Origin: Gallionella sp.
GTDB taxonomy: Bacteria > Pseudomonadota > Gammaproteobacteria > Burkholderiales > Gallionellaceae
Assembly (NCBI GenBank): GCA_013044075.1
Contig: JABEVG010000030.1
Coordinates: forward strand, 1 to 64,000
Length of the DNA: 64,000 nucleotides
Direction: 5' to 3'
Part shown: piece after piece, positions 1-64,000 of the stretch
How the letters are laid out: each line of letters starts with the position of its first letter
How positions within the stretch are numbered: position 1 is the stretch's first letter
Notes under the pieces: generated by a model
Database searches by the model: none
Seen by the model: only the letters and a program-made list of their open reading frames with translations
What the model was told of the DNA's origin: nothing
Translations under genes and position numbers: made by a program

Positions 1-2
1 AT

Positions 3-1031
3 CTGGGGCAGGTCCTGCTCAACCAGAATGGCGACGCGCGCATGGAGCCTGCCTCGCTGACCAAGCTGATGACCGCCTACCTGACGTTTGACGCAATCAA
101 GCACAGCACGATCGAGCTGCAACAAAGCCTCAGCGTTCCCGCAAATGCGGCGCGCAATCTCAGCGGCGAGTCGCTGATGCTGCTCAAGGCCGGCCAATCG
201 GTGAGCGTGGACGACCTGTTGCACGGCTTGATCGTGCAATCCGGTAACGATGCCGCGATCACGCTGGCCGTGAACATCGCGGGCAGCGAAGCGGGTTTCG
301 TGGACATGATGAACAAAGAGGCGCGGCGGCTGGGCATGACCAACACGCACTTCACGAATCCGGTGGGCATGCCCGATCAGCAGCATTACAGCACGGCCTA
401 CGACCTGGCCTTGCTGGCCGCCGCCATCGTGCGCGACTACCCGCAGTTCTACCCGCTGTTCGCCTTGCGCGATTTCACCTTCAACAACGTCACGCAAGCC
501 AACCGCAACCGCCTGCTGTGGCTGGATCCGAATGCCGACGGCATGAAAACGGGACACACCGACAGCGCGGGATTCTGTCTGGTAGGTTCGGCCAAGCGCG
601 ACCAACACCGGCTGATCTCGGTGGTGCTGGGTGCTGCCAGCGACAGCCTGCGTTCCAACGAAAGCCAGCAGTTGCTCAACTTCGGTTTTCAGAATTTCGA
701 CTCGGCACGCTTGTACGAGAAAGACCACGCCGTCACCGGAGTGCGGGTGTGGAAAGGCACACAGAGCCATGTCGATGTCGGCTTCAAACGCGATCTGTTC
801 CTCAGCATCCCGAAAGGACAGTCCGCCACACTCAAAGCCACGCTGGAGACCCGTCAGCCCCTGCTCGCACCACTCGACACCAGTGTCTCGGTCGGCGTGC
901 TGAAACTGTCGCTGGGCGGCAAACCGTATGCGGAGTTCCCCGTCTATCCGCTGGAGAACATCGCGGAAGCCAATGTGTTCTCGCGCGGCTGGGACAGCAT
1001 CCGCTTGCTGATCCAGAAATACTGGCCGTAA
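3..1031 (+). CDS. dacC: D-alanyl-D-alanine carboxypeptidase (PBP5/6 family), 5' truncated by window edge
   Basis: SxxK motif ASLTKLM, SGN motif (QSGNDAA), KTG motif (MKTGHTDSAG); open frame continues upstream to base 3. Confidence 0.9.
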   Translation: MGQVLLNQNGDARMEPASLTKLMTAYLTFDAIKHSTIELQQSLSVPANAARNLSGESLMLLKAGQSVSVDDLLHGLIVQSGNDAAITLAVNIAGSEAGFVDMMNKEARRLGMTNTHFTNPVGMPDQQHYSTAYDLALLAAAIVRDYPQFYPLFALRDFTFNNVTQANRNRLLWLDPNADGMKTGHTDSAGFCLVGSAKRDQHRLISVVLGAASDSLRSNESQQLLNFGFQNFDSARLYEKDHAVTGVRVWKGTQSHVDVGFKRDLFLSIPKGQSATLKATLETRQPLLAPLDTSVSVGVLKLSLGGKPYAEFPVYPLENIAEANVFSRGWDSIRLLIQKYWP

Positions 1032-1055
1032 TTCTTAGAGCCTCCCTCAGCGATC

Positions 1056-1913
1056 ATGATTTATCTGAACGGCCAATTCATGCCGGTGGAAAAAGCCCAG
1101 GTCTCGGTGCTGGACCGGGGCTTTATTTTTGGCGACGGCGTGTATGAAGTGATTCCCGTCTATGGCCGCAAAGCCTTCCGCCTCGCCGAACATCTGCGCC
1201 GTTTGCAACACAGTCTGGACGGCATACGACTGGCCAACCCGCACAACAATGCGGAATGGACGCGCATCATCGGACAGCTCATCGCGTATCACCCCGGCGA
1301 GGACCAATACCTCTACCTGCACATCACCCGCGGGGTGGCGGAACGCGACCATGCTTTTCCCAATCCGCCTGTCGCGCCCACCGTGTTCATGCTGGGCAAG
1401 CCGTTAAGGACGCCGCCCCTTGAGCGGATCAAAAACGGCATCGCCTGTATCACCGCCACCGACAACCGCTGGCTGCGTTGCGACATCAAAGCCATCTCGC
1501 TGCTGCCCAATGTGTTGCTGCGCCAGCTGGCGATAGACGCGGGCTGCGCGGAAACGATATTGCTGCGCGACGACCAGTGGCTGACCGAGGGTGCGGCGAG
1601 CAATATCTTCGTGGTGCGCGATGGCACGCTGCTCGCGCCGCCCAAGGACCATCTCATGCTGCCCGGCATCACTTACGATGTCATTCTGGAGATCGCCGCC
1701 GCCAACCATATCCCGTATCAGGTGCGGCGCATCAGCAAAGCGGAAGTGTGTGCGGCGGACGAACTGCTGCTCACCTCATCCACCAAGGAAGTCCTCGCCG
1801 TCACCCGGCTCGATGGCAAACCCGTCGGTGCGGGCATACCCGGCGCGATGTTTTCCAAAATGCACCAGCTGTATCAAACTTTCAAACGTGACGTGATGCG
1901 ACACCATGACTAA
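1056..1913 (+). CDS. dat: D-amino-acid aminotransferase (class IV PLP aminotransferase)
   Basis: MIYLNGQF...VLDRGFIFGDGVYEVIPVYGRKAFR, EGAASNIFVV; class IV signature. Confidence 0.88.
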   Translation: MIYLNGQFMPVEKAQVSVLDRGFIFGDGVYEVIPVYGRKAFRLAEHLRRLQHSLDGIRLANPHNNAEWTRIIGQLIAYHPGEDQYLYLHITRGVAERDHAFPNPPVAPTVFMLGKPLRTPPLERIKNGIACITATDNRWLRCDIKAISLLPNVLLRQLAIDAGCAETILLRDDQWLTEGAASNIFVVRDGTLLAPPKDHLMLPGITYDVILEIAAANHIPYQVRRISKAEVCAADELLLTSSTKEVLAVTRLDGKPVGAGIPGAMFSKMHQLYQTFKRDVMRHHD

Positions 1914-2223
1914 AAAACCCACTCCCGATCTATCCAAGCTGACAGACCTCTCGACCAAGGAGCTCACCGATAGCCTCATCGAATATCCCAGCGACTTTCC
2001 GCTCAAGATATTCGGCCAGCAACAGGCGGGCTTTGCCCAGGCCGTGCTCGAAGTCGTGACCAAACACGACCCCGGCTTCATCGCCGCCAGCATGGAGATG
2101 CGCGCCAGCAAGACCGCGCGCTACGTCAGCCTGACCTGCACCATCCGCGCCACCTCGCGCGCGCAACTCGATGCCGTCTATCAGGAGCTGTGCGACCACC
2201 CGATGGTGGTGATGGTGTTATGA
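1906..2223 (+). CDS. ybeD: DUF493/YbeD family protein
   Basis: FPLKIFGQQQAGFAQAVLEVV..; sits directly upstream of lipB as is usual. Confidence 0.85.
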   Translation: MTKKPTPDLSKLTDLSTKELTDSLIEYPSDFPLKIFGQQQAGFAQAVLEVVTKHDPGFIAASMEMRASKTARYVSLTCTIRATSRAQLDAVYQELCDHPMVVMVL

Positions 2224-2945
2224 GGATCGAGGATTCAGGATGCAGTGTGCAGGGGGAAGCGGGTGCTGCGACGCACCCAACAACTTCACCGCATCCTGAA
2301 TCCCGCATCCTGAATCCTGTCATCCACTCTCTCGGCCTCGTCGACTACACGGCCACGTGGGACGCGATGAAGCGATTCACCGCCGAGCGTACCGCCGGCA
2401 CCCGCGACGAGATCTGGCTGCTGCAACATCCGCCGGTCTACACGCAAGGCTTGGCGGGCTTGCCGGAGCATCTGCTGCACAGCACCAACATTCCCGTCGT
2501 TAAAATTGATCGCGGTGGACAAATCACCTATCACGGCCCCGGTCAGATCGTCGCCTACCTGCTGCTCGACATGCGCCGCTGGAAGATAGGCGTGCGCGAA
2601 CTGGTCACCGTGATGGAAAACTCCGTCATCGACCTGCTCGCCGAATTCGGCGTGCATGCCGCCAATCGCCTCGACGCCCCCGGCGTGTATGTGAACAATG
2701 CCAAGATCGCCGCGCTAGGGCTGAAGATCAAACACGGCTGCTGCTATCATGGCCTGTCCTTCAACGTGGACATGGATCTGTCGCCCTTCGCCAACATCAA
2801 CCCCTGCGGCTACCGGGGCCTGCAAGTCACCCAAGCCTGCGCGCTGGGCATCACCGCGACCCTCAACGAACTGCAAGCGCAACTCGCACAGAATCTGGTA
2901 CACGGTTTGCAAAATCATCTGCGAGGGAAAACGCCATGCCCTTAA
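2220..2945 (+). CDS. lipB: Octanoyltransferase LipB with a repeat-derived N-terminal extension
   Basis: IHSLGLVDYTATWDAM...GGQITYHGPGQIVAYLL...GLKIKHGCCYHGLSFNVDMDL; ATG overlaps ybeD stop (ATGA). Confidence 0.93.
   Translation: MRIEDSGCSVQGEAGAATHPTTSPHPESRILNPVIHSLGLVDYTATWDAMKRFTAERTAGTRDEIWLLQHPPVYTQGLAGLPEHLLHSTNIPVVKIDRGGQITYHGPGQIVAYLLLDMRRWKIGVRELVTVMENSVIDLLAEFGVHAANRLDAPGVYVNNAKIAALGLKIKHGCCYHGLSFNVDMDLSPFANINPCGYRGLQVTQACALGITATLNELQAQLAQNLVHGLQNHLRGKTPCP
2227..2318. repeat. ATTCAGG-type inverted repeat in lipB N-terminus
   Basis: GGATTCAGGATGC (2231-2243) versus GCATCCTGAATCC (2291-2303 and 2305-2317). Confidence 0.8.
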
Positions 2946-5900
2946 GCTGGAACGAAATCCGCAACCGCGCACACGAATTCTCCAAACGCTGGGAGCACGA
3001 GAGCTCGGAAGACGCTGAAGCAAAATCGTTCTGGTCGGAATTTTTCGGCGTGTTCGGCATAGACCGCAAGCGCGTTGCAACCTTTGAAGAGCCGGTGAAA
3101 AAACTCGGCGACCGGCAAGGATTTATCGACCTGTTCTGGAAAGGCATGTTGCTGGTCGAACACAAATCGCGCGGCAAAGATTTGGACAAAGCCTACACGC
3201 AGGCACTCGATTATTTTCCCGGCATCAAAGAACGCGACCTGCCGAAATATGTGCTGGTATCGGACTTCGCGCGCTTTCGTTTATACGACCTCGAAGCAGA
3301 ACCCTCTCCCTCCGGGAGAGGGCAGGGTGAGGGAGTTTTTCAAGAATTCAAACTCGCCGACCTGCATAAACACATCAAGCATTTCGCCTTTATCGCCGGG
3401 TATCGCACCCAGACCATCGCGCCGCAAAACCCGGTCAACATCAAGGCTGCCGAGCGCATGGGCAAGTTGCACGACGCGCTCAAATCATCGGGGTATGAAG
3501 GTCACGCGCTGGAAGTTTTATTGGTACGTTTATTGTTTTGTTTGTTCGCGGAAGACACCGGCATCTTCCAACCCGCCAGCGCGTTTCGCGCCTGGATAGA
3601 AGAACGCACCGCAGCAGACGGCTCAGACCTCGGCCCGCAACTGACGCGATTATTCCAGGTGCTGAATACGCCAGAAGACAAGCGTTCCAACAATCTCGAC
3701 GAGCAGACCGCCGCGTTTCCCTACGTCAACGGCAAACTGTTTGCCGAGATGCTACCCATCGCCGATTTCAATGTGACGATGCGCGAAGCCTTGCTGGATT
3801 GTTGCGCGCTGGATTGGAGTGCCATCTCGCCCGCCATATTCGGCGCGCTGTTCCAAAGCATCATGGATGCCAAAGCGCGGCGCAACATCGGCGCGCATTA
3901 CACCTCCGAAGAAAATATACTCAAGCTGATACAGCCCTTATTTATGGACGAGTTGCACGCCGAATTTCAGCGCGTGAAAAGCAATAAAAATAAATTATTC
4001 GAGTTCCACAAAAAACTGCGTACCCTGACTTTTTTCGACCCCGCCTGCGGCTGCGGAAATTTTCTGGTGATTGCCTACCGCGAATTGCGCAAGCTGGAAC
4101 TGGATGTGCTGCGCTGCGTGCATGACAGCACCGGCTCGCGCTTTCTCGACGTGCATCAGGAAATCAGCGTGGACGTGGACCAATTTTTCGGTATCGAAAT
4201 CGAAGAGTTTCCGGCGCAAATCGCGCAAGTCGCGCTATGGCTGATGGACCACCAGATGAACGTGCGCGTGTCGGAAGAATTCGGCATGTACTTCGCGCGC
4301 ATCCCGCTCAAAACCTCGCCGCACATCGTCAACGGCAACGCGCTCACACTGGACTGGAACGATGTGTTGCCAGCGGAGCGCGCCAGTTTTGTGCTGGGCA
4401 ATCCGCCCTTTGTCGGCGCGAAATTTATGGATGATGCACAACGCGCCGATGTGCAAAATGTCTTCGCGCAAATTAAAAATGGCGGCCTGCTGGATTTTGT
4501 CGCGGCGTGGTATGTCAAAGCGGCGCGCTATATGAATCAACTCCCTTCCCCCGCGTGCGGGGGAAGGGCTGGGGATGAGGGTTTGTTTACCGCGCGCACA
4601 CCACAAAAATTACCCGAGGACATAAAAATTTATGCGCGTGAAATGCGCAAAAATCAAACCGATGCCGAACAACTGATTTGGCATCTATTACGGGGGCGAG
4701 AAATTTCGCTTGCAAAGTTTCGTCGCCAACATCCAATAGGACGCTACATCCTCGATTTTTATTGCGTTGAACATCAACTCGCAGTGGAGTTAGATGGCGG
4801 ACAACATTCAGAACAAGCTAACTATGACGAAACACGGACTGCATTCCTCAATGCACAAGGTATTCGTGTGCTGCGTTTTTGGAACAATGAGGTATTGCAA
4901 GAAACCGAAGCTGTCATGGAAGTCATTTGGCAAGCTTTGCAATTGTCTCCAGCGTCCACTCAACACCCCTCACCCCAACCCTCTCCCGCAAGCGGGAGAG
5001 GGAGTAAAACCGCTGCCGCGTTTGTCTCCACCAACTCCATCACCCAAGGCGAGCAAGTCGGCATCCTTTGGGGCGAGCTGCTCAATAAATATCATCTGCA
5101 TATCCATTTCGCCCATCGCACATTTTCTTGGAGCAACGAGGCTAGAGGCGTAGCGGCGGTGCATTGCGTCATCATTGGTTTCGGCGCGTTCGACGTGGCG
5201 CAAAAAACCATCTACGAATACGAAGATATACGCGGCGCGGCACACGCCGTTGCCGCGCGCAACATCAATCCCTATTTGGTGGACGCGCCGGATGTGGTAC
5301 TGGTCAATCGTCAGCATCCCATTTGCGATGTGCCGGAAATCGGCATCGGTAATAAGCCGATTGATGGCGGGCATTATTTATTTACGCCGCAAGAAAAAGC
5401 TGAGTTCGTCGCGCGTGAACCACAAGCTGAAAAGTGGATGCGCCGCTGGATAGGCGCGGATGAGTTCATCAACGGTTATGAGCGTTGGTGTTTGTGGTTG
5501 GGCGATTGTCCGCCCGATGCATTGCGCAAAATGCCGGAAGCGATGAAGCGCATCGAAGCCGTGCGTCAAACGCGCCTCGCCAGCAAAAGCGCGCCCACAC
5601 AAAAACTCGCTGCCACACCGACGCGTTTTCATGTTGAGAATATTCCCGATGCGCCGTATCTGGTGATACCGGAAGTTTCATCTGAACGGCGACGTTTCAT
5701 CCCCATCGGTTTTATGCAGCCGGACACATTGAGCAGCAACAAAGTTCGTATACTTCCCAACGCCACGCTGTACCACTTTGGCATCCTGACTTCTACCATG
5801 CACATGGCGTGGATGCGCTACACTACTGGACGTTTGAAAAGCGACTACCAATATTCAATTACCATCGTGTACAACAATTTCCCGTGGCCTGATCTTCCCT

Positions 5901-6346
5901 CTCCCACCGGGAGAGGGATTGAGGGTGAGGGAACGACTGTCGAATATGGAACGGACAGTCCCTCATCCCCAGCCCTTCCCCCGGCGGGGGAAGGGAGCAA
6001 AAGACGCGCCGCCATCGAAGCCGCTGCACAAGCCGTGCTGGATGCACGCGCTCAATTCATGCTCCCCTCGCCCGCAAGCGGGAGAGGGGTCGGGGGTGAG
6101 GGGGAGCGTGAGAGCATAGCGAACTCAGCCTCCCTCGCCGACCTCTACGACCCGCTCACCATGCCGTCCGCCTTGGTCAAAGCGCATCAGCAACTCGACC
6201 GCGCCGTGGATGCCAGCTACCGCAAAGCCGCTTTCGCCAACGACGCGCAACGCGTGGAGTTTTTGTTCGAGCGATACCAGCAACTCACCAGCCTGTTGCC
6301 CGTGGCGACCGCCAAGCCTAAGCGCAGCAAGAAAGTGGCGGCATAA
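2936..6346 (+). CDS. MmeI-like type II restriction-modification fusion protein (N-terminal PD-(D/E)XK nuclease + N6-adenine methyltransferase) carrying an embedded DUF559 domain and six repeat-derived linkers
   Basis: IDLFWKGMLLVEHKS (D-x9-E-x-K), FDPACGCGNFLVIAYREL (motif I), VLGNPPFVG (motif IV NPPF), AAFVSTNSITQGEQVGILWGELL; single uninterrupted 1136-aa ORF. Confidence 0.85.
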   Translation: MPLSWNEIRNRAHEFSKRWEHESSEDAEAKSFWSEFFGVFGIDRKRVATFEEPVKKLGDRQGFIDLFWKGMLLVEHKSRGKDLDKAYTQALDYFPGIKERDLPKYVLVSDFARFRLYDLEAEPSPSGRGQGEGVFQEFKLADLHKHIKHFAFIAGYRTQTIAPQNPVNIKAAERMGKLHDALKSSGYEGHALEVLLVRLLFCLFAEDTGIFQPASAFRAWIEERTAADGSDLGPQLTRLFQVLNTPEDKRSNNLDEQTAAFPYVNGKLFAEMLPIADFNVTMREALLDCCALDWSAISPAIFGALFQSIMDAKARRNIGAHYTSEENILKLIQPLFMDELHAEFQRVKSNKNKLFEFHKKLRTLTFFDPACGCGNFLVIAYRELRKLELDVLRCVHDSTGSRFLDVHQEISVDVDQFFGIEIEEFPAQIAQVALWLMDHQMNVRVSEEFGMYFARIPLKTSPHIVNGNALTLDWNDVLPAERASFVLGNPPFVGAKFMDDAQRADVQNVFAQIKNGGLLDFVAAWYVKAARYMNQLPSPACGGRAGDEGLFTARTPQKLPEDIKIYAREMRKNQTDAEQLIWHLLRGREISLAKFRRQHPIGRYILDFYCVEHQLAVELDGGQHSEQANYDETRTAFLNAQGIRVLRFWNNEVLQETEAVMEVIWQALQLSPASTQHPSPQPSPASGRGSKTAAAFVSTNSITQGEQVGILWGELLNKYHLHIHFAHRTFSWSNEARGVAAVHCVIIGFGAFDVAQKTIYEYEDIRGAAHAVAARNINPYLVDAPDVVLVNRQHPICDVPEIGIGNKPIDGGHYLFTPQEKAEFVAREPQAEKWMRRWIGADEFINGYERWCLWLGDCPPDALRKMPEAMKRIEAVRQTRLASKSAPTQKLAATPTRFHVENIPDAPYLVIPEVSSERRRFIPIGFMQPDTLSSNKVRILPNATLYHFGILTSTMHMAWMRYTTGRLKSDYQYSITIVYNNFPWPDLPSPTGRGIEGEGTTVEYGTDSPSSPALPPAGEGSKRRAAIEAAAQAVLDARAQFMLPSPASGRGVGGEGERESIANSASLADLYDPLTMPSALVKAHQQLDRAVDASYRKAAFANDAQRVEFLFERYQQLTSLLPVATAKPKRSKKVAA
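3300..3336. repeat. GC-rich palindromic repeat copy 1 (in frame in MmeI-like CDS)
   Basis: CCCTCTCCCTCCGGGAGAGGGCAGGGTGAGGG. Confidence 0.85.
4541..4582. repeat. GC-rich palindromic repeat copy 2 (left border of DUF559 segment)
   Basis: CTCCCTTCCCCCGCGTGCGGGGGAAGGGCTGGGGATGAGGG. Confidence 0.85.
4964..5005. repeat. GC-rich palindromic repeat copy 3 (right border of DUF559 segment, opposite orientation to copy 2)
   Basis: CACCCCTCACCCCAACCCTCTCCCGCAAGCGGGAGAGGGAG. Confidence 0.85.
5896..5933. repeat. GC-rich palindromic repeat copy 4
   Basis: CTTCCCTCTCCCACCGGGAGAGGGATTGAGGGTGAGGG. Confidence 0.85.
5959..5998. repeat. GC-rich palindromic repeat copy 5 (inverted relative to copy 4)
   Basis: CCCTCATCCCCAGCCCTTCCCCCGGCGGGGGAAGGGAG. 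Confidence 0.85.
6061..6108. repeat. GC-rich palindromic repeat copy 6
   Basis: GCTCCCCTCGCCCGCAAGCGGGAGAGGGGTCGGGGGTGAGGGGGAGC. Confidence 0.85.
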
Positions 6347-6373
6347 GTCCGCGTAGCAGCAAGGAGAGATTTG

Positions 6374-6580
6374 ATGCCTAAGCTTTACGAATATTTTGGC
6401 TTGATCGTAATGTTCTATGCCAATGAGCATGAACCTATCCACGTACACGGAAAATTTCAGGGGCGCGAGTTGCGTGCAGGTGAAATCATCGCCAAATGGA
6501 TAGATTTTTTCGTGCTGCATAAACCTGTAAAATCCGAACTCATCTCAAGGAGGCTGAAATTAAACCCATCAACATCATGA
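6374..6580 (+). CDS. DUF4160-like protein, apparently shortened internally
   Basis: MPKLYEYFGLIVMFYANEHEPIHVHGKFQG...KWIDFFVLHKPV; preceded by AAGGAGAG. Confidence 0.6.
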   Translation: MPKLYEYFGLIVMFYANEHEPIHVHGKFQGRELRAGEIIAKWIDFFVLHKPVKSELISRRLKLNPSTS

Positions 6581-6894
6581 CTACGGAACAGGTTGGCGAT
6601 TACGCTCTGCGTCTGTCGTTTGACGATGGCGTGGTAAAAACAGTCAATTTCAAACCATTTCTTTCACACTCGCGCCATCCCGATATTCGCTCCTGCCTCG
6701 AACCTTCACACTTCGCTACGTACCGCATCGAATATGGCGAATTGATGTGGGGCGACGATGACTTGTGCTTCCCGATCGCCGACTTGTATCACAACCATTT
6801 ATTGCCCGATGCCGCGCTGGAAAAAGCGCGTTCATCAACACCCGCCCCTGTCGCAGTGACCACAGAAAAGGATAAGTCATGCTGCAAACCATAG
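6577..6894 (+). CDS. DUF2442-like protein
   Basis: LRLSFDDGVVKTVNFKPFL...YRIEYGELMWGDDDLCFPIADLY; adjacent to DUF4160 ORF. Confidence 0.65.
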   Translation: MTTEQVGDYALRLSFDDGVVKTVNFKPFLSHSRHPDIRSCLEPSHFATYRIEYGELMWGDDDLCFPIADLYHNHLLPDAALEKARSSTPAPVAVTTEKDKSCCKP

Positions 6895-7133
6895 AAGCCA
6901 TCATTGAACCTTCGGGGGCAATTCGCTTGTTAGAGGAATTCCATGTCAATACCCCGATGCGCGCCATCGTCACCGTGCTGGATTTTCCTGTCACCAAAAG
7001 AATGACTCCTGAACGTGGCAATGCGGCGGCGATTTTACAATTCTCTAAAGACCACCCTCTGCCTATTCAAGACCGCCGCTCCGCAGATGAGATTGATGCG
7101 GGGATCGAAGCGGAGCGTCACTCATGGGATTAG
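6879..7133 (+). CDS. Putative antitoxin partner of downstream PIN-domain toxin
   Basis: 84-aa ORF MLQTIEAIIEPSGAIRLLEEFHVNTPMRAIVTVLD.. overlapping the PIN gene start. Confidence 0.6.
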   Translation: MLQTIEAIIEPSGAIRLLEEFHVNTPMRAIVTVLDFPVTKRMTPERGNAAAILQFSKDHPLPIQDRRSADEIDAGIEAERHSWD

Positions 7134-7552
7134 ATAGATCCTTGGTGTACCTCGATACTTGCACCGTTATTTACTTTGTAGAGGAGCATCCTGTATTTGG
7201 CATCGCTGTTTCGCAAGCGTTGGCTCAACTGCCTACACAACAGATTGGCATTTCACCACTAGTTGAACTGGAATGTTTGGTTGCGCCACTTCGATCAAAA
7301 AATGCCGCGTTACTCAATCGCTATAAAAAATTCTTCGAGCAATGCGTTTGTTTTGAGATGCCCCCTGAGGTATATCAACGCGCCGCAGAACTCCGCGCCC
7401 TGCATAGCCTTAAAACACCGGATGCACTGCATTTAGCGACAGTCCAATATCATGGCTGCACCGCAGTATGGACGAACGATAATCGGCTCAATAATTCGGC
7501 AGGTAGCCTTGCCGTCAATCTCCTCACCAACCCCACCAAGAATATCGCATGA
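7124..7552 (+). CDS. PIN-domain (VapC-like) ribonuclease toxin
   Basis: [14 protein letters not shown] (first acidic motif), [33 protein letters not shown]. Confidence 0.85.
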
Positions 7553-8490
7553 GTGAAATAAGCAACAAACAAACCGGCGCAGCCAAGACGGCGCGCAATC
7601 CGATCAAGATCATTCCGCTACAGGAACGCTTGCGCAAACCCGACTGGATACGCGTGAAGTCGGGCAGCGGCGCGGGCTACAACGAGGTGAAGCGCATGTT
7701 GCGCGAACACAGTCTGCACACGGTGTGCGAGGAAGCGTCCTGCCCGAACATCGGCGAGTGTTTCAGCAAAGGCACGGCGACGTTTATGATTTTGGGCGAT
7801 GTGTGCACGCGGCGTTGCCCGTTCTGCGATGTGGCGCACGGCAAACCGCTGCCGCCCGATGCCGATGAACCCGCCAATCTGGCGCGCTCCATCGGCCTGC
7901 TGAAGCTGAAATACGTGGTCATCACCAGCGTGGATCGCGACGATTTGCGCGACGGTGGCGCACAGCATTTCAGCGACTGTTTGAGCGCGATACGCATCAG
8001 CTCACCCGACACGCGTTTAGAGATTCTTGTGCCCGATTTTCGCGGTCGCTTGGACGAAGCCTTGGACGCGCTGGCAATCAGTTTGCCCGATGTGCTGAAC
8101 CATAATCTGGAGACCGTGCCGCGCTTGTACAAACTCGCGCGCCCCGGCGCGGACTACGCGCATTCGCTCAAACTGCTCAAAGATTTCAAAGCACGCTTCC
8201 CAACTATCCCCACCAAATCCGGCGTGATGCTGGGCTTGGGCGAGACCGACGAGGAAGTGCTGCAAGTGATGCGCGACCTGCGTGACCACGATGTGAATAT
8301 GCTGACCATAGGCCAATATCTGCAACCATCCGACGGTCATCTGCCGGTGCTGCGCTATGTGCCGCTGGAGACGTTTGCGATGTTTGAACGCGAAGCGAAA
8401 GCAATGGGTTTCGATCACGCCGCGTGCGGACCGATGGTGCGTTCCAGTTATTTTGCGGATGAACAGGCGCATCTGGCGGGAGTGATCTAA
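7549..8490 (+). CDS. lipA: Lipoyl synthase (radical SAM)
   Basis: [13 protein letters not shown] and [13 protein letters not shown] clusters; ATGA overlap with PIN gene stop. Confidence 0.95.
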
Positions 8491-8540
8491 CGTCCGGTCG
8501 TGACACGCAATGACTTGATACAGGGTGACGCACCCGGAAG

Positions 8541-8566
8541 AAGCCGACGCGAGTCGGCTTTTTTGT
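8541..8566 (+). terminator. Rho-independent terminator downstream of lipA
   Basis: AGCCGAC-GCGA-GTCGGCT-TTTTTG. Confidence 0.8.
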
Positions 8567-8635
8567 TGCCGCCCGCGAAAAACCGAAATCGCCCGAGCTG
8601 CTATAATCCGCCGCTAATTTTTCCGCAGTTATCTG

Positions 8636-10513
8636 ATGAACATCCTTTACGAAGAAGACGGCAGTTTCAAGGTCGGCAGCATCATGACCGACAACACCAG
8701 CTCACTACAGATCGAAAGCCTGTCCGGCAAGCGCAGCAAGATCAAGGCGGCGAACGTGATGCTGCGTTTCACCCAGCCCGCGCTGGGTGAATTCATGGCG
8801 CAGGCGGAGTCGATGGCGGAACAGATCGAGACCGAGTTCCTGTGGGAGTGCTGCCCACCCGACGAATTCGCTTTCGAGCAGACCGCCGAGGAATACTACG
8901 GCCACAAACCCAGCCCTGTGGAATCTGCTGCGGTGATGTTGCGTCTGCATGGCGCGCCGATCTATTTCCACCGCAAGGGCAAAGGCCGCTACCGCGCCGC
9001 ACCTGCCGATGTGCTCAAAGCCGCGCTCGCCGGTGCGGAAAAGAAGCGTCTGCAACTGGCGACTCAAGCGCGCTACACCGAACAGCTTTGCCAGTTCGAA
9101 TTGCCTGCCGACTTCGCCGATCATCTCAAGCATCTGCTCTACCAGCCCGACCGCAACACCATAGAAGTCAAGGCATTGGAGGCGGCGTGTGCCGCAACGC
9201 ATCTGTCCGCCGCGCACCTGTTGCATCGCTGCGGCGCGTTGCCTTCCACGCACGATTTCCACTTGAATAAATTCCTGTTCGAGAACTTCCCCAAAGGCAC
9301 GGACTTCCCTGCCGTCGAACTGGGTACTTGGGCGGAGCTGCCGCTGGCCACGGCACAGGCATTCAGCATCGACGATGCCAGCACCACCGAGATCGACGAT
9401 GCGTTCTCGATCGAGAAACTGGCCAACGGTCATTGGCGAATCGGCGTGCATATCGCCGCACCCGCGCTGGGTTTGCCGCGCGATTCGGCGGGCGATGCCA
9501 TCGCAGGCAGCCGACTTTCCACCGTGTATATGCCGGGGCAAAAGATCACCATGCTGCCGGAAAGTGTGGTGCAGGCCTTCACGCTGAATGCCGATCACGT
9601 CTGTCCCGCGCTCTCCATGTATCTCGAAGTCGATTGCGAATCCTTGCTCATCACCGCCAGCGAGAGTCGCGTCGAGCGCGTGCACATCGCGGCCAACTTG
9701 CGCCATGACACGCTGGAGCCTTTGTTCAATGAGGAGACGCTGGCGGCGGGCAAGCTGGATTACGCCTACGCGCCCGAGCTGAAACTCTTGTGGGACTTCG
9801 CCAACAAGCTGGAAGCGTTGCGCGGCAAAGCTTCCGACAACAGCACTTCGCAGGTTGATTACAACTTCAACATTGTGGACGACCGCGTCAGCATTACCAC
9901 GCGCCGACGCGGCTCACCCATAGACAAGGTCGTCTCCGAACTGATGATCCTGGTCAACAGCACCTGGGGCAAGCAGCTGGACGAACACGGCTTCCCCGGC
10001 ATCTACCGCACGCAGAACAACGGCAAGGTGAAGATGAGCACGGTGGCAGCACCCCATCAGGGCTTGGGCGTGGCGCAATACATGTGGTCGAGCTCACCGC
10101 TGCGCCGCTATGTGGACATGGTCAACCAACGCCAGATCATCGCCATGCTGAACGACAGCGAGCCGGTGTATGCCAAGAACGATCCCGCGCTGTACGCGGT
10201 GGTGCGCGACTTCGAGACCATGTACGGCATCTACAACGACTTCCAACGCCAGATGGAACGCTACTGGTGCCTGCGTTATTTGCAGCAGGAAAATATCGAA
10301 GAAATCACGGCCATCGTGCTGCGTGAAAATCTGGTGAAACTCACCAATATCCCCCTGGTATTCAAGGCGCATTCCATGCCCGAACAACCCGCTGGCAGCA
10401 AAGTCACGCTGGGCGTGGGTGACATCGATCTGCTCGACCTCAACCTGCATACCCGCTTCATCTCGGTCGAGACACCGGCCGTCGCGGCCGTGGCAACGGA
10501 GGAGGCGGCTTGA
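8636..10513 (+). CDS. RNB-domain ribonuclease (RNase II family)
   Basis: FSIDDASTTEIDDAFSIEKL...HIAAPALGL.., LMILVNSTWG, SSPLRRYVDMVNQRQ. Confidence 0.9.
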   Translation: MNILYEEDGSFKVGSIMTDNTSSLQIESLSGKRSKIKAANVMLRFTQPALGEFMAQAESMAEQIETEFLWECCPPDEFAFEQTAEEYYGHKPSPVESAAVMLRLHGAPIYFHRKGKGRYRAAPADVLKAALAGAEKKRLQLATQARYTEQLCQFELPADFADHLKHLLYQPDRNTIEVKALEAACAATHLSAAHLLHRCGALPSTHDFHLNKFLFENFPKGTDFPAVELGTWAELPLATAQAFSIDDASTTEIDDAFSIEKLANGHWRIGVHIAAPALGLPRDSAGDAIAGSRLSTVYMPGQKITMLPESVVQAFTLNADHVCPALSMYLEVDCESLLITASESRVERVHIAANLRHDTLEPLFNEETLAAGKLDYAYAPELKLLWDFANKLEALRGKASDNSTSQVDYNFNIVDDRVSITTRRRGSPIDKVVSELMILVNSTWGKQLDEHGFPGIYRTQNNGKVKMSTVAAPHQGLGVAQYMWSSSPLRRYVDMVNQRQIIAMLNDSEPVYAKNDPALYAVVRDFETMYGIYNDFQRQMERYWCLRYLQQENIEEITAIVLRENLVKLTNIPLVFKAHSMPEQPAGSKVTLGVGDIDLLDLNLHTRFISVETPAVAAVATEEAA

Positions 10514-11361
10514 TCGCCACGTTAAACAAACGTCTGTCGGCATCCATGCTGTTCTCTATCGCCTTCCACGCCTTCGCGCTGTGGGGCGTGACGCTGGTAT
10601 TGCCCGACCCGCATCAGGCCGTGAACATCATGCAGCCATTGCAAGTGGTGCTGGTCAACAGCAAATCCCAATCCAGCCCCCAGCAAGCCGACGCACTGGC
10701 GCAAGCCAATCTCGATGGAGGCGGTAACACCCCCGAAGACCGCCAGGCCAAAACGCCGCTGCCCACACTGCAAGACGACACGCGCTTCACTCCCGAACAA
10801 ACTGCAAAGCACCTCGCCACACTGGAAGCAGAGTCCAAAAAACTGCTGACACAGCTGAAAAACGATCGCAGCGTGGCGCAGCCCGAGCTGGTCAAACAGA
10901 CCAGCAACGCCACCATGACCGGAGAAGACCTGGTGCAAAAAAGCCTGGAGATCATCCGTCTGGAGGCGCAGATCAACAAGAATCAGGAGGCGTATCAACG
11001 CATGCCCAGACGCACCTTCATCGGCGCGCGCACCCAGGAATATCGCTTCGCGCAATACATCGAAGACTGGCGGGTCAAGGTCGAACGCATCGGCAACCTG
11101 AATTATCCCGAGCAGGCCCGCCGCGAACAGATCTACGGCAAGTTACAGCTCAGCGTATCAATCAAGGCCGATGGCACTATCGAGAGTGTCGAAGTCAGCC
11201 GCTCATCCGGGCAACGCATCCTGGATGCGGCCGCGATGCGCATCGTCAGACTCGCCGCGCCCTACCCGCCGCTGCCCGCCGACATCCGGCGCGACACCGA
11301 CATCCTCACCATCACCCGCACCTGGACTTTCACCCCGTCCGACAAACTGGAAAGCGAATAA
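10510..11361 (+). CDS. tonB: Energy transducer TonB family protein
   Basis: N-terminal TM segment, C-terminal LNYPEQARREQIYGKLQLSVSIKADGTIESVEVSRSSGQRILDAAAMRIVRLAAPYPPLP. Confidence 0.85.
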   Translation: MIATLNKRLSASMLFSIAFHAFALWGVTLVLPDPHQAVNIMQPLQVVLVNSKSQSSPQQADALAQANLDGGGNTPEDRQAKTPLPTLQDDTRFTPEQTAKHLATLEAESKKLLTQLKNDRSVAQPELVKQTSNATMTGEDLVQKSLEIIRLEAQINKNQEAYQRMPRRTFIGARTQEYRFAQYIEDWRVKVERIGNLNYPEQARREQIYGKLQLSVSIKADGTIESVEVSRSSGQRILDAAAMRIVRLAAPYPPLPADIRRDTDILTITRTWTFTPSDKLESE

Positions 11362-11390
11362 AAAAAGCAGTCCATAAGACTGCCTTTTTC
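11361..11390. terminator. Bidirectional terminator between convergent tonB and sensor kinase
   Basis: AAAAAAGCAGTCcataaGACTGCCTTTTT. Confidence 0.75.
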
Positions 11391-11505
11391 ATGGAACATC
11401 CCCAACGTTCACCCAGCGTTAGGCAACTTGCGGCGAGTATGAAAAACCCGCAGGACTTGCAGCTTCATCACCCACTACCATGAGGTGGTCGGCTTCTGCT
11501 TGCAC

Positions 11506-14346
11506 TCAAACATCCCTGCCATATTGCTCATCAAGCCTGGCGATGAGCCTGGGCATATTGACCGGCTTATGCAGCACCGGCCAATCAAACCGCTCTGTCT
11601 GGCGAATGAAAGAAGACGAGGTATTGCCGGACATCATCACCGCGCAGACAGGCTTGTGCTGTTGCTCGCGCAGCCCGAGCAGGAAACTAATGCCATCCAC
11701 TTCACCGGGCAGCATGTAATCCACGATATAGCAATCGGCGTTGCCGATATTCGGGTGCTGCAGGGCGTGTTCCGCGTTAGCGAAACAGGTCACTTCGCCG
11801 CCCATCATCTCCAGCGTTTTGCGCAAAGCATCCGCGACCAGCACATCGTCTTCCACCACCACGAAATGTTTGCCGCGCACAAATGAACGGTTGGCTGCAA
11901 ATTCCAGAGTCTCCGAAATGTCGGCATCCTCCAGCTGCCCGTTTGCCGTGCTGACCACAGGCGTGCTGACCACAGGCAGGTGGAATCCGAACACAGATCC
12001 ATACCCAGGCCGGGAGCGGCAGGTGACCCCTCCATCCAGCAGTACCAGCGCGCGCTTGACGATAGCGAGCCCCAGTCCTAGGCCGCTTGTCCTGTCGCGT
12101 TGCGGGTTGTTGACCTGATAGAACTCGTCAAAGATGTGTTCGATCTGATCCTCCGCGATACCGATCCCGGTGTCCCAAATCTGGAACAACACCTTGCCAC
12201 CGCGTGGTCTGGCACTGACCAGGATGGATCCCTGCAAGGTGTATTTGATCGCATTCGAAATAAGATTCGACAGCACGGACTTGAGCAATCCGATGTCGGT
12301 ACGCAAGATCAGCGTCTTGTCCAACGGGAAGTACAGCTTGAAGCGAAGCTGCTTTTGACTGGCTAACGGCGCGAAGCTGTCTTCAATCCAGGTGAAAATC
12401 ATCCCGAGCGAAATCGTAGTGAACTCCGGCTTGATCGCCCCCGCATCCAGCTTGGACACATTCAGCAAGGCATCGAGCAGTTCGTTAAAGTTTGTCATCG
12501 CCTGGTCCAGGCGTTGCACGATTTGACCCTGGTCAGGGGTTAGCGCGGTGAATTTAAGGGCGTCAATGAACAGATTGGCTGCCGTGAGCGGCTGCCGCAG
12601 ATCGTGTCCTGCTGCGGCGAGGAAGCGGGTCTTGGCCAACTCTTTTTCTTCCAGCTGGTGCAGCGATGCCTTTAGTGCACGCTCGGCTATCTTGCGCTCG
12701 GAAATGTCGCGGCCTATCCCCAGCACCGAGGCGATCGCGCCCGATGCATCACGCTCGGGTATCAAGCGGATATGCACATATCGCAGCGAAGCCCTAAAAC
12801 TGGGCCACTCCAATTCGAACTGAGACTCTGCGCCGGTCGCGAACACCTGCTTGATCTTCGCCTCGTAATTTTCGAAGGGTAAGCCACCGGGATACTCTGA
12901 AGGTCGCTTGCCTTGCAACGCAGCAATACCGCCTTCACCCAATGCACACAGAGCCGGATTGGCGTAGATGCGGCGGCACTCACGGTCATACCGAGCAATG
13001 GTGTCGGGAGAATTGTCGATCAGGCTGCGTGACTCTTGCTCGCGGGCAGACAGCGCGGCCGTCCTCTCCTCGACTTTCATTTCCAGGGATGCGTTGATTT
13101 CGTTGATCTCCTGTATTTTCTGATTGACCGCATCATTCATGGCGATAAAGCTCAGCGTGAGATCCCCAAGCTCATCCTGTCGCGCTTTCGCCGTTTCCAG
13201 TTCAATGAAGTCGCCATGCCGCGCAGTATTTCTCTCGCCGCTGGCCACATCGCGGAAGACGCGGCTGAGGACAGTGAGCGGTCTGGCGATAGAGTTGGCC
13301 AGATACCAGGCCAGGGAAAAAACCACCAGCAGACTGACGGCTGCAATCGCCCCCAGTATTGCGATCATTTCGCGGATGTTCTTTTGGGCGATGTCTTTGG
13401 AATAGAGCACCGCGATGGTTCCGACCTGGCTTTTGTCGGCATAGACAGGCATCAGCCTTTGGTAGTAACCATCGTCTCCTACGGTGATCTCGCCGATTGT
13501 TTGTTCCGCCGTGTGCGTCGCAGTGCCACCCGGATCGATGGTTCGATAGCTGCCAAGGCTACCGACACTGAAACCTTGCCGGGTGAATATATTGATATGT
13601 GTGTCGGTCAACATGGCAAGCCGGTCAACAAAAGACTGATCGAGTTTTTGTTGCATGACAACCAGACCAAGCTGCTTGAGCTTCTGTGTTCCCGAGGCAC
13701 GGTCGAAAACCTCGCCCATGATAGGCGTGCGACTTTCCATGGCCAGCATGCCGTCCACGACCGTGTAATGCACGCTTGGGTGCTGAAGCAGCATGCCAGT
13801 CGTCAACTCAAAACCCGGATCGGCGACATTCTGCAATGTCCGCAAGTTGTCCCGATTGGGCTCTTCACCCTCTTTCAACGTTGCGACCTGCAACACGGGG
13901 ACGGGCGAACGCTCTATAAAGCCGGCCTGTTCACCGTCCCTGCTCAACCGTGCAAAGGAAACCAGCTTGCCTGCTGAATCGTAAATGGCGACCTTATAAA
14001 GACTCGCGGCACGCCTTGCCTTATCCGCATCCTTGGTCAATTGCTGGTAGGTATTGAACAAAGTTTCACGGTCGATTTCCGATGATGCGTATTGCTCCAG
14101 ATACCAGATGGTCACCCCGAGATTTTTCTGTCTCGCCAGTTGGCGAGATACTTCCTGCAACTTGCCGCTATCCTTGGACAAGCGATCGTCTATCACACTG
14201 GCCGCCTTTTCCAGCACGTCATCGTAGCGTTGCAAATGCTGCCCTCGGATGACCCAGGAAACTGTCAGCAGGGCGACCAGTACCACCACGATGCTGACCG
14301 AGGCCGCACTGAGCAAAAGCTTGTCTCTTAGTTTGCTGATTTTCAT
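11506..14346 (-). CDS. Hybrid sensor histidine kinase (periplasmic sensor, HAMP, PAS, HisKA, HATPase, receiver)
   Basis: AAAGHDLRQPLTAANLF (H box), SNAIKYT, DTGIGI, GLGLGLAIVKR, C-terminal receiver FVVVEDDVLVADALRKTLE..CYIVDYMLPGEVDG. Confidence 0.92.
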   Translation of the reverse strand: MKISKLRDKLLLSAASVSIVVVLVALLTVSWVIRGQHLQRYDDVLEKAASVIDDRLSKDSGKLQEVSRQLARQKNLGVTIWYLEQYASSEIDRETLFNTYQQLTKDADKARRAASLYKVAIYDSAGKLVSFARLSRDGEQAGFIERSPVPVLQVATLKEGEEPNRDNLRTLQNVADPGFELTTGMLLQHPSVHYTVVDGMLAMESRTPIMGEVFDRASGTQKLKQLGLVVMQQKLDQSFVDRLAMLTDTHINIFTRQGFSVGSLGSYRTIDPGGTATHTAEQTIGEITVGDDGYYQRLMPVYADKSQVGTIAVLYSKDIAQKNIREMIAILGAIAAVSLLVVFSLAWYLANSIARPLTVLSRVFRDVASGERNTARHGDFIELETAKARQDELGDLTLSFIAMNDAVNQKIQEINEINASLEMKVEERTAALSAREQESRSLIDNSPDTIARYDRECRRIYANPALCALGEGGIAALQGKRPSEYPGGLPFENYEAKIKQVFATGAESQFELEWPSFRASLRYVHIRLIPERDASGAIASVLGIGRDISERKIAERALKASLHQLEEKELAKTRFLAAAGHDLRQPLTAANLFIDALKFTALTPDQGQIVQRLDQAMTNFNELLDALLNVSKLDAGAIKPEFTTISLGMIFTWIEDSFAPLASQKQLRFKLYFPLDKTLILRTDIGLLKSVLSNLISNAIKYTLQGSILVSARPRGGKVLFQIWDTGIGIAEDQIEHIFDEFYQVNNPQRDRTSGLGLGLAIVKRALVLLDGGVTCRSRPGYGSVFGFHLPVVSTPVVSTANGQLEDADISETLEFAANRSFVRGKHFVVVEDDVLVADALRKTLEMMGGEVTCFANAEHALQHPNIGNADCYIVDYMLPGEVDGISFLLGLREQQHKPVCAVMMSGNTSSSFIRQTERFDWPVLHKPVNMPRLIARLDEQYGRDV

Positions 14347-14352
14347 ATTCGT

Positions 14353-15534
14353 CTACTTGGCTTTGCCCGGCACGTAGGAAAGGATAGGGATGAACCCATC
14401 GGGGGCGGTAGAAGCATTGAACGGGTACGACGCATAGCCACCTTTGTCCACCAATCCGAGTTTGATCAGAATGATGCCGGGCTGCTGCTTGGCCCTTCTC
14501 TCCAGAAAATCCACTGCGGTATTGATGGCTACGCGTGCCTGGCTCACGCCCCGGGTATCAACCGCAGCGACGATTTCGCCTTTGCGTATGAGTCCGGCAA
14601 TTTCACGGGTCAGATCATAGGCGACGAGACGGATTTTCTTGCTCAGCCCGGCTTGTTTGATAGGCAATATGGCGGCAGGCGCGCAACCGGTACAACCGAT
14701 GATGTAGTCGAGGTTTTGTCCATGTTCGGCCAGCAATTGATCGGTCAATTGGGTCTGACCGATCCGGTCACTGTCGCCGTACTTGATGTCGACGATATTG
14801 ACCTTGATGGGTGCTGCGCGTGCCGTTTCGCGAGTCCCTGCCACCTCCCCCTTGACCCAACCGGCATCACGAGGACCGGGCAACAGCGCGATATTGATGG
14901 CTTTCATGCCGCGCCGTTGCGCATCGCGGATCACCCATGCGGTGGCATCGTTCCCCATCCCTTTTAATGAGGTGGTGACTTTGGTCGTCAAGTCGTCACT
15001 GGTGCTGTCATTCGCCAGTTCGAGCACCGGTATGCCCTGGGCGCGCGCTTTGGCAATCGAAGCATTGTTGGCATTCAGGCTGATCGGTGAAATGACGATG
15101 GCATCGTACTTCGCTGCAATCACATCATCCATTTTGAGCAACTGGCCCACCAGATCGTCATAGCCATCTGCCGGAAATATATCCACCGCCACGCCCAATC
15201 TTTTTGCTTCGCTGATGACGCCGTAGTCACAGCCTATCCAGTAAGGATCCTTCAAATGCGGGAACAGGAAAGCGATGCGCCAGTGCTTGCTGGCAGGCGT
15301 GGTCATGGCGTATTGCCCTTCTACCACACGACCGCTGGCAAGCTCTTCATCGGTCGTAGACAGCAGTGGGAGCGGCGGGTAGATGAAATAGACTGGAACA
15401 GGAGCGGGCATCTTGGTGTTGGCATTCACCAATGGTGTGTCTGCTGATGCGGGTAAAGCGATCACACTGAACAGCAGCGCACTAAGGATGATGGACAAGA
15501 AGTGTTTTTTCTCGGGTCTATGGCGCAGGTTCAT
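14353..15534 (-). CDS. Periplasmic sugar-binding-like protein (TorT-like) paired with sensor kinase
   Basis: Signal peptide; WRIAFLFPHLKDPYWIGCDYGVISEAKRLGV...YDAIVISPISL...GCTGCAPAAI; 6 nt from the kinase gene. Confidence 0.75.
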   Translation of the reverse strand: MNLRHRPEKKHFLSIILSALLFSVIALPASADTPLVNANTKMPAPVPVYFIYPPLPLLSTTDEELASGRVVEGQYAMTTPASKHWRIAFLFPHLKDPYWIGCDYGVISEAKRLGVAVDIFPADGYDDLVGQLLKMDDVIAAKYDAIVISPISLNANNASIAKARAQGIPVLELANDSTSDDLTTKVTTSLKGMGNDATAWVIRDAQRRGMKAINIALLPGPRDAGWVKGEVAGTRETARAAPIKVNIVDIKYGDSDRIGQTQLTDQLLAEHGQNLDYIIGCTGCAPAAILPIKQAGLSKKIRLVAYDLTREIAGLIRKGEIVAAVDTRGVSQARVAINTAVDFLERRAKQQPGIILIKLGLVDKGGYASYPFNASTAPDGFIPILSYVPGKAK

Positions 15535-15806
15535 CGCTTGTATCGCATCTTTGAATGGGAGTTGGCTTGCCGAAATTCTTCGACCAATATGCAGGAGCAC
15601 CCGCTTGGCAGCAGATGAACAGGCGAATCCCCGGCATTCTTTGAGCGCGAAGTGTGGTCTTCATCGTTGCCACAACCCGAACCAGTCAACCGAACGACCC
15701 ACCCCTCACACAGGCACTTCTACCTATTCCACCCTGCACCGGCGATTCTAACCGACCCGGCTCTCTTTCTCCGACAGACTTTGCCACTCACACCATCAAC
15801 AGCCGA

Positions 15807-17009
15807 CTACCAACCCGATTCGCGTTCCGGTGTCGCGCTGATCTTGTGTATAGACAGATCTGCACCGTTGAACTCTTCTTCGGCATCCAGACGGATGCCC
15901 ACGGTTTTCTTCAACAGGCCATACACCGCAAATCCCCCCGCCAAGGCGATGGCGATGCCCAGTATCGTGCCACACAGTTGCGACATGAAGCTCACGCCAC
16001 CCACACCACCGAGAGCCTTCAGCCCGAAGATGCCCGCCGCGATGCCGCCCCACGCACCGCATAATCCGTGCAACGGCCACACGCCCAGCACGTCGTCGAT
16101 CTTCCAGCGATTTTGCGTGAGCGTGAACATCACCACGAACAACGCACCCGCCACTCCGCCCACCACCAGGGCGCCTATCGGATGCATGAGGTCCGAACCC
16201 GCGCACACCGCGACCAGTCCCGCCAATGGGCCGTTATGCAAAAAGCCCGGATCGTTCTTGCCGAACCACAATGCGGTGAGCGTGCCGCCCACCATCGCCA
16301 TCAGCGAATTCACCGCGACCAGTCCGCTCATGTTGTTGATAGTCTGCGCCGACATCACGTTGAAGCCGAACCAGCCGACGGTGAGTATCCACGCACCCAA
16401 GGCGAGGAAGGGAATACTGGACGGCGGATGCGCCGAGATGCGTCCTTCTTTGTTGTAGCGACCGCGCCGCGCGCCCAGCAGCAGCACCGCTGCCAAGCCC
16501 ACCCAACCACCGACCGCATGCACCACCACCGAGCCGGCGAAATCGTGGAACTCCGCACCGAAGGTCGCGTTCAACCAGTCCTGGATACCGAAGCGATGAT
16601 TCCACGCGATACCTTCAAAGAAGGGATAGACGAAACCGACCAGCATGAAGGTCGCCGCCATTTGCGGATTGAATTTGGCACGCTCGGCGATGCCGCCGGA
16701 AACGATGGCGGGAATGGCGGCGGCGAAAGTCAGCAGAAAAAAGAACTTCACCAACTCATAACCATTCTTCTGCGCAAGCTGCTCCGCGCCGGTAAAAAAA
16801 TTCACACCGTATGCGATCACGTAGCCGATGAAGAAATACGCCAGTGTCGAGACCGCAAAGTCGGTCATGATCTTGACCAGCGCGTTCACCTGATTTTTCT
16901 TGCGCACCGTGCCCAGTTCCAAAAAAGCAAAACCCGCGTGCATCGCCAACACCATAATCGCGCCGAGCAAAATAAATAACGCGTCGTGACTGCTTGGTAA
17001 ATTTTCCAT
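15807..17009 (-). CDS. amtB: Ammonium transporter (Amt/AmtB)
   Basis: Multiple TM helices; DFAGSVVVHAVGGWVGLAAVLLLGAR, LGAWILTVGWFGFNVMSA. Confidence 0.93.
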   Translation of the reverse strand: MENLPSSHDALFILLGAIMVLAMHAGFAFLELGTVRKKNQVNALVKIMTDFAVSTLAYFFIGYVIAYGVNFFTGAEQLAQKNGYELVKFFFLLTFAAAIPAIVSGGIAERAKFNPQMAATFMLVGFVYPFFEGIAWNHRFGIQDWLNATFGAEFHDFAGSVVVHAVGGWVGLAAVLLLGARRGRYNKEGRISAHPPSSIPFLALGAWILTVGWFGFNVMSAQTINNMSGLVAVNSLMAMVGGTLTALWFGKNDPGFLHNGPLAGLVAVCAGSDLMHPIGALVVGGVAGALFVVMFTLTQNRWKIDDVLGVWPLHGLCGAWGGIAAGIFGLKALGGVGGVSFMSQLCGTILGIAIALAGGFAVYGLLKKTVGIRLDAEEEFNGADLSIHKISATPERESGW

Positions 17010-17043
17010 TTCTCTCTCCTGTAGTGCGAAAGCGGAATTGTAC

Positions 17044-17058
17044 GCAAGATACGTTCCA
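17044..17058 (-). promoter_or_regulatory. Sigma54 (-24/-12) promoter upstream of amtB
   Basis: Minus strand TGGAACGTATCTTGC versus consensus TGGCACG-N4-TTGC, ~35-49 nt upstream of amtB ATG. Confidence 0.65.
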
Positions 17059-17131
17059 CTTTTCTAAGTGACTGACCTGTAAAGACTGGAGATTTTTTTG
17101 TCGGCGAATCCAACCGGCCGGAGAGCCAGTT

Positions 17132-17181
17132 TGGTGCGGATTTTTAGTGGCGCACCAGATGGAAGCACCGTGATGGTGCGC
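17132..17181. promoter_or_regulatory. Putative NtrC enhancer sites upstream of amtB
   Basis: TGGTGCG..CGCACCA (17132-17157) and GCACC-GTGAT-GGTGC (17165-17179). Confidence 0.6.
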
Positions 17182-17266
17182 GACAGGGGGTTCTGTCAGG
17201 TCGGCATAATCCGTGCGCAAAGTCAGCCATATTGGCGCAGGCGATGTGACGGCGAATGGCTTTTTA

Positions 17267-17941
17267 TCAGAGCAAGCCGCGCTCCGCGAATGACAGTGTC
17301 GCGCCACCCGCCACAATGAAATGATCCAGCACCCGCACATCCACCAAAGCCAATGCCTGTTTGAGTACGCCGGTAATCAACTCGTCCGCCGAACTGGGTT
17401 CGGCGACACCGGAAGGGTGGTTGTGCGCGAGGATGACCGCCGCCGCGTTGTGCGCCAGCGCGCGTTTGACCACCTCGCGGGGATAGACACTGGTTTGGCT
17501 GAGCGTGCCCTGAAACAACTCTTCGCTGGCGAGCACACGATGTTGCGTGTCGAGAAACAACACCACAAATACTTCCTGCTGACGACCGCTCAAAAGCAGC
17601 AACAGATAATCGCGTACCGCGTGCGGCGAATTGAGCGCGTCGCCGCGTTGCAACCGCTCTTGCAAAGCGCGCCGCGACATCTCCAGCACCGCCTGCAACT
17701 GCACGAACTTTGCCTGCCCCATGCCATGCACCGCGCAAAAATCCGCCTCGCTGGTGGCAAACAACTGGGTGAGATTGCCGAACCGATTGAGCAGCTCGCG
17801 CGCCAGATCCACCGCGCTTTTGCCCGTCACCCCGGTGCGCAAAAAGATCGCCAGCAACTCCGCATCCGACAACGCCGCCGCGCTGCGCGCCAGCAGCTTT
17901 TCGCGTGGACGCTCACCCTCGGGCCAATCCGTAATCGACAT
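17267..17941 (-). CDS. radC: RadC/YicR family JAB-domain protein
   Basis: [37 protein letters not shown]...[35 protein letters not shown]. Confidence 0.95.
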
Positions 17942-17996
17942 ACACCCTCCACTCGGTAGTTGTGCGACAGGCTTTTCTTGTAAGATGCGCGACATT

Positions 17997-19238
17997 ATGG
18001 AACAAGCTCAAACAAAACGCATCGTGTCGGCAGGCCGCATCTTATTGGGTATCACCGGCGGCATCGCGGCTTATAAGGCGGCAGAGTTGCTGCGGCTGAT
18101 GATAAAACAAGGCGTTGAGGTACAGGTGGCGATGACCGAAGCGGCGACGCATTTCATCACGCCGACCACGATGCAGGGTTTGTCGGGCAAGCCTGTGTTC
18201 ACCGACCGGTGGGATGCGAGCGTGCCGAACAGCATGGCGCATATCAATCTGAGCCGCGCCGCCGATGCCATCGTGATCGCCCCCGCAAGTGCCGATTTCA
18301 TCGCCAAGCTGGCGCACGGTCTGGCGAATGATCTGCTATCCGCGCTGTGTCTGGCGCGTGTGTGTCCGCTGATCGTCGCACCCGCGATGAACCGCGAGAT
18401 GTGGCTGAATGCCGCGACGCAACGCAACGTCGCGCAACTTCGTGCCGATGGTGTACACGTGCTGGGGCCTGACAGCGGCATCCAGGCGTGCGGCGAAGAG
18501 GGCATGGGACGCATGCTGGAAGCGGCGGAACTGGCGCAAGACATCACCACGATCCTAAGCAAGCGCATGCGCCCCGCAAACGGGGATCATGAGCTATTGT
18601 CGGGTGTAAAAATCCTCATCACCGCCGGGCCGACTTATGAGGCGATAGACGCGGTGCGCGGCATCACCAATCGCAGCTCCGGCAAGATGGGCTATGCCAT
18701 CGCGCAAGCCGCGCTGGAGCTGGGCGCGCAAGTCACGCTGGTGTCCGGCCCGACCGCACTCGCCCGACCCGTCGGCGCGCACATCGTGGATGTGACCAGT
18801 GCCGCGCAGATGTTTGCGGCGGTGCAACAACACGTCAGCGACTGCGCGATTTTCATCGGCGTGGCGGCGGTGGCGGACTATCGCGCGGCTCACGTCAGCG
18901 AACAAAAAATCAAGAAGCGCGATGCGGCATTGACGCTGGAGCTGCTCCCCAATCCGGACATCCTTGCGTTCGTGGCCAATCTGCCCAAGCCGCCGTTCTG
19001 CGTGGGTTTCGCTGCGGAAAGTGAAAACCTTTACGAGTATGCGGAGCAAAAACGCCGTGCGAAAAAATTGCCGCTGCTGGTGGGCAACATCGCGCAGCAC
19101 GCCATCGGCAGCGACGAAAACGAATTGGTGTTGTTCGACGACCATGGCAGCCATGCCCTGCCGCGCGGCGACAAACTCACGCTCGCACGATCACTCATGC
19201 AACATATCGCACAACGCTTTCAAGGAGCAAAGCAATGA
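17997..19238 (+). CDS. coaBC: Bifunctional phosphopantothenoylcysteine decarboxylase/phosphopantothenate-cysteine ligase
   Basis: [21 protein letters not shown]...APAMNREMW...[31 protein letters not shown]. Confidence 0.95.
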
Positions 19239-19690
19239 AACACTTGTCCGTCGATGTCAAAATCCTCGACCCGCGCTTGCACGAGAACATGCCCAGCTAC
19301 GCAACCAACGGCTCGGCGGGCATCGATCTGCGCGCCTGCATCGAACACGCCATGGTGATCCAGCCCAAACAATGCGAGCTGATCCCCAGCGGCATCGCCA
19401 TCCATCTGGCCGACCCAGGCTATGCCGCCATGATCCTGCCACGCTCGGGACTGGGGCATAAGCACGGCATCGTGCTGGGCAATCTGGTCGGACTGATCGA
19501 TTCGGATTATCAGGGGCAGATATTCGTGTCGCTGTGGAATCGCAGCCAGATCCCGTTCACGCTCATGCCGATGGAACGCATGGCGCAACTGGTCATCGTG
19601 CCGGTGATGCGAGCGCAGTTCAATATCGTGGAAGCGTTCCCGTTGAGCGAACGCGGTGCGGGGGGGTTCGGCAGCACAGGCAAACACTGA
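19235..19690 (+). CDS. dut: dUTP diphosphatase
   Basis: [53 protein letters not shown]. Confidence 0.96.
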
Positions 19691-20067
19691 TGTCCTCCGC
19701 GATCGTGCTCTTCGCCCACGGCGCGCGCGATCCTGAGTGGGCGCAGCCCTTTGCAAAGATACGCGCGCAGATTCAGGCCCGCCTGCCCGACACGCCCGTG
19801 GTGCTGGCGTTTTTGGAGCTGATGCCGCCGACACTGACCGATACCATCAGCCGCCTGGATGAACAAGGCGCGCGTCACATCACACTCATCCCGATGTTCC
19901 TCGCGCGCGGCGGTCATCTCAAACAAGACCTGCCCATACTCATCGCGCACATTCAAGCGCGGCATCCCGGACTGACCCTGCATCTGTCGCCCGCCATCGG
20001 CGAAGTCGAGACGATCTTGCTGCAACTGTCCGACTGGATATGCGACGAACATCGAGCGCATCAATAA
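19690..20067 (+). CDS. cbiX: Sirohydrochlorin/cobalt chelatase (CbiX-like)
   Basis: SSAIVLFAHGARDPEWAQPF, ITLIPMFLARGGHLKQDLP. Confidence 0.85.
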   Translation: MSSAIVLFAHGARDPEWAQPFAKIRAQIQARLPDTPVVLAFLELMPPTLTDTISRLDEQGARHITLIPMFLARGGHLKQDLPILIAHIQARHPGLTLHLSPAIGEVETILLQLSDWICDEHRAHQ

Positions 20068-20079
20068 CAAATCGCAGCC

Positions 20080-20114
20080 AACAAAAAGCCCGCTTTGCGC
20101 GGGCTTTTTGTTGC
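20080..20114. terminator. Bidirectional terminator
   Basis: ACAAAAAGCCCGCTTTGCGCGGGCTTTTTGT between convergent genes. Confidence 0.85.
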
Positions 20115-20126
20115 TCGAATCGCGGC

Positions 20127-21107
20127 TTAATGATCTAGCGTCAACTCCAGTTCCGTGTCGTCGCTTCTACGCACCGAGACTTTTTCGCTGGCGGTTTTGT
20201 AGCCTTCGAGTTTGACCTCCACGCTATGCACACCGGGTTCGATCTCGGCACGCAAGGGAGTCATCCCGTAGTAGACACCATCCAGATACACTTTGGCGCG
20301 TGACGGCTTGCTGCTCAACACCAACAAGCCCATCGTCGCACTGGCGTGGGGGGTGTAGGCCGGCGGCGCGGCGACCAACGCCGCTTCAGCAGCCGGAACG
20401 ACAGCTGCGGACGGTGCCGACAGCACAGTGACCCCGGAGATCGTTTTTGTCCCCGGTATCAGGTTGAACAAAGCGGGATAAGTCGCCATCAGCAACGTGT
20501 TGACCGCGTCCACGGTCTTGTCGCTGGCGATGCGCATTTCACGATTCAGATAATCAACTAGATCCGCTTTGGTATCGCCCGACACGCCGGCAAAACGGTT
20601 GTTTTTCTCGCTGACCAATGCCGACCAGATTACTTTCCCGGTCGCCACATCAGTCACGCTGGTCTCGATCGCAATAGTGATGTCGTCACGGTCGCGGCTA
20701 TTCAGCGTCAAGGTCTTTACTACGCCCGACAACTCGAATACGGAAGCCTGGGTCGAACCGTCTTCCAGCACGGGGAATCCGGCCTTCTGGAATTGTTTCC
20801 TGAGCGATGCGGTCGCGATGCTCGCCACATCGTGATCGACAACCAGCTCGTTACCTTCCAGTCCGAACACGCGCGTCTTGAGCTCACCCAGCAAGCGCGG
20901 ATTTTTCTCCGCACGTTCGTCGGTGTAAGGACGGATACGCAACACCGCCGCATTTTTCACCTCATATTTTTCCGTCAGCTTGCCGCCGCCGGTATGCAGG
21001 ACATTGTCCCGTGAAAGCAGCCCGTTATTCTCGTCCCCGACTGTCGAACAGGCGGCCAATGCCGCCAAACACGCACCCAACAACACACGCTGACATAATA
21101 TGTTCAT
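20127..21107 (-). CDS. Lipoprotein with C-terminal PEGA domain
   Basis: Lipobox LAALAACS; C-terminal LVLSSKPSRAKVYLDGVYYGMTPLRAEIEPGVHSVEVKLEGYKTASEKV. Confidence 0.8.
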   Translation of the reverse strand: MNILCQRVLLGACLAALAACSTVGDENNGLLSRDNVLHTGGGKLTEKYEVKNAAVLRIRPYTDERAEKNPRLLGELKTRVFGLEGNELVVDHDVASIATASLRKQFQKAGFPVLEDGSTQASVFELSGVVKTLTLNSRDRDDITIAIETSVTDVATGKVIWSALVSEKNNRFAGVSGDTKADLVDYLNREMRIASDKTVDAVNTLLMATYPALFNLIPGTKTISGVTVLSAPSAAVVPAAEAALVAAPPAYTPHASATMGLLVLSSKPSRAKVYLDGVYYGMTPLRAEIEPGVHSVEVKLEGYKTASEKVSVRRSDDTELELTLDH

Positions 21108-21141
21108 AGCCCTGCCCTGGTAAATGAATCGTGGAGAAAAA

Positions 21142-21738
21142 TCAGCTTTGCGCGATCACCGCCTCGATTTCAGCGAAGGTGCGCGCCAGTTCAAAGGTTT
21201 GGATCTGCGCGCCCAGCTGGCGGGCGATCTGGGTAAGAGAAAACAATCCGCACACCGATTGCTTGCCATCCGCGCCTTCCGCAACTACCAACGCGTGTTG
21301 TCTGCCGGACTTTTTCAGGCTGGCAACGATATTGCCCACGGTAGCGGTTTTCACGTCCGCAATATTCAACACCTGCAACTCGCGCTGCGTGGACATGATG
21401 TCGCGCACCATGATGTCGGCGTGGGTGCCGCCCATATTCTGCAAAAAGTGCATGGGCTTTTCCCCCAGCACGTCGCTCGCAGTCAGCAATCCCGCCACCT
21501 GGTCATTGTCATCCAGCACCAGCAGCAGACGCACACCGTAACGAATCATCTTGGCGTTGGCCCGGTCCATGGCGGTCTTGGCGCGCACGCTAATGACCGA
21601 GACCTTGGTCAAATCGGTCATCACATCCAGAGCAGGGTTGGCCAGCTTGACGTGTTCCGGCAACGTTTGCACCGGACGGACAAAACCGGAACCCGTCTTA
21701 AGCGGTGTGGATTTCAATGCAGCGTATTCTTTGGTCAT
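21142..21738 (-). CDS. CBS-domain pair protein
   Basis: VLDDNDQVAGLLTASDVLGEKP...VRDIMSTQRELQVL...ALVVAEGADGKQSVCGLFSLTQIARQLG. Confidence 0.8.
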   Translation of the reverse strand: MTKEYAALKSTPLKTGSGFVRPVQTLPEHVKLANPALDVMTDLTKVSVISVRAKTAMDRANAKMIRYGVRLLLVLDDNDQVAGLLTASDVLGEKPMHFLQNMGGTHADIMVRDIMSTQRELQVLNIADVKTATVGNIVASLKKSGRQHALVVAEGADGKQSVCGLFSLTQIARQLGAQIQTFELARTFAEIEAVIAQS

Positions 21739-21782
21739 AGTCGAAGCTCCTTAAAAATTATGCGGTACAAATTCGTTCGTCG

Positions 21783-22277
21783 TTAGCGCGCCAGATGTTT
21801 ATGGTTGTCGGGCAGGTAGCGCACCAGCTCGTTCAGTGCCTGCGTATAGACCTCGCGCTTGAACTCGATTACCGCACCGATGTCCAGCCAATAATCCGTC
21901 CAGCGCCACGCGTCAAATTCAGGGTGCGCGCAGGCGCGCAGGCAAACATCACAATCACGACCCATCAGGCGCAACAAGAACCAGATTTGTTTTTGTCCGC
22001 GATAGTTACTACGGGATTCGCGCTTGCTCCAGCTTTGCGGGACATCGTAACGCATCCATTCACGGGTACGTCCGAGTATCTTGACATGCTGCGGCAACAA
22101 GCCGACTTCTTCGTGCAACTCGCGGTACATGGCCTGCTCCGGATTCTCACCATGCTGTATTCCACCCTGCGGAAACTGCCATGCGTGTTGCCTGACTCGC
22201 TTGCCCCAGAACACCTGATTCCTGTCATTGGTGATGATGATGCCGACATTCGGTCTATAGCCGTCTCGGTCTACCAT
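21783..22277 (-). CDS. rppH: RNA pyrophosphohydrolase (Nudix)
   Basis: [60 protein letters not shown]. Confidence 0.95.
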
Positions 22278-22420
22278 GTGCAACTCTATTCGGTTAATTT
22301 CAATGCGCGGATTCTTTCATACTTCGCCTTTTATGGAAAGCGCAAATGCCGCGAATGTACCGGGTTCAGCGCATTCACGGTAGAATCGCGCCCTTGTTTT
22401 TTCGAGTCGATGTCCGAATC

Positions 22421-24130
22421 ATGCGTGTCTCCCAATTTTTCATCAGCACCCAAAAAGAAGCCCCCGCCGAAGCCGAGTTGCCCAGCCACAAACTGATGGT
22501 GCGCGCCGGCTACATCAAAAAACTTTCCAGCGGTTTATACACCTGGATGCCCGTCGGTTTGCGCGCCTTGCGCAAAGTGGAAACCATCGTGCGCGAGGAG
22601 ATGAACCGCAGCGGCGCGATCGAATTGCTGATGCCCGCCGTGCAACCCGCAGAACTGTGGCAGGAGACCGGACGCTGGGAAGTGTTCGGCCCGCAGATGC
22701 TCAAGATCACCGACCGGCACAACAATCTGTTCTGTTTCGGCCCGACGCACGAAGAAGTCATCACCGACATCGCGCGCCGCGAGATCAAAAGCTATCGCCA
22801 GATGCCGGTCAATTTTTACCAGATACAAACCAAGTTCCGCGACGAGGTGCGCCCGCGTTTCGGCGTGATGCGCGCGCGCGAATTCCTGATGAAAGATGCC
22901 TATTCATTCCATGCCGATTTCGCCAGCCTGGAAAAGACCTATCAAGTGATGTACGACACCTACAGCCGCATCTTCACGCGCTTGGGCCTGCAGTTCCGCG
23001 CCGTCGCGGCGGACACCGGTGCCATCGGCGGCAGCGGCTCGCACGAGTTTCATGTGCTGGCCGATTCGGGTGAAGACGCGCTGGCGTTCTGCCCCACTTC
23101 CGACTACGCGGCGAACGTGGAACTGGCACAGGCCTTGCCGCCTAACACGCCGCGCGCTGCCGCAACGGAACTGATGCGCAAAGTGGACACCCCCAAGCAG
23201 ACGACCTGCGAACAAGTGGCCGAGCTGTTGGGCATCCCTCTGCAACGCACCGTTAAATTATTAGCCTTGGTCGCCAACGATCGACTGCACCTCATGCTGT
23301 TGCGCGGCGATCACTCGCTCAATGAAGTCAAGGTGAGCAAGCTCGAAGGGCTGAATGATTTCCGTTTTGCGCGCGATGATGAGCTGCGCGAATTCTTCAA
23401 TTGCCCGGCGGGATTCCTGGGGCCGGTCGGCATCGACCGCAGCAAGGTGCGCGTCATCGCCGATCACACTGTGGCAGCGATGAGCGATTTCGTGTGCGGC
23501 GCGAACCAGCCAAAGTTCCATACCGCCGGCGTGAATTGGGGACGCGACCTGCCCGAGCCTGATATCGTCGCGGACATCCGCAACGTGGTCGCGGGAGATG
23601 CTTCGCCAGACGGCAAAGGCGTGCTGGAACTGTGCAGAGGCATCGAGGTCGGGCACATCTTCCAGCTGCGCACCAAATACGCCGAGGCCCTCAAGGCCAC
23701 GTATCTGGACGCGCAAGGCAAAGCGCAGATCATCGAGATGGGCTGTTATGGCATCGGGGTTTCGCGCATCGTCGCGGCTGCCATCGAGCAGAATTTCGAC
23801 GCGCGCGGCATCGCTGTTCCGGCGGCGATCGCGCCGTTCCAGATTGCCATCGTGCCTATCGGCATGGGCAAAAGCGAGGCGGTGCGCAACGCCGCGCTGC
23901 AACTTTATGCCGGGCTGCAAGCGGCGGGAGTCGAGGTGTTGCTGGATGATCGCGACGAGCGTCCGGGCGTGATGTTCGCCGACATGGAATTGATCGGCAT
24001 CCCGCATCGCATCGTCATCGGTGATCGGGGTTTGAAAGAAGGCATGCTGGAATATCAGGGACGACGCGACCAGGAAGCGCAAAGCATTCCCTTGCAAAAC
24101 GCGCTGGAGTTCGTAAAATCAAAATTGTGA
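22421..24130 (+). CDS. proS: Prolyl-tRNA synthetase
   Basis: [68 protein letters not shown]. Confidence 0.97.
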
Positions 24131-24831
24131 AAAAGCAAAATTCAGAATTCAGAATTCAGGATACGGGGAAAAGCGCAACCCGCCGCGCTGCTTCGTCCCG
24201 GTATCCTGTTTTCCGAATCCTGAATCACACATCCTTGATCCTGTTGCTGTTTTCCCCCACCGCATTTGCCGGCGCGCAAGTCTATTCGCCGCTGTCGGCC
24301 AGTGTGCGCGCCGTCATGCAGCGCAGCGTCTCGGATCAAGCCTCGCCCAAACTCGCCTTTGCCAGCCAGTACGAAGCTGATGCTTGGCTGAACGAAATGT
24401 CGCGCCGTCTGGCAAAACGCTTCCCCAATCCCAATGAACGGCTCGATTTTCTCAAAACCGTGCATTACGAAGCCACACGGGCGGGTCTGGACCCCGAACT
24501 GGTACTGGGTCTGATCGAAGTCGAAAGCGGCTTCAAAAAATATTCCGTGTCCAGCGTCGGCGCACGCGGCTACATGCAAGTCATGCCATTCTGGGTGGAC
24601 GAGATCGGCACCAGTGAACACAACCTGTTCCACCTGCGCATCAACCTGCGTTATGGCTGCACCATCCTGCGACATTATCTGGATATGGAACACGGCGACC
24701 TGTTCCGCGCCTTGGGGCGTTACAACGGCAGCCTGGGAAAACCGGAATATCCGAACATGGTGCGCGCCGCCTGGCGCAATCATTGGGCATTGCCGCACCC
24801 CGCTGTCACCAAATATATCGCGGCTAGTTAG
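24127..24831 (+). CDS. Lytic transglycosylase (SLT domain) with repeat-derived N-terminal extension
   Basis: [37 protein letters not shown]...[22 protein letters not shown] start overlaps proS stop (GTGA). Confidence 0.88.
24140..24226. repeat. ATTCAGG-type inverted repeat in lytic transglycosylase N-terminus
   Basis: ATTCAGA-ATTCAGA-ATTCAGG-ATAC ... GTATCCTG...CCGAATCCTGAATC. Confidence 0.78.
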
Positions 24832-25342
24832 GCTTCCTGCCCTGCATCAATCTCTCTATGGTTTTGCGTGTGATCTCCCCGGCCTGGTCATAGACCAGCT
24901 CGCCTTTGGGCCCGAACAAAAAACTGGTCGGCAGCCCTTCGAGTCCCTCTTTGAAAGATGCGGCTGAACGGATTTGTTCGGTGATCGCGCGCGAGCCCAT
25001 CACGACCGGATACACCATCTGATGCGCGCCAACAAAATCCGCCACCTCGGCACGCGTTCCCGACTGCATCGCCACACCGATGACCACCAGGTTTTTATGC
25101 GCGGCCTGCAAACTGTTCAGTTCGGGAATCTCGCTCAGACATGGCGGGCACCAGGTACCCCAGAAATTCACCAGCACCCACTGGCCGCGATGCGCCGCCA
25201 GACTGTGCGTCTTGCCGTGCAGATCCCGCACCGAAAAATCGCCTGCAAAAACAGGTAATGAGGCCAGCAGGCACAGCCCTACCAGCGCAGCTGCCCGGCA
25301 ATCAGTGGCCGTGCTTTTCAGGCGCAGCATGGGCCGGCTCAT
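24824..25342 (-). CDS. TlpA/ResA-family thiol-disulfide oxidoreductase
   Basis: Signal peptide; GQWVLVNFWGTWCPPCLSEIPELNSLQ (WCPPC). Confidence 0.9.
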   Translation of the reverse strand: MSRPMLRLKSTATDCRAAALVGLCLLASLPVFAGDFSVRDLHGKTHSLAAHRGQWVLVNFWGTWCPPCLSEIPELNSLQAAHKNLVVIGVAMQSGTRAEVADFVGAHQMVYPVVMGSRAITEQIRSAASFKEGLEGLPTSFLFGPKGELVYDQAGEITRKTIERLMQGRKPN

Positions 25343-25910
25343 GTTCGGATGCCTCATCCTGTGCGGAGCCCTCATCGCCATGCGCGTTCCCTTCTGCCGC
25401 ATGGCTGAGGTATAACGCCAGCGCGATCAGCGCGATGCTCGCGCCCAGATACACCAGATCCAGCGGCGTAGTCAGCTTCATGTTGATTGCCTCCTGAAAC
25501 AAGGTCACGATCAGGATCATCAAAATCACTTTGGCCAAACGCGACTTCAAATCATCCAGACTGCTGATCACCAAAATCTTGCTGGAGGCCTTGCTGCCGT
25601 GCGCCTGATCAATGTCGCTGATAAACAACTCGTACAGACCCAGCGAAAAAATCAGCATCACCGTCGCCAGCAGGTAGCCGTCCACCACCTCCACGATATG
25701 CGTGACGGTGCTGTCATGCAGTGCCTTGCGCGCTTCGTCAGTCAGGCTGGAGTCGGCATAATGCAGGGCATGCAGGAACAAGTTCACCACATCCACGGTC
25801 GCCATGTAAAAGATCGCAAAGCCCGCCAGCAGGCTGCCGATCACCGCCGCGATAATCACGAAGCGACTGTTCCACAGCGTACCTTCAAAAAGTGTTTCCA
25901 AAAGTTTCAT
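25302..25910 (-). CDS. YqhA family (UPF0114) membrane protein
   Basis: ETLFEGTLWNSRFVIIAAVIGSLLAGFAIFYMATVDV; four TM segments. Confidence 0.85.
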   Translation of the reverse strand: MKLLETLFEGTLWNSRFVIIAAVIGSLLAGFAIFYMATVDVVNLFLHALHYADSSLTDEARKALHDSTVTHIVEVVDGYLLATVMLIFSLGLYELFISDIDQAHGSKASSKILVISSLDDLKSRLAKVILMILIVTLFQEAINMKLTTPLDLVYLGASIALIALALYLSHAAEGNAHGDEGSAQDEASEHEPAHAAPEKHGH

Positions 25911-26023
25911 GGTGATTCCCCAACGAATAAAAAACGTCGCGCATTAAATCGCAAATGGCGGAGGCGGGCAAGGACAACACTCGCTTGATATAATCCGCCG
26001 CACACCCAACTCAGCAAGTCATC

Positions 26024-26302
26024 ATGTTTGCCATGACCTTTACTTGGAATCTGTTGTTCTCCACCGCCGTCTTCTTTGTCACCGCTTGGTATGTGCGTCG
26101 TTTGTTGCTGGAACAGGACATCCAAAAGGGCTTCACGTTGAATGTCGTAGTCTTCACAGTCGCAACCATTGCCTCTTCCGGCACAGGTGCGATCGCAGGG
26201 TGGATAGGGAATAAAATCGAAGGCGGAAAATCAGCGGTTCAAACATCAGCACCAACAGCAGCTGGGGCGCAGTCGGCGGTTAATGGAATAGTGCAGGAAT
26301 AA
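26024..26302 (+). CDS. Small hypothetical membrane protein
   Basis: 92-aa ORF with two hydrophobic segments; upstream TATAAT at 25989-25994. Confidence 0.55.
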   Translation: MFAMTFTWNLLFSTAVFFVTAWYVRRLLLEQDIQKGFTLNVVVFTVATIASSGTGAIAGWIGNKIEGGKSAVQTSAPTAAGAQSAVNGIVQE

Positions 26303-26348
26303 CGAACCTTACCATTTCTGTTTGAACAGTTCACTTCCGGAATCACAC

Positions 26349-28889
<2,541 letters not shown>

Positions 28890-28935
28890 ATCCCCGCGCC
28901 ATGCGCATACGTTCACTCACTCACGTTGGCCTGAT

Positions 28936-28973
28936 CAAAAACAAGAGGGGCGGCAATTTCTGCCGCCCCTCTG
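28936..28973 (-). terminator. Strong rho-independent terminator for a minus-strand transcript
   Basis: Minus strand AGAGGGGCGGCA-GAAAT-TGCCGCCCCTCT followed by TGTTTTT. Confidence 0.8.
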
Positions 28974-29043
28974 AAATGCAACCCCGACAACCTGACTGCA
29001 CCCGGTGTTAGTCATCCATTGCGCGACTAACCCGATATTGCTT

Positions 29044-29124
29044 TTACCTCCACCCCTCATCATCCATAACGATGATCAGTCCGGTGACAAGAAATAAACC
29101 AATAAAAATTATCGCTTCGGTCAT
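29044..29124 (-). CDS. Unannotated 26-aa small membrane protein MTEAIIFIGLFLVTGLIIVMDDEGWR
   Basis: ATG preceded by AAGGAGAG-TGAAA (good Shine-Dalgarno), single hydrophobic segment, own terminator downstream. Confidence 0.5.
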   Translation of the reverse strand: MTEAIIFIGLFLVTGLIIVMDDEGWR

Positions 29125-29304
29125 TTTCACTCTCCTTGGTAATTTAGAAGAAACTTAAAGTCGGCATCACGGCTACCCAATCATTCCGACAGTCCGAGAG
29201 CGCAATCCCCCAACACCCCAAAAGAAAGCGACGGACTCACACATCACGCAACCACCGAATGACAATAACCTATAATACCTAGGGTCATTGTAATCCCTTC
29301 CATA

Positions 29305-29323
29305 GATAATGGTAATTATTTTT
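29305..29323. promoter_or_regulatory. Fur-box-like sequence
   Basis: GATAATGGTAATTATTTTT, 15/19 to GATAATGATAATCATTATC by eye. Confidence 0.5.
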
Positions 29324-29374
29324 TAGCCTTTGTGGATGGTTCACACACCAACGCAACTCAGCAAGAAAGGTGCA

Positions 29375-30910
29375 TCACAACTGCGGATGGGCCCGTTCGG
29401 CATTGTTGTGCAACTTGTTCAAGGCGTTCAGATACGCCTTGGCTGATGCCACTACGATGTCGGTATCCGCACCCTGACCGTTGACGATGCGCCCGCCCTT
29501 GGACAGGCGCACCGTGACCTCGCCCTGCGCATCCGTGCCGCTGGTGATGTTGTTCACCGAGTACAGTTGCAACTCGGTGCCGCTGGACACGATCTTTTCG
29601 ATAGCCTGAAATGTGGCATCGACCGGCCCGCCACCCTGCATCTCCGCCTCGTGTTCGGTGTTGCCTATACTCATCACGACCTTGGCGACGGGCAAAATTC
29701 CGGTCTCGCAGTGCGCGCGCAAGGACACCAGACGGTAATGCTCGCTGACCTTGGTCACCGCCTCCTCGCTTACCAGAGCCTGCAAGTCCTCGTCGTATAT
29801 CTCGTGCTTGCGGTCGGCCAGTTCTTTGAAACGATTAAAGGCGGCAACAAAATCTTCTTCGCTGGCAAACTCGATATTCAATGCGGCAAAACGCTGGCGC
29901 AAGGCGTTGCGCCCGGACAACTTGCCCAAGCTCAATTTGTTGGCATTCCAGCCCACGTCTTCGGCACGCATGATCTCGTAGGTCTCGCGGTGTTTGAGCA
30001 CGCCGTCCTGATGGATGCCGGACTCGTGCGCGAACGCGTTCGCACCCACGATGGCCTTGTTCGGCTGCACCGGATAGCCGGTGATACTCGACACCAGCTT
30101 CGAGGTCGGCACGATCTGCGTGGCGTCGATGCGGGTGTCCAGATTGAAGATGTCACGGCGCGTACGCACCGCCATCACGACTTCTTCCAACGAGGCGTTA
30201 CCGGCACGTTCGCCCAAGCCATTGATAGTGCATTCGACCTGACGCGCACCATTCAACACGGCGGACAAGGAGTTGGCCACCGCCAAACCCAGATCGTTGT
30301 GGCAATGCGTGGACCAGATCACCTTGCCGGAATCCGGCACGCGGGCGATCAGTTGCCGCATGCGTTCGCCCCAGGCGAAAGGAATGGAATAGCCCACTGT
30401 GTCGGGCACATTGAGCGTCTTGGCTCCCGCCTTGATGACTTCGTCGAACACCTGCACCAGAAAATCCATGTCAGAGCGCACCGCGTCCTCGGCGGAGAAC
30501 TCCACATCGTCGGTGTATTCCAACGCCCACTTCACGGCCTGCACGGCGCGTTCCAACACTTGGTCCTGGCTCATGCGCAACTTATGTTGCATGTGGATAG
30601 GGCTGGTGGCGATGAAGGTGTGTATGCGTCCCGATTTAGCGGGCTTAATCGCCTCACCGGCACGGCGCACATCATTCTCGCTGGCGCGCGCCAAGGAGCA
30701 CACGGTGGCCCCGGTGATGATCTCCGCCAAGGATTGCACCGCCGCAAAATCTCCGGGACTCGCCGCCGCGAAACCCGCTTCGATCACATCCACGCCCAGT
30801 TTTTCCAATTGGCGTGCGATGCGTATCTTCATTTCGCGGGTCATCGCCGCGCCGGGACTCTGCTCGCCATCGCGCAACGTGGTATCAAAAATAATTAACT
30901 TGTTAGACAT
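29375..30910 (-). CDS. leuA: 2-isopropylmalate synthase
   Basis: [87 protein letters not shown]. Confidence 0.97.
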
Positions 30911-30989
30911 GACTTGCTCCTGCAAATAGACATAACCTGCGACGCTTGTATGAAGTCGCCGCGCTTGCTTACTTTTTTGGGGGAAATAG

Positions 30990-31070
30990 TTAGCGCGCGC
31001 CGCGCAGCAGTAGCGCGGCCAGCAGGCTGAACGTGGAATGAAGCAAAGCGATGTGCGTGGAAAAATGCAT
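30990..31070 (-). CDS. Candidate Leu-rich leader peptide upstream of leuA ([26 protein letters not shown])
   Basis: 26 codons, 7 Leu including CTA-CTG-CTG run; TAATAT -10 only 7 nt before ATG; stem-loop between it and leuA. Confidence 0.4.
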
Positions 31071-31097
31071 GGGCTGGATATTAACAGTTTTGTTCAT

Positions 31098-31847
31098 TCA
31101 TGCAACAGGATGAGCGTTTTTGCGTCTGCGCACGAACCACATCACGAAACCCGATAGGGCGTAGGCCAAAAACAAACCGAACAACACACCCGGCGGGTAA
31201 CTCGAAATGAGAATAAAAACAATCGCGATCAAAAAAATCACCAGGAACGGTACGCTCTTGCGCATATTGAAATCTTTGAAGCTGTAGAACGGCAAGTTAC
31301 TGACCATACTCAGACCAGCAAACACCGCGATAGCCGCCGCATACCAGCGCACCGATTCACCTTTGAAACCGTAATCCAGCATCACCCAGACAAACCCGGC
31401 GACCAACGCCGCCGCCGCAGGACTCGGCAAGCCTTGAAAATAGCGTTTATCGACCACATCGATGTTGGTATTGAAGCGCGCCAGGCGCAATGCCGTGGCA
31501 CAGCAATAAATGAAAGCGGCGAACCAGCCCCATTTGCCCAAGCCCTTCAATGCCCATTCATACACCACCAAGGACGGGGCGACACCGAACGAAACCATGT
31601 CTGACAAACTGTCGTACTCCGCCCCGAATTCGCTCTGGGTGTGAGTCAGACGCGCGACCCGACCATCCAGACCGTCCAGCACCATGGCAATAAAAATCGC
31701 CACAGCGGCGATCTCGAATTTATTGTTCATGGCCTGGACGATGGCGTAAAAACCGGCAAACAAAGCCCCCGTGGTAAACAGATTGGGGAGCAAATAAATG
31801 CCGCGTTTGCGCAGCGTCATCGGTTTGCGTGTATTGAATTCGTCCAT
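31098..31847 (-). CDS. pssA: CDP-diacylglycerol-serine O-phosphatidyltransferase
   Basis: GIYLLPNLFTTGALFAGFYAIVQAMN; DGLDGRVARLTHTQSEFGAEYDSLSDMVSFG. Confidence 0.95.
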   Translation of the reverse strand: MDEFNTRKPMTLRKRGIYLLPNLFTTGALFAGFYAIVQAMNNKFEIAAVAIFIAMVLDGLDGRVARLTHTQSEFGAEYDSLSDMVSFGVAPSLVVYEWALKGLGKWGWFAAFIYCCATALRLARFNTNIDVVDKRYFQGLPSPAAAALVAGFVWVMLDYGFKGESVRWYAAAIAVFAGLSMVSNLPFYSFKDFNMRKSVPFLVIFLIAIVFILISSYPPGVLFGLFLAYALSGFVMWFVRRRKNAHPVA

Positions 31848-31856
31848 GCCCGCAGA

Positions 31857-32504
31857 TTAACCGTTTTGCGCCAACATTGCCAAGACAGTCGCGGTCGCCG
31901 ACACCTTGTCACCGATGCTGACTTTGACATCGGCATCCACAGGCAGATACACGTCCACACGCGAACCGAAGCGGATGAAGCCGTAACGCTGGCCGCGTGT
32001 CAGCACATCGCCCGCCTTGACGTAACACAAGATGCGGCGTGCGATCAGTCCGGCCACCTGGACGAAGGTCACCGTTTGCTTGTCGTTGGTAGTCAATACG
32101 ATGGCATTGCGTTCGTTCTCCAGTGACGCTTTGTCCAGGTCGGCATTCACGAACTTGCCGGGGAAATACTGAACCTGCTCTATCTTGCCGTCCACCGGAC
32201 TACGGTTGGAATGCACGTTGAATACGTTCATGAACACGCTGATCAGAATCGCCTCGCGTTGCCCATAAGGATCCTGGGTGCGCTCGACCTTGATAACGCG
32301 ACCATCAGCCGGAGACAGAACCGCACCGACAGCTTGAGGAATTTCGCGCGGCGGATCGCGGAAGAATTGCAGCACAAACAGCGCGATGATCCACACGGGT
32401 ATCGACCAGATGGCACACCAGATAGTGGCGGCGATGGCCAGGATCAGCGCAATCGCCAAAAACGGCCAACCCTCGCGGGCGATGATGGGGTGGGGATAAT
32501 TCAT
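31857..32504 (-). CDS. psd: Phosphatidylserine decarboxylase
   Basis: [50 protein letters not shown]. Confidence 0.93.
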
Positions 32505-32518
32505 AGATGTCGTTGAAT

Positions 32519-33770
<1,252 letters not shown>

Positions 33771-33777
33771 ATCTCAA

Positions 33778-34272
33778 TCACAGCTTGAGTATGCGCTCGC
33801 CGCGCCCGATGCCGGAAGCCCCGGTGCGCACGGTCTCCAGGATCAAATCGCGGGCGATACTCTGCAAAAAACTGTCCAGCTTGACACGTGTGCCGGTCAG
33901 TTCAATGGTGTAGGTGTTGGCAGACACATCCAGAATGCGGCCCCGGAAAATATCGGCCATGCGCTTTAACTCGTCACGTGCCGCACCTTCGGCTCTCACC
34001 TTGACCAACATCAACTCGCGCTCCAGATGTTCGCCCTCGCTCAGATCCATCACCGCTGCCACGTCAATCAACTTGTTCAACTGCTTGGTGATCTGCTCGA
34101 TGACCGCATCTGAACCGCGTGTCACGATAGTCATGCGCGACAGGGTCGCATCTTCGGTGGGTGCGACGGTAAGCGACTCGATGTTGTAGTTTCGCGCCGA
34201 GAACAAACCGGCCACGCGCGACAACGCACCCGCCTCGTTCTCGATCAATACGGAAATAATGTGGCGCATCAC
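33778..34272 (-). CDS. ilvH: Acetolactate synthase small subunit
   Basis: MMRHIISVLIENEAGALSRVAGLFSARNYNIESLTVAPTED. Confidence 0.96.
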   Translation of the reverse strand: MMRHIISVLIENEAGALSRVAGLFSARNYNIESLTVAPTEDATLSRMTIVTRGSDAVIEQITKQLNKLIDVAAVMDLSEGEHLERELMLVKVRAEGAARDELKRMADIFRGRILDVSANTYTIELTGTRVKLDSFLQSIARDLILETVRTGASGIGRGERILKL

Positions 34273-35978
34273 AAGTCCTCCGACAAAACCACTTCCGACA
34301 AACCTTTGCCACCGGGAACCATGGGAAACACGTTTTCTTTGGGGTCGGTTTGAAAGTCCATGAATACCAGCTCCTTTTTGCGCGCGAACGCCTCCTTCAA
34401 CGCCGGCTCCACATCGGAAGGCTGCTCAATGCGCATACCCACGTGGCCGTAAGCCTCGGCCAGCTTGACAAAATCGGGCAAAGCATCCATGTAAGACTCC
34501 GAATAACGGTCGCCATGGAAGAATTGCTGCCATTGCCGCACCATGCCCAGATAGCGATTGTTCAGCGACAGCACTTTGATCGGCAGGTGGAACTGCTTGC
34601 AGGTGGACAACTCCTGGATGTTCATCTGGATACTGCCTTCGCCGGTGACGCAGGCGACGGTCGCTTCGGGATGTTTGAGCTGCACGCCCATCGCGGCGGG
34701 CAAGCCGAAGCCCATCGTACCCAGGCCGCCGGAGTTGATCCAGCGACGCGGCTGATCGAACTTGTAGTACTGCGCCGCCCACATCTGGTGCTGGCCCACA
34801 TCGGAAGTCACGAAGGCATCGCCGTGCGTGATTTTGTACAGCGTCTCGATCACGTACTGCGGTTTGATGATCTCGGTGGAATTCTTATAGCGCAGACCGC
34901 CACCGGCCACATTCCACTCTTTGATTTGTTTCCACCAGGCGGCCAAATCTGCAGCATCCGGCTGTTGTTTGCTCGCGCGCAACACCGCCAGCAACTCATC
35001 CAAAACCGGCTTGAGCTCACCCACGATAGGCACATCGACTTTGACACGCTTCGCGATGGATGAAGGGTCGATGTCGATATGAATGATCTTGCGCGGCACT
35101 TGCGCAAAATGTTCGACATTGCCGATCACTCGGTCATCGAAACGCGCACCGATCGCCACGAGCACATCGCAATGCTGCATCGCCATATTGGCTTCGTAAG
35201 TGCCGTGCATACCCAACATGCCGACAAACTGCTTGTCCGTCGCGGGAAAGCCTCCCAAACCCATCAAGGTATTGGTGATGGGGAAGCCCAGCAAGCGTAC
35301 CAACCCGGTCAACTGCTCCGCCGCACCCGACAGCACCACCCCGCCGCCCGCATAGATCATGGGCCGCTTCGCGCCCAGCAACAGTTGTGCGGCGCGCTTG
35401 ATCTGCGTGCTATCGCCCTTGCCCACCGGGTTATAAGCGCGAATGCTGACATTTTCCGGATAGATAAACTCGGTTCTTTGATTGGAAATATCCTTGGGGA
35501 TATCCACCAACACCGGGCCGGGTCGCCCCGATTTAGCAAGGTAGAAGGCTTTCTTGATCGTAGGCGCGATATCTTTCACGTCTTTGATCAAAAAATTATG
35601 CTTCACGCAGGGACGCGTGATACCGACAGCATCGACCTCCTGAAAGGCATCCTCACCGATTGCGTAGCTCGGCACCTGACCGCTGATCACGACCATGGGG
35701 ATGGAGTCCATATAAGCGGTTGCTATCCCGGTGACGGCGTTGGTAATGCCGGGGCCTGAAGTCACCAATGCCACGCCGACCTTGTCGGAAGATCGTGCGT
35801 AACCATCGGCCGCATGAATCGCCGCCTGCTCGTGGCGCACCAGAATATGCTTGACTTGCTCCTGCTGAAACAGCGCATCGTAAATATGTAGTACTGCTCC
35901 GCCGGGATAGCCGAAAAGATACTCGACCCCCTCTTCCTGCAAACAGCGGATAGCGATTTCTGCGCCCGTCAACTCCAT
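34269..35978 (-). CDS. ilvI: Acetolactate synthase large subunit
   Basis: MELTGAEIAIRCLQEEGVEYLFGYPGGAVLHIYDALF; ThDP-binding TGEGSIQMNIQELSTC. Confidence 0.96.
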   Translation of the reverse strand: MELTGAEIAIRCLQEEGVEYLFGYPGGAVLHIYDALFQQEQVKHILVRHEQAAIHAADGYARSSDKVGVALVTSGPGITNAVTGIATAYMDSIPMVVISGQVPSYAIGEDAFQEVDAVGITRPCVKHNFLIKDVKDIAPTIKKAFYLAKSGRPGPVLVDIPKDISNQRTEFIYPENVSIRAYNPVGKGDSTQIKRAAQLLLGAKRPMIYAGGGVVLSGAAEQLTGLVRLLGFPITNTLMGLGGFPATDKQFVGMLGMHGTYEANMAMQHCDVLVAIGARFDDRVIGNVEHFAQVPRKIIHIDIDPSSIAKRVKVDVPIVGELKPVLDELLAVLRASKQQPDAADLAAWWKQIKEWNVAGGGLRYKNSTEIIKPQYVIETLYKITHGDAFVTSDVGQHQMWAAQYYKFDQPRRWINSGGLGTMGFGLPAAMGVQLKHPEATVACVTGEGSIQMNIQELSTCKQFHLPIKVLSLNNRYLGMVRQWQQFFHGDRYSESYMDALPDFVKLAEAYGHVGMRIEQPSDVEPALKEAFARKKELVFMDFQTDPKENVFPMVPGGKGLSEVVLSEDL

Positions 35979-36015
35979 CACAAACACCCTAAAATTTAAG
36001 CCAAAAAGACCGCGT

Positions 36016-36044
36016 AAGATAAAGGTTCAGCGGGTTTTGGTCAA
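36016..36044 (-). promoter_or_regulatory. Sigma70-type promoter for ilvI-ilvH-ilvC
   Basis: Minus strand TTGACC-17-TATCTT. Confidence 0.5.
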
Positions 36045-36129
36045 CCTTCGCGTGTTTCTTTCGCCGTACTTTCAAGTGGTGTCAAGCGACTTCATCGTCA
36101 ATTTGCTACCATGCCGGCACTTTGCATAG

Positions 36130-36708
36130 GTGACCAAACTGAGTAGCCCAGCCGAATTAAGCGATTTTTTGAGCAGCGTGGAACGCCGTGCTTTCAAGCA
36201 GGCGAGTTTTGCTGTGCACGATACGCATACCGCGCTCGACATCGTGCAAGACGCGATGCTCAAGCTCGCGGAGAAATATGGCGGCAAACCTGTCGAGGAA
36301 TTGCCCATGCTGTTTCAGCGCATCCTGCAAAACACCATACGCGACCACTATCGTCGCCTGTCTGTTCGCAACGCCTGGACCAGCCTGTTCTCAGCCCTAC
36401 AGCCCAAGCACCAAGAGGAGGAATTCGATCCTTTGGATGTGCTTGAAGACAAAGAGAATCAAAGTGCGCCAGCCTCACCTCACGCCTCGTTCGAACAGAA
36501 GCAACTCATTGCGCTGATCGAAGCCGCACTCGGCAATCTTCCGGCACGTCAACGTGAAGCCTTCCTTCTGCGTTACTGGGAGGGACTGGACACAACCGAA
36601 ACTGCCGCCGCCATGGGCTGTACTGAAGGGAGCGTCAAGACCCACTGTTCCAGAGCGACCCACGCACTCGCGATAGCAATAAAAGCAAAAGGAGTCGAAT
36701 TACCATGA
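36130..36708 (+). CDS. RNA polymerase sigma-70 family (ECF-like) sigma factor
   Basis: HTALDIVQDAMLKLAEKY; LPARQREAFLLRYWEGLDTTETAAAMGCTEGSVKTHCSRATHAL. Confidence 0.88.
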   Translation: MTKLSSPAELSDFLSSVERRAFKQASFAVHDTHTALDIVQDAMLKLAEKYGGKPVEELPMLFQRILQNTIRDHYRRLSVRNAWTSLFSALQPKHQEEEFDPLDVLEDKENQSAPASPHASFEQKQLIALIEAALGNLPARQREAFLLRYWEGLDTTETAAAMGCTEGSVKTHCSRATHALAIAIKAKGVELP

Positions 36709-37052
36709 CGACCAAACTAGACCCTAAAAAAATCACCCGATTGCTTGACCAAAGCACCCGTCAATTGGACGACAATGTTCTGTCCGCACTTCAGCAGTCG
36801 CGCGCCCAGGCACTGCAAAGACAGTCTGCACCGGTGCAGGTACTGGGGTTTACAGAACGATTTGCGGACAGCGGCTGGGCACACTTGCCGCACCCCCGCT
36901 CGGCGCGGCAGTGGGTAACGATATGCCTGCTTGCACTGGTGCTGGCGAGCGGTGCCAATCTTTGGTGGCAACACTACCATGAGCAACAAATTCAAGAGCT
37001 GGACGTTTCTATCTTGACCGATGAATTACCCCTGGATCTTTTTGTAGACTGA
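36705..37052 (+). CDS. DUF3619-like single-TM protein, possible anti-sigma factor
   Basis: Translationally coupled to sigma factor; cytoplasmic N-term plus one TM (WVTICLLALVLASGANLWW). Confidence 0.65.
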   Translation: MTTKLDPKKITRLLDQSTRQLDDNVLSALQQSRAQALQRQSAPVQVLGFTERFADSGWAHLPHPRSARQWVTICLLALVLASGANLWWQHYHEQQIQELDVSILTDELPLDLFVD

Positions 37053-37072
37053 CCGGACAAGGGCATGACCAG

Positions 37073-37483
37073 ATGAAACGCATCCTTACGTCGGGATTAT
37101 TGATTGTGCTTCTCGGCGTCGCGCCGCTTTGCGCGGCGGAGCAATGGCAACAGCTCACCCCGCAACAGCAACAGGCACTTGCCCCACTCGCATCGGAATG
37201 GAACAGCCTCCCTGATCGGCAGCAAAAGAACCTGCTCGGAGTAGCCAAACGTTATTCTCAACTCTCTCCAGCAGCGCAACAACGCATGCAACAACGCCTG
37301 ATTCGATGGAGCATGCTCACCCCGGCACAGCGCAAAGCGGCACGGGAAAAATATCGCGCCTTCAGTAAAGTTCCTGTAGCACAACGCGAAGCCGTGAAGA
37401 AAATGGTCAAGCAACCGCAGGCACCCAGCCCGGCTGTCCCAATCAGCGGCGTTCCGTCCACCAAAGCATCATCAAGCCGATAA
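37073..37483 (+). CDS. DUF3106-like secreted protein
   Basis: Signal peptide; WQQLTPQQQQALAPLASEWNSLPDRQQKNLLGVAKRYSQLSPAAQQRMQQRL. Confidence 0.75.
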   Translation: MKRILTSGLLIVLLGVAPLCAAEQWQQLTPQQQQALAPLASEWNSLPDRQQKNLLGVAKRYSQLSPAAQQRMQQRLIRWSMLTPAQRKAAREKYRAFSKVPVAQREAVKKMVKQPQAPSPAVPISGVPSTKASSSR

Positions 37484-38519
37484 GCAGAAACAACGTGGTC
37501 ATGGCACCGGCACTAATCAGTGGCTGCCAGTTGTTGAGCGCGCCCAGGCTCGCGAACAGCCGCCCCACAAAGTGGAAGGTCAAGCCCAGCACGATGCCCA
37601 TGAACATCTTTGCGCCTATGCCGCCGGAACGGTGCTGGTGTCCGGCAAAAGGCAGAGCCAGGACCATCATCACCAATACCGCCAGCGGATAGATCAATTT
37701 ATTCCACATGGCAATCTCGTAGCGCGCGCTTTGCTGATGGTTCTCACGCAAATGGCTCGCGTATTGATACAAGCTCCACGCCGACATTTGCTCCGGCACA
37801 ACCAGCAGCACACTCAACAGCTCGGGATTCAACGCCGAGTACCAGTCCTGAGTCGCACTGGTATGTACCGTGGTCGACAGCTTCTCGAAGCTAGTCTCCA
37901 TCGTCTCTTCCAGTTGCCAGCGTCCCGCCTCGATAAAATTGGCGCGCTTCGCGTTGGTGATGGAGAGCAAATGATAAGCGTCATCGAATTTGTAGATGGC
38001 GATGTTGCGCAAGCTGGTATCGGGCATCACATTCTTGATGTTGACGAAACTTTGCTCGTCTTTAACCCACACCCCGGAACGAAACTCTTGCAGCGACACT
38101 TGTATGTTTTTGGCTTTGAGCCGCAGTTGCTGCGCCATGCGCTCACTCGGCGGCGCAACAAACTCTCCCACCACAAAACTCAGCACCACCAGCGGCAAAG
38201 CAATCTTGAACAATGCCGAGAGCATCTGCATGAGCGATGCACCGGATGCGCGATACACCGTCAACTCCGAATTCGCGGCCATCTGCACCAGCGCGGAAAT
38301 GCTGCCCACCAATACCGCGACGGGAAACAGCTCGTAGATATGGCCCGGAATAGTGAGTACCACGAACAGCAACACATAGGCCAAATGGTATTGGCCCTGC
38401 CCGAGCCCGTTCAGTTCGTTGACGAAATCCAGAAAAGCAAACAACAGGATCAGCGCGCTGAACACCAATGCCACGCCGGCATAAATCTCACGCCCGAGAT
38501 AACGCGTCAGAATCCTCAT
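37443..38519 (-). CDS. lptG: LPS export permease LptG
   Basis: MRILTRYLGREIYAGVALVFSALILLFAFLDFVNEL; second permease after LptF. Confidence 0.92.
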   Translation of the reverse strand: MRILTRYLGREIYAGVALVFSALILLFAFLDFVNELNGLGQGQYHLAYVLLFVVLTIPGHIYELFPVAVLVGSISALVQMAANSELTVYRASGASLMQMLSALFKIALPLVVLSFVVGEFVAPPSERMAQQLRLKAKNIQVSLQEFRSGVWVKDEQSFVNIKNVMPDTSLRNIAIYKFDDAYHLLSITNAKRANFIEAGRWQLEETMETSFEKLSTTVHTSATQDWYSALNPELLSVLLVVPEQMSAWSLYQYASHLRENHQQSARYEIAMWNKLIYPLAVLVMMVLALPFAGHQHRSGGIGAKMFMGIVLGLTFHFVGRLFASLGALNNWQPLISAGAMTTLFLLIGLMMLWWTERR

Positions 38520-39649
38520 TTGCCCAACACCCTGCGCATCGAAACTAACGACATGCGCCAATAGAACAGCATGATGACCATCGCCAGCATCACGCTATGT
38601 ATACCCCACAAACCCAGCGCGGGTGAAATCTTCCCCATCCCGACCCAGGAATTGGTCACGCTGATCATGTTGGTGTAGACCATATACAAAACCAGTGCCA
38701 TGACCAGATTCAACGAGCGTCCCGCCCTGGGATTCACATAACTCAAGGGGATCGCCAGTAACGCCAGTATCACGGCACTGATGGGCAAGCCGATACGCCA
38801 CTCCAATTGGGACAGGTTCCAGGGGTTGGGGTCGTTCCACAACGCCAAAGTCGACATGGAATTCAAACTGGGCAACATCTGCTTGGGGGGAACACTATCG
38901 ATGCGCACGGCGTAGCGGTCAAACTCGACCACACGGTAATCGCGCTGACCGGGTGTTCCTTCATAGCGTGTGCCTTTGAGCAACACCAGAAAACGATCCC
39001 CGTTCGGCTTGGTTTCCTGCAAGCCCTGTTTGGCCATCATTGTGCCCAGTTTTCCGTTCTGTTCGGACTGCACAAAAATATTGCCAACCCGATTCGAGCC
39101 CAACACGGCATTGTCCACAAAATACACCCGGTCCGCCTGTTTGGATTCGCGAAAAGTACCCGGTGTCGCGGCCGTCACATCATCGCGGCTTTCCAAACCA
39201 TGCTTGTATTCGTCGGCCTTGTGCAAGGCCCAGGGCGACAACAGCAAACTGAGTAGCGCAATCAGACTCACCACCGGCAGGGCATACACCAACACCGGGC
39301 GTATCCAGCGGGTCAGTCCGATACCCGAACCGAACCACACCACCATCTCGCTGTCGCGGTAGCTGCGCGACAATGTCAGCAGGATGGATAGGAACAGGCT
39401 GATGGAAAGCAGCACGGGCAAGTAATTCATCGCACTGAAACCCAGCATCGCCAAGACACCTTCGACCGCCAATCGTCCGCTCACCGCTTCGCCCAAAAAG
39501 CGGATAAGCTGGCTGATGACGATAATGCCCAGCAACACCGAAAAAAGCAGCAAACCGTTGTTGGCAAACTCGCGCACCAAGGCACGCTGAAAAATCCCCG
39601 CGCGCGCTTGCTTTGACTTTATAGACTGAGATTGCGGATAATCGGGCAT
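38516..39649 (-). CDS. lptF: LPS export permease LptF
   Basis: IFQRALVREFANNGLLLFSVLLGIIVISQLIRFLGEAVSG; divergent from pepA. Confidence 0.93.
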   Translation of the reverse strand: MPDYPQSQSIKSKQARAGIFQRALVREFANNGLLLFSVLLGIIVISQLIRFLGEAVSGRLAVEGVLAMLGFSAMNYLPVLLSISLFLSILLTLSRSYRDSEMVVWFGSGIGLTRWIRPVLVYALPVVSLIALLSLLLSPWALHKADEYKHGLESRDDVTAATPGTFRESKQADRVYFVDNAVLGSNRVGNIFVQSEQNGKLGTMMAKQGLQETKPNGDRFLVLLKGTRYEGTPGQRDYRVVEFDRYAVRIDSVPPKQMLPSLNSMSTLALWNDPNPWNLSQLEWRIGLPISAVILALLAIPLSYVNPRAGRSLNLVMALVLYMVYTNMISVTNSWVGMGKISPALGLWGIHSVMLAMVIMLFYWRMSLVSMRRVLGK

Positions 39650-39681
39650 TGGAACAGTGGATTTAATTTTAGGAGAAGCGC

Positions 39682-41169
39682 GTGGAATTTAGCATAAAAC
39701 AAAGCCATTCGGAAAAACAGCGCGGTGCTTGTCTGGTCGTCGGTGTGTATGCGGGCGGAAAACTTTCACCTGCCGCGCTGTCGCTTGATCGCGTCGCCCA
39801 ACATCACTTGAGCGAAGTCGTCGCGCGCGGCGACATGAATGGCAAACTGGCGAACACGCTGGTGCTGCATCATGTTCCCGGCATCATTGCCGAACGCGTA
39901 CTGCTGGTCGGTCTGGGCAAGGCAGCAGAATTTGCCGCCAAACAATTTACCGATGCAGTGCGCGCCAGTCTGGACGCGCTGCATAAAACGGCCAGCAAAG
40001 ATGCGGTCTTCTACCTCACCGATCTGGCGGTAAAAGGGCGCGATGAAGCTTGGAAGATTAAGCAATGTGTGTTGCTCGCCGCCGAATCGGTGTTCCGCTG
40101 CGACCAACTCAAAAGCAAACCCGCCGACGCGTCCGCGCTGCGCAAACTCCAACTGGGTTGCGCGGACAAGCCCGGCATCGCCGCACAAACCGCATTGGAT
40201 CAAGCACGCGCCATCGCCGGCGGCATAGCTCTCACCAAGCACTTGGGCAATCTGCCCGGCAACATCTGCACGCCGACCTATCTGGCCGAGCAGGCAAGAA
40301 CCCTAGCGAAGACCCATAAACTCAAGGTCACCATCCTCGAAGAAAAAGACATGGAGAAACTGGGCATGCACTCGCTGCTATCCGTGTCACACGGCAGCCG
40401 CCAGCCCGCCAAACTCATCACCCTGGAATATCAGGGTGCGGACAAAAATCAAAAACCTGTCGTGCTGGTCGGCAAAGGCATCACCTTCGATTCCGGCGGC
40501 ATCTCGCTCAAACCCGGCGCGGAAATGGACGAGATGAAATACGACATGTGCGGTGCGGCCAGCGTGCTGGGTACACTGCAGGCCATCGCCGAAATGAAGT
40601 TGAAACTCAATGTCGTGGGCGTAATTCCGAGCAGCGAAAACTTACCCGACGGCGCGGCCAGCAAGCCCGGCGACATCGTCAAGAGCATGTCTGGGCAGAC
40701 CATCGAAATTCTTAACACCGATGCGGAGGGCCGCCTGGTGTTGTGCGACGCGCTGACCTATGCCGCCCGTTTCGAGCCGGATACCGTGGTGGACATCGCC
40801 ACGCTTACCGGCGCGTGCGTGATCGCGCTGGGTCATGTGGCGAGCGGCTTGTTCAGCAACGAAGACAAACTCGCCAGGGAGTTATTGGCGGCGGGTGACG
40901 AGGCGCAAGACCGCGCCTGGCACATGCCGCTGTGGGACGACTATCAACAACAACTCGACAGCAACTTTGCCGATATGCAGAACATCGGAGGACGCGCCGG
41001 CGGCAGCATCACCGCCGCCTGTTTCTTGTCGCGTTTCACCAAAGACTACCGCTGGGCACATCTGGACATCGCGGGCACTGCCTGGAAATCCGGCAAAGAC
41101 AAAGGCGCGACAGGCCGCCCCGTGCCGCTGCTCACGCAATACCTCATCAACCGCGCGGCAGCAAAGTGA
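39682..41169 (+). CDS. pepA: Leucyl aminopeptidase
   Basis: VGKGITFDSGGISLKPGAEMDEMKYDMCGAASVLG; NTDAEGRLVLCDALTY. Confidence 0.97.
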   Translation: MEFSIKQSHSEKQRGACLVVGVYAGGKLSPAALSLDRVAQHHLSEVVARGDMNGKLANTLVLHHVPGIIAERVLLVGLGKAAEFAAKQFTDAVRASLDALHKTASKDAVFYLTDLAVKGRDEAWKIKQCVLLAAESVFRCDQLKSKPADASALRKLQLGCADKPGIAAQTALDQARAIAGGIALTKHLGNLPGNICTPTYLAEQARTLAKTHKLKVTILEEKDMEKLGMHSLLSVSHGSRQPAKLITLEYQGADKNQKPVVLVGKGITFDSGGISLKPGAEMDEMKYDMCGAASVLGTLQAIAEMKLKLNVVGVIPSSENLPDGAASKPGDIVKSMSGQTIEILNTDAEGRLVLCDALTYAARFEPDTVVDIATLTGACVIALGHVASGLFSNEDKLARELLAAGDEAQDRAWHMPLWDDYQQQLDSNFADMQNIGGRAGGSITAACFLSRFTKDYRWAHLDIAGTAWKSGKDKGATGRPVPLLTQYLINRAAAK

Positions 41170-41188
41170 GCCGACTGCCAAACACGGA

Positions 41189-41245
41189 TGTAGGAGCGCG
41201 GCTTGCTGCGCAAAGTGCAATCGCCCGACCAATCGGATTTCTACA
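41189..41245. repeat. Possible dispersed repeat between pepA and holC
   Basis: TGTAGGAGCGCGGCTTGCTGCGC ... GGATTTCTACA, TGTAG/CTACA ends. Confidence 0.35.
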
Positions 41246-41284
41246 GTTGTTGGAACTATCTACATTCCTGACTGAACATCTGGC

Positions 41285-41716
41285 ATGACTAAAGTTGATT
41301 TCTACACCGGCTCGGAGGACAAGCTGCGCACCGCGTGCCAATTGAGCCACAAGGCGATGCAGAACGGCGTACGGGTATTGCTCAGCACGCCCGATGCGGC
41401 GACTTGCGACGCGCTGGACAAGCTGCTCTGGCACTACCCCCCGACGGCTTTCATCCCGCACTGCCGCAGCAATGCCGACGCGGCCGGACACACGCCTGTG
41501 CTGCTCGGCATGGATGAGGATAAATTCCCACACCACGAACTGCTCATCAGCCTGCATCCAGATACCCCGGGATTTTTTAGCCGCTTCGATCGAGTCATCG
41601 AGATCGTCAGCAGCGATGCGGAAGACAGTCTGCGCGGGCGGGCGCGCTTCAAATTCTATCGGGATCGCGGCTATGAATTACGCCATTTCGATTTGAACAC
41701 CAAGGCCAAACCCTGA
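41285..41716 (+). CDS. holC: DNA polymerase III chi subunit
   Basis: MTKVDFYTGSEDKLRTACQLSHKAMQNGVRVLLSTPDA..LDKLLWHYPPTAFIPH. Confidence 0.92.
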   Translation: MTKVDFYTGSEDKLRTACQLSHKAMQNGVRVLLSTPDAATCDALDKLLWHYPPTAFIPHCRSNADAAGHTPVLLGMDEDKFPHHELLISLHPDTPGFFSRFDRVIEIVSSDAEDSLRGRARFKFYRDRGYELRHFDLNTKAKP

Positions 41717-42180
41717 TGATATCCATCGACCTATCTGACCTGCCCTTGCTGACCGAAATCGTCGACACGGAACACGAATCCGCCGTCATTCCCACGCTGA
41801 CCGAAGTTGTACCGGCAACAATTCTCCCGCCTGTTTCCACCCCGTCAAACGAACCTGCTGAAGCGGCGGAGACCATGCTGCAACAAAATTTCGCGTCGCA
41901 TTCGATTGAGGACACCGCTGCAAATCCAATCTGGAACGCGTCACCTGAAACACCCTCGATGCCCAGCGCGGTTGCGATTGCGCACAACATCAGCAAAGCG
42001 GAAATGCAGCAACTCATCGATCACTTCGAGACGCATCTGGAATCGGTGTTTACTGAAAAGCTCAACCGCCATCTGGAGCAGCTGCATCACCAAGCCGTCA
42101 AACTCGCCATTTCCGAACTCAAAGGCGAATTACCCGGATTACTGAACAAAGTTCTCAACGCCTCCGACATTCCTCGATAG
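41716..42180 (+). CDS. Hypothetical protein between holC and valS
   Basis: 154-aa acidic ORF directly abutting holC stop, coupled. Confidence 0.7.
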   Translation: MISIDLSDLPLLTEIVDTEHESAVIPTLTEVVPATILPPVSTPSNEPAEAAETMLQQNFASHSIEDTAANPIWNASPETPSMPSAVAIAHNISKAEMQQLIDHFETHLESVFTEKLNRHLEQLHHQAVKLAISELKGELPGLLNKVLNASDIPR

Positions 42181-42229
42181 CAACATCCGTATTCATTAGC
42201 CGGCGGGAGGTGCGCGTTGTTATAATCGC

Positions 42230-42256
42230 GCCCTCCTTCGACAAGCTCAGGACAGG
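42230..42256. repeat. Dispersed-repeat-like CTTCGACAAGCTCAGGACAGGCT in valS 5' region
   Basis: Sequence resembles the widespread CTTCGACAAGCTCAGG repeat; between TATAAT (42221) and valS ATG. Confidence 0.5.
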
Positions 42257-42273
42257 CTACACGCCACACCGAA

Positions 42274-45150
42274 ATGACCACGAACAAAGACCTCGCCAAA
42301 AGTTTTGAACCAAAGAACGTAGAAGCGTACTGGTATCCCAAGTGGGAACAATCCGGTTACTTCAAAGCCGGTATCGCACCGAACACGACGGATTCTTTCT
42401 GCATCCAGTTGCCGCCTCCCAACGTCACCGGCACGCTGCACATGGGGCACGGTTTCAATCAGACCCTGATGGACACGCTGACGCGCTACCACCGCATGAA
42501 GGGCGACAACACGCTGTGGCAACCCGGCACAGACCACGCGGGCATCGCCACACAGATCGTGGTGGAACGCCAGCTAGATGCACAAGGTATTTCGCGTCAC
42601 GATTTGGGCCGAGAGAAATTTATCGAGAAAGTCTGGGAGTGGAAGGAATACTCCGGCAACACGATCACCAAGCAAATGCGCCGCCTCGGCACCTCGCCAG
42701 ACTGGTCGCGCGAACGCTTTACCATGGACGAGGGACTGTCGCAGTCCGTTACCGAAACGTTCGTGCGCCTGTACAACGAAGGCCTGATCTATCGCGGCAA
42801 GCGGCTGGTGAACTGGGACCCGAAACTGCACACCGCCGTATCCGACCTGGAAGTGGTACAGGAAGAAGAGGACGGTTTCATGTACCACATCCGCTACCCA
42901 TTGGCGGATGGCAGCGGCCATCTGACTGTCGCCACGACCCGCCCCGAGACCATGCTGGGCGACGTGGCCGTGATGGTGCACCCCGAAGACGAACGCTATG
43001 CGCACCTGATTGGCAAGCAAGTCGCACTGCCGCTGTGCGACCGCACCATCCCCATCATCGCCGACGACTATGTCGATAAAGCATTCGGTACCGGCGTGGT
43101 GAAGGTCACGCCCGCACACGACTTCAACGATTACGCGGTGGGACAACGTCACAAGTTGGAGATGATCTCCATCCTCACGCTGGATGCGAGGATCAATGAA
43201 CACGCGCCGGAAACATATCGTGGTCTGGATCGCTTCGATGCGCGCAAACAGATCGTCGCCGATCTCGATGTGGCAGGCGTGTTCGAGAAAGCCGAGAAAC
43301 ACAAACTGAAAGTGCCGCGCGGCGACCGCACCGGCGTGGTAATCGAGCCGATGCTGACCGACCAGTGGTTCGTCGCCATGAGCAAACCGGGCGACGGCGG
43401 CAAGAGCATCACCGAACAGGCACTGGAATGCGTCGCAAGCGGCGAAATAAAATTCCACCCCGAGAACTGGGTGAACACCTACAACCAGTGGCTGAACAAC
43501 ATCCAGGACTGGTGCATCTCGCGCCAACTGTGGTGGGGTCATCAGATCCCGGCTTGGTACGGTGTGAATGGTGAGGTATTCGTCGCCCATGATGAAGCCG
43601 AGGCCAGAAAACTGGCCGACAAGGCCGGTTATGCAGGCCAACTTGACCGCGATAGCGACGTGCTCGACACCTGGTTCTCTTCCGCACTATGGCCCTTCTC
43701 TACACTGGATTGGGATGCAGGCAAACCGTTCGAACAGCAGAACGAATTCGTGCAGAAATATTTGCCATCATCGGTGCTGGTCACCGGCTTCGACATCATC
43801 TTCTTCTGGGTGGCGCGCATGGTGATGATGACCAAGCACATCACCGGCAAGATCCCCTTCAGGGACGTATACGTGCATGGCCTGATCCGCGATGCGGAGG
43901 GGCAGAAGATGTCCAAGTCCAAGGGCAATGTTTTAGATCCCATAGACCTCATCGACGGCATCACCCTGGACGAACTGGTGAAGAAACGCACCACCGGATT
44001 GATGAACCCGAAACAAGCGGAACAAATCGAGAAGCGTACCCGTAAAGAATTCCCGGCAGGTATCCCCGCGTTCGGAACGGATGCCTTAAGGTTCACCTTC
44101 GCTTCGCTCGCCTCTCCCGGCCGCGACATCAAATTCGACATGCAGCGTTGCGAAGGCTATCGCAATTTTTGCAACAAGCTGTGGAACGCCACACGCTTCG
44201 TGCTGATGAACTGCGACGGCCAGGATGCCGGGTTGGACGAATCACTGCCGCTGGAATTCTCCGATGCCGACCACTGGATGATCGGTGAATTACAAAAAGC
44301 CGAAGCCGAGATGGCGACGCACTTTGCCGATTACCGTTTCGATATGGCGGCGCGCACCGTGTACGAGCTGGTGTGGAACACCTACTGCGACTGGTATGTG
44401 GAGCTGGCGAAAGTGCAACTAGGTGCTCCCTCACCCCAACCCTCTCCCGATGGGCGAGGGAGCGAACGTTTCCCTCTCCCTCTGGGAGAGGGACTAAGGG
44501 TGAGGGAAGCGCGGCAGCGCGCCACGCGCCGCACGCTGGTGCGCGTGCTGGAGACCATTCTGCGTCTGGCACACCCCATCATCCCGTTCATCACCGAAGA
44601 GTTATGGCAATCCGTGGCACCAATGGCAAATAAAAAAGGCGAAAGTATCATGCTGCAAGCCTATCCCAAGACCGATGCAAGCAAGATAGATGCATCATCC
44701 ATCGCGCAGATCGCCTTGCTACAAGAACTTGTGACTGCCTGCCGCAGCCTGCGCAGCGAAATGAACCTGTCGCCCGCCGCACGCGTTCCGCTCATCGCGG
44801 CCGGTGATGCAGCAGTGTTGAACGCGCTCTCACCTTACATCAGCAGCTTGGCCAAACTGAGCGAAGTGCAAGTCGTCTCCGAACTACCCGAAGGCGATGC
44901 GGCTGTCGCCATCGTGGGCAACTTCAAGTTGATGCTGAAAGTGGAAATCGACGTTGCCGTTGAACGCGAGCGCTTGGACAAAGAAATCTCGCGTCTCGCC
45001 AACGAGATCGTCAGGGCACAAGGCAAGCTCGGTAACGAAAGCTTCGTCGCCCGCGCTCCGGCAACTGTGGTGGAACAGGAAAAAAATCGCATGGAAGCGT
45101 TCAGCGCGACGCTGGCGCAGTTGCAGGTGCAGCGCAAAAAACTAGGTTGA
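42274..45150 (+). CDS. valS: Valyl-tRNA synthetase carrying an in-frame repeat insertion
   Basis: [29 protein letters not shown] (HIGH-type), [13 protein letters not shown] (KMSKS); insertion [28 protein letters not shown] at ~44424-44508. Confidence 0.97.
44425..44508. repeat. Two GC-rich palindromic repeats (copies 7 and 8) in opposite orientation inside valS
   Basis: CCCTCACCCCAACCCTCTCCCGATGGGCGAGGGAG and CCCTCTCCCTCTGGGAGAGGGACTAAGGGTGAGGG. Confidence 0.88.
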
Positions 45151-45154
45151 TCTG

Positions 45155-45382
45155 TCAGCGGCGGCGGATGTGGAAAATGAATTCGTCGCCCTGCATGACT
45201 GACGACAACAACTCATTGCCCGTCTGGCGACAAAATACCTCGAAGTCTTTCGGTGCTTCTTTGTCCGTGGCGATCACTTTCAAGACCTGTCCGCTGCTCA
45301 TTTGCGAGAGCGATTTTTTAGCGCGCAGTATGGGTAATGGGCAGGCTAACTGCCGCACGTCCAGCTCAATATCGAAGTCCAT
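45155..45382 (-). CDS. tusA: TusA-family sulfurtransferase
   Basis: DIELDVRQLACPLPILRAKKSLSQMSSGQVLKVIATD (CPxP). Confidence 0.92.
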   Translation of the reverse strand: MDFDIELDVRQLACPLPILRAKKSLSQMSSGQVLKVIATDKEAPKDFEVFCRQTGNELLSSVMQGDEFIFHIRRR

Positions 45383-45696
45383 TATTTTATCGGCAAACCG
45401 GCATGTGCCCACGCCGTGATGCCGCCTTGCAGGTTGTACACATCGGCGAAACCGTTTGCGGCAGCAAACGCGGCGGCCTGCGCGGAACGCCCACCCATCT
45501 GGCAATAAAACACCGTGGTGGCATTTTTATCCAGCTCGCTCAAGCGTAACGGGATCAGGTGCAGCGGCATCGCATCACCCTGGGGAATCTTGCCGCGCGC
45601 CACTTCCGCATCGGTGCGCACATCGATCAGGCGGGGCGGATTGCTGTTCAACAACGTCTGCAATTCCACGACGGTGATATTTTTGAATTCGGGCAT
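45382..45696 (-). CDS. Rhodanese-like domain protein
   Basis: RLIDVRTDAEVARGKIPQGDAMPLHLIPLRLSELDKNATTVFYCQMGGRSAQAA. Confidence 0.92.
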   Translation of the reverse strand: MPEFKNITVVELQTLLNSNPPRLIDVRTDAEVARGKIPQGDAMPLHLIPLRLSELDKNATTVFYCQMGGRSAQAAAFAAANGFADVYNLQGGITAWAHAGLPIK

Positions 45697-45802
45697 GTCG
45701 TTTCCTTAAGCGTGCATTGATTTTGACCGGGCGCGGATTCTGCGCAATTTGCGCCGCAAAGTCCAGCCACTCGCGACTCATGAATCCATTATCATATCGC
45801 CC

Positions 45803-47227
45803 ATGAAAAAACTGTCGGTGCTACTACTGCTGCTGTGTCTGCCGCCTGTCGTCCTCAGCGAAGGGCTGCCCGACTTGGGCGATGTCTCGCAAGCAACACT
45901 CACACCCGTGCAAGAGCGCCAGATCGGCCAGCAAAGCATGTTGCAGATTCGCGCCAGCCGGCAATTCCTGGATGACCCGGAAATCAATGACTATCTGAAT
46001 CAGATCGGCGACAGGCTGGTTGCAAACAGCACCGAGCCGTCGTTGAATTTTGAGTTTTTTGCCGTCGATGACTACACCGTCAATGCCTTCGCGATGCCCG
46101 GCGGTTTTGTCGGTGTCAACACCGGGCTGTTGCTCATCACACAAAACGAATCCGAGCTCGCCTCGGTACTCGCCCACGAAATCTCGCACGTCACCCAGCA
46201 CCATTACGCGCGCATGCTGAGCGCGACCAAGAACGACAGTCTGACCTCAATGGCCGCTATCGCGCTGGCCATCCTCGCCGCGCGCAACAGCCCGCAAAGC
46301 GGCGAAGCCGCCATCGTCGGTGCGCAAGCCCGCGCTATCCAGAAGGAATTGGATTTCACCCGCCAGCATGAGCAGGAAGCCGATCGTTTCGGTTTGGAGC
46401 TGATGGCGAAATCCGGCTTCAACACCCACGCCATGCCGGAATTCCTAGAGCGACTGCAACACGCCACGCGCCTGCTGGAAGGCAACGCACCCAACTATAT
46501 GCGCACCCATCCCATCACCAGCGACCGTATCGCCGAAATTGAAAATCGCGTCAGTAAATTTCCCTATTTGATGTTGCCTGACAGTTTGGATTTTCAACTG
46601 GTGCGCACCAAGCTCATCGCCGCGCAAAAAACCACCGCCGATGCCGTCAGTTATTTCGACCACGCGTTGACCGACAAGAAATTCGGCAACCCGGTCGCGC
46701 AGCGTTACGGTCTGATCCTGGCGTTGCTGCGCAGCAACGATGTGGCGCGCGCCACACGCGAAATGCAGGTGTTGCGCGAGCAAGTCGAAGATAACGCGAT
46801 GGTAGACACGCTGGAAGGCAGGGTAAAACAAGCTGCGCATAACGATGCCGACACCCTCGCGTTTTATCGGGCCGCCGTGCAGAATCATCCGCATCACCGC
46901 GCGCTGGTCTATGCCTATGCCGAAGAGCTGCTGCAAACCAATCAAGCCCAGGCCGCCAGCAAATTGCTCGGCGAAAAGATCAGCAACTATCCGGATGACA
47001 CCACGCTGTACCAGTTACAGGCGCGCAGCTTTGCGAAACTGGGCAAGAACCTCGAGGAGCATCAGGCACTGGCCTACAGCTATGCCTGGCAAGGTAATCT
47101 GCGCGCGGCCATCGAACAACTGGAGCTGGCCAAACAGGCGGGGGGCAGCTTCTATCAGCTTTCCAGCATCGAAAGCGATTTGCGCGAGCTGCATGAATTG
47201 TCCGATGAGCAGCACGGGAAAAAATAA
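45803..47227 (+). CDS. M48 family metalloprotease with TPR-like C-terminus (BepA-like)
   Basis: ASVLAHEISHVTQHH (HExxH), TRQHEQEADRFGLELM. Confidence 0.92.
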   Translation: MKKLSVLLLLLCLPPVVLSEGLPDLGDVSQATLTPVQERQIGQQSMLQIRASRQFLDDPEINDYLNQIGDRLVANSTEPSLNFEFFAVDDYTVNAFAMPGGFVGVNTGLLLITQNESELASVLAHEISHVTQHHYARMLSATKNDSLTSMAAIALAILAARNSPQSGEAAIVGAQARAIQKELDFTRQHEQEADRFGLELMAKSGFNTHAMPEFLERLQHATRLLEGNAPNYMRTHPITSDRIAEIENRVSKFPYLMLPDSLDFQLVRTKLIAAQKTTADAVSYFDHALTDKKFGNPVAQRYGLILALLRSNDVARATREMQVLREQVEDNAMVDTLEGRVKQAAHNDADTLAFYRAAVQNHPHHRALVYAYAEELLQTNQAQAASKLLGEKISNYPDDTTLYQLQARSFAKLGKNLEEHQALAYSYAWQGNLRAAIEQLELAKQAGGSFYQLSSIESDLRELHELSDEQHGKK

Positions 47228-47255
47228 CCCGCACCCAACCTCGGTGCGGGTTTCC
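47226..47255. terminator. Terminator between convergent M48 protease and pilin
   Basis: AACCCGCACC-caacctc-GGTGCGGGTTTCCTTT. Confidence 0.75.
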
Positions 47256-47270
47256 TTTATCCCATACCTA

Positions 47271-47810
47271 TCATTGGCAAGACTGGGGCAGAATCGCCGT
47301 CGGCAAACCGGTAGCACTATCGGCGATCGCAACCTTACCTATCGCCACGGGTTGTGCATCCGTCAGACTCGCTCCGCCATTCGCGCAACTCCAATGGTTA
47401 TCCAACGTGTTGTAGAACATGTGAATCTGGGCCGGATTGCTCGTATTGGGAGCCATCAGCTTATTGCTTACGCCCACACTTTTATAAGTCGCGACGATGG
47501 AGGTCTTGTCCGCTGGGGATGCGGTTGGCGTACTGGTTGACTGGACACTGGCAACATATTTCCCAGAAGTGACAGCGGTCGCGCCGGATCCTATCGCCAC
47601 ACCCGCCTGCCCCGCGATCAGAAAAGTCCCTGTACTGCTGTATTGCTCCGCCATCGGAACTTTTAGCCCGTCCAGCAAGGTAAACGCCTCCGCCGTTTGC
47701 GCGCGTGCGGTGTAATCGCTGTAAGCCGGGATTGCCACCGCCGCCAGGATGCCGATGATCGCCACGACGACCATCAATTCGATCAAGGTAAACCCTAGAC
47801 TATGCTTCAC
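47271..47810 (-). CDS. pilA: Type IV pilin (PilA-like), GTG start
   Basis: [64 protein letters not shown] before GTG. Confidence 0.9.
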
Positions 47811-47904
47811 GCTGTTCTCCTTTTCGGCCCTGCATCTGCAATTTTTTCCTGAGTCAGCCAATCTCATTCAGGAAAAACTAAAATCTCGTTTGGTACCAAA
47901 TAAA

Positions 47905-47924
47905 AACCCCTCTTGCGAGGGGTT
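47905..47924 (-). terminator. Terminator after upstream pilin
   Basis: Minus strand AACCCCTCGCAAGAGGGGTTTTTATTTGG. Confidence 0.75.
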
Positions 47925-47960
47925 GAGTTTGTCATCCTAGCTAGGATTGCTCACACCGAA

Positions 47961-48608
47961 TTATTGGCAAGACTTAGGCAGGATAGCTGTAGCGAGCAGA
48001 GTAGTTGTGGCACCGACTACTGCAACGCTCAAAGGGGTTGGAGTGGTTGTAGTAGATGTATTTGCAACAGTCGTTGCGATCGTAGGATCAAGGGTTGCAT
48101 CACCATTTGCACAAGACCAGCTACCAGAAACCGTATTGTAAAACATATGCACGCTCGCACCATTGGTGGTACCAGCAACTAGCAGCTTGTTGCTTACGCC
48201 AGTCTTGTTATACGTTGCCACGAGTGACGAAATCGTTGGGGGTGTCAAAACAGATGGGGTAGCGGTAGTTGGGGCTGTATTTCCGGCAGGACATGCAGTA
48301 CCTTGTTGAGCACCAGTTGTCGCAGCGCAGATTGTAGCAACGTATTTTCCGGAGGTAATCCCCACGACACCCGGTGTTGGTGGATTCGTCGCATTATCAG
48401 CAGGCTGATTCAAATAAAATTGGCCACTTGAGGTAAACGCCTCAGTCATCGGTGTTTTCAAGCCATCCAGCAACGTGAACGCTTCCGCCGCTTGCGCACG
48501 CGCGGTGTAATCGCCGTAAGCAGGGATCGCGACCGCTGCCAAGATACCGATGATCGCTACCACGATCATCAACTCGATCAAGGTAAAACCTTTTTGAATT
48601 GTCTTCAT
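47961..48608 (-). CDS. pilA: Type IV pilin (PilA-like), Thr-rich paralogue
   Basis: [54 protein letters not shown]. Confidence 0.93.
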
Positions 48609-48867
48609 GTCAAACTCCTAATTGTGATTAAACTGGATATAACCTAAGCAAGCCTGTCGGCCAACCACGCCAACTTCTTTACCGGTCAACACACAACTGC
48701 ATGTGTCGGTCTAGGTAGAGCAATAGCCATGCCACAGAACCATGCCTTGTTTTATAAAGAGATTTATTTAATCGAAACATAAATCTTCTGCGATTTGGCA
48801 AAATTAGGTAGGCGAATGACGAAATTCGTCCATAACATACACCGAATATGCCCGCCATTTAACATGC

Positions 48868-48903
48868 ATAAGGCATCTATTGACTATTCAATAAATACCT
48901 TAT
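48868..48903. promoter_or_regulatory. Candidate autoregulatory operator of the toxin-antitoxin operon
   Basis: ATAAGGCATCTATTG-actatt-CAATAAATACCTTAT imperfect palindrome overlapping TTGACT/TATACA. Confidence 0.5.
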
Positions 48904-48940
48904 ACATTCGCGACATCATTTAATCAAAGGAACGTTAATC

Positions 48941-49183
48941 ATGACCAAAGAAGTGCAAATGTCCATCAAGATGGAAGCCGAGTTGCGCGACGAATTTATG
49001 GCGACTGCCGCTACCCTGCACAGACCCGCCGCGCAGATTGTGCGCGACCTGATGCGCGGCTTTCTGGCACGCCAGGATATACCCAATGCCGAAACGATCT
49101 CAGCCATGCAAGCCGTTGACCACGGCGAGGACTTGTATCGGGCGAAGGATGCCGACGATCTGTTCAGACAACTTGGATTATGA
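48941..49183 (+). CDS. RelB/DinJ-family antitoxin
   Basis: VQMSIKMEAELRDEFMATAATLHRPAAQIVRDLMRGFL (RHH). Confidence 0.8.
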   Translation: MTKEVQMSIKMEAELRDEFMATAATLHRPAAQIVRDLMRGFLARQDIPNAETISAMQAVDHGEDLYRAKDADDLFRQLGL

Positions 49184-49452
49184 GAGAACCCGTTTACTCC
49201 GGCTTATTCAAGCGAGATCTGAAACGGGCTGAAAAACGGGGCAAAGACATGTCCGCGCTGCGCGCCGTTTTACGCCTGCTTATAGCTGCCGAGCCGATTC
49301 CCGCCGCGTACAAAGACCATCCACTGAAAGGCAACTGGAAGCATTATCGGGATTTGCATATCGAGCCGGACTGGCTTCTTATCTACAAGCTGGATGATGC
49401 AAACGTGTGGCTGGTGCGAACAGGAACACATGCGGATATTTTTGGGACTTGA
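49180..49452 (+). CDS. yafQ: YafQ-family mRNA interferase toxin
   Basis: SGLFKRDLKRAEKRGKDMSALRAVLRLLIAAEPIPAAYKDHPLKGNWKHYRDLHIEPDWLLIYKL; ATGA overlap. Confidence 0.9.
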   Translation: MREPVYSGLFKRDLKRAEKRGKDMSALRAVLRLLIAAEPIPAAYKDHPLKGNWKHYRDLHIEPDWLLIYKLDDANVWLVRTGTHADIFGT

Positions 49453-49471
49453 TGCAAGTTATCCAAGGAAA

Positions 49472-49570
49472 CACCGATTTATTCGGTTTTGTCGTTCCCG
49501 CGAAAGCGGGAATCCAGTTAAATAAAGGCACTGGATCGCCACTTTCGCGGGGATAACGAATAAATCGGCA
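49472..49570. repeat. MITE-like inverted repeat downstream of the TA operon
   Basis: CCGATTTATTCG (49474) ... CGAATAAATCGG (49557) enclosing CGTTCCCGCGAAAGCGGGAATCCAGT and its diverged complement. Confidence 0.75.
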
Positions 49571-49575
49571 TTCCC

Positions 49576-51255
49576 CTAAAAACTATCCCTGTTCACACCC
49601 GGTATCTTGCTCAGGTCCACATCATCGATCTGTTCTTCCGCCAAAAATTGCCGTGCGTAATCCAGATAGACTTTTTCGCGGATGAAAATATCGAACAAGT
49701 CCGGATCGACATGGCCGTTGAGTTTGAACTTACCCAGAATGGTGAGCGACTCGGTGAGTGTCTTGCCTTTTTTGTAGGGACGGTCTTTGGCGGTCAGTGC
49801 CTCAAAGATGTCCGCGATACCCATCACTCGGGCTTGGACCGACATCTGCTCGCGCCGCAGTCCGCGCGGATAGCCTTTGCCGTCCATGCGCTCGTGATGT
49901 CCACCCGCGTATTCCGGCACATTTTTCAAATGCTTGGGCCAAGGCAATGCTTCCAGCATTTTGATCGTGACCACGATGTGGTGGTTGATGATCTCGCGTT
50001 CGGCAGCGGTCAAGGTGCCGGAGCGGATGGTAAGATTTTCTATCTCGTCCGCGCTTAAAAAATCCGCCTCCACGCCCTCGGTATTGCGCCACCGGTAAGC
50101 TCCGATTTGCCGCACCCGTTGCTGTGCCTCTATCGGCATCGCTTCACTGCCGATGTTGCAATGACGCAAAAATTCCCGGTCATCGTCCAGTTGCTTGATG
50201 TGCGCCTCATGTTCGGCACGCGCAGCTTGCTCACTATTCCTCGCAGCTTCTGAAGCCTGAATCCCCAACCCTGAATCCTGAATCCTGAATCCTGAATCCT
50301 GAATTATCTTGCGCAACATGGCGATCTCGCTATCGCGCTTCAATACCTCAAAGCGGGCATCCACCAACTCGATGCGATCCAGCAGGGTATGCAGCTTGGT
50401 AGATTTATCTACCACGTGTACTGGCGTGGTGATCTTGCCGCAGTCGTGTAACAGCCCTGCGATTTTCAATTCGTACCTGTCCTTGTCGGTCATCACGAAA
50501 TCTTTTAACGGCCCCTGTGTGGTTCGGTTAACCGCATCCGCCAGCATCATGGTCAGCACCGGAACACGCTCGCAATGCCCGCCGGTATAAGCGGACTTGT
50601 CATCCAGCGCGGTGTTGATGAGCTTGATGAAAGACTCGAATAATTCTTCCATCTGTTTGATCAAACGGCGATTGGTAAGCGCGATGGCCGCTTGGGAAGC
50701 AAGCGATTCCAGCAACTGCTGGTCATCGACCGAGAACGGCACGATCTTGCCGCTATCCCGATCTTGCGCATTGATCAGTTGCAACACGCCTATCACTTCG
50801 CCCTCATGATTGCGCATCGGTACCGCCAGGAAAGATTGCGAGCGATAGCCTGTTTTACGATCAAATTTTTGTGTGCCGGAAAAATCGTATCCCGCCGCAG
50901 TATAGGCATCCGGTATGTTGACGGTCTCGCCGGTCAGGGCGGAGTGACTGACCACCATGGCGTGATTTGGCTGACCGGCCGCGTCGTACAGATGTACCGG
51001 GTAAAACGTGATCGGGACACCACTGGTTCCGCCCATGGCGATATTCAGGGAGTCGTTACGCAATATCTCAAAATGCAATATCTGTTGCTCGGGTTCATAC
51101 AAATACAACGTTCCCGCATCGGCATGCGTGATGCGTTTGGCCGCTTCCAAAATAATTTCCAGCAAGATATTGATGTCGCGCGGCTGCGAGAGCGCGATAC
51201 CGATCTCGTTGAGTTCTTTCAGGCGATCCCGCAGGTTGGGTGATGAGTAGGGCAT
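49576..51255 (-). CDS. GAF-HD-GYP protein (putative c-di-GMP phosphodiesterase) with internal heptamer repeat
   Basis: GAF region; LLHDCGKITTP; HHERMDGKGYPRGL; DIFEALTAKDRPYKKG. Confidence 0.9.
   Translation of the reverse strand: MPYSSPNLRDRLKELNEIGIALSQPRDINILLEIILEAAKRITHADAGTLYLYEPEQQILHFEILRNDSLNIAMGGTSGVPITFYPVHLYDAAGQPNHAMVVSHSALTGETVNIPDAYTAAGYDFSGTQKFDRKTGYRSQSFLAVPMRNHEGEVIGVLQLINAQDRDSGKIVPFSVDDQQLLESLASQAAIALTNRRLIKQMEELFESFIKLINTALDDKSAYTGGHCERVPVLTMMLADAVNRTTQGPLKDFVMTDKDRYELKIAGLLHDCGKITTPVHVVDKSTKLHTLLDRIELVDARFEVLKRDSEIAMLRKIIQDSGFRIQDSGLGIQASEAARNSEQAARAEHEAHIKQLDDDREFLRHCNIGSEAMPIEAQQRVRQIGAYRWRNTEGVEADFLSADEIENLTIRSGTLTAAEREIINHHIVVTIKMLEALPWPKHLKNVPEYAGGHHERMDGKGYPRGLRREQMSVQARVMGIADIFEALTAKDRPYKKGKTLTESLTILGKFKLNGHVDPDLFDIFIREKVYLDYARQFLAEEQIDDVDLSKIPGVNRDSF
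50257..50305. repeat. Heptanucleotide tandem repeat CTGAATC inside HD-GYP CDS
   Basis: 50271-50305 = four perfect CTGAATC units plus CTGAATT; degenerate units extend to 50257. Confidence 0.9.
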
Positions 51256-51259
51256 CGTG

Positions 51260-53635
51260 TTATTTGATACAAACAGCCCGGACTTGGTGCATGTCGGTAA
51301 TGCCTTGCAACACCTTCTCGATGCCGTCTTGCTTCAAAGTGCGCATCCCTTCTTCCAGCGCGAGTGCCAACAATTCGGCGACGCGCGCGTGTTCTTGTAT
51401 ACCTTTCTTCAACGCATCCGTCCCGATCAGTAGTTCGTGCAAACCAACACGCCCCCGGTAACCCGTGCCCGAGCATTTTTCACAGCCCACCGGTTCATAT
51501 ATCGAAATCTGGCCTTTGTCGTCGCCGAACATTTTCACCCAATCGGCATACACCGCTTTCATGGCCGCATTGGGATCTTTTTTCCAGCTGGTGGTGTTGG
51601 CCATCTCCACGCTGTATTCGGCGAGTATGGATTTGATCTCGTCGGGACTCGCCACGTGCGGTTTCTTGCAATCCGCGCATAATCGTTTCGCCAGACGTTG
51701 CGCCAATATCCCCAGCAATGCATCGGAAAAATTGAACGGGTCCATGCCCATGTCCAGCAGGCGGATGATGGATTCGGGCGCACTGTTGGTATGCAATGTG
51801 GCGAACACCAGGTGGCCGGTCAACGACGCTTCGATCCCGATGGACACGGTTTCTTTGTCGCGCATTTCACCGACCATGATGACATCGGGATCGGCACGTA
51901 GAAAGGCGCGCATGATGGTCGGAAAATCCAGCCCGGCCTTCTTGTTGATCTGCACCTGACGCAGACCCTTCTGGGTAATTTCCACCGGGTCCTCGGCTGT
52001 CCAAATCTTCGTTTCTGGCGTGTTGATGAATTTGAGTATGGAATGCAGCGTGGTGGTTTTACCGGAACCGGTCGGGCCGCACACGAAGAACAATCCGTAC
52101 GGTTTGCTCACGGTACTTTTGATCAATGCATTGTTGCGCGCGGAGAAGCCCATTTTTTCCAGCGGCAACGGCTCGCCGGAAGCCAGAATACGCATCACCA
52201 CATCTTCGACCCCTCCCTGTGAAGGGATGGTCGCCACACGCAACTCGATATCCAGTGGACCGAATTTTTTGAACTTGATCTTGCCGTCCTGCGGTTTGCG
52301 TTTCTCGGAAATGTCCAGATCGCACATGATCTTCAGGCGCGTCACCAGGGCATTGCGGAAGGTCGCCGGGATCTCGATGTAATTCATCAGCGTGCCATCT
52401 TTACGCACCCGTATCTGGGTCTTCGCTTTTCCCGGTTGCGGTTCAACATGGATATCAGACGCGCCCATGCGGTAGGCATCGACGATGATTTTGTTGACCA
52501 ATTTGACCAGCTCATTGTCGGCAGCGGCACTGACATCATCCTGGGAAACACTAGTTTCTTCCTCATCCCCGCCCAAATTGGAGAGCAAGTCGTCCATGGA
52601 AGATTCGTCCGCCGCAAAGCCGCCGGTACCATCGCCAGTCGACCCTCCCCCGTAAAACGCATCCAGCGTCTGCTTGAATTCGCGCTGTGAACAGACTCTG
52701 TAAACCAGGCGATGCCGGGAGAAAATATTGTTAACCACCCGCGAAGCCTGGATGCGTTCCGGATCGGTCGTCAGAATGATCAACCCGTCCTGATTCTCTT
52801 CTACCGGCAACCAGTGGCTACTCTCGACATATTCACGTTTTAGATTACGCAACAGATCACTGGGCTTAACCCGGTCGTGCCTGAAGGGCTCATATTCAAC
52901 ACCGAAAAAATTCGATAGTGCTTTCCCCAGCACGGCGGTCGTGACCTGGAACTCGTCGATCAACACCTCTTCGACATCCACGCCTTTGCGCCTCGCGGTA
53001 CGGGTCGCCAATTCGAATTCTGCGGCTGACAATACCGCGTCACTGACCAGAAAATCGTATTTGGTTTTGACGATATGGGTCTTCTGACGTTGGCGCAGGG
53101 CGACAGCCATGCTTTGCGCCAACTCCTGCAGGCCTTCCTCGAACATCTCCGTAAACGGCACACCCGCTTTATTGTTGATGACCTGGATCACGCCAACCAG
53201 ACCGCCATCCGGATCGAGTATCGGCACAATCAGCATCTGTTTGGTGCGGTAGCCGGTGCGTTTATCCACTTCCTGCAAAAACCGCAGGTTGTTGCTGTGG
53301 CTGGCTAATTCTTGTTCGTCATAGACATCCTTGATGTTCAGTGTTTTTTTATGCACACCGACATAACCGGCCACACTTTGCTCGGCGATGGGCAGCTTCA
53401 GATCCTTGAATGAATTAAGTCCGGTTTTGACTTTTGATATGAGCGAGGCATTGTCCTCGCCCACCACATAAATCGTGAGGCGATCCGCGTTAAATGCAAT
53501 ACAAATATCCTTGCTGACATCGAGCATGATCTCGTCGATATTATTCGCCGCGTGAACCTTGTTGATCACATCGTTCAGACTCTTGGTGAATTGGAGTTTG
53601 GCACTCATTCCACCGGCATTCGCGTCATTACCCAT
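51260..53635 (-). CDS. GAF + MshE/GspE-N + type II/IV secretion ATPase fusion
   Basis: GAF-like N-term; FLVSDAVLSAAEFELATRTARRKG..; Walker A CGPTGSGKTTTL; CADCKKP...CEKCSGTGYRGRVGLHELL. Confidence 0.9.
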   Translation of the reverse strand: MGNDANAGGMSAKLQFTKSLNDVINKVHAANNIDEIMLDVSKDICIAFNADRLTIYVVGEDNASLISKVKTGLNSFKDLKLPIAEQSVAGYVGVHKKTLNIKDVYDEQELASHSNNLRFLQEVDKRTGYRTKQMLIVPILDPDGGLVGVIQVINNKAGVPFTEMFEEGLQELAQSMAVALRQRQKTHIVKTKYDFLVSDAVLSAAEFELATRTARRKGVDVEEVLIDEFQVTTAVLGKALSNFFGVEYEPFRHDRVKPSDLLRNLKREYVESSHWLPVEENQDGLIILTTDPERIQASRVVNNIFSRHRLVYRVCSQREFKQTLDAFYGGGSTGDGTGGFAADESSMDDLLSNLGGDEEETSVSQDDVSAAADNELVKLVNKIIVDAYRMGASDIHVEPQPGKAKTQIRVRKDGTLMNYIEIPATFRNALVTRLKIMCDLDISEKRKPQDGKIKFKKFGPLDIELRVATIPSQGGVEDVVMRILASGEPLPLEKMGFSARNNALIKSTVSKPYGLFFVCGPTGSGKTTTLHSILKFINTPETKIWTAEDPVEITQKGLRQVQINKKAGLDFPTIMRAFLRADPDVIMVGEMRDKETVSIGIEASLTGHLVFATLHTNSAPESIIRLLDMGMDPFNFSDALLGILAQRLAKRLCADCKKPHVASPDEIKSILAEYSVEMANTTSWKKDPNAAMKAVYADWVKMFGDDKGQISIYEPVGCEKCSGTGYRGRVGLHELLIGTDALKKGIQEHARVAELLALALEEGMRTLKQDGIEKVLQGITDMHQVRAVCIK

Positions 53636-53656
53636 TAAACATCCCTTGCAAAATTA

Positions 53657-54742
53657 TCATTGTTCCGCCGCCGACACCGACCACAGGCCTCCCTCCAGAA
53701 CCTGCACGTCATAACCCGCCTGCGCCAGTATGAATGCAGCTGCGGCACTGCGCCGGCCGCTCTGGCAATAAGCGATATATTTCTTGTCCTTGTCCAGCAC
53801 GCCTATCGCGTTTCGAATGTCGTTCAGCGGTACGCTCAGCGCGCCTGGAAGTCTGTCGTACCGGTATTCGGGCGGGTGTCTGACATCCAACCAAACCGCC
53901 CCTTGCGCCACACTCTGCCGTGCTTGCGCGTAACTCACTTTGTGTAACAACGGCTCTTGCAGCAGGGCGAGGAAATCTTGCCTCCCCAAGCGCAGCAAGA
54001 CCCCGTTTGATTGCATGGTGACGGTGGCATTGCGTTTGGCTTCAGAGATCAGTGCCTCTTCGCCGAACACATCGCCCGCCTTCAAGTCCGCAAGAACCAG
54101 ATCGACTCCGCCGACCCGACGAGTCACCTGTGCTCGCCCGGTGTCGATCAGATAATAATAGTCACCCTCGTCACCCTCGCGAATGATGGTATCGCCCGCC
54201 CATACCGCGATGGCCTCGATACGCTGCAACAATTCGCCGATGTTGGCGGTGGGTAAATGGGCCAATGGGCCGTTCTTCAAACTTTCCGCACTGAACAGAT
54301 TGGTAGTGAGCAGGCGTTTATTGCTTTCGTCATCCGGGGCTTCGACTCGCGATGCGTCGTGACCGATGGCGGTCAGATCATGGCTGGAAAACTGGTCCCA
54401 CGTCACCATGCGATCCAGCAAGTCATCATCGATGCGCAGAAGCTGACTATCCGTCAGTGCGGTCGCTCCGACGATGTTCGGCTGACGCTTGCCCAACGGA
54501 TGTTTCGCCCACTCCGAACGAGCGTTGACTATCACACGATTCCCGTCCTGATAGATCAGTTCGATCTCGCCGCGCACCAGATAAACCGATTGCCCCTCCA
54601 AACCATGCGCTTTGAACGGATCGGTACCCTTCGCAATATTTTCGGTATGGCAATAGTCGAGCAACTCGCGCAGCCGCCCCGACCCGAAAGCGGCTATCGG
54701 CTCCAAACTTGCCAGGACCTTGATGTCGAGGGGATAGCTCAT
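53657..54742 (-). CDS. Cyclic-nucleotide-binding domain(s) fused to C-terminal rhodanese
   Basis: FGEEALISEAKRNATVTMQSNG (cNMP PBC-type motif); WLDVRHPPEYRYDRLPGALSVPL...YIAYCQSGRRSAAAAF. Confidence 0.9.
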   Translation of the reverse strand: MSYPLDIKVLASLEPIAAFGSGRLRELLDYCHTENIAKGTDPFKAHGLEGQSVYLVRGEIELIYQDGNRVIVNARSEWAKHPLGKRQPNIVGATALTDSQLLRIDDDLLDRMVTWDQFSSHDLTAIGHDASRVEAPDDESNKRLLTTNLFSAESLKNGPLAHLPTANIGELLQRIEAIAVWAGDTIIREGDEGDYYYLIDTGRAQVTRRVGGVDLVLADLKAGDVFGEEALISEAKRNATVTMQSNGVLLRLGRQDFLALLQEPLLHKVSYAQARQSVAQGAVWLDVRHPPEYRYDRLPGALSVPLNDIRNAIGVLDKDKKYIAYCQSGRRSAAAAFILAQAGYDVQVLEGGLWSVSAAEQ

Positions 54743-54751
54743 CCTGCCTGC

Positions 54752-55516
54752 CTAGAATTCGAATATCTGGTTATTGAGCAGCATTTTTGGATGCAGTCTC
54801 TGCCCCGTCAGATCGATTTCGCGCATGATCAATTCGACTTCACCGGGCTTGAGATGGGTAATGAACACTTCCGCATCTCCTTTGAATTTCGCCAGCTCCT
54901 CGACCAATAGACTCGGGCAAAGATGTTTGGACAAAATCGCCAATTCCTTCTCGCTATTGGAGAAAGCCGTCTCGATGATCATGTGGCGCAGATTTTTGAT
55001 ATTGTTGACCACGCTCCATAACGCATCGTTGCAGGTCGTGTCGCCGCTGAATACCAGACTCGCCGCGCCACTGTCCAAGTGGTAGCCCACCGCAGGCACG
55101 ACATGGTTCGCGGGAAGCGCGGTTATCCTTCTCCCCTGCAACACCACTACCTCCCCCAGCTCTATCGCCTGGTAACGCATAAAGGGCTGCTGCGGACTGG
55201 GAATCTCGCTGAAATCCGGCCATATCTTCCAGTTAAAGATATGCTGTCTGAGAATATCCAGAGTTTCTTCGGTCGCATAAAGTGTGATCGGGCGATCACG
55301 CATAAAACCCACGCTGTCGACCAGCAAAGGGATACAGGCGATGTGGTCCAGATGTGAATGGGTGATGAAGATATGATCAATCATGCTGAGTTCGGTCAGA
55401 CTCAGTTCGCTGATACCCGTGCCCGCATCTATCAATATGTCATGGTCGAGCAAAAACGAGGTGGTGTGCAAATTTCCGCCTATCCCGCCGCTGCATCCCA
55501 GTACTCGGAGTCTCAT
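54752..55516 (-). CDS. MBL-fold class II cAMP phosphodiesterase-like protein
   Basis: MRLRVLGCSGGIGGNLHTTSFLLDHDILIDAGTG; FITHSHLDHIACIPLLVDS; SGDTTCNDALW. Confidence 0.8.
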   Translation of the reverse strand: MRLRVLGCSGGIGGNLHTTSFLLDHDILIDAGTGISELSLTELSMIDHIFITHSHLDHIACIPLLVDSVGFMRDRPITLYATEETLDILRQHIFNWKIWPDFSEIPSPQQPFMRYQAIELGEVVVLQGRRITALPANHVVPAVGYHLDSGAASLVFSGDTTCNDALWSVVNNIKNLRHMIIETAFSNSEKELAILSKHLCPSLLVEELAKFKGDAEVFITHLKPGEVELIMREIDLTGQRLHPKMLLNNQIFEF

Positions 55517-55533
55517 GATTTTGTCGGTCTCGG

Positions 55534-57756
55534 TTATTTGGTATCGAAAACATAAACGCCATCCCAATCACTGGCCGGCGGATTCTTGCGGAAGTACGCA
55601 ACGCGTTCAGCGTAGATCTTGTATAACTCCGTGCTGGGTGAGAGTCGTTGCAGATTCATCAGCTGCAATTCGGCCTGATCCCAGTTCTGCCTGAGGTAGA
55701 GTCGGCGCATCTCATGAAACAGTTTCAACTCATCGTGGGTGGCTTTATCCACTCCGGAGACCAGACCTATCGGTTCAAAAATTGCGACGGGCTTATCTTT
55801 ACCTTTTACACGCACATGGTCAAGTTCGCGATAGACGAAATCAGCGACCGCATTACGGGTGTTTTCTCCCACGATAATCCCCACCCCGTACTGTTTGGTG
55901 ACGCCCTCCAAACGCGATGCCAGATTCACTTCGTCACCCATCACGGTATAAGCGACACGCACCTCTGAGCCCATGTTGCCGACACTGACGCGCCCGGTGT
56001 TGATCCCCACACCGATTTTAATCGGTGGCCACCCGCGTTCCGCAAAACCGGCTTGCAACGCGTGCAGGGTGGCTTGCATCTCGATACCCGCCAAGATGGC
56101 ATTGCGTGCATGCGTTCCATCGGGCAACGGCGCGCCCCAAAAGGCCATGATGCAATCCCCCATGTATTTGTCTATCGTGCCACGATGCTTGTAGATGATG
56201 CGCGACAAGGGGGTTAAGAACTCATTCATCAGCAAAGCCAGTTGTTTCGGATCCAGACCTTCCGAAATCGTCGTGAAGCCGCGCACATCTGAGAACAGGA
56301 TAGTCATCTCACGACTTTCCCCCTCCATGGATACACTGGCAGGGTTCTTGCGCATCTCATCCACCAGTTCGCTGGGGACGTACTGCCCGAACAAGCCGGT
56401 TATCTGCCGTTTGGTGCGTGACTCAACAAAATATCCGTATGACATATTCAGGGCGAATATCAACGCGATCATCACCAAACTATTGGCCACGGGCATGACC
56501 AGATCGGCGTATTGCCAAACACCAAAACTCAACGCCTGACTGACTGCGAGCACAGTGAAAGACACCAGAATCGCCCGTGTCGGAGTCAGCAACGGTAGCA
56601 GCACGCTCAGCAGAATCCCGATCAGCAACAACCAGACCACCTCGGCTCCCAGCATGTAAGCGGGTTGTTGTTTGAGATTCTGGTCGAGTATGCCCGCGAT
56701 CATATTGGCATGCACCTCGATACCCGGATACACTTCGGCGACCGGAGTAGAGCGCATATCCATCAATCCCGGTGCGGTGGTGCCCAGCAAAACGATCTTG
56801 CCTTTGAGACTGTCCGGGTCGGCGCGACCATGCAGCACATCCGCAACCGATAGGTAAGGAAAACTCCCCTGACGGCCACGATAAGGAATCAGTGTCGCGA
56901 CATCCTGATCGACCGGGATTTTTAACGTACGGCTGCCGGTGTCAATTTCCAGCCACTCCAAGCCCGAGTAGCCCTGTTCTTTGCCTTCGGCAAATCCCAG
57001 CTTGATCTTGGGCTGTCCCAATATCACCTGAACCATGGCCAACGACAGCGACGGGTAATAAGCCCCCTTGTGTTCGACTAGCATGGGTATACGCCTGACC
57101 ACACCATCCTCATCGACCAAAGGATTGAAATGGCCCGCACCCAGAGCGGCCGCCTGCAGTTCTGCCAAGTTCGCGCCATAACCATTCCAGGACGTGAATC
57201 CGATCGAAGTGTTTTTGAACGATCCCGCAGGGAACAACGGGGTCGGAAGCATCCCCGACACACTCTGGTCTTTTTGGTTGGTCAGGTAATAGCCGAGAAC
57301 CACCTTGCGATTTTTTATTTTTTCGGCGAACAGCAGATCATATTCAAGTTGCGGTTCTATTTGATGCAGTGCCGCTTGAAACGCAGTATCAGATTTAAGC
57401 TGGTCTTGCCCCAGCTTCTGCAATACCCGCAGCCCCGAGCTGTTATCTTTTTCGGCAAAAACCACGTCAAAGCCCACGACTGCCACACCGTAATGGTCGA
57501 ACAACTGATCCATCAGCGTTGCCAACCGATCCCGACTCCACGGCCACCGCCCCTCTTCTTTAAGACTCTTTTCGTTGATATCCAGAATCACGATACGATT
57601 ATCAACGGTGCGCGGCATACTGAGGCGCAACTGGTAATCATAAATAAGCGCGGACAGACGATCCACAAAACTCAAGCGGTATAAATGGGCGGCATTGCCC
57701 GCAAACAGCGCAACCAGCAGTAGCCCAAGCCCGATCAATATCGCATTTTTTTTCAA
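55534..57756 (-). CDS. CHASE2-domain class III adenylate/guanylate cyclase
   Basis: N-terminal CHASE2 (IVILDINEKSLKEEGRWPWSRDRLATLMDQL), TM helices, TILFSDVRGFTTISEGLDPKQLALLMNEFL..IDKYMGDCIMAFWGAP. Confidence 0.92.
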   Translation of the reverse strand: MKKNAILIGLGLLLVALFAGNAAHLYRLSFVDRLSALIYDYQLRLSMPRTVDNRIVILDINEKSLKEEGRWPWSRDRLATLMDQLFDHYGVAVVGFDVVFAEKDNSSGLRVLQKLGQDQLKSDTAFQAALHQIEPQLEYDLLFAEKIKNRKVVLGYYLTNQKDQSVSGMLPTPLFPAGSFKNTSIGFTSWNGYGANLAELQAAALGAGHFNPLVDEDGVVRRIPMLVEHKGAYYPSLSLAMVQVILGQPKIKLGFAEGKEQGYSGLEWLEIDTGSRTLKIPVDQDVATLIPYRGRQGSFPYLSVADVLHGRADPDSLKGKIVLLGTTAPGLMDMRSTPVAEVYPGIEVHANMIAGILDQNLKQQPAYMLGAEVVWLLLIGILLSVLLPLLTPTRAILVSFTVLAVSQALSFGVWQYADLVMPVANSLVMIALIFALNMSYGYFVESRTKRQITGLFGQYVPSELVDEMRKNPASVSMEGESREMTILFSDVRGFTTISEGLDPKQLALLMNEFLTPLSRIIYKHRGTIDKYMGDCIMAFWGAPLPDGTHARNAILAGIEMQATLHALQAGFAERGWPPIKIGVGINTGRVSVGNMGSEVRVAYTVMGDEVNLASRLEGVTKQYGVGIIVGENTRNAVADFVYRELDHVRVKGKDKPVAIFEPIGLVSGVDKATHDELKLFHEMRRLYLRQNWDQAELQLMNLQRLSPSTELYKIYAERVAYFRKNPPASDWDGVYVFDTK

Positions 57757-57821
57757 ACGGACTCCTTAAAACAGGGCGTTTGAAAACATCTGCCAGGCGT
57801 GTGGTGGCTCAAAGGTCTATC

Positions 57822-58565
57822 CTAACTTTTGAAGTAGAACTCCATTTTGACCCCGGCCAAATCGATCAGATCATGATCGTTAAGCTGGCGTGGCTGCTCG
57901 CTCAGCGGCTGCCCGTTGACCAGCGGGAAGGTCGCCCCTTCCACGTGGGTGATAAAAAAACCATGCGGACGGCGCGCCAGCACCGCAACTTGCAAACCGG
58001 GTTTGCCCAGTGTCGTCAGATTTTTCACCAGCTCCAACTCTTTGCCCGCATTCGGTCCCGTCAATATCTGCACCACCGCCAATCGTACCGCAGCCGATGC
58101 CTGTTCTAATTTCCCCGTCCGCTCTGCGGCCGGGGAGACCGGCGTATTGGGAATGATTTGTGTTTGGGTGAACCCGGCTGCGGGCTCGGTTATTTCAACA
58201 GGGGATACCGCAGTCTTGACCGGTTCGCGCAACACCATGGTCTTCTCAAAATCAGCCGCACTCGTTTGACTCATTTGGTCATTCACATACTTCAAGGTGT
58301 GCTTGCCAATCTCGATCACATCGTTGTTTTGCAGAAAATGCTTTTTCGTGGGAACCCCGTTGACGCTCAGACCATTGGTGCTGTCCAGATCCTCAAGGAA
58401 CGAGTCGTGCAAGATGGTGATGATAGCGGCATGCTCGCCGCTAATGGCCAAATTGTCGATCACGATGTCGTTACTGGCTTTGCGGCCTATCGTCATGCGC
58501 TCTTTACTCAGCGGATAGTCTTTTATGTGCGCCCCATCCATACCCAACATCAATTTTGCGGCCAT
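57822..58565 (-). CDS. FHA-domain protein (canonical N-terminal FHA, possible degenerate second FHA)
   Basis: MTIGRKASNDIVIDNLAISGEHAAIITILHDSFLEDLDSTNGLSVNG. Confidence 0.88.
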   Translation of the reverse strand: MAAKLMLGMDGAHIKDYPLSKERMTIGRKASNDIVIDNLAISGEHAAIITILHDSFLEDLDSTNGLSVNGVPTKKHFLQNNDVIEIGKHTLKYVNDQMSQTSAADFEKTMVLREPVKTAVSPVEITEPAAGFTQTQIIPNTPVSPAAERTGKLEQASAAVRLAVVQILTGPNAGKELELVKNLTTLGKPGLQVAVLARRPHGFFITHVEGATFPLVNGQPLSEQPRQLNDHDLIDLAGVKMEFYFKS

Positions 58566-58584
58566 AGCATTACCTCTTACCCAG

Positions 58585-59412
58585 TTATTTTTTAAACCAA
58601 TCAAGCAACTTTGTCCGCCAGTTACGCGGTTCGGAAAAATCTCCGAGCACTTTTACCAGCATCACCGACACATTGTCGCGCCCGCCGTTGTCATTTGCCA
58701 TCTGTATCAATTGTTCTGCCGCCAGCGGCAAATTGCCCTGCATCGAATATAGCACCGCCTCAATGTCCTGATCTGTCACCATGTCATTCAACCCGTCTGA
58801 ACACAGTAGGTATATATCCCCGACGCGCACCTCGTGCACATGTATCTCCGGTATCACCTGCGCATCAACTCCCACCGCGCGCGTCACCAGGTTTTTATTT
58901 TTCGAGAACCGCGCATCTTCGACGCTGATCATTCCGCTATCGATTTGCTCCTGCAATAAAGAGTGGTCTCTGGTCACCGCCGCAAGCTTCTCGTCGCGTA
59001 ACCGGTACATGCGCGAATCGCCCACATGCCCCACCGCAACCCGATTGTCGTAGAACAAACCCGCGACGATGGTCGTTCCCATCCCCGCATATTGCGGCTG
59101 GCTTTGCGACGCATGGAAAATAGACGTGTTCGCCTTTTGGATATTGGCGCGCAACAATGCAACCGCTAGCTCCTCATGACTTGCGGCATCCAAATCAATC
59201 GGATTGGCATGCTGCAAACGCTGGGCTATTTCTGTGGCCATCACCGACACGGCGATCCCGCTTGCCACCTCGCCGGCGTTATACCCACCCATCCCGTCGG
59301 CCAACACCACCAAGCCGCACATAGCCTCGACACCGATACTATCCTCATTGTGCGCGCGCACCATTCCGGGGTGGGTCCTGCTAACGATTTGCAACGCCTC
59401 TGCAATCTTCAT
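58585..59412 (-). CDS. PP2C-family Ser/Thr protein phosphatase
   Basis: HPGMVRAHNEDSIGVEAMCGLVVLADGMGGYNAGEVAS; VGHVGDSRMYRLRD; LLCSDGLNDMVTD. Confidence 0.93.
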   Translation of the reverse strand: MKIAEALQIVSRTHPGMVRAHNEDSIGVEAMCGLVVLADGMGGYNAGEVASGIAVSVMATEIAQRLQHANPIDLDAASHEELAVALLRANIQKANTSIFHASQSQPQYAGMGTTIVAGLFYDNRVAVGHVGDSRMYRLRDEKLAAVTRDHSLLQEQIDSGMISVEDARFSKNKNLVTRAVGVDAQVIPEIHVHEVRVGDIYLLCSDGLNDMVTDQDIEAVLYSMQGNLPLAAEQLIQMANDNGGRDNVSVMLVKVLGDFSEPRNWRTKLLDWFKK

Positions 59413-59415
59413 CTT

Positions 59416-62022
59416 CTACCCCTGTAAACCGGCTGCGCAAAGGCGCAACGCCTGAGCCACCTGTGCGCCATTCGCGTAACGATCTTCGATATTCTTGGCC
59501 AGCATCTTCGCCAGGATTTCGGCCAAGCACGGCGGCAAATCAGGATTCACACTCAATACACCCGTTGGCGGTTCATTGGCGATCCGGTACATCAGTTGTG
59601 CCATTGAATCCCCTTCAAACGGGAGCTTACCACAAGCCAATTGATACAAGCTTACCCCCAGGGAGAACAGATCGGAGCTCCCCTGGATTTTCTTGCCCGC
59701 CAACTGTTCCGGGGACATATACGACGGCGTACCCAACACCATCCCCGTTTTCGTTTTGCTGGAATCAGTAATACGCGCAATACCGAAATCGGTCACTTTG
59801 GGCGTATCCGTTTCGGGGTCATACATGATGTTGGCAGGCTTGATGTCGCGATGCACCACGTTCTGTTTGTGCGCATAATCCAGCGCGTCGGCAACCCGCG
59901 CGATGATGCTCATCACCCTGGTCAGCGGCAGCAAATGTCCGGGTTTGGTGTAAGGCACCATATCCTTACCTTTAAGGAACTCCATCGCGATATAGGCCAG
60001 ATCATGCTCCTCACCCGCATCGTAGATCGCCACAATGTTGGGATGATTGAGGCGGCCGGCGGTTTCCGCCTCGCGGAAGAAACGCTCCTTCACATCTTCC
60101 AGCTCGTCGGCCTCAAACTCCTGCGACAGTGCCACGGTCTTGATTGCCACAACACGGCCTATCTTGGGATCCTTGCCGTAATAGACCACGCCCATCGCGC
60201 CCTTGCCCAACTCTTTCTCGATCTCATATCGTCCCAGCATCGGTTTGGACACGCCCGATTTCCCCAGCACCAGCGTGCTCGCATTACCCCGCGTGCCACC
60301 GTTACCCAAAATGACGGTTGCGGCCATTTCACGCGCCTGATTTAATCGTTGCGGGAGATCGCGGAACTCGGCGTTAAAACCGGACATGTATTTGAACACC
60401 GACTCCGCCTTGTTGAACTGACGCTTGCGCTCGAAATCCAGCCCCAGGTTGTACAGCACCTCCATCATGCTTTCATCCAGCGGGACTTTGCGCAGCTTGT
60501 CGAATGCCATATCCAACTGACCTTGCCCCTGGAAGGCCAAACCCAGCATACGATTGCTTTCCGCTGATTCGGCATCCGATTTTTGTTTACCCTGTTCGGT
60601 CAGCAAATAGCGTTTGGTGGTCAACAACAGATGTCCCACCAACAGCAATGATGTCGGCAACATCAGCTGCAACCACATCGCCTGTACCGTCATCAGAACA
60701 AAGTGGGTGACCAGCAACACCGCGAACAAACTTCCGGTCACAAGCGCACCAATGCCCGCACTCAAACGCGGCAACAAGAGAATCAGATACAGGGCCACCA
60801 GCAAGAACACGCCGACCTCCGCCATCGAACCCCATGCCGGTGCGACGAAATAATCGCCTTTCAAGATGCTGGAAACCGAATGCGCCAAAATCAGCACGGG
60901 GGCCATTGCCGGAGAGATAGGCGTGACCTGCATCGTTCCGACTCCCGCCGCAGAAGCACCGACCAGAACGATCTTGTCACGATATTTTTCCGCCGGGATC
61001 TTGCCGCTATAGACGTCATAAAAAGAATCGACCGGAAAGGCGGAGTGTCCGTCATGGTCCCTGTAGAAAAAACTGTGCATCTGCATCGCACCGTCGGTGG
61101 CGACTTTCTGGTTGCCCAGACGCACCCCTTCGCCCAGATTCACCGCAATATCTTTGGTATCGAGATTGAGACTCTTCGCGGCCAGCATCAAAGACAGCGA
61201 CGGATAGTATTGATCGTAATAACCGACCACCAGCGGCTCGGTGCGTACCGCGCCATCAACATCGGGAATACTGTTCAAATGACCCAGAGCCAGTGCCTTA
61301 CTGCCCAGGATGGGGATGGGAGCAAGCACACTTCTTGCCGGCATGGGCATCGCACCGGCCGCATTGACCATTTGCACGTTGGGCAGGCTATTGCGCAACA
61401 CATAGTCCGGCAAGGGCTGATCGGGCTTGCCTTGCGGCTCGCCCAATTCAAAGAATGTCCCCAGCAACACATCGTTTGCTTTCGCCATGCTGTCGCTGAG
61501 CTTCTGGTCGTTATTCAGATTTTGCATCGCATCGAGCAACAGTTGATTCAGTGCGGGAGCATCCGGGCTCTGCTGCAACGAAGATTTGGTCACCAGATCG
61601 GCAATCTTGTAGATATAGTCCAGGCCGGCATCGACCTGCGGCTCAAAAAAGAACGCGGTATAGCCAATCACCTTGGCGTGTCCCGCAGCCAACGCATCGA
61701 TCATCTTGGCGTGTATCTCACGCGGCCAAGGCCAGCGGCCCAGATTCGCGATACTCTGGTCGTCGATCGCGATCACCGCGATCTTGTCACTGGGAACACG
61801 GGTCGTCGCCCTGACCCCCAGGTCGTAAGCCTTGCGCTCCAGACTTTGTATCAGATCGCTACCGGATGCGAACAGGAAAAACAGCGTGACCAGGATACCC
61901 ACGAACCCATCCCGTTTCCAAAACGCCCTGTTGTTCATTGCGACTCTCCGATTAGCTGCCACGTTTGTCACGACCGTATTCTGCCGACAAATACTAATGT
62001 ATTTTCCAGCCTGCAACCACAC
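59416..62022 (-). CDS. CHASE2-domain Ser/Thr protein kinase
   Basis: CHASE2 (IAVIAIDDQSIANLGRWPWPREIHAKMIDAL), TM helices, kinase GKGAMGVVYYGKD..VVHRDIKPANIMYD..VTDFGIAR..GTPSYMSPEQ. Confidence 0.93.
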   Translation of the reverse strand: MWLQAGKYISICRQNTVVTNVAANRRVAMNNRAFWKRDGFVGILVTLFFLFASGSDLIQSLERKAYDLGVRATTRVPSDKIAVIAIDDQSIANLGRWPWPREIHAKMIDALAAGHAKVIGYTAFFFEPQVDAGLDYIYKIADLVTKSSLQQSPDAPALNQLLLDAMQNLNNDQKLSDSMAKANDVLLGTFFELGEPQGKPDQPLPDYVLRNSLPNVQMVNAAGAMPMPARSVLAPIPILGSKALALGHLNSIPDVDGAVRTEPLVVGYYDQYYPSLSLMLAAKSLNLDTKDIAVNLGEGVRLGNQKVATDGAMQMHSFFYRDHDGHSAFPVDSFYDVYSGKIPAEKYRDKIVLVGASAAGVGTMQVTPISPAMAPVLILAHSVSSILKGDYFVAPAWGSMAEVGVFLLVALYLILLLPRLSAGIGALVTGSLFAVLLVTHFVLMTVQAMWLQLMLPTSLLLVGHLLLTTKRYLLTEQGKQKSDAESAESNRMLGLAFQGQGQLDMAFDKLRKVPLDESMMEVLYNLGLDFERKRQFNKAESVFKYMSGFNAEFRDLPQRLNQAREMAATVILGNGGTRGNASTLVLGKSGVSKPMLGRYEIEKELGKGAMGVVYYGKDPKIGRVVAIKTVALSQEFEADELEDVKERFFREAETAGRLNHPNIVAIYDAGEEHDLAYIAMEFLKGKDMVPYTKPGHLLPLTRVMSIIARVADALDYAHKQNVVHRDIKPANIMYDPETDTPKVTDFGIARITDSSKTKTGMVLGTPSYMSPEQLAGKKIQGSSDLFSLGVSLYQLACGKLPFEGDSMAQLMYRIANEPPTGVLSVNPDLPPCLAEILAKMLAKNIEDRYANGAQVAQALRLCAAGLQG

Positions 62023-62042
62023 TCAGGCAGCACCGCCAGAGA

Positions 62043-62468
62043 CTATCTCATCACAAGTACCGGGCAATCCGCCAGGTGCAAGACCTTGCTCACCACGGAC
62101 CCCAGCAGCCATGACTGCAATCCGCTTTGCCCTTGCTTGCTCATCATGATCTGATCGATGCCGCACTCGCGCGCATATTGCACGATCGCCTCGGCGGGGG
62201 TACCCACACTGATGTGATATTCGTAGGCCAATTTTGCCGTATCCAGTATCGCTCTTGCACCGGCCAGCTCAGCCAAACCCTGCTCGCGATAATAATCGTT
62301 GATGGTGTCCTGATTGATGAACAGCTTGACGTTGCCAGCCGCCACTTTCCATTGCACATTGAGCAGGAATATCTCCGGTGCTTGCTTCAACCAGGCAGCA
62401 CTCCCAACCAGATAATCGACCACACGATTGGCACTTGCCGACCCGTCGATGGGAATCAAAAACTTCAT
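62043..62468 (-). CDS. Universal stress protein (UspA family)
   Basis: MKFLIPIDGSASANRVVDYLVG; CGIDQIMMSKQGQSGLQSWLLGSVVSKVLHLADCPVLVMR. Confidence 0.92.
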   Translation of the reverse strand: MKFLIPIDGSASANRVVDYLVGSAAWLKQAPEIFLLNVQWKVAAGNVKLFINQDTINDYYREQGLAELAGARAILDTAKLAYEYHISVGTPAEAIVQYARECGIDQIMMSKQGQSGLQSWLLGSVVSKVLHLADCPVLVMR

Positions 62469-63208
62469 CTTTCTTTCTCCGTCTTCTGACCATCGACCCT
62501 GGCATGGAGCAAATCGACCACGACGCTTCCCTCTGCTTTGCGCCCAGCCAACCATTTACCCAACACCAGCACCAGAAGCGCACAAGCAACGGGTACCAGT
62601 GTATGCAAATACTGTCGCGACTCCAGTGCCGATGAGAACATGGCCTCGCTGACCAGCATCTCGCCGGCCACGTAGCCCAGCAATGCCCCACCGGCGAAGA
62701 TCACCAGCGGAAAGCGGTCTATCACCTTGAGCACCAGTTGACTGCTCCAGGCGATCAGCGGGATGCTGATGAGCAGGCCAAACACCAGCAGCACCACACT
62801 CCCGTTAGCGGCGGCAGCGACACCCAGCACGTTATCCAGACTCATCACAAAATCCGCGACAATGATGGTCTTCACGGCACCCAGCAAGCGCGTGTCGGCC
62901 TTGATGCTGCCCTCGCCATGTTCGTCTTCCGGCAACAACAATTTAACGCCTATCCAGACCAGCAAAAACGCACCGACCAGCTTCAGATAAGGTACAGAGA
63001 GCAAACCCACCGCAAAGAATGTCAGCACCACGCGCAACGCTATCGCGCCCATCACACCCAGCAATATGCCTTTTTTGCGCTGTTCCAATGGCAGATTACG
63101 GCAGGCCAGCGCGATCACCACCGCGTTGTCGCCACTGAGCAACACATCGATCACGATGATCTTGCACACATCAACCCAGAACTGGGCACTCGCCAACATT
63201 TGCAACAC
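62465..63208 (-). CDS. TerC/YjbE-family integral membrane protein
   Basis: VDVCKIIVIDVLLSGDNAVVIALACRNLP; IVADFVMSLDNVLGVAAAANG; ATGA overlap with Usp. Confidence 0.9.
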   Translation of the reverse strand: MLQMLASAQFWVDVCKIIVIDVLLSGDNAVVIALACRNLPLEQRKKGILLGVMGAIALRVVLTFFAVGLLSVPYLKLVGAFLLVWIGVKLLLPEDEHGEGSIKADTRLLGAVKTIIVADFVMSLDNVLGVAAAANGSVVLLVFGLLISIPLIAWSSQLVLKVIDRFPLVIFAGGALLGYVAGEMLVSEAMFSSALESRQYLHTLVPVACALLVLVLGKWLAGRKAEGSVVVDLLHARVDGQKTEKER

Positions 63209-63271
63209 GCGTTATCCCCTCATAACAACATGATGAGTGGGAAGGCGTGATTGGAAAAACCACTGCACTCC

Positions 63272-64000
63272 CTACCCCCGGCTCCCTAATACTTTCTTCA
63301 TCACCCGCCCCATCTCAGCCGGATTGCGTGTGATGTGTATCCCGCACTCTTCCATCACGGATAATTTTGTATCCGCACCGCCTTGTCCGCCGGAAATAAT
63401 CGCGCCCGCATGGCCCATACGTTTGCCGGGCGGTGCGGTGACCCCGGCGATAAAACCGACCACGGGCTTATTCATATGGTCCTTGATCCAGCGTGCGCAG
63501 TCCTCTTCGTCGCTGCCGCCTATCTCGCCGACCATGATCACCGCGTCGGTCTCCGGATCATCATTGAACAGCCGCATCACATCCAGATGTTTCAGGCCAT
63601 TGATCGGGTCGCCACCTATGCCGACACAGGACGATTGCCCCAAGCCCAAGGCGGTGAGTTGTCCGACCGCTTCATAAGTGAGCGTACCTGAGCGCGACAC
63701 CACGCCGATGCGCCCCTTGCGGTGGATATGGCCGGGCATGATGCCGATCTTGATCTCGTCCGGCGTGATCAGCCCGGGACAATTCGGTCCGATCAGCAAG
63801 GTCTTTTTACCCGCCATCCGGTAGCGGGTCTTGAGCATGTCATGTACCGGTATCCCTTCGGTGATGCAGATCACCAGATCCAGATCGGCGGCGACCGCTT
63901 CGTCTATCGCAGCGGCGGCATAAGGTGGCGGCACATAGATCACCGACACCGTCGCACCGGTCTGCTGCTTGGCTTCCAGCACGCTGTTGTAGATCGGCAC
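63272..64000 (-). CDS. sucD: Succinate-CoA ligase alpha subunit, 5' end beyond window
   Basis: [73 protein letters not shown]. Confidence 0.96.

Follow-up and report, generated by a model that had tools for sequence, protein, structure and literature searches.

On the minus strand of the 64,000-nucleotide stretch of Gallionella DNA analyzed here (the window), the 187-nt gap between pssA and the downstream gene leuA holds a short leucine-rich open reading frame (ORF) which, by a slight balance of the evidence, we take to be a leucine-responsive cis-regulatory leader of leuA, that is, a leaderless sensor of leucine supply whose readout is most plausibly Rho dependent. The gene proposed to be controlled, leuA (29375–30910, minus strand), encodes a 2-isopropylmalate synthase (NCBIfam, E 1.7e-264), and among the LeuA proteins of the genome collection those of Gallionella MAGs come closest, with identity up to 90%. 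The upstream ORF (31098–31847, minus strand; stop codon 31100–31098) lies outside the leader unit and is presumably pssA (phosphatidylserine synthase), a name given from synteny together with the sequence. From 5′ to 3′, the gap contains a promoter, the leader ORF, CTATTTCCCCC, a GCGGCGAC...GTCGC hairpin, the leuA Shine-Dalgarno (SD) sequence AGGAG (30917–30921, minus strand), and the leuA ATG at 30910, which is 79 nt from the end of the leader ORF. The leader ORF itself (26 codons, predicted leaderless; 30990–31070, minus strand) begins with ATG at 31070 and stops at 30992–30990. An earlier reading of the sequence only had pointed to this leucine-rich ORF and its start codon; we saw both again in the sequence, and the ORF is conserved in relatives. 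A second ATG in the same frame lies at 31097, immediately past the pssA stop codon, and would make the ORF 35 codons long, but in the Gallionellaceae comparison it is the ATG at 31070, not the one at 31097, that relatives have in common.

The leader ORF is probably translated. Among 80 leuA loci compared, 48 Gallionellaceae-type sequences, the window included, have a comparable leader at the same place. Conservation of the peptide in related genomes, which the sequence-only reading had suggested as a check, is clear in this set: the leader ATG is invariant in 45/45 distinct Gallionellaceae versions, and over the first 20 codons of these 45 versions pN/pS is 0.215 in the reading frame of the leader, compared with 1.37 and 2.26 when the two alternative frames are read. 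Furthermore, the leader is kept where the upstream sequence differs (for example in L019, L028, and L029), and it therefore belongs with leuA.

Comparable leaders are widely distributed at leucine synthesis genes. Using a layout of −35 TTG, −10, 5–10 nt, ATG, and a Leu-rich ORF, and with the compared genomes assigned to order and class by inference from where GTDB places Gallionella, we found leaders in 35/69 same-order (Burkholderiales-like) leuA upstream regions and in 4/29 regions of a wider class sample, versus 1/798 control windows; a recognizable leader is missing in about half of the sampled same-order leuA regions. More leaders were found by eye among the 29 wider-class regions, with peptides ending in -RLLP or -RLPR and TATAGT or TATATT 6–8 nt from the ATG, and some further orders of gammaproteobacteria have comparable leaders as well. 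When a 24-mer pattern representing the leader 3′ end, YTGCTGCTGCGCNNNGCGCGCTRA, was searched in 300 same-order genomes, it gave 33 matches in 32 of them (0 matches for the reversed-pattern control), and all 31 inspected matches precede a 2-isopropylmalate synthase gene. One genome has two copies of the leader: the first precedes a leuA_bact-type gene, a leuA with 69% identity, and the second a synthase gene of the PRK03739/leuA_yeast type. The presence of the same element before two non-orthologous synthase types is the best evidence that the leader serves leucine synthesis and not a locus. Taken as a whole, the comparisons strongly support the earlier proposal of a Leu-rich leader peptide with a leaderless start and a role at leuA.

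Some loci depart from this arrangement. In the Gallionella-type MAGs L015, L016, L021, and L024, leader and promoter are both gone, and leuA lies about 66–95 nt after pssA. These losses, like the missing leader in about half of the same-order regions, count against the regulatory reading. The Sideroxydans-type loci L045 and L046 carry an insertion of ~90 nt inside the leader 3′ end, with a CTGCGCGTCGCGCGC hairpin sequence at its far end. At L212 (genome G391), where the synthase gene is of the leuA_yeast type, a second small ORF, likewise rich in Leu/Ile (MRIIPLISIVLSRLLSGRRASRPW...), lies between the leader and the gene.

The leader ORF is preceded by a conserved promoter. The sequence-only reading described TTGCAT-16-TAATAT with the −10 element ending 7 nt from the ATG, and this is what we find: the −35 TTGCAT (31100–31105, minus strand) overlaps the first base of the pssA stop codon and is separated by 16 nt from the −10 TAATAT (31078–31083, minus strand), which lies 7 nt before the leader ATG. 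A generic consensus promoter scan did not list the promoter of the window leader, whose support comes from conservation, the pattern in relatives being TTG, 17 nt, TATATT or TATAGT, 6–9 nt, ATG. TTG at a 17-nt spacer is found in 39/51 non-redundant beta-type leaders, a set that was partly chosen on spacing, so that its 6–10 nt range from −10 to ATG is less independent, and in 28/40 Gallionellaceae, with the 16-nt spacer in 11/40. These 40 Gallionellaceae loci were gathered by the first codons of the ORF, without use of the promoter, and 39 of them have a perfect −10-like hexamer 6–8 nt before the leader ATG. The Methylophilaceae leaders encode entirely different peptides and have TATATT mostly 9 nt before the ATG. 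Among loci found through the 3′-end motif, inspection by eye gave TATATT or TATAGT 6–9 nt before the ATG in 22/30 and close variants in 6 more. The leader −35 overlaps the end of pssA (31098–31105), and in Gallionella relatives it is the PssA tail -PIA before the stop codon (CCCATTGCCTGA) that carries the TTGC; promoter selection may therefore shape the PssA C terminus.

The spacing between this promoter and the ORF is the basis for a predicted leaderless start. Since transcription would begin 6–7 nt after the −10 element, the start site would be on or adjoining the leader AUG, and we predict that the 5′ end of the leader mRNA is at the AUG or within about 3 nt of it. SD-like 4-mers precede the leader ATG in only 1/51 beta-type, 1/22 gamma-type, and 0/40 Gallionellaceae leaders, and leuA itself is preceded by one in 43/51 beta-type and in all Gallionellaceae loci.

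The end of the leader ORF forms a hairpin, hp1 (GCGCG-GCG-CGCGC; 30993–31005, minus strand), which the sequence-only reading did not mention. It lies over the last codons, those for the C-terminal -LLLRxxR, and ends directly before the stop codon; in relatives it is placed likewise or has the stop codon inside its loop. Of the leader hairpins it is the one most closely bound to the ORF. Among 51 beta-type leaders 88%, and among 22 gamma-type leaders 91%, have a high-score perfect hairpin at the ORF end; the share is 16% at control positions and 7% at leuA stops. The inner stems (GCGC/GCGC, CGCG/CGCG, CGCC/GGCG, TGCC/GGCA, CCGC/GCGG, and GCCC/GGGC) represent compensatory changes, and the natural terminal codons of the leader give a stronger fold than synonymous substitutes do (mean z −0.85). 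From these stem variants we show that hp1 covaries and that the last Leu codon runs into its 5′ arm. A functionless ORF next to a chance promoter match has in its favor only the general expectation that short ORFs arise; the pN/pS values, the excess over control windows, the 24-mer matches, hp1, and the promoter spacing all refute this, leaving it a negligible chance.

Not all features of the leader are those of a plain leucine counter. The non-Leu residues HSTFSLL of the Gallionellaceae peptide are under strong purifying selection, and this N-terminal part is conserved beyond what a Leu counter would need, which counts against a plain Leu-sensor reading. The Leu codons of the run are furthermore mostly the common CUG rather than rare codons, which also counts against the reading we prefer. 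The peptide might instead act itself, either by arresting the ribosome while still nascent or as a small hydrophobic peptide working in trans, and both the selection on HSTFSLL and the LLLRxxR C terminus kept across families would fit. However, each family has an entirely different N-terminal part, and the C-terminal conservation is at the DNA level and coincides with hp1; we regard an action of the peptide as decidedly improbable.

Directly after the leader stop codon, a 20-nt segment (30970–30989, minus strand), with a CCCCC run at 30983–30979 that was also absent from the sequence-only reading, is predicted to be unpaired and is rut-like in relatives. In the 20 nt after the stop, the C/G ratio is 6.1 in beta-type leaders versus 1.36 in gamma-type leaders, and at least 7 C with at most 2 G are found in 67% of beta-type leaders versus 0/56 leuA stops and 0/202 other stops. 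These 20 nt are the least paired part of the beta-type leaders. The gamma-type leaders are without the C-rich segment, yet keep hp1; in seven of them (L154, L157, L163, L164, L171, L172, and L175) a small hairpin motif, CCTGGCGAGG or CCCTGGCGAGGG, lies shortly past the stop. Farther downstream in the window is hp2 (GCGGCGACTTCATACAAGCGTCGC; 30939–30962, minus strand), with the stem GCGAC (30959–30955)/GTCGC (30943–30939) and no U-tract. The sequence-only reading had noted this hairpin between the ORF and leuA, and it is real and conserved as a structure: hp2 is the strongest local hairpin of beta-type leaders, typically from ~27–36 to 50–64 nt past the stop (mean fold z −1.5), and only its structure is kept, the sequence being variable.

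Ribosome-mediated attenuation had been proposed for this locus, and the Leu leader at leuA bears out much of that proposal; the textbook hairpin switch to a terminator is unsupported. Terminator-like sites occur at shuffle level in relatives, in 3/51 beta-type (shuffles 5%) and 4/22 gamma-type leaders (shuffles 8%), and the leader on the minus strand of the window has no intrinsic terminator, so that an intrinsic-terminator readout was rejected. In classical attenuation of the E. coli leuL/trpL type, hp1 would be the 1:2 hairpin, followed by a 2:3 antiterminator and a 3:4 terminator. The position of hp1 agrees with this, with the control codons in or adjoining arm 1 and the stop codon between or after the arms, and a few gamma-type leaders do have a hairpin followed by UUUU. 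The 3′ arm of hp1, however, pairs with the downstream untranslated region no better than it does in shuffles (mean z −0.07 beta, +0.34 gamma), and a 2:3 antiterminator is unsupported as a feature shared across families. In the consensus fold of the Gallionella clade, leader CUGCG pairs with CGCAG and CGCGC with GCGCG downstream, and a switch specific to this clade is possible. The mutually exclusive hairpins that the sequence-only reading wished to see in folding are unsupported outside that clade, and classical attenuation is improbable.

In a second scheme, that of translational attenuation, the free leader fold would block initiation at leuA, and a ribosome stalled on the Leu codons would open the leuA SD sequence, a mode of control suggested before for uORFs of the leader type and for the LEU element of Actinobacteria (PMC1262725). 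The lack of an intrinsic terminator and the SD sequence of leuA are consistent with such control, as is complementarity between the ORF and the SD sequence in the single cases L166, L175, and L179. Against it, pairing of the leader ORF with the leuA SD sequence does not exceed that of synonymous-codon shuffles in gamma-type (mean z −0.01) or beta-type leaders (mean z +0.25) and was rejected as a family feature; only the Gallionellaceae leaders give a slightly negative value (mean z −0.44). Pairing of the post-stop segment with the SD sequence, suggested by L101 and L114, was likewise rejected, being no better than with mismatched partners. Translational attenuation is unlikely. With no terminator above shuffles and no general pairing, both the textbook attenuator and the LEU-element scheme fail for the family as a whole.

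The absence of an intrinsic terminator favors Rho or a translational readout, and a C-rich, G-poor, unpaired, entry-like segment without a U-tract makes Rho the most economical terminating factor. The segment is nevertheless short for a rut site and is absent from gamma-type leaders; we therefore give Rho itself a chance just short of even, with translational control next. In the Rho-dependent reading, transcription would begin at or ~3 nt from the leader AUG, as the promoter spacing suggests, and a ribosome would start at once on the leaderless mRNA and read the short ORF, whose codons end in a Leu run followed by Arg codons. With ample Leu-tRNA, the ribosome would reach the stop codon and leave, hp1 would fold, the C-rich unpaired segment would be exposed, and transcription would end before or early in leuA, most likely through Rho. 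When Leu-tRNA is scarce, the ribosome would stall on the Leu run and block hp1, and through coupling and a changed RNA state leuA would be transcribed. No conserved alternative pairing explains in what way a ribosome stalled upstream of the C-run could keep Rho from acting, which counts against this reading. More tentatively, these leaders may form a widespread leucine leader class of beta- and gammaproteobacteria, built of a leaderless Leu ORF and hp1, in which a C-rich Rho entry segment replaces the terminator in the beta-type and leucine gates Rho, possibly aided by the nascent peptide.

Searches of known families returned no counterpart of the leader: Rfam 15 gave no match at gathering score in the window and 20 loci, and a search of the leader with E up to 10 brought up nothing but a CRISPR repeat, at chance level, on the opposite strand; four leader peptides had no meaningful Pfam or NCBIfam match. 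ORF finders that rely on SD sequences tend to miss leaderless ORFs. In the open-licence PMC papers searched, a leader of this kind is undescribed for beta- or gammaproteobacteria, and a survey of terminator-based attenuators itself states that it misses Rho-dependent cases (PMC2965389). Attenuators with a leucine leader and regulatory sORFs that are leaderless have both been described before, and it is the variant at leuA here that appears to be new. If the conserved family has both properties, amino-acid attenuation in beta- and gammaproteobacteria would be wider than catalogued, and leaderless translation would gain an old regulatory role in Proteobacteria; the family would also be a clear test case for ribosome stalling that gates Rho.

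Among known systems, leuL of leuABCD in E. coli and Salmonella, where a leader peptide is combined with terminator and antiterminator hairpins (PMC6123439), shares the short Leu-rich ORF before leuA and a hairpin at the ORF end. Unlike leuL, the leader here lacks an SD sequence, an intrinsic terminator, and a general 2:3 partner; its start is predicted to be at the 5′ end, and a C-rich segment follows the stop. Campylobacter LeuL is also similar, a 28-aa leader before leuABCD whose C-terminal end is encoded by Leu codons, but it belongs to another class and was predicted with a ribosome binding site and with transcripts that end shortly past the stop codon (PMC3847290). The actinobacterial LEU element (PMC1262725) is likewise a leader ORF of leuA that contains a run of Leu codons and lacks an obvious terminator; its Leu run pairs with the leuA SD sequence, and the element forms a pseudoknot, whereas pairing of the ORF with the SD sequence is unsupported in the leader here. 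The leaderless poly-Cys sORFs of mycobacteria (Canestrari et al., 2020, as cited in PMC9094748) are leaderless regulatory sORFs with a run of the sensed residue; they concern cysteine, Actinobacteria, and other genes. Finally, Sinorhizobium meliloti trpL/rnTrpL, which differs in responding to tryptophan and in having an attenuator terminator, provides within a proteobacterium an attenuator RNA whose 5′ end is the leader AUG (PMC7298713), the arrangement that we predict for the leuA leader.
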